From an uncultured Oscillospiraceae bacterium (GTDB taxonomy: Bacteria; Bacillota; Clostridia; Oscillospirales; Oscillospiraceae): DNA of 13,323 bases. Shown in pieces: positions 1-13,323 of the stretch. The position numbers and the translations under genes are program-made. The notes beneath the pieces were generated by a model. That model was not told the origin of the DNA. It was given only the letters and a program-made list of their open reading frames with translations, and made no database searches. Positions within the stretch are counted from its first letter, which is position 1, and each line of letters begins with the position of its first letter. The DNA is taken from assembly GCA_934636305.1 (NCBI GenBank), contig CAKUAM010000054.1, positions 1 through 13,323 of the forward strand, given 5' to 3'.

Positions 1-1415
1 GCCTGATAGATCCTGCTCTGTGCAGGATCCGGGTAAACCGTCTGTGCCTGCGCGGTAAGCCTGCGGCAACCCTCCGCAGCATCTGGATAGATGCCCGCGC
101 CGATCCCGGCAAGAATTGCGGCCCCGACACACGAGGCATCAGCCACTGCCGGCACGCGCACCGGAAGATCCGCAATATCGGCAAGCATCTGCGTCCATAC
201 GCGGCTCTTGGACGCGCCGCCTGTCAGAAGCAGGCCATCTGGTCCGGGCTTTGCTGCAAAATCCTCCAGCTTCCAGACAATCTGGAACGCAATTCCCTCC
301 ATCACGGCCCGGGCCAGGTGATAGCGGTCATGCATCAGATCCAGGCCGAGAAGCTGCGCTCTGTGCAGGGGCTGCTCATTCTTCCGCCCGCTGAAGGGAT
401 AGAAGAACAGGCCGTCCTCTGCTGCCTTTCGTTTGCAGACCTCCGCGTTGATCGTTTCATAGTCGTCTCCCGCGCCGATCTTGCTGCGCAGCCAATCGAG
501 GCAGATTCCACCTGAAGATAAGGACCACAGGGATCCCCATGTCCCGGGAGTGGCGGCGATGGACTGCGCCAGTCCGGAGGAAAAGTCCGGACGGTCATCC
601 AGCGCGGTGATGACCCAGCATGTGCCGGAGCCAATCAGAATATCGCCCTTCTGATAGGCTCCCACGCCAAGCGCTGCGGCGTACTGATCGTGTGCACCGG
701 CAACAAGCACACAGCGCTCCGAAAGGCCCAGCGCTGCGGCAGCGTCCGCAGTCAGATGGCCGATGACCTCGCCGGAGCGTACAAGCGTTGGCAGCTGCGC
801 TTCGGTGGCACCCGCAAACTGCAGCAGCGCGGAATCGTAGCATCCGCGGCGGATATCATACAGCTGATTGATCCCGGCATTGGAAGGATCAATCGCTGCA
901 ATGCCTGTGAGCATCAGGGAGATATAGTCCGGCACAGTCAGAAACCGTGCGGCACGCGCGAAGGTCTGCGGCTCGTGATCCCGGAGCCAGCGCAGCTGCA
1001 TGGCGGGCAGACCTGCGGACAGCGCCCAGCCAGTTTTTTCGTACATCTGCGCAGCATCTCCGAGCTCCTGCACAAAGTCTGCAGCCTCGTCTTTGCAGCG
1101 CAGGTCGTTCCAGACAATCGCCGGACGCAGCGCAGCTGCGCTGTCATCCACAGGGACAACCGTACCGCCCTGCGTGGACAGGGAAATGGCGCTTACCCTC
1201 TGCGCAATCTCCGGATCGATGCAGAGCTCACGGACGGTTTCACATACGGCCGCCCACCAGTGCTCCGCCTGCTGCTCACATCTGCCGACTGCGGGCGTAT
1301 GCGTCGGATAGGCGCGGTAGCTCCTGCCAAGGAGCTTGCCGCAAGAGTCAAACAGCAGCGTCTTTGTTCCGGTGGTGCCGACATCAATGCCAAGAAGATA
1401 CTGCCTGTGTTCCAT
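1..1415 (-). CDS. FGGY-family carbohydrate kinase (3' end cut by window edge)
   Basis: ATP-dependent sugar or polyol kinase of the xylulokinase/glycerol kinase superfamily, predicted cytoplasmic. Reading from the ATG at 1415, 471 residues are open without a frameshift to the edge. The N-terminal phosphate-1 motif is GIDVGTTGTKT (residues 9-19). The probable catalytic base is Asp243 in AGAHDQ, followed by GSGTCW (262-267). The C-terminal adenosine motif is LLLTGGASKSRVW (395-407), then DASCVGAAILAG. Usual family length is about 480-510, so roughly 20-40 residues are missing at the left edge. The substrate loop reads STQGGTVVPVD rather than the SGQMHG of true xylulokinases, so the substrate cannot be named. 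The start lies 2 bp after the stop of the upstream YjbQ gene, implying translational coupling; its own RBS is weak. Family is certain, substrate unknown. Confidence 0.93.
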   Translation of the reverse strand, partial: MEHRQYLLGIDVGTTGTKTLLFDSCGKLLGRSYRAYPTHTPAVGRCEQQAEHWWAAVCETVRELCIDPEIAQRVSAISLSTQGGTVVPVDDSAAALRPAIVWNDLRCKDEAADFVQELGDAAQMYEKTGWALSAGLPAMQLRWLRDHEPQTFARAARFLTVPDYISLMLTGIAAIDPSNAGINQLYDIRRGCYDSALLQFAGATEAQLPTLVRSGEVIGHLTADAAAALGLSERCVLVAGAHDQYAAALGVGAYQKGDILIGSGTCWVITALDDRPDFSSGLAQSIAATPGTWGSLWSLSSGGICLDWLRSKIGAGDDYETINAEVCKRKAAEDGLFFYPFSGRKNEQPLHRAQLLGLDLMHDRYHLARAVMEGIAFQIVWKLEDFAAKPGPDGLLLTGGASKSRVWTQMLADIADLPVRVPAVADASCVGAAILAGIGAGIYPDAAEGCRRLTAQAQTVYPDPAQSRIYQ

Positions 1416-1417
1416 AC

Positions 1418-2047
1418 TTAATATTTTCTTGCGTCGAGCTGGAGGGTGTAGTGGACGTCGTGTGCTTTTTCTTCGTCGGTGTATTTGCGGAGGGTGTTGA
1501 TGGTCTGGCCGCCGTGGAACTTGCGGTCGTTCACATCTTCCGTCGTGCCCATGACGGTGACGTTCAGCTGACGGTGACGGGCGCGGACGTGATCCCAGTC
1601 AATGAAGTAGATGTGCGCGAACTCGCCGCCATCGAGGACGCCGTCCTTGATGGTCATGGTCTCGCTGCGGCCAAAGAATACCGAGCGCAGGTGGCCGTCG
1701 GTGTTCATGCTGGTGTAGTCGCCCGGCTCGTTGACGTAGCGGCCAAACTGCGTATGGATGGGGCCTGGATGACGGTACTGATGCTCCTCGGCAAAGTCGG
1801 GGATCATCTTGCGCATGATATCCAGCAGATCATGCTGCAGATATTCCAGATCGAACGAGTCGATATCGTGCGAGCACTCCTGGATCATGACCGAGCAGGT
1901 TGTATGGTGCGATGCGATGCAGACGGTGCCGTTCTTCACGCCGGATTCCTTGACAATCTCCACAACCTCACGGGAAACATCGTGGAAGGTGGGGATCCAG
2001 CCGCGGGACTGCAGCTCGAGTTCTTTCTGATAAACCTTGAATTCCAT
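1418..2047 (-). CDS. UPF0047/YjbQ family protein, long form (YjbQ-2)
   Basis: A 209-aa member of UPF0047, annotated elsewhere as secondary thiamine-phosphate synthase after weak activity of E. coli YjbQ; the true reaction of the family is not settled. Family blocks seen: SHHTTCSVMIQE (46-57), NTDGHLRSVFFGRS (115-128), and DGGEFAHIYFIDWDHVRARHR (from 139). The conserved His, Thr, Glu and Asn residues expected to form the metal/phosphate pocket are present. Family members are usually 130-140 aa; this one carries a tail of about 42 residues after residue 167, rich in charged residues. The ATG at 2047 has a strong GGAGGT (2054-2059) six bases upstream. It is a paralogue of the protein at 2682-3176, separated from it by the SIS gene. 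Neighbouring sugar enzymes argue for a sugar-phosphate role rather than thiamine synthesis. Confidence 0.9.
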   Translation of the reverse strand: MEFKVYQKELELQSRGWIPTFHDVSREVVEIVKESGVKNGTVCIASHHTTCSVMIQECSHDIDSFDLEYLQHDLLDIMRKMIPDFAEEHQYRHPGPIHTQFGRYVNEPGDYTSMNTDGHLRSVFFGRSETMTIKDGVLDGGEFAHIYFIDWDHVRARHRQLNVTVMGTTEDVNDRKFHGGQTINTLRKYTDEEKAHDVHYTLQLDARKY

Positions 2048-2074
2048 TGTTCTACCTCCAATTATTCAGTCGTC

Positions 2075-2689
2075 TTATAACGGTTTGTGGTTGAGCCGCT
2101 CTCCAACGGCTCCGCCTGGATGGATGAGTGCAAATTGCTCGGCCTGATAGCCGGTTTCCTCAATCAGTGCGGCCTGCAGCGCGTGAAAGATCATGCACAG
2201 TGCCGTTGTGGACGTCGTTCCCTGCGCGTTCCATTTATCTGTCTCGCGGTTCACGTGCTGCTTGAGCACCACGTCTGCTGCCTGTGCCAGCGGGGATTCC
2301 AGATTCTCTGTCACCGTGATGATTGATACGCCCTTGGCCTTGCAGATCTCCACAATGGGCAGCAGCTCCTTCGTCTTGCCGCCGCGGGAGGCAAATACCA
2401 TCACGTCGCCCCTCTGCAGAAAGCCTGTTGCACCGTGAACGGCCTCTGCCGGGGAAATGAAGCGGGCAGGACGCTCGATGCAGCACATGAGGTGCGCAAA
2501 ATGTTGGCAGATGATGCCGGAATGGCCGCAGCCGGCTGCGCCGATGCGCGGTGCGTTTGTCAGCAGCCGGACGGCGCGTGCAAACGCGACCTCGTCAAAA
2601 TACGCCTTCATCTCCAGAATACACTGCGCTTCAATGTCATAGGCGGCCCTGGCCGCCTCAATGGCCTCTCGTTTCATCGCCTTATTCAC
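2075..2689 (-). CDS. SIS-domain sugar-phosphate isomerase, KpsF/GutQ type without CBS domains
   Basis: About 204 aa, one SIS (sugar isomerase) domain, predicted cytoplasmic aldose-ketose phosphate isomerase. Diagnostic features match the arabinose-5-phosphate isomerase branch: GAAGCGHSG (50-58, phosphosugar loop), SPAEAVHGATGF (79-90), FASRGGKTKEL (99-109), TTSTTA (158-163) and the C-terminal HPGGAVGERL (190-199). The CBS pair typical of KpsF/KdsD is absent. Two starts are possible: GTG at 2689, overlapping the upstream YjbQ gene by 8 bp, or ATG at 2677, 4 bp beyond its stop. Neither has a good RBS, so reinitiation from the upstream gene is likely. In this operon it probably isomerises the phosphorylated product of the FGGY kinase, but substrate identity is inference. 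Confidence 0.88.
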   Translation of the reverse strand: MNKAMKREAIEAARAAYDIEAQCILEMKAYFDEVAFARAVRLLTNAPRIGAAGCGHSGIICQHFAHLMCCIERPARFISPAEAVHGATGFLQRGDVMVFASRGGKTKELLPIVEICKAKGVSIITVTENLESPLAQAADVVLKQHVNRETDKWNAQGTTSTTALCMIFHALQAALIEETGYQAEQFALIHPGGAVGERLNHKPL

Positions 2690-3176
2690 CGATCAGCATG
2701 ACCTGCACGGTGCGCTTGCGCGCGCGGGTCTGATCCCAGTCAATGAAGTGGACGCGTCCAAATTCGCCGAGGTCAAGCTGTCCGTCCTCCATGACAACCG
2801 TGACGCTGCGCCCGATGATGGACGAACGCAGATGGGCGTCTGTGTTGTGGCAGCCGAAGTTGTCCTCGCCGACGGACTCGGCAAAGTCCAGCGCCTTTCT
2901 GCCGGGATGCAGATACATCCCCTCGTAGCGGCAGGTGGGGATCCAGTTTTCAAAGACGTTGACAAGATCCTGCTGCAGCGTCTCAAGCCCGGTCATGGAC
3001 ATATCAAACGCGCATTCCTGCGTGATGACAGAGCAGGTCGTATGGTGGGAATAGACGACACAGATGCCGTTTTTCATGCCGGACTTTGCGGCAATCTCCT
3101 TGACCTGTGCGGTCACATCGTGGAAGGATACCGCGCGGTCGCGCGACTGAAGCTGAAGTGATTCTCTGTAGACCAT
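2682..3176 (-). CDS. UPF0047/YjbQ family protein, short form (YjbQ-1)
   Basis: A 164-aa UPF0047 protein. Family blocks: YSHHTTCSVITQE (42-54), CHNTDAHLRSSIIGRS (109-124), and LDLGEFGRVHFIDWDQTRARKR (from 134). It shares these blocks with YjbQ-2 (1418-2047) but ends at the normal family end, without the tail. The start ATG at 3176 has AGGAGA (3184-3189) seven bases upstream, and that RBS overlaps the stop of the preceding triosephosphate-isomerase-like gene. Its stop overlaps the possible GTG start of the SIS gene. UPF0047 proteins are small single-domain proteins that form trimers in known structures, so two co-expressed paralogues could form mixed oligomers. The automatic name would be secondary thiamine-phosphate synthase, but nothing around it concerns thiamine. 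Confidence 0.9.
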   Translation of the reverse strand: MVYRESLQLQSRDRAVSFHDVTAQVKEIAAKSGMKNGICVVYSHHTTCSVITQECAFDMSMTGLETLQQDLVNVFENWIPTCRYEGMYLHPGRKALDFAESVGEDNFGCHNTDAHLRSSIIGRSVTVVMEDGQLDLGEFGRVHFIDWDQTRARKRTVQVMLIGE

Positions 3177-3188
3177 ATTCTGTTCTCC

Positions 3189-3896
3189 TTATCCGTTCTG
3201 TTTTTTCAGATCGTCTGCCGCGCGGCGGGTTGCGGCAATCATTTCGTCGATCATGGCAAGGGGATCCGCTGCGTTCATGATGCCGGAGGCTGCGCCGGCA
3301 GCTTCGGAGCCGGCCATGATGAAGTCATAGACCTCCTGCCCGCAGGTGATGCCTGCCGCCTGCTCGACCATGATGTTGGGGTCAATTTCCTTGATGACCC
3401 GGATGGAGTCGCGGACGTATGCCATGGGGCTCGAGCCCTTGCCGCCGCCAATGATCTCCGAGGGCTCGGGGTTGATGATGTCGGGGTGCAGCTGGGCGAT
3501 GGCCTTCGCCTCATCGAGCGTATCGGCGCAGGCAAAGACAAGGAAGTCCAGCTCCCGTGCGCGGTCGATGGTTTTTTTCATCTGCGGCAGGCTCATGGGC
3601 TTTTCGCAGTGGTTGATCATTACGCCGACCGCGCCGGCGGCCTTCAGACCCTCCGGCAGGATATCCGCGCAGCCGCGGCCGGGGCGGAGCGTGTCCATGT
3701 ACGTTGCCAGCACGAACAGGTGCTTCGTGTTTTCCGCCACGCGGCGGACTTCCAGTGCCGGGCAGATAAACAGCACGTCAATATCATATTTCTCGGCGGC
3801 CTTGTCTGCAGCGATGGCATACTCCAGAAGCTTATCGCCGTATACGTAGTTTTTTGTTCCGACTTCAAAATACGGGGTTCGAATGGTGGGTTTCAT
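3189..3896 (-). CDS. Triosephosphate isomerase family protein (short, archaeal-like; probable specialised paralogue)
   Basis: A 235-aa TIM-barrel isomerase. Counterparts of the three catalytic residues are visible: Lys15 in GTKNY (strand 1), His96 in INHCEK (usual NHSE or GHSE) and Glu144 in NPEPSEIIGGG (usual EPxELIGTG). The late phosphate-binding region is AGITCGQEVYDFIMAGSEAAGAASGI. Length matches archaeal TIMs (about 220-235) rather than bacterial TpiA (about 250). The ATG at 3896 is chosen because AAGGAGC (3904-3910) precedes it at proper spacing; the frame extends upstream only through DeoR sequence. Sitting between a DeoR regulator and sugar isomerases rather than among glycolytic genes, it is more likely a dedicated isomerase for a tetrulose- or triose-phosphate, as TIM homologues EryH/LerI are in erythritol and erythrulose catabolism. 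That comparison is inference. Confidence 0.85.
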   Translation of the reverse strand: MKPTIRTPYFEVGTKNYVYGDKLLEYAIAADKAAEKYDIDVLFICPALEVRRVAENTKHLFVLATYMDTLRPGRGCADILPEGLKAAGAVGVMINHCEKPMSLPQMKKTIDRARELDFLVFACADTLDEAKAIAQLHPDIINPEPSEIIGGGKGSSPMAYVRDSIRVIKEIDPNIMVEQAAGITCGQEVYDFIMAGSEAAGAASGIMNAADPLAMIDEMIAATRRAADDLKKQNG

Positions 3897-3918
3897 TGTA
3901 ACTGCTCCTTTTTCTGTT

Positions 3919-4698
3919 TTATGGTTGCACTTGGGTGCAGATGAGCTTGACATTGGTCTTTTCCAGCCTGACACGCACGTCATCGCGGAGCGCTGCATCG
4001 GTAATCACCGCGTAGAGCGCGGATGCCGGCACGCATTCCACGTGCGCCTCCACGGTAAACTTGGAGGAATCGGCCAGAAGAATCGACTGCATGGAATGCT
4101 TGATGGCCAGCTGGTTCATTTTGGCTGTTTCAAAATCCGTTGTGGTAAAGCAGTTGTCCGCCGAACAGCCGTCCGCACCCACAAAGCTCTTGCTGAAATA
4201 CAGGCCGGCAAGCGACTGCTCTGTCAGATAGCCGCAGAAATCCTTGCGATTTGGCCGATACTTGCCGCCAAGCAGCGTTACATCCATATGCGGGGAAAGC
4301 AGATCCAGATTAGCCAGCGAGTTTGTATAGACCTGAATGTGGATCTGCTTCTGCCGCAGATATTCGATCAGCTGCCCGCAGAAGCACTGGATTGTTGTGC
4401 CGGAGTCACAGAAAATAATGTCACCGTCGGCAAGAAGCTGACATGCCTCGCGCGCGATGGCCGTCTTTTGGGCAATGTTGCTCTTTTCTCCGTGCTCGAA
4501 GGAATAGGGCACCATCCCATGGCTCAGATACTGGATTCCGCCATGCGTCCGCACGGCGACACCGTCGCGCTCCAGCTTTTCAAACAGCCGGCGCACAGTG
4601 GACTCCGATACGCCAAGCTGCGTTTTCACATCCTCCAGACTGAGCTTATGGGACAGCTGCAGGCTGGCAATCAGCTTTTGTTCACGTTCACTTTTCAT
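3919..4698 (-). CDS. DeoR/GlpR-family transcriptional regulator of sugar metabolism
   Basis: A 259-aa cytoplasmic regulator. The N-terminal DeoR helix-turn-helix spans residues 4-57, with LSLEDVKTQLGVSESTVRRL and the wing ERDGVAVRTHGG. The C-terminal sugar-phosphate sensor domain (about 75-230) shows DSGTT (98-102), VYTNSLANLDLL, LLGGKYRPN, GADG (174-177) and LLADSSKF (207-214). All these are standard for the family, which is usually 250-260 aa. I chose the ATG at 4698; in-frame upstream ATGs lie inside the DUF4432 gene. AGCAGG lies next to the chosen ATG. Encoded inside the operon, it is probably a repressor relieved by a phosphorylated intermediate. Its likely targets are the paired 17-bp boxes at 6124-6162. 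Confidence 0.93.
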   Translation of the reverse strand: MKSEREQKLIASLQLSHKLSLEDVKTQLGVSESTVRRLFEKLERDGVAVRTHGGIQYLSHGMVPYSFEHGEKSNIAQKTAIAREACQLLADGDIIFCDSGTTIQCFCGQLIEYLRQKQIHIQVYTNSLANLDLLSPHMDVTLLGGKYRPNRKDFCGYLTEQSLAGLYFSKSFVGADGCSADNCFTTTDFETAKMNQLAIKHSMQSILLADSSKFTVEAHVECVPASALYAVITDAALRDDVRVRLEKTNVKLICTQVQP

Positions 4699-4720
4699 CC
4701 TGCTTTTTCCTGTCCTGTTC

Positions 4721-5740
4721 TCAGCCATCGAGCGATGCCCGCAGCGCCTGGATTTCCTCCGCACCGTCCAGAATGCCGATTTCCAGCTCGTTTTCAATGC
4801 TGGAATAGGCGGGAAGCACTGGGATTTTCCCGGATTGTATGGCGTTGACGCGGTTTGTCTCTACACAGCTGCACGGCTCGAACGCGAGCACATAATCATG
4901 CGCGCGCAGGAGCTTCCACTGCATCATATACGGCAGATGCTTCGTCTGATAGCGGACATACACGCCCAGCCCCAGCCGGTCATTTGCAAGCATACCGGTT
5001 GCCGTCTGGCCGAAGCCGGTGTAATAGAACATCTCCTCCGGCCTGTCCTCCGAGGGAGGCGCCATATGCACCGGATCCGTTGTGCAGTCGCCCATCGGCA
5101 TCCGGACGCAGCGGGAGGTTGCTGCAATGCTGTCTGCCTGCAGCAGCGGGTAGCCGAAGTTGCAGTGATACAGCAGCATATATGGCTGGTCGTGCGATTC
5201 AAAGTTGGTAATTACATCATGGATGCGGATGGTTTTCTCATCCAATCCCGTTTCGATTGTGCGGCGGATCGACAGGTGCCGTCCATACAGCCGCGTCTGG
5301 TGAATCTCTCCGCTGACCCGCAGAAGATAGCGGTCGCCGTCCCAGTATGTCTGCGTGCCGAAGCACTGCGCGGGGGTGCTGCCGATCCGGCCATGGATCG
5401 GGTATACGCCGCTTGCATCCTGACAGCTTCCGCCGACGTTGTCCAGTCCACAGGTCACCATTGCGCCGCCGGGCCATTGTTCACAAAATTCCCCATCCAT
5501 CGCAGAGTTGACCTGTGCGGAGGTGAGGCCATTTTTGCTGTGGAATGCCAGATTCACACCCTTGTAGCTCAGATCGTAGAGATCCATACACCGGTCCGGC
5601 ACAACGGTGAAGCGCAGACCGGCTGCGTTATAGAACTCGGCAATGGCGGCCCCTTCGGCGCGGCCGCGCAGCAGCCGTGCTTCACGAATACCGGCAATCT
5701 GATCGAGATTCCCGAGCTTTTTCAGAAGTTCTGTGTTCAT
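4721..5740 (-). CDS. DUF4432 family protein (aldose 1-epimerase-like)
   Basis: A 339-aa protein of the DUF4432 branch of the galactose-mutarotase superfamily. It shows VVPDRCMDLYDLSYKGVNLAF (from 46), GGAMVTCGLDNVGG (91-104), YPIHGRIGSTPA (113-124) and LLYHCNFGYPLL (189-200), the standard DUF4432 blocks including His116 and His192. A C-terminal FEPCSC matches the region where mutarotases place their catalytic Glu. It probably equilibrates anomers or epimers of the operon's sugar substrate; no substrate has been read from the sequence. The ATG at 5740 has AAGGAGC about ten bases upstream; the 13-base block 5748-5760 is identical to the one before the TIM-like gene. It is followed after 22 bp by the DeoR gene. 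Confidence 0.9.
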   Translation of the reverse strand: MNTELLKKLGNLDQIAGIREARLLRGRAEGAAIAEFYNAAGLRFTVVPDRCMDLYDLSYKGVNLAFHSKNGLTSAQVNSAMDGEFCEQWPGGAMVTCGLDNVGGSCQDASGVYPIHGRIGSTPAQCFGTQTYWDGDRYLLRVSGEIHQTRLYGRHLSIRRTIETGLDEKTIRIHDVITNFESHDQPYMLLYHCNFGYPLLQADSIAATSRCVRMPMGDCTTDPVHMAPPSEDRPEEMFYYTGFGQTATGMLANDRLGLGVYVRYQTKHLPYMMQWKLLRAHDYVLAFEPCSCVETNRVNAIQSGKIPVLPAYSSIENELEIGILDGAEEIQALRASLDG

Positions 5741-5829
5741 GCGTTGCGCTCCTTTTTCTGGGTTCTGAGAGCCGCGCCGGAAGCTGGAGTGCGCCCGGCT
5801 GCCGGCCGGAACAGTTTCAGATTCCTGAA

Positions 5830-6063
5830 TTACTTGTCGTAGATATCGCGGCGTGCGCCGTCAATCAGCGCCTTTGCGTTGCTGCAGCACAGATTCTCAA
5901 CCTCTTTTTCACCATAGCCAAGCGTCTGGCAGGCGCGCTTCAGGGCACGCAGCTCCTCGTATGTGAAGAAGGTGATGTGCTTTGCCTCCTCGGGCTTTTT
6001 CGCGCTGTGCTGCGTCATTGCTATAGACCCGGCGGTCGTTTTCTGTAACTTCAAAAGTGCCAT
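5830..6063 (-). CDS. Small protein of unknown function, first gene of the sugar operon
   Basis: A 77-aa reading frame beginning at the ATG at 6063. It is charged and lacks membrane segments or a signal peptide. The C-terminal half, FFTYEELRALKRACQTLGYG followed by a Cys-Cys pair, looks helical. I do not recognise the family. It is supported as a gene by its place directly behind the strong promoter 6112-6140, leaving a leader of about 40 bases, and by the lack of a terminator before the DUF4432 gene 89 bp on. The RBS is weak (ACGGA). A shorter start at 6018 would give 61 aa, and an upstream in-frame codon at 6123 overlaps the promoter and is unlikely. Confidence 0.6.
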   Translation of the reverse strand: MALLKLQKTTAGSIAMTQHSAKKPEEAKHITFFTYEELRALKRACQTLGYGEKEVENLCCSNAKALIDGARRDIYDK

Positions 6064-6071
6064 GACGATTT

Positions 6072-6098
6072 CCGTTCTTAAAATAAAATTACGAACGG
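6072..6098 (-). promoter_or_regulatory. Leader inverted repeat over a weak RBS
   Basis: CCGTTC at 6072-6077 and GAACGG at 6093-6098 are exact inverted repeats separated by 15 AT-rich bases. They lie between the predicted transcription start (about 6105) and the ATG at 6063. In the RNA, the downstream arm contains the weak ACGGA Shine-Dalgarno, so pairing could reduce translation of the 77-aa gene. It could equally be a DNA site, since the GAACG core also occurs in the second operator box. The function is inferred only. Confidence 0.35.
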
Positions 6099-6111
6099 GG
6101 CTGATAAAATC

Positions 6112-6140
6112 ACTATAGCACAATTGACCGTTTCAGTCAA
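6112..6140 (-). promoter_or_regulatory. Sigma-A promoter of the sugar operon
   Basis: Reading the minus strand, the -35 TTGACT (6140-6135) and the -10 TATAGT (6117-6112) are separated by exactly 17 bases. Expected transcription start is near 6105. It points at the 77-aa gene and the seven genes after it. The -35 lies inside the inverted-repeat box at 6124-6140, so a bound repressor would block it. Confidence 0.85.
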
Positions 6141-6162
6141 TATAAATGAACGATTCAATCAA
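6124..6162 (-). promoter_or_regulatory. Pair of 17-bp operator-like boxes, probably for the DeoR regulator
   Basis: Box 1 (6124-6140) reads TTGACTGAAACGGTCAA on the minus strand, with arms TTGAC/GTCAA; box 2 (6146-6162) reads TTGATTGAATCGTTCAT. They agree at 13 of 17 positions and their centres are 22 bp apart, about two helical turns, so two proteins could bind the same DNA face. Box 1 covers the promoter -35. DeoR-family proteins commonly bind repeated sites of this kind. Assignment to the operon's own DeoR protein is inference. Confidence 0.6.
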
Positions 6163-6264
6163 AAAACGGTAATATTCTCAGATGCTCCTGCGTATTCGGC
6201 CCCACAGAGAGCGCTGGGCCCTGTCAGCAGGCACGCGGCTTTGTCTGCGGGCAGCGCGATCCAA

Positions 6265-6312
6265 ATACAAAAATCCGCCGGCTTGGCTGCATTTGCAGCT
6301 TTACCGGCGGAT
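6265..6312 (-). terminator. Rho-independent terminator of the EamA transporter gene
   Basis: The 9-bp arms ATCCGCCGG and CCGGCGGAT (6273-6281 and 6304-6312) enclose a second small stem, GCTGCA/TGCAGC. On the minus strand the hairpin is followed at once by TTTTTG. It lies about 90 bases after the stop of the transporter gene and shields the operon promoter from read-through. The stretch 6141-6399 otherwise holds the operator boxes and no convincing gene. Confidence 0.8.
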
Positions 6313-6399
6313 CTTGTCCGTTTTTTGATTCTATTATTTCCTGGATTGCCCATCCGGCATTTCCAGCTTTCAGATACGCCATAAAAACACATATCCGTT

Positions 6400-7287
6400 T
6401 CAGGTATTTTCTGCTCCCTTGCGTCGGACGCTCAGCACAACGATGGCGGCCACCACCAGCGCAATGCCGGCAATTCCGCTCCAACCAAGCGGCTCATGGA
6501 ACACAAACGTGCCCAGAAGCGTGGCCGTAACCGGCTCGATCGACGCCAGAATGGAGGCGCGGCTGGAAGGCATCCCTTCCAGGCCCTTGGTATAAAAGAT
6601 ATAGGCGAGGAACCCGGTCATAAGCGCCATGGCTGCGCTCCACCCCAGAAGCTCCGGGGCCGGCAGCAAAGTACCGGCAATTGCATGCCAGTCAGAGAGA
6701 AACGCGCAGCCAACCGCGCAGATGAGGAAGGAATAAAACGTGATCGTCCAGGAGTCGTAGCCGCGATCGATGGCAAAACGACTGAAGATGGAGTACAGCG
6801 CATAGCCGAAGCCCGCGCCAAGCCCCAGAAGCAGGCCCTTTAGGCCCAGCTGCACGTCGCCGACGCCGGATACCAGCGCGCAGCCGCCGACGCTCAGTGC
6901 CAGTGCAAGAAGCTTTGTCGCCGTCAGCCGCTCGTAGAACAGCAGGCAGCTCATCAGCATCACAAAGATTGGCGCCGTGTACAAAAGCACGCTCATCACC
7001 GCGAGACTCGTTTCGTTCATCCCGGCAAAATAGCACCAGGAGAAAAACAGCACGCTGCAGAGTCCCGTGCCAAGAAAGCACCACAGGTCGCGCAGTCGGA
7101 TTTTGAATTTTTCCCGGTGAAAGGCGAGCAGATACAGCCCGACGAACACGGCGGCAAGCAAATACCGGATCTGCACAATATCGATTGCATACAGCCCGGC
7201 TGCGTTCAGCCGCCGCACGAAGAGCCCCATGCTCCCCCATAGAATACCGGCCAGAAGTACAAAGGCCGGCGAGCGGAATGTTTTCAT
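6400..7287 (-). CDS. EamA/DMT-family transporter
   Basis: A 295-aa integral membrane protein with about ten hydrophobic segments in two repeated five-helix halves, as in drug/metabolite transporters. The first half has GILWGSMGLFVRRL near residues 14-27, and segments such as VLLYTAPIFVMLMSCLLFYE. The second half has LASIEPVTATLLGTFVFHEPLG near the end, the typical EamA closing motif. Such proteins export or exchange small metabolites; the substrate cannot be deduced. The ATG at 7287 follows AGAGGT at about eight bases. No clear promoter was found upstream in 7288-7434. Confidence 0.92.
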   Translation of the reverse strand: MKTFRSPAFVLLAGILWGSMGLFVRRLNAAGLYAIDIVQIRYLLAAVFVGLYLLAFHREKFKIRLRDLWCFLGTGLCSVLFFSWCYFAGMNETSLAVMSVLLYTAPIFVMLMSCLLFYERLTATKLLALALSVGGCALVSGVGDVQLGLKGLLLGLGAGFGYALYSIFSRFAIDRGYDSWTITFYSFLICAVGCAFLSDWHAIAGTLLPAPELLGWSAAMALMTGFLAYIFYTKGLEGMPSSRASILASIEPVTATLLGTFVFHEPLGWSGIAGIALVVAAIVVLSVRRKGAENT

Positions 7288-7433
7288 AGAAAAACCTCTT
7301 TCTGTCAATTTGACGATGCCGCCATATTGCTGGATGACAGAAAATGATACATCTATACACCATGGTAGCACAGGCAGAGACAAAAAGAAAGAAAAACTTC
7401 CGGCAAAAAAGAACCTGTGTGGCGTTTGCGCAG

Positions 7434-7487
7434 TATAAAAAATAGAGAAACTCCCGTCTGCTGCGGAAAAAGCGCAGACGGGAGTTT
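7434..7487 (-). terminator. Rho-independent terminator after the 130-aa membrane protein gene
   Basis: Arms AAACTCCCGTCTGC (7448-7461) and GCAGACGGGAGTTT (7474-7487) form a 14-bp perfect stem with a 12-base loop. On the minus strand it runs into TCTCTATTTTTTATAC, a U-rich tail; on the plus strand TTTTGTT follows, so it can act both ways. It ends transcription from 7549-7941 before the EamA gene. Confidence 0.88.
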
Positions 7488-7548
7488 TGTTATGCAGAAA
7501 AATAAATGTTCAAAGGGTGTGAGGCATGCGGGCAGCCCTGCAGCCGGG

Positions 7549-7941
7549 TTATGCATTTCGCGCATGCAGGTGCAGCGCGCCGACGATCAGAAATGCCAGC
7601 CCGAAAACGACCCAGCCCCAGACGGGATCATTCTTTGCGATAAAGTACGCCAGAAGGCCAAATACCGCCGCATAGATCAGGGTAAGCAGCCCACCGACGA
7701 GCCAGAAGCCAATACGAGTGTGCTGCAGCCACAGCAGCAGAAGAAACGCTGCAATACCGATTACAAGGCACAGGGCCGGGTGGATGGCGGTGAACTGTTT
7801 GCAGCAGACGCCGGCGGCAATGCCGAGAGCGATACTGTCAAACATAATGATATGCCCGAGAAACAGTCCAACAATAGAGCAGATGAATCCGATCAGCAGC
7901 CCGACGGCAAGAAATGCACCCTGTGCAGCCAGATATCCCAT
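7549..7941 (-). CDS. Small multi-pass membrane protein of unknown function
   Basis: A 130-aa very hydrophobic protein with four or five predicted membrane segments, around residues 4-28, 31-46, 54-72, 77-101 and 106-124. Short polar links and a HLHARNA tail follow. No family was recognised; the only charged residues in the core are isolated (D35, K48, R76). The ATG at 7941 is preceded by AGGAGG at good spacing. It has its own promoter at 7982-8010 and its own terminator at 7434-7487, so it appears to be a single-gene unit, though some read-through from the MATE gene is possible because no terminator is seen between them. Confidence 0.8.
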   Translation of the reverse strand: MGYLAAQGAFLAVGLLIGFICSIVGLFLGHIIMFDSIALGIAAGVCCKQFTAIHPALCLVIGIAAFLLLLWLQHTRIGFWLVGGLLTLIYAAVFGLLAYFIAKNDPVWGWVVFGLAFLIVGALHLHARNA

Positions 7942-7976
7942 ATATAGCCTCCTTTTTCTCTGCGGCCCTTGCTACA

Positions 7977-8010
7977 ATTTCATTATAATGAAATCTGCTG
8001 CAATCATCAA
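7977..8010 (-). promoter_or_regulatory. Sigma-A promoter with an 18-bp palindromic operator over the -10
   Basis: On the minus strand the -35 is TTGATG (8010-8005), a 17-base spacer follows, and the -10 is TATAAT (7987-7982). The -10 lies within ATTTCATTATAATGAAAT (7977-7994), a perfect 18-bp palindrome. A palindrome centred on the -10 is a typical position for a dimeric repressor. No other copy was seen in the window, and the protein that binds is unknown. Confidence 0.72.
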
Positions 8011-8045
8011 TGGGAAAACAAAAATATGCGGGAGGCAGCCGTATT

Positions 8046-9410
8046 TTATGGTGCGGAGATACGCAGATGGCGGAAGCAGCGAATAAAATAGAGGATCTCC
8101 GCCACAGATGTGATGCCCCATGAGAACGCGTACAGCAAATACAGGGAGGGGATGGTGTGGAAGTGTGCGAAGATGGTATAGACCCAGACCACGCGGAACA
8201 CGCATGAGCCAAGAATGACAATGATTGTCGGCACAAAGCTACGCCCAATGCCGCGGCAGGCTGCGATGGTGCAGTCCATGAAGGCGCTGAGTGCGTAAGA
8301 ATAGCACATGATGCGCATACGCTGCATGCCGGCGGCAACAACGTCGGCTTCGTTGGTGAACAGATACAAAAAGCTCTCTCCGCACAGCCGGAAACCAATG
8401 CCCAGGACCGCAGCAATCAGGAACGCATACAGCAGGCTGATCATATAGCTACGGAGCATCCGGTCCTTTTTGCCGGCGCCCCAGTTCTGCCCCATGAAGC
8501 TCGAGCAGGCCATATAGAACGCGGCCATTACATTATAAATGACGGCGTCGACGTTGGCAGCAGCGGAGTTGCCGGAGACCATGGTGGAATCGAACGAGTT
8601 GACGCCGACCTGAATGAACAGGTTGGCAAGCGCAAAAATCATCGACTGGATGCCGGAGGGGATGCCAAGACCCAGAATACGGCCCAGCTGCTCCCGATGG
8701 ATGCGCAGCTGACGCAGCTGTAGCCGGCAGCAGTCTTTGAGACGGGCCAGGTGCGAGAGAATCAGCATGGCGGACAGATATTGGGAGATGATGCTTGCCA
8801 GCGCAACGCCGTCAGCAGCCATTTTACAGACAATGACGAAGAAAAGATTTAGAATAACATTCAGAATGCCGGCAGCGGTCAGGTAAATCAGCGGACGCTT
8901 GGTATCGCCGCTGGCACTTAAAACAGCATTGCCAAAGTTGAAAATGCCAAGTGCCGGCATGCCAAGCGCATAGATGCGGAAATACAGCACGGCGCCATCA
9001 ATCAGATCGTCCTTTGTTTTCAGCGCGTGCAGCATTGGCTTGGCCAGCGTCAGGCAGAGAACCGTGATCAGTGCACCGGCTGCCACGCAGATCAAAAGCG
9101 CAGTATGGACGCAGTTTCGTGTCTGCTCCTCCTGCTGCGCGCCAAGGTGCTGGGCAACCCGGACGTTGACGCCATTGCCAAGGCCGATGAGAAAGCCTGT
9201 GAACAAGGTGACAAGCGTGGTGGTGGAGCCGACGGAGCCGAGTGCTGTTGCGCTGGCAAATTTGCCGACGACGGCAACGTCTGCCATGTTGAAAAGAACC
9301 TGCAGCAGCTGCGAAAAAATGAGCGGCACACTGAACAGCAGAATGTTTTTCCACAAGGAGCCATCGGTCATGGTAATGGCGCTCGGATGGCCCTGTGATT
9401 GTTTTGCCAT
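8046..9410 (-). CDS. MATE family multidrug/metabolite efflux transporter
   Basis: A 454-aa protein, the usual MATE length, with about twelve hydrophobic segments. The N-terminal half has LFSVPLIFSQLLQVLFNMAD, the run VGKFASATALGSVGSTTTL, and GLGNGVNVRVAQHLGAQ. The second half has LGIPSGIQSMIFALANLFIQ and GQNWGAGKKDR, the repeated MATE signature. Such proteins use a sodium or proton gradient to export cationic or other compounds. The ATG at 9410 lies about 46 bases after the predicted transcription start; the RBS is only TTGGGG. The frame's further upstream extension runs through the promoter and is rejected. It diverges from the Cys-rich protein gene at 9603-9986. Confidence 0.93.
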   Translation of the reverse strand: MAKQSQGHPSAITMTDGSLWKNILLFSVPLIFSQLLQVLFNMADVAVVGKFASATALGSVGSTTTLVTLFTGFLIGLGNGVNVRVAQHLGAQQEEQTRNCVHTALLICVAAGALITVLCLTLAKPMLHALKTKDDLIDGAVLYFRIYALGMPALGIFNFGNAVLSASGDTKRPLIYLTAAGILNVILNLFFVIVCKMAADGVALASIISQYLSAMLILSHLARLKDCCRLQLRQLRIHREQLGRILGLGIPSGIQSMIFALANLFIQVGVNSFDSTMVSGNSAAANVDAVIYNVMAAFYMACSSFMGQNWGAGKKDRMLRSYMISLLYAFLIAAVLGIGFRLCGESFLYLFTNEADVVAAGMQRMRIMCYSYALSAFMDCTIAACRGIGRSFVPTIIVILGSCVFRVVWVYTIFAHFHTIPSLYLLYAFSWGITSVAEILYFIRCFRHLRISAP

Positions 9411-9462
9411 ATTGCATCCCCAATCCAATCTGAAAAGTATCGAATATCTGAAAAGCTTACAT

Positions 9463-9491
9463 ATTATAGTGAGATTTACACGTTCCGTCAA
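9463..9491 (-). promoter_or_regulatory. Sigma-A promoter of the MATE gene
   Basis: On the minus strand TTGACG (9491-9486), a 17-base spacer, then TATAAT (9468-9463). Near-consensus. Expected start of the transcript is around 9456. Confidence 0.85.
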
Positions 9492-9495
9492 GCGG

Positions 9496-9508
9496 GAAAC
9501 CAAGTTTC
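9496..9508. promoter_or_regulatory. Inverted repeat GAAAC-N3-GTTTC between divergent promoters
   Basis: Exact 5-bp arms (9496-9500 and 9504-9508) with a 3-base spacer, located between the two divergent -35 boxes at 9486-9491 and 9526-9531. Short and possibly chance, but its position suits a shared operator. Confidence 0.3.
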
Positions 9509-9525
9509 TTTCGGCCGTTCTGCAC

Positions 9526-9554
9526 TTGTTTTCAGGAACCGGATTGCATATAAT
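9526..9554 (+). promoter_or_regulatory. Sigma-A promoter of the Cys-rich protein gene
   Basis: TTGTTT (9526-9531), a 17-base spacer, then TATAAT (9549-9554). Expected start near 9561, leaving a leader of about 40 bases. Divergent to the MATE promoter. Confidence 0.75.
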
Positions 9555-9602
9555 AAAAACATCAGGATGAAACAAAATCAGAGCTGGACGGGAGGTCGCG
9601 TA

Positions 9603-9986
9603 ATGGGATGTAACGGCTGTACATCGGGCTGCAGCAGCTGCGGTGTATCAGGCTGCGGCAGCTGCCGGAGCCATGTGCTTCTGCTGACGCAGTTGGAGAT
9701 CCAACTGCTGCAGAAATTTGGCGAGCTGGCTTTTTTGCCGGTGGCCTGTACACGCTCGAATGAAACGCCGGTGTTTTTGACGGAGCTCGGCGGCAGAACG
9801 GCAGTCAGCGCAGCGATCCTTGCGCTGCAGTGCAAGCGACTGATCAGCGTGGATTTTGCGCTTCCGCTGCAGGGCTTTGATTATGCGGGGTATGACCAGT
9901 ACCCGATCCGTGGGAGCATGGCGCTGACAGCGGCCGGACAGGAGGCTCTGGATGCATTGGACATTCAGGGCTGCGGAGAATCATAA
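9603..9986 (+). CDS. Small protein with three CxxC motifs and a possible winged-helix domain
   Basis: A 127-aa protein not recognised as a named family. The first 21 residues contain C3-x2-C6, C10-x2-C13 and C18-x2-C21, in a Gly/Ser-rich setting, suggesting binding of zinc or an iron-sulfur cluster. Residues 30-120 look like a compact helical domain with a wing: LEIQLLQKFGELAFLPVA, then ETPVFLTEL, AAILALQCKRLISVDF, and a final SMALTAAGQEALDAL. The pattern of LISVD, a YDQYPIRGS turn, then LTxxGxxAL is like winged-helix regulators such as MarR/PadR. The ATG at 9603 is fixed by GGAGGT (9591-9596), six bases upstream. It diverges from the MATE gene, the usual layout of a regulator and its target. 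Function is inference. Confidence 0.82.
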   Translation: MGCNGCTSGCSSCGVSGCGSCRSHVLLLTQLEIQLLQKFGELAFLPVACTRSNETPVFLTELGGRTAVSAAILALQCKRLISVDFALPLQGFDYAGYDQYPIRGSMALTAAGQEALDALDIQGCGES

Positions 9987-9993
9987 AACGCGT

Positions 9994-10030
9994 ACGAAGG
10001 GACAGGTATGGATCATACCTGTCCCTTCGT
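9994..10030. terminator. Bidirectional terminator between convergent genes
   Basis: A perfect 17-bp stem, 9994-10010 with 10014-10030, and a GAT loop. It lies between the stop of the Cys-rich protein gene (9986) and that of the convergent DUF975 gene (10042). Flanking T-rich runs are modest: TTCATCTGTTTATT on the plus side and GTTTTATGATT on the minus side. Confidence 0.78.
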
Positions 10031-10041
10031 TCATCTGTTTA

Positions 10042-10644
10042 TTAGTCATCCATGACTGGGGATGTGCGTACGTATTCATAATACTGCGCCCGGGTTGCCT
10101 CCATGTACGGCGTGACCCACAGGGAGCCGACACCAAGGCACAGGCTGCCGACGATGATCCAGCCGAGAAAGCTCAGATCCAGGACGAAGCGTTCCCACTT
10201 GTGCCCCTGCATCATGCGGCGGCTTTCGTCAATGCAGGCCTTCCAGCCGTAATCCGGATGGTCGAGCTTGATGTAGTATGCCATGGAGTACGAATAGGCC
10301 TTCACAATGCCGGGAATCACGAACAGCAGCGACCACAGGGCCGTAAAGATGTTCGTCATGAGGCCGATGAGGAATGTACCGCCGAAATCATCCTGAAAGC
10401 CGCGGAACATATCACCGAGCTGCATGGGCTGGCCATCGCGTGCCTGCTTCAGAAACAGATAGGCCTTGCCATATTCCAATGGGCCGATAATCAAAAGAGC
10501 ACCGATGGCCGGAATAACACCGGAGGCTGCAGTTTCCATCAGGCCGATCAACAAACATACGGCCAATGCGACCATCCATGCATTCTGAAAGATTCCTCCG
10601 CCCAGTTGAGCGCGTGCACGAGCCTTGAGCTCTGCGCGATCCAT
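10042..10644 (-). CDS. DUF975 family integral membrane protein
   Basis: A 200-aa membrane protein. DUF975 features: VKAYSYSMAYYIKLDHPD (114-131), the helix ACIDESRRMMQGHKWERF (136-153), LSFLGWIIVGSL (157-168) and VTPYMEATRAQYYEY (177-191). About five hydrophobic segments occur around residues 22-40, 42-57, 90-110, 158-176 and nearby. DUF975 is common in Firmicutes, often of unknown role. The ATG at 10644 has AAAGGA upstream at a rather long spacing. Its leader contains a GC-rich hairpin (10669-10686). It lies downstream of the Rrf2 gene on the same strand; co-transcription is possible but unproven. Confidence 0.9.
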   Translation of the reverse strand: MDRAELKARARAQLGGGIFQNAWMVALAVCLLIGLMETAASGVIPAIGALLIIGPLEYGKAYLFLKQARDGQPMQLGDMFRGFQDDFGGTFLIGLMTNIFTALWSLLFVIPGIVKAYSYSMAYYIKLDHPDYGWKACIDESRRMMQGHKWERFVLDLSFLGWIIVGSLCLGVGSLWVTPYMEATRAQYYEYVRTSPVMDD

Positions 10645-10668
10645 ACAATCACAATCCTTTCTTTCTTC

Positions 10669-10758
10669 GCCCCGGAGGGCCGGGGCAATCTGGCTGCTGC
10701 TTTCTTCTTTCTTATCTTATCCTGCCGGGCAGCCCGTCCTGCCGGGACAGGCTGCCGG
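10669..10758 (-). other. Two GC-rich hairpins between the Rrf2 and DUF975 genes
   Basis: Hairpin B (10669-10686) has arms GCCCCGG/CCGGGGC with an AGGG loop, just upstream of the DUF975 RBS. Hairpin A (about 10725-10758) has GGCAGCC/GGCTGCC arms plus an inner GTCC/GGAC helix, starting a few bases after the Rrf2 stop. Neither has a U-tract on the minus strand, so they are not ordinary terminators. They could stabilise or attenuate the transcript. Confidence 0.4.
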
Positions 10759-10763
10759 AAGGT

Positions 10764-11201
10764 TCAGATCACATAATCGTCTGCCGCGCGGGACTGCTGC
10801 GTGTCAAGCAGCATCTGCAGCGTAATGCCGCTCAGATAGTCACGGACGGTCCTTTGCAGCCCTTCCCAGACAGAAAGCGTCAGGCAGGTGCCGGCGCGCG
10901 GACACTGATTGGGCGACTGCTCGAGGCATGACACCGGCGCAAGCCCGCCTTCGGTAATGCTGAGAATCTCATAGAGCGTATACGCCTGCGGCTCCCGCGC
11001 CAGCCGGTAGCCACCGCGATAGCCGCGTGAGGTCTGCAGAATGTCTGCGCGGTTGAGCAGGGGAATGATCTGCTCGAGATATTTTTTGGAGATATCCTGC
11101 CGTTCGGCGACGTCCTTCAGTGAGACAAAGCCCTCGCTCTGATGCTGGGCAATATCAAGCATCAGCCGCAGCGCATACCGTCCCTTTGTGGAAATTTTCA
11201 T
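10764..11201 (-). CDS. Rrf2/IscR-like transcriptional regulator, probable Fe-S sensor
   Basis: A 145-aa Rrf2-family regulator. It opens with the family start MKISTKGRYALRLMLDIA, followed by a winged helix: VSLKDVAERQDISKKYLEQI (26-45) and LQTSRGYRGGYRLAR (55-69). Cysteines 92, 100 and 106 (C-x7-C-x5-C) sit where IscR and NsrR hold an iron-sulfur cluster, so cluster binding is likely. CymR-type members lack this set. The ATG at 11201 has GGAGG six bases before it. Upstream is a promoter with overlapping inverted repeat (11222-11250). It follows a ttcA-like gene whose product itself needs an Fe-S cluster. What it controls besides itself is not visible. Confidence 0.93.
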   Translation of the reverse strand: MKISTKGRYALRLMLDIAQHQSEGFVSLKDVAERQDISKKYLEQIIPLLNRADILQTSRGYRGGYRLAREPQAYTLYEILSITEGGLAPVSCLEQSPNQCPRAGTCLTLSVWEGLQRTVRDYLSGITLQMLLDTQQSRAADDYVI

Positions 11202-11221
11202 GCTGCCGCCTCCTTTCTCTT

Positions 11222-11250
11222 AAAATACCATAATCCGGATAGGTATTCAA
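11222..11250 (-). promoter_or_regulatory. Probable autoregulated promoter of the Rrf2 gene
   Basis: On the minus strand TTGAAT (11250-11245), a 17-base spacer, then TATTTT (11227-11222). The inverted repeat AATACC/GGTATT (11224-11229 and 11242-11247, 12 bases apart) overlaps both hexamers. IscR type-1 sites in proteobacteria are likewise AT-flanked palindromes of about 25 bp beginning with ATA. The site begins in the last codons of the ttcA-like gene. Confidence 0.5.
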
Positions 11251-11993
11251 GAGCCGTGCGGGGAATTTGCCGCAGCATCCGCTGCCGTCTGCCACTGCGG
11301 CAGGGGCAGACGCTGCATCGCGCCGAAGATTTTTGTCTTGAGGTCGGGATACTGCGCCTGCAGCGCAGCAACCAGCTCCTTGACCTCCTGCCGCTTGGTG
11401 TGCTTGTCAGCGGGACATACATTATGGACGACGGGAAGATGGCTTTGTTCCGCATATGTTTCGATGGCCTTTTCTCCGACGTACAGCATGGGGCGGATCT
11501 GGGTGATGCCTGTGCGGCTGAGATAGGTCATGGGCTCAAAGCATCCAATCCGGCCCTCGTAGAGAAGGCTCATGAGAAACGTTTCGACGGCATCGTCAAA
11601 ATGATGGCCGAGTGCAATTTTGTTGCAGCCTTCGGCCAGAAGCACGTCGTTGAGTGCGCCGCGGCGCATTTTTGCGCACATGGAGCAGGGATTCTTTTCG
11701 TGGCGGTAGTCAAAAATGATCGGGCCGATGTCGGTCTTTTTTATTGTATATGGTACCTGCAGCGACTGACAGAACGCCTCGACCGGGGAAAAATCCATAC
11801 CGGCAAGGCCCATATCGATGGTGACGGCGCGCAGCGAGAATTTTTTCGGGTAATACCTGCGCAGCTGTGCCAGCAGCGACAAAAGCGTCAGGGAGTCCTT
11901 TCCGCCCGATACGCCGACGGCAATGCAGTCGCCCGGCGCAATCATCTGATAATCCTCCACACAGCGGCGGATCTGGCCAATGAGATTTTGCAT
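11247..11993 (-). CDS. ttcA: TtcA-family tRNA 2-thiocytidine synthetase (PP-loop ATPase)
   Basis: A 248-aa PP-loop protein that adenylates and thiolates a tRNA base, in TtcA position C32, using an Fe-S cluster. Seen: PP-loop VSGGKDS (28-34); CSMC (Cys103 and Cys106); LGHHFDDAVETFLMSLLYEGR (from 128); and a third Cys193 in HNVCPADKHTKRQEVK. Three cysteines in these places match the cluster ligands of TtcA. E. coli TtcA is about 310 aa; this shorter form is common in Clostridia. Close relatives thiolate other tRNA positions, so the exact base is not proven. The ATG at 11993 has AGGTG about eight bases upstream. It is divergent from rplM and followed by the Rrf2 regulator. Confidence 0.85.
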   Translation of the reverse strand: MQNLIGQIRRCVEDYQMIAPGDCIAVGVSGGKDSLTLLSLLAQLRRYYPKKFSLRAVTIDMGLAGMDFSPVEAFCQSLQVPYTIKKTDIGPIIFDYRHEKNPCSMCAKMRRGALNDVLLAEGCNKIALGHHFDDAVETFLMSLLYEGRIGCFEPMTYLSRTGITQIRPMLYVGEKAIETYAEQSHLPVVHNVCPADKHTKRQEVKELVAALQAQYPDLKTKIFGAMQRLPLPQWQTAADAAANSPHGS

Positions 11994-12048
11994 CTGTTTT
12001 CACCTGTTTTCTGAAAAAATGCGATTTGAGATTTTAAGAGAATTTAAG

Positions 12049-12078
12049 AGTATCTGCGAGAAAAAAAGAGTATTTCAA
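12049..12078 (-). promoter_or_regulatory. Possible promoter of the ttcA-like gene
   Basis: On the minus strand TTGAAA (12078-12073), an 18-base spacer, then GATACT (12054-12049). Only a fair match, in an AT-rich stretch where chance hits are common. The region 12020-12060 also holds two copies of TTTAAGAG ten bases apart. Confidence 0.35.
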
Positions 12079-12108
12079 GCGAGATATTAAAAAACAGAAA
12101 AATCGAGC

Positions 12109-12137
12109 TTGACACTGTTTTGGCATTGTGGTATAAA
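12109..12137 (+). promoter_or_regulatory. Strong sigma-A promoter of rplM-rpsI
   Basis: TTGACA (12109-12114), a 17-base spacer, then TATAAA (12132-12137). An A-rich stretch directly upstream (about 12085-12104) could serve as an UP element, in line with high expression of ribosomal protein genes. Transcription should start near 12144. Confidence 0.88.
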
Positions 12138-12143
12138 GAATAA

Positions 12144-12239
12144 GCGCGTTTTACGAGGCTATTCTATATGCGCGCCAACAAATTGTCAAAACTTTTTATC
12201 ATAAAGAAAACGGCAATGTTTTCAAACGGAGGAACAAAC
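12144..12239 (+). promoter_or_regulatory. Structured rplM leader, candidate L13-type ribosomal protein leader
   Basis: The roughly 95-base leader begins with GCGCG (12144-12148), which can pair with CGCGC (12171-12175). A second hairpin, GAAAAC/GTTTTC (12206-12211 and 12218-12223), ends four bases before the GGAGG RBS. L13 leaders that regulate rplM are known in Firmicutes; I could not match this one to the consensus by eye, so the call rests on position and pairing. Confidence 0.4.
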
Positions 12240-12668
12240 ATGACCACTATGGCTAAGAAGGAGAGCGTCCAGAGAAAATGGTACGTCCTCGATGCAGCAG
12301 GCAAGCCCCTGGGCCGTACTGCTGTCACTGCTGCCAAGCTGCTGCGCGGCAAGCACAAGGTTGACTTCACCCCGAACGTTGACTGCGGCGATTTCGTCAT
12401 CATTGTGAATGTTGACAAGGCTGTGCTCACCGGCAAGAAGCTCGACAAGAAGCACTACTATCATCACACCGGCTGGATCGGCAACCTCAAGGATGTCAAG
12501 TACCGCACCATCATGGCGGAGCGTCCCGAGTTTGCAATGGAGCTGGCTGTCAAGGGCATGCTGCCCAAGAACAGCATCGGCCGTGCCGAGCTCACGCGCC
12601 TGAAGCTGTACAAGGGTGCTGAGCACGACAACGCTGCACAGAAGCCCGAAGCTTGGACTTTGGACTAA
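12240..12668 (+). CDS. rplM: 50S ribosomal protein L13
   Basis: A 142-aa protein, exactly the family's usual length, and one of the first to assemble on 23S rRNA. Seen: WYVLDAAGKPLGRTAVTAA near the start, GDFVIIVNVDKAVLTGKK, YYHHTGWIGNLKD, and VKGMLPKNSIGR, all L13 landmarks. The start ATG at 12240 follows ACGGAGGA at normal spacing; an in-frame ATG at 12168 lies in the leader and is rejected. rpsI follows after 17 bp, the conserved bacterial order. Codon use is biased to C-ending codons, as expected of a highly expressed gene. Confidence 0.98.
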   Translation: MTTMAKKESVQRKWYVLDAAGKPLGRTAVTAAKLLRGKHKVDFTPNVDCGDFVIIVNVDKAVLTGKKLDKKHYYHHTGWIGNLKDVKYRTIMAERPEFAMELAVKGMLPKNSIGRAELTRLKLYKGAEHDNAAQKPEAWTLD

Positions 12669-12685
12669 TCGGGAGGTAACAGACT

Positions 12686-13090
12686 ATGTACGAGAGCAAG
12701 AGACAGTATCAGTACGGCACCGGCAGACGTAAGTCCTCCGTGGCTCGTGTCCGCGTGTACCAGGGCGGCACCGGCGCTATCACCATCAATGGCCGTGATA
12801 TCGACGATTACTTTGGTCTGGATACCCTGAAGATGGTCGTTCGTCAGCCGCTGGCTACGTGCGATCTGGTTGGCAAGGTTGACATCGTCTGCACCGTTGA
12901 GGGCGGCGGCGTCTCCGGTCAGGCCGGCGCAATCCGTCATGGCGTTGCCCGCGCTCTGCTGAGCGTCAACCCCGAATACCGCGCAGCACTCAAGGCCGCT
13001 GGCTTCCTGACCCGTGACCCGAGAATGAAGGAAAGAAAGAAGTACGGCTTGAAGGCAGCTCGCCGCGCTCCGCAGTTCAGCAAGCGCTGA
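12686..13090 (+). CDS. rpsI: 30S ribosomal protein S9
   Basis: A 134-aa protein (family about 130). [18 protein letters not shown] near residue 11 and the C-terminal [16 protein letters not shown] are diagnostic; the basic tail reaches toward the P-site tRNA in the ribosome. A GGGAGGT RBS (12671-12677) precedes the ATG at 12686. It is co-transcribed with rplM and ends before a strong terminator. Confidence 0.98.
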
Positions 13091-13110
13091 GCTTCCTCCA
13101 ATTTCAGTTG

Positions 13111-13208
13111 CAGCAAAATCCCAGACGGCTTTTGCTGCCCCCCTGACAGGGGTAACAACGTTGGCAAGGGTTACCCGGCTGGTGTTTCAGGCACCAGCCG
13201 GGTTTTCT
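13111..13208 (+). terminator. Terminator region of rplM-rpsI
   Basis: The main hairpin has 12-bp arms ACCCGGCTGGTG and CACCAGCCGGGT (13173-13184 and 13192-13203), loop TTTCAGG, and a TTTTCT tail. Two weaker hairpins precede it: CAGCAAAA/TTTTGCTG (13111-13118 with 13130-13137) and CCCCT/AGGGG (13140-13152). Confidence 0.9.
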
Positions 13209-13231
13209 ATCGGCATATAGCTGGGAATGGT

Positions 13232-13323
13232 TCAGAATACTTTCTGGCGCTGTTGTGGTTTTACCGTTCGTCTGTTCTCCATGCAGCCAATGTCGGCGTA
13301 GTGGATCTCCACCGTCTGCGGTG
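13232..13323 (-). CDS. C-terminal end of a gene entering from the right edge, possibly a large serine recombinase
   Basis: Minus-strand frame open from the window edge to a TGA at 13234-13232. The last 29 readable residues begin PQTVEIHYADIGCMENRRT and end QRQKVF. The I-x-I-H-Y-x-x-I-G pattern close to the stop resembles the tail of large serine recombinases in Firmicutes, where a strand such as IxIHYNFIG ends the protein. The piece is very short, so both the gene and the family are tentative. It is convergent with rpsI and separated from it by the terminator. Confidence 0.35.
   Translation of the reverse strand, partial: PQTVEIHYADIGCMENRRTVKPQQRQKVF

What the first reader, a model, noticed from the sequence alone, without database searches (positions are those of the whole stretch)
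1..6063. Sugar operon built around two YjbQ/UPF0047 proteins, a SIS isomerase, a TIM-like isomerase and an FGGY kinase
Seen: eight minus-strand genes with mostly 2-27 bp gaps, behind one strong promoter. Known: FGGY kinases phosphorylate sugars or polyols, SIS and TIM proteins isomerise sugar phosphates, DUF4432 is mutarotase-like, and DeoR proteins sense sugar phosphates. UPF0047 has no accepted role in sugar catabolism. Inferred: the two YjbQ proteins carry out or assist a step on a phosphorylated sugar or lactone in an undescribed pathway, perhaps for a tetrulose, pentulose or branched sugar. The layout recalls erythritol/erythrulose clusters (FGGY kinase, TIM homologue, further isomerase, repressor) but the enzymes are not the same set.
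Basis: partly seen in the sequence, partly recalled or inferred. Interest (0 to 1): 0.72.

Follow-up and report, generated by a model that had tools for sequence, protein, structure and literature searches.

The report
YjbQ–TIM sugar-phosphate isomerase operon
A bacterium related to gut Clostridia carries a sugar-breakdown gene set in which two members of an uncharacterised protein family (YjbQ) sit beside a sugar kinase and two sugar-phosphate isomerases; the same partnership recurs in other bacteria and gives that family a testable job.

Summary
Seven co-directional minus-strand genes run from DUF4432 to an FGGY kinase cut by the window edge.

The association is not private to this genome. 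Both YjbQ proteins belong to an extended YjbQ clade, apart from ordinary YjbQ (branch support 99). Its Yq1-like members have an archaeal-type triose-phosphate-isomerase (TIM) homologue on the same strand within 100 bp in 16 of 17 class-sample and 11 of 11 phylum-sample loci; 0 of 40 ordinary YjbQ genes have one within 5 kb. SIS isomerases and FGGY kinases recur, and kinase-SIS fusion genes exist in two genomes. Elsewhere a PTS replaces the kinase, with class II aldolase, transaldolase or RPE/HxlB as exit.

Best explanation: a kinase- or PTS-fed sugar-phosphate pathway in which extended YjbQ is a phosphosugar isomerase in series with the TIM homologue, moving the carbonyl along the chain, as in erythrulose-phosphate routes but with YjbQ as a new part. 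The partnership is shown; reaction and substrate are inferred. DUF4432 is not in the recurrent core. Thiamine synthesis is unlikely to be the operon's role.

The parts
3..1415 (-). FGGY carbohydrate kinase, 471 codons in the window, 3' end cut off by the window
   Evidence: PF00370 210 bits and PF02782 83 bits; best NCBIfam XylB 316 bits, under its 380.25 cut-off
1418..2047 (-). extended-clade YjbQ/UPF0047 protein 'YjbQ2' (209 aa, with a C-terminal tail)
2075..2689 (-). single-domain SIS phosphosugar isomerase, KpsF/GutQ-like, GTG start
   Evidence: PF01380 74 bits; best solved relative 3fxa; HPGG-type His190 and Glu149 kept, Lys59/Glu111 equivalents replaced
2682..3176 (-). extended-clade YjbQ/UPF0047 protein 'YjbQ1' (164 aa)
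   Evidence: PF01894 95 bits; TIGR00149 81 bits, over its 67.75 cut-off; clade
3189..3896 (-). archaeal-type triose-phosphate-isomerase homologue, start ATG 3894-3896 (the longest ORF runs to 3998)
   Evidence: NF003302/PRK04302 141.7 bits over its 132 cut-off; catalytic Lys, His and Glu kept in 132 of 132 aligned rows, some from the same genome
3919..4698 (-). DeoR-family repressor
   Evidence: PF08220 and PF00455; start by ORF reading
4721..5740 (-). DUF4432 protein, aldose-1-epimerase-like
   Evidence: PF14486 242 bits; solved relative 3ty1 'hypothetical aldose 1-epimerase'
5830..6063 (-). remnant of an amidohydrolase_2 gene (both ends present, middle missing, ends in different frames)
   Evidence: tblastn of intact amidohydrolases from L062, L053, L047, L079
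6112..6140 (-). sigma-70-like promoter with extended -10
   Evidence: 10 of 12 matches, consensus scan only

Best explanation
The window holds one version of a recurrent sugar-phosphate catabolic operon. An FGGY kinase (in relatives a PTS) phosphorylates a ketose or polyol. A TIM homologue, an extended-clade YjbQ and a SIS isomerase then isomerise the phosphosugar step by step until a central-metabolism enzyme can take it (TalC/FSA-type transaldolase, class II aldolase, or RPE/HxlB, depending on the genome). My commitment on mechanism: extended YjbQ is a phosphosugar isomerase that works directly before or after the TIM homologue; TIM shifts a ketone between C2 and C3, as its homologues LerI/EryH do on erythrulose phosphates, and YjbQ does the next shift along the chain. 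The window has two YjbQ proteins because its substrate needs one more shift, or because two related steps are needed. Shown: gene content, clade, partnership with TIM, fused kinase-SIS genes, retained TIM catalytic residues. Inferred: that YjbQ is catalytic here, that it is an isomerase, the order of steps. Unknown: the substrate.
For: Neighbourhood control within 5 kb: TIM beside 17 of 20 fetched Yq1-like regions (the 3 misses, L178-L180, fall outside the extended clade), SIS beside 21 and TIM beside 18 of 24 YjbQ2 genes, against 0 TIM, 1 SIS, 1 FGGY around 40 ordinary YjbQ genes. TIM on the same strand within 100 bp of YjbQ in 16 of 17 Yq1-like (class sample) and 11 of 11 (phylum sample) loci. 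Extended YjbQ lies on one side of a 99% SH-aLRT branch from 40 ordinary YjbQ, with members from Clostridia, Lactobacillales and Shinella. Entry module swaps: FGGY (window, L209, Shinella L083/L084/L093), galactitol-type PTS (EIIC-GAT by Pfam in L081 and L091; L082, L085, L213-L216 by similarity), sorbitol-type PTS (Pfam in L176; L212, L217 by similarity). Exit module swaps: class II aldolase, transaldolase, RPE+HxlB. FGGY-SIS single-chain fusions of 661 and 654 aa in two genomes (L037, L048). TIM Lys/His/Glu in 132 of 132 rows. LerI/EryH precedent: PMC10733421, PMC5992420 (passages). Weak outside hint that a YjbQ fold can touch small phosphorylated compounds: overexpressed E. coli yjbQ relieves a pdxB mutant's B6 auxotrophy by an unknown reaction suggested to feed in upstream of SerC and PdxJ (PMC7954711, passages).
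Against: No substrate or activity is known for any extended member. YjbQ2 loci can lack a TIM nearby (6 of 24 within 5 kb, some at contig ends; 26 of the 80 loci), and for YjbQ2 the TIM is on the same strand within 100 bp in only 8 of 24. L085 and L091 have HxlB/RPE instead of TIM, so TIM is not strictly needed. The SIS lacks two residues that I recall as catalytic in arabinose-5-phosphate isomerase. The pattern fits equally a non-isomerase step. The window operon carries a damaged first gene and may be decaying.
Confidence: 0.5

Rival explanations
1. YjbQ takes the place of RpiB/EryI in a tetrose pathway: TIM converts L-erythrulose-1-phosphate to D-erythrulose-4-phosphate and YjbQ converts that to D-erythrose-4-phosphate, which the transaldolase, transketolase or aldolase drains.
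For: Shinella operons hold SDR, sugar-phosphate epimerase, TIM, YjbQ and FGGY with a DhaKL kinase nearby and no RpiB among the annotated genes of the stretches shown, much like the Ery/Ler gene sets (PMC5992420 and PMC10733421 passages). L176 has TalC and transketolase within 6 kb of FBA-TIM-YjbQ. E. coli yjbQ in excess bypasses PdxB, the 4-phosphoerythronate dehydrogenase, by an unknown reaction (PMC7954711 passages).
Against: Most YjbQ2 operons also hold a SIS isomerase, which would make YjbQ redundant; two YjbQ proteins would not be needed; AraA-like and FucI-like isomerases suggest aldoses of five or six carbons.
Confidence: 0.2
2. YjbQ is a non-catalytic or repair partner: a subunit that binds TIM, a mutarotase, or an enzyme that removes a toxic side product of the TIM reaction.
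For: TIM and Yq1-like YjbQ genes are almost always adjacent, which also fits a complex or damage control; ordinary YjbQ is known to me only for weak secondary activities (PMC3091646 passages, citing Morett 2008; PMC7954711 passages).
Against: The polar residues shared with ordinary YjbQ (Asp73, His93, Asn115, His119, Asp152, Arg155) are kept, which suggests an active site; L085 and L091 have YjbQ without TIM.
Confidence: 0.2
3. The YjbQ proteins are secondary thiamine-phosphate synthases that happen to lie in a sugar operon.
For: TIGR00149 is named so and YjbQ1 passes its cut-off; YjbQ was reported to rescue a thiE mutant (PMC3091646 passages, citing Morett 2008). 17 of the 35 genomes with extended YjbQ hold no further PF01894 gene, so there it could be the only YjbQ (my count).
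Against: The sugar-operon YjbQ form their own clade with a sugar-gene neighbourhood absent from ordinary YjbQ; no TPP riboswitch passed threshold in 8 sources including the window; 18 of the 35 genomes do hold further PF01894 genes.
Confidence: 0.05
4. The window's operon is a decaying copy without present function.
For: The first gene is an internally deleted amidohydrolase_2; AraA-like and amidohydrolase genes, each linked to YjbQ1 in 10 of 14 loci, are otherwise absent from the window.
Against: Seven further reading frames are open (the kinase runs off the edge), spacing is tight, TIM catalytic residues are intact, and G152 (L181) has a similar set with two YjbQ, TIM, SIS, DeoR, DUF4432 and FGGY.
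Confidence: 0.1

Closest known systems
Erythritol / L-threitol / erythrulose-phosphate pathways (EryA-EryB-EryC-EryH-EryI; EltD-LerK-LerI-DerI)
   Same: A kinase, then a TIM homologue that moves the ketone of a tetrulose phosphate, then a second isomerase that gives an aldose phosphate; a DeoR-family regulator (EryR) occurs in the Brucella set (PMC5992420 and PMC10733421 passages).
   Different: No polyol dehydrogenase, EryC-type epimerase or RpiB among the operon genes of the window; an archaeal-type TIM; a SIS isomerase and two YjbQ proteins instead. The window is truncated, so absences are provisional.
Arabinose-5-phosphate isomerases (KdsD/KpsF/GutQ)
   Same: Same SIS family; the His of the HPGG motif (111 of 111) and Glu149 (110 of 111) are kept.
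   Different: No CBS domains found; 100 of 111 relatives have His in place of the Lys59 equivalent and 103 of 111 Lys in place of the Glu111 equivalent (residue roles recalled). Under the GutQ/KdsD cut-offs.
YjbQ/UPF0047 (TIGR00149, 'secondary thiamine-phosphate synthase')
   Same: Same fold and shared core residues.
   Different: Own clade with an inserted Pro-Gly region, Cys51 for Ala, Arg121 for Lys and Asp150 for Glu; YjbQ2 scores under the TIGR00149 cut-off.
HxlB (6-phospho-3-hexuloisomerase) and RPE modules
   Same: Occur with extended YjbQ in L091, L085, L207, L208, L210; the known families catalyse a ketone shift and a C3 epimerisation on ketose phosphates (recalled).
   Different: Not present in the window; no HxlA (formaldehyde-fixing partner) among the annotated genes of L091; L207 was not scanned in full for it.

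Membership tests
UPF0047/YjbQ (PF01894) | score over the Pfam cut-off | tested here: met
   87.0 and 94.8 bits against 27
UPF0047/YjbQ (PF01894) | YjbQ fold | tested here: met
TIGR00149 secondary thiamine-phosphate synthase | score over the NCBIfam cut-off | tested here: inconclusive
   YjbQ1 81 (over 67.75), YjbQ2 64.7 (under)
TIGR00149 secondary thiamine-phosphate synthase | thiamine-phosphate synthase activity | not testable with these tools
   needs enzyme or thiE complementation assay
FGGY kinase | FGGY_N and FGGY_C domains | tested here: met
   210 and 82.9 bits
Xylulokinase XylB (TIGR01312) | score over the equivalog cut-off | tested here: not met
   316 against 380.25, with the C-terminus cut off by the window
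Triose-phosphate isomerase, archaeal type (PRK04302) | score over the subfamily cut-off and catalytic Lys, His, Glu | tested here: met
   141.7 against 132; residues in 132 of 132 rows
Triose-phosphate isomerase equivalog (TIGR00419) | score over the equivalog cut-off | tested here: not met
   62.9 against 130.6
KdsD/GutQ arabinose-5-phosphate isomerase | score over the equivalog cut-offs | tested here: not met
   GutQ 117 against 481 and KdsD 110.6 against 505, full-length models with further domains
Erythritol/erythrulose pathway | FGGY kinase plus TIM homologue in one operon | tested here: met
   co-transcription not tested
Erythritol/erythrulose pathway | polyol dehydrogenase, EryC-type epimerase and RpiB | tested here: inconclusive
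   none among the Pfam hits of the operon genes, but the operon runs off the window
Erythritol/erythrulose pathway | activity on tetrulose phosphates | not testable with these tools
   needs purified enzymes
DUF4432 / aldose 1-epimerase-like | score over the Pfam cut-off | tested here: met
   241.9 against 32.5

The most novel reading that the evidence does not exclude
A 'carbonyl relay': TIM, one or two YjbQ proteins and a SIS isomerase walk the carbonyl of a ketose phosphate step by step along the carbon chain, so that a sugar phosphorylated at one end leaves as an aldose or ketose phosphate numbered from the other end. The number of isomerases would scale with chain length: TIM+YjbQ in aldolase and Shinella operons, TIM+YjbQ+SIS in many Clostridia, TIM+2 YjbQ+SIS in the window. 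UPF0047 would thereby become a new phosphosugar isomerase family.
Probability: 0.27. Interest if true: 0.85.

Novelty: new variant of a known kind. Interest (0 to 1): 0.66.

Why it matters
UPF0047/YjbQ is a widespread family (116 of 245 sampled genomes of one class hold it; 10 of 14 control genomes too) with at least nine solved structures and, to my knowledge, no accepted physiological role. A clade with fixed partners, interchangeable entry and exit modules, and cultivable carriers (Lacticaseibacillus paracasei, Shinella) makes its function directly testable. If YjbQ is a phosphosugar isomerase, it adds an enzyme family to rare-sugar use in the gut and would guide work on the ordinary YjbQ proteins as well.

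Tried and rejected
Literature: no paper linking YjbQ to a sugar operon was seen in ten searches, which cover open-licence PMC only; searches did not search for YjbQ by name. The 24 papers holding 'YjbQ' were seen as a listing; of these I read passages of four (PMC3091646, PMC7954711, PMC4731195, PMC7044273). PMC7044273 lists yjbQ among genes of P. aeruginosa that change with fructooligosaccharide, as one row of a table.

HxlB as a replacement for TIM: suggested by L085 and L091, dropped as a general rule because L207, L208 and L210 hold both.

A 1-deoxyketose / methylerythritol reading (DRL-type oxidoreductase by Pfam in L176 and by similarity in L211, L212, L217; E1/E2(/E3) complex genes in L065, L073, L077, L211): chemically attractive, but few loci and no such genes in the window; left as a lead.

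Sulfoquinovose: the FucI-like neighbour hit NF048012 at 53.5 bits against a cut-off of 700, so not pursued.

The 17 Yq1-like loci are what remained of 20 fetched regions after dropping L178-L180; not every Yq1-like row was fetched. L147, L160 and L178-L180 were dropped. Seven of the 40 control loci had under 5 kb on one side. In L177 YjbQ is split over two ORFs. The first-pass gene calling picked shadow ORFs in the GC-rich window and was replaced, and the map still misnames the window's DeoR/DUF4432 stretch. Neighbour families were called by local profiles or single-sequence searches, and only representatives were scanned with Pfam or NCBIfam.


Full report
What is there. The left 6.1 kb of the window holds one minus-strand gene cluster: remnant - DUF4432 - DeoR - TIM - YjbQ1 - SIS - YjbQ2 - FGGY, the kinase running off the window. 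Family assignments are solid by Pfam. NCBIfam places the TIM in the archaeal-type subfamily PRK04302, leaves the kinase under the xylulokinase cut-off and the SIS under the GutQ/KdsD cut-offs. YjbQ1 and YjbQ2 share 47% identity. A sigma-70-like site with extended -10 lies at the start of the cluster.

The first 'gene' is a remnant. Its ORF matches the last ~52 residues of an amidohydrolase_2 (62-67% identity to four intact homologues), and a short stretch around its ATG matches that protein's N-terminus in another frame; about 290 codons between are missing. In relatives the same amidohydrolase is linked to YjbQ1 and an AraA-like isomerase: YjbQ1 with AraA-like in 10 and with amidohydrolase_2 in 10 of 14 YjbQ1-bearing loci, among 57 loci with at least 8 kb of summed flank. 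The window operon therefore probably descends from that type.

The association recurs. Within 6 kb of YjbQ2 in these 80: SIS 70, TIM 55, FGGY 52, TalC-type transaldolase 24, DeoR 24, YjbQ1 18, amidohydrolase_2 15, AraA-like 14. In an even sample of one class, 35 of 245 genomes had a match to the YjbQ2 profile at E 1e-15 or better; 24 of the places were full-length YjbQ2 by score. Around these 24, within 5 kb: SIS 21, TIM 18, FGGY 15; two had none of the three, both with under 1 kb on one side.

The association is specific. Ordinary YjbQ genes from the same class sample served as control: 40 loci, TIM 0, SIS 1, FGGY 1. The 47 extended YjbQ rows and the 40 ordinary ones separate on a branch with 99% SH-aLRT support (quick search, some long branches). 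Extended YjbQ has Cys51 for Ala, Arg121 for Lys, Asp150 for Glu and an inserted Pro94-Gly95 region, while Asp73, His93, Asn115, His119, Asp152 and Arg155 are shared. The AlphaFold2 model of YjbQ2 (pLDDT 84.5) has the YjbQ fold, residues 81-120 with the insertion being the least certain part.

The partnership with TIM is the closest one for Yq1-like genes. TIM lies on the same strand within 100 bp of YjbQ in 16 of 17 Yq1-like loci of the class sample, in 11 of 11 of the phylum sample and in 6 of 8 plasmid loci; for YjbQ2 the figure is 8 of 24, with TIM within 6 kb in 19 of 24. In the phylum samples, 12 of 398 and 2 of 288 genomes had an extended YjbQ, each count including the genome the sample was centred on. 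The TIM homologues keep the catalytic Lys, His and Glu in 132 of 132 rows; those of the E. faecium, L. paracasei and Shinella plasmids are 37-41% identical to the window's.

The ends are interchangeable. Entry: FGGY kinase (window; L209 with an ABC transporter and a zinc-type dehydrogenase; Shinella with SDR and an epimerase), a galactitol-type PTS (EIIC-GAT by Pfam in L081 and L091; others by similarity), or a sorbitol-type PTS with a DRL-type oxidoreductase (Pfam in L176; L212 and L217 by similarity). Exit: class II aldolase (7 of 11 phylum-sample loci), TalC, RPE with HxlB. FGGY and SIS are fused in one chain of 661 and 654 aa in two genomes (L037, L048; L190 and L102 are the second genome again, judged by the shared contig length), without an internal stop. 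The fusion ties kinase and SIS to one pathway.

How it most likely works. TIM homologues are known to shift the ketone of erythrulose phosphates (LerI, EryH; passages of PMC10733421 and PMC5992420). With TIM as the closest neighbour and a kinase or PTS upstream, the natural place for YjbQ is the adjacent isomerisation. The SIS keeps the His of HPGG and Glu149 but not the equivalents of Lys59 and Glu111 (100 of 111 have His, 103 of 111 have Lys; the roles of these residues in KdsD are recalled), so it probably acts on a substrate other than arabinose 5-phosphate. Kinases differ much more between loci (median pairwise identity 26%) than YjbQ2 (89%), SIS (71%) or TIM (53%); with the caution that loci were picked by YjbQ2 identity, this fits different sugars feeding one common phosphorylated intermediate. 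A weak hint from outside: excess E. coli YjbQ bypasses PdxB in vitamin B6 synthesis by an unknown reaction (PMC7954711 passages). The reaction itself is inference.

What it is not likely to be. No TPP riboswitch passed threshold in the window and seven relatives, and the recurrent neighbours are sugar-metabolic, so the 'secondary thiamine-phosphate synthase' name probably does not describe its role here. DUF4432 was found in none of the 80 loci and in only three others (L181, L182, partly L195), so it is an accessory.

Verdict. Filed as a new variant of kinase-plus-TIM sugar-phosphate pathways, with UPF0047 as the new part.

Noticed in passing
window 5830-6063: Internally deleted amidohydrolase_2 gene at the head of the operon, both termini still recognisable; a natural deletion or an assembly fault cannot be told apart here.
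   Followed up: yes
L037:830-2815, L048:7985-9949: FGGY kinase and SIS isomerase fused in one reading frame in two genomes.
   Followed up: partly
L065, L073, L077: E2, E3 and fused E1 genes of a 2-oxoacid/acetoin-type dehydrogenase lie in tandem with TIM-SIS-YjbQ2 and a transaldolase (Pfam on representatives); perhaps an acyloin-cleaving exit.
   Followed up: partly
L211:611-6260: A DRL-type oxidoreductase, a DeoR/LsrR-type regulator, E1 alpha, E1 beta and E2 genes next to YjbQ-TIM-aldolase.
   Followed up: partly
plasmid records: 152 of 161 plasmid records with a YjbQ2 relative are Enterococcus, many of the listed ones E. faecium; 82 of the 161 are predicted conjugative. The E. faecium loci read carry it behind a PTS.
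   Followed up: partly
L085:9532-10047: The RPE-like reading frame of an E. faecium plasmid is only 171 aa and is not in the (incomplete) gene table; it may be broken.
   Followed up: no
L181:10486-10662: malK-I RNA (146.7 bits) overlapping the start of a MalK-type ABC ATPase ORF beside the operon most like the window's.
   Followed up: no
L033, L008, L006, L173, L219: NagA-like and NagB-like genes beside TIM/SIS/YjbQ operons (all 9 NagA-like loci of the 57 also have NagB-like), pointing to an amino-sugar variant.
   Followed up: no
L074, L014, L005: ~500-aa proteins (Cer1 cluster) recur with the FucI-like isomerase near YjbQ2 (5 of 7 Cer1 loci); the representative had no Pfam or NCBIfam match at the limits used. 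They look like neutral ceramidase-type hydrolases by eye only.
   Followed up: no
PMC7954711: Overexpressed E. coli yjbQ relieves the B6 auxotrophy of a pdxB mutant by an unexplained reaction (passages), which may be a handle on what the YjbQ fold can do.
   Followed up: no
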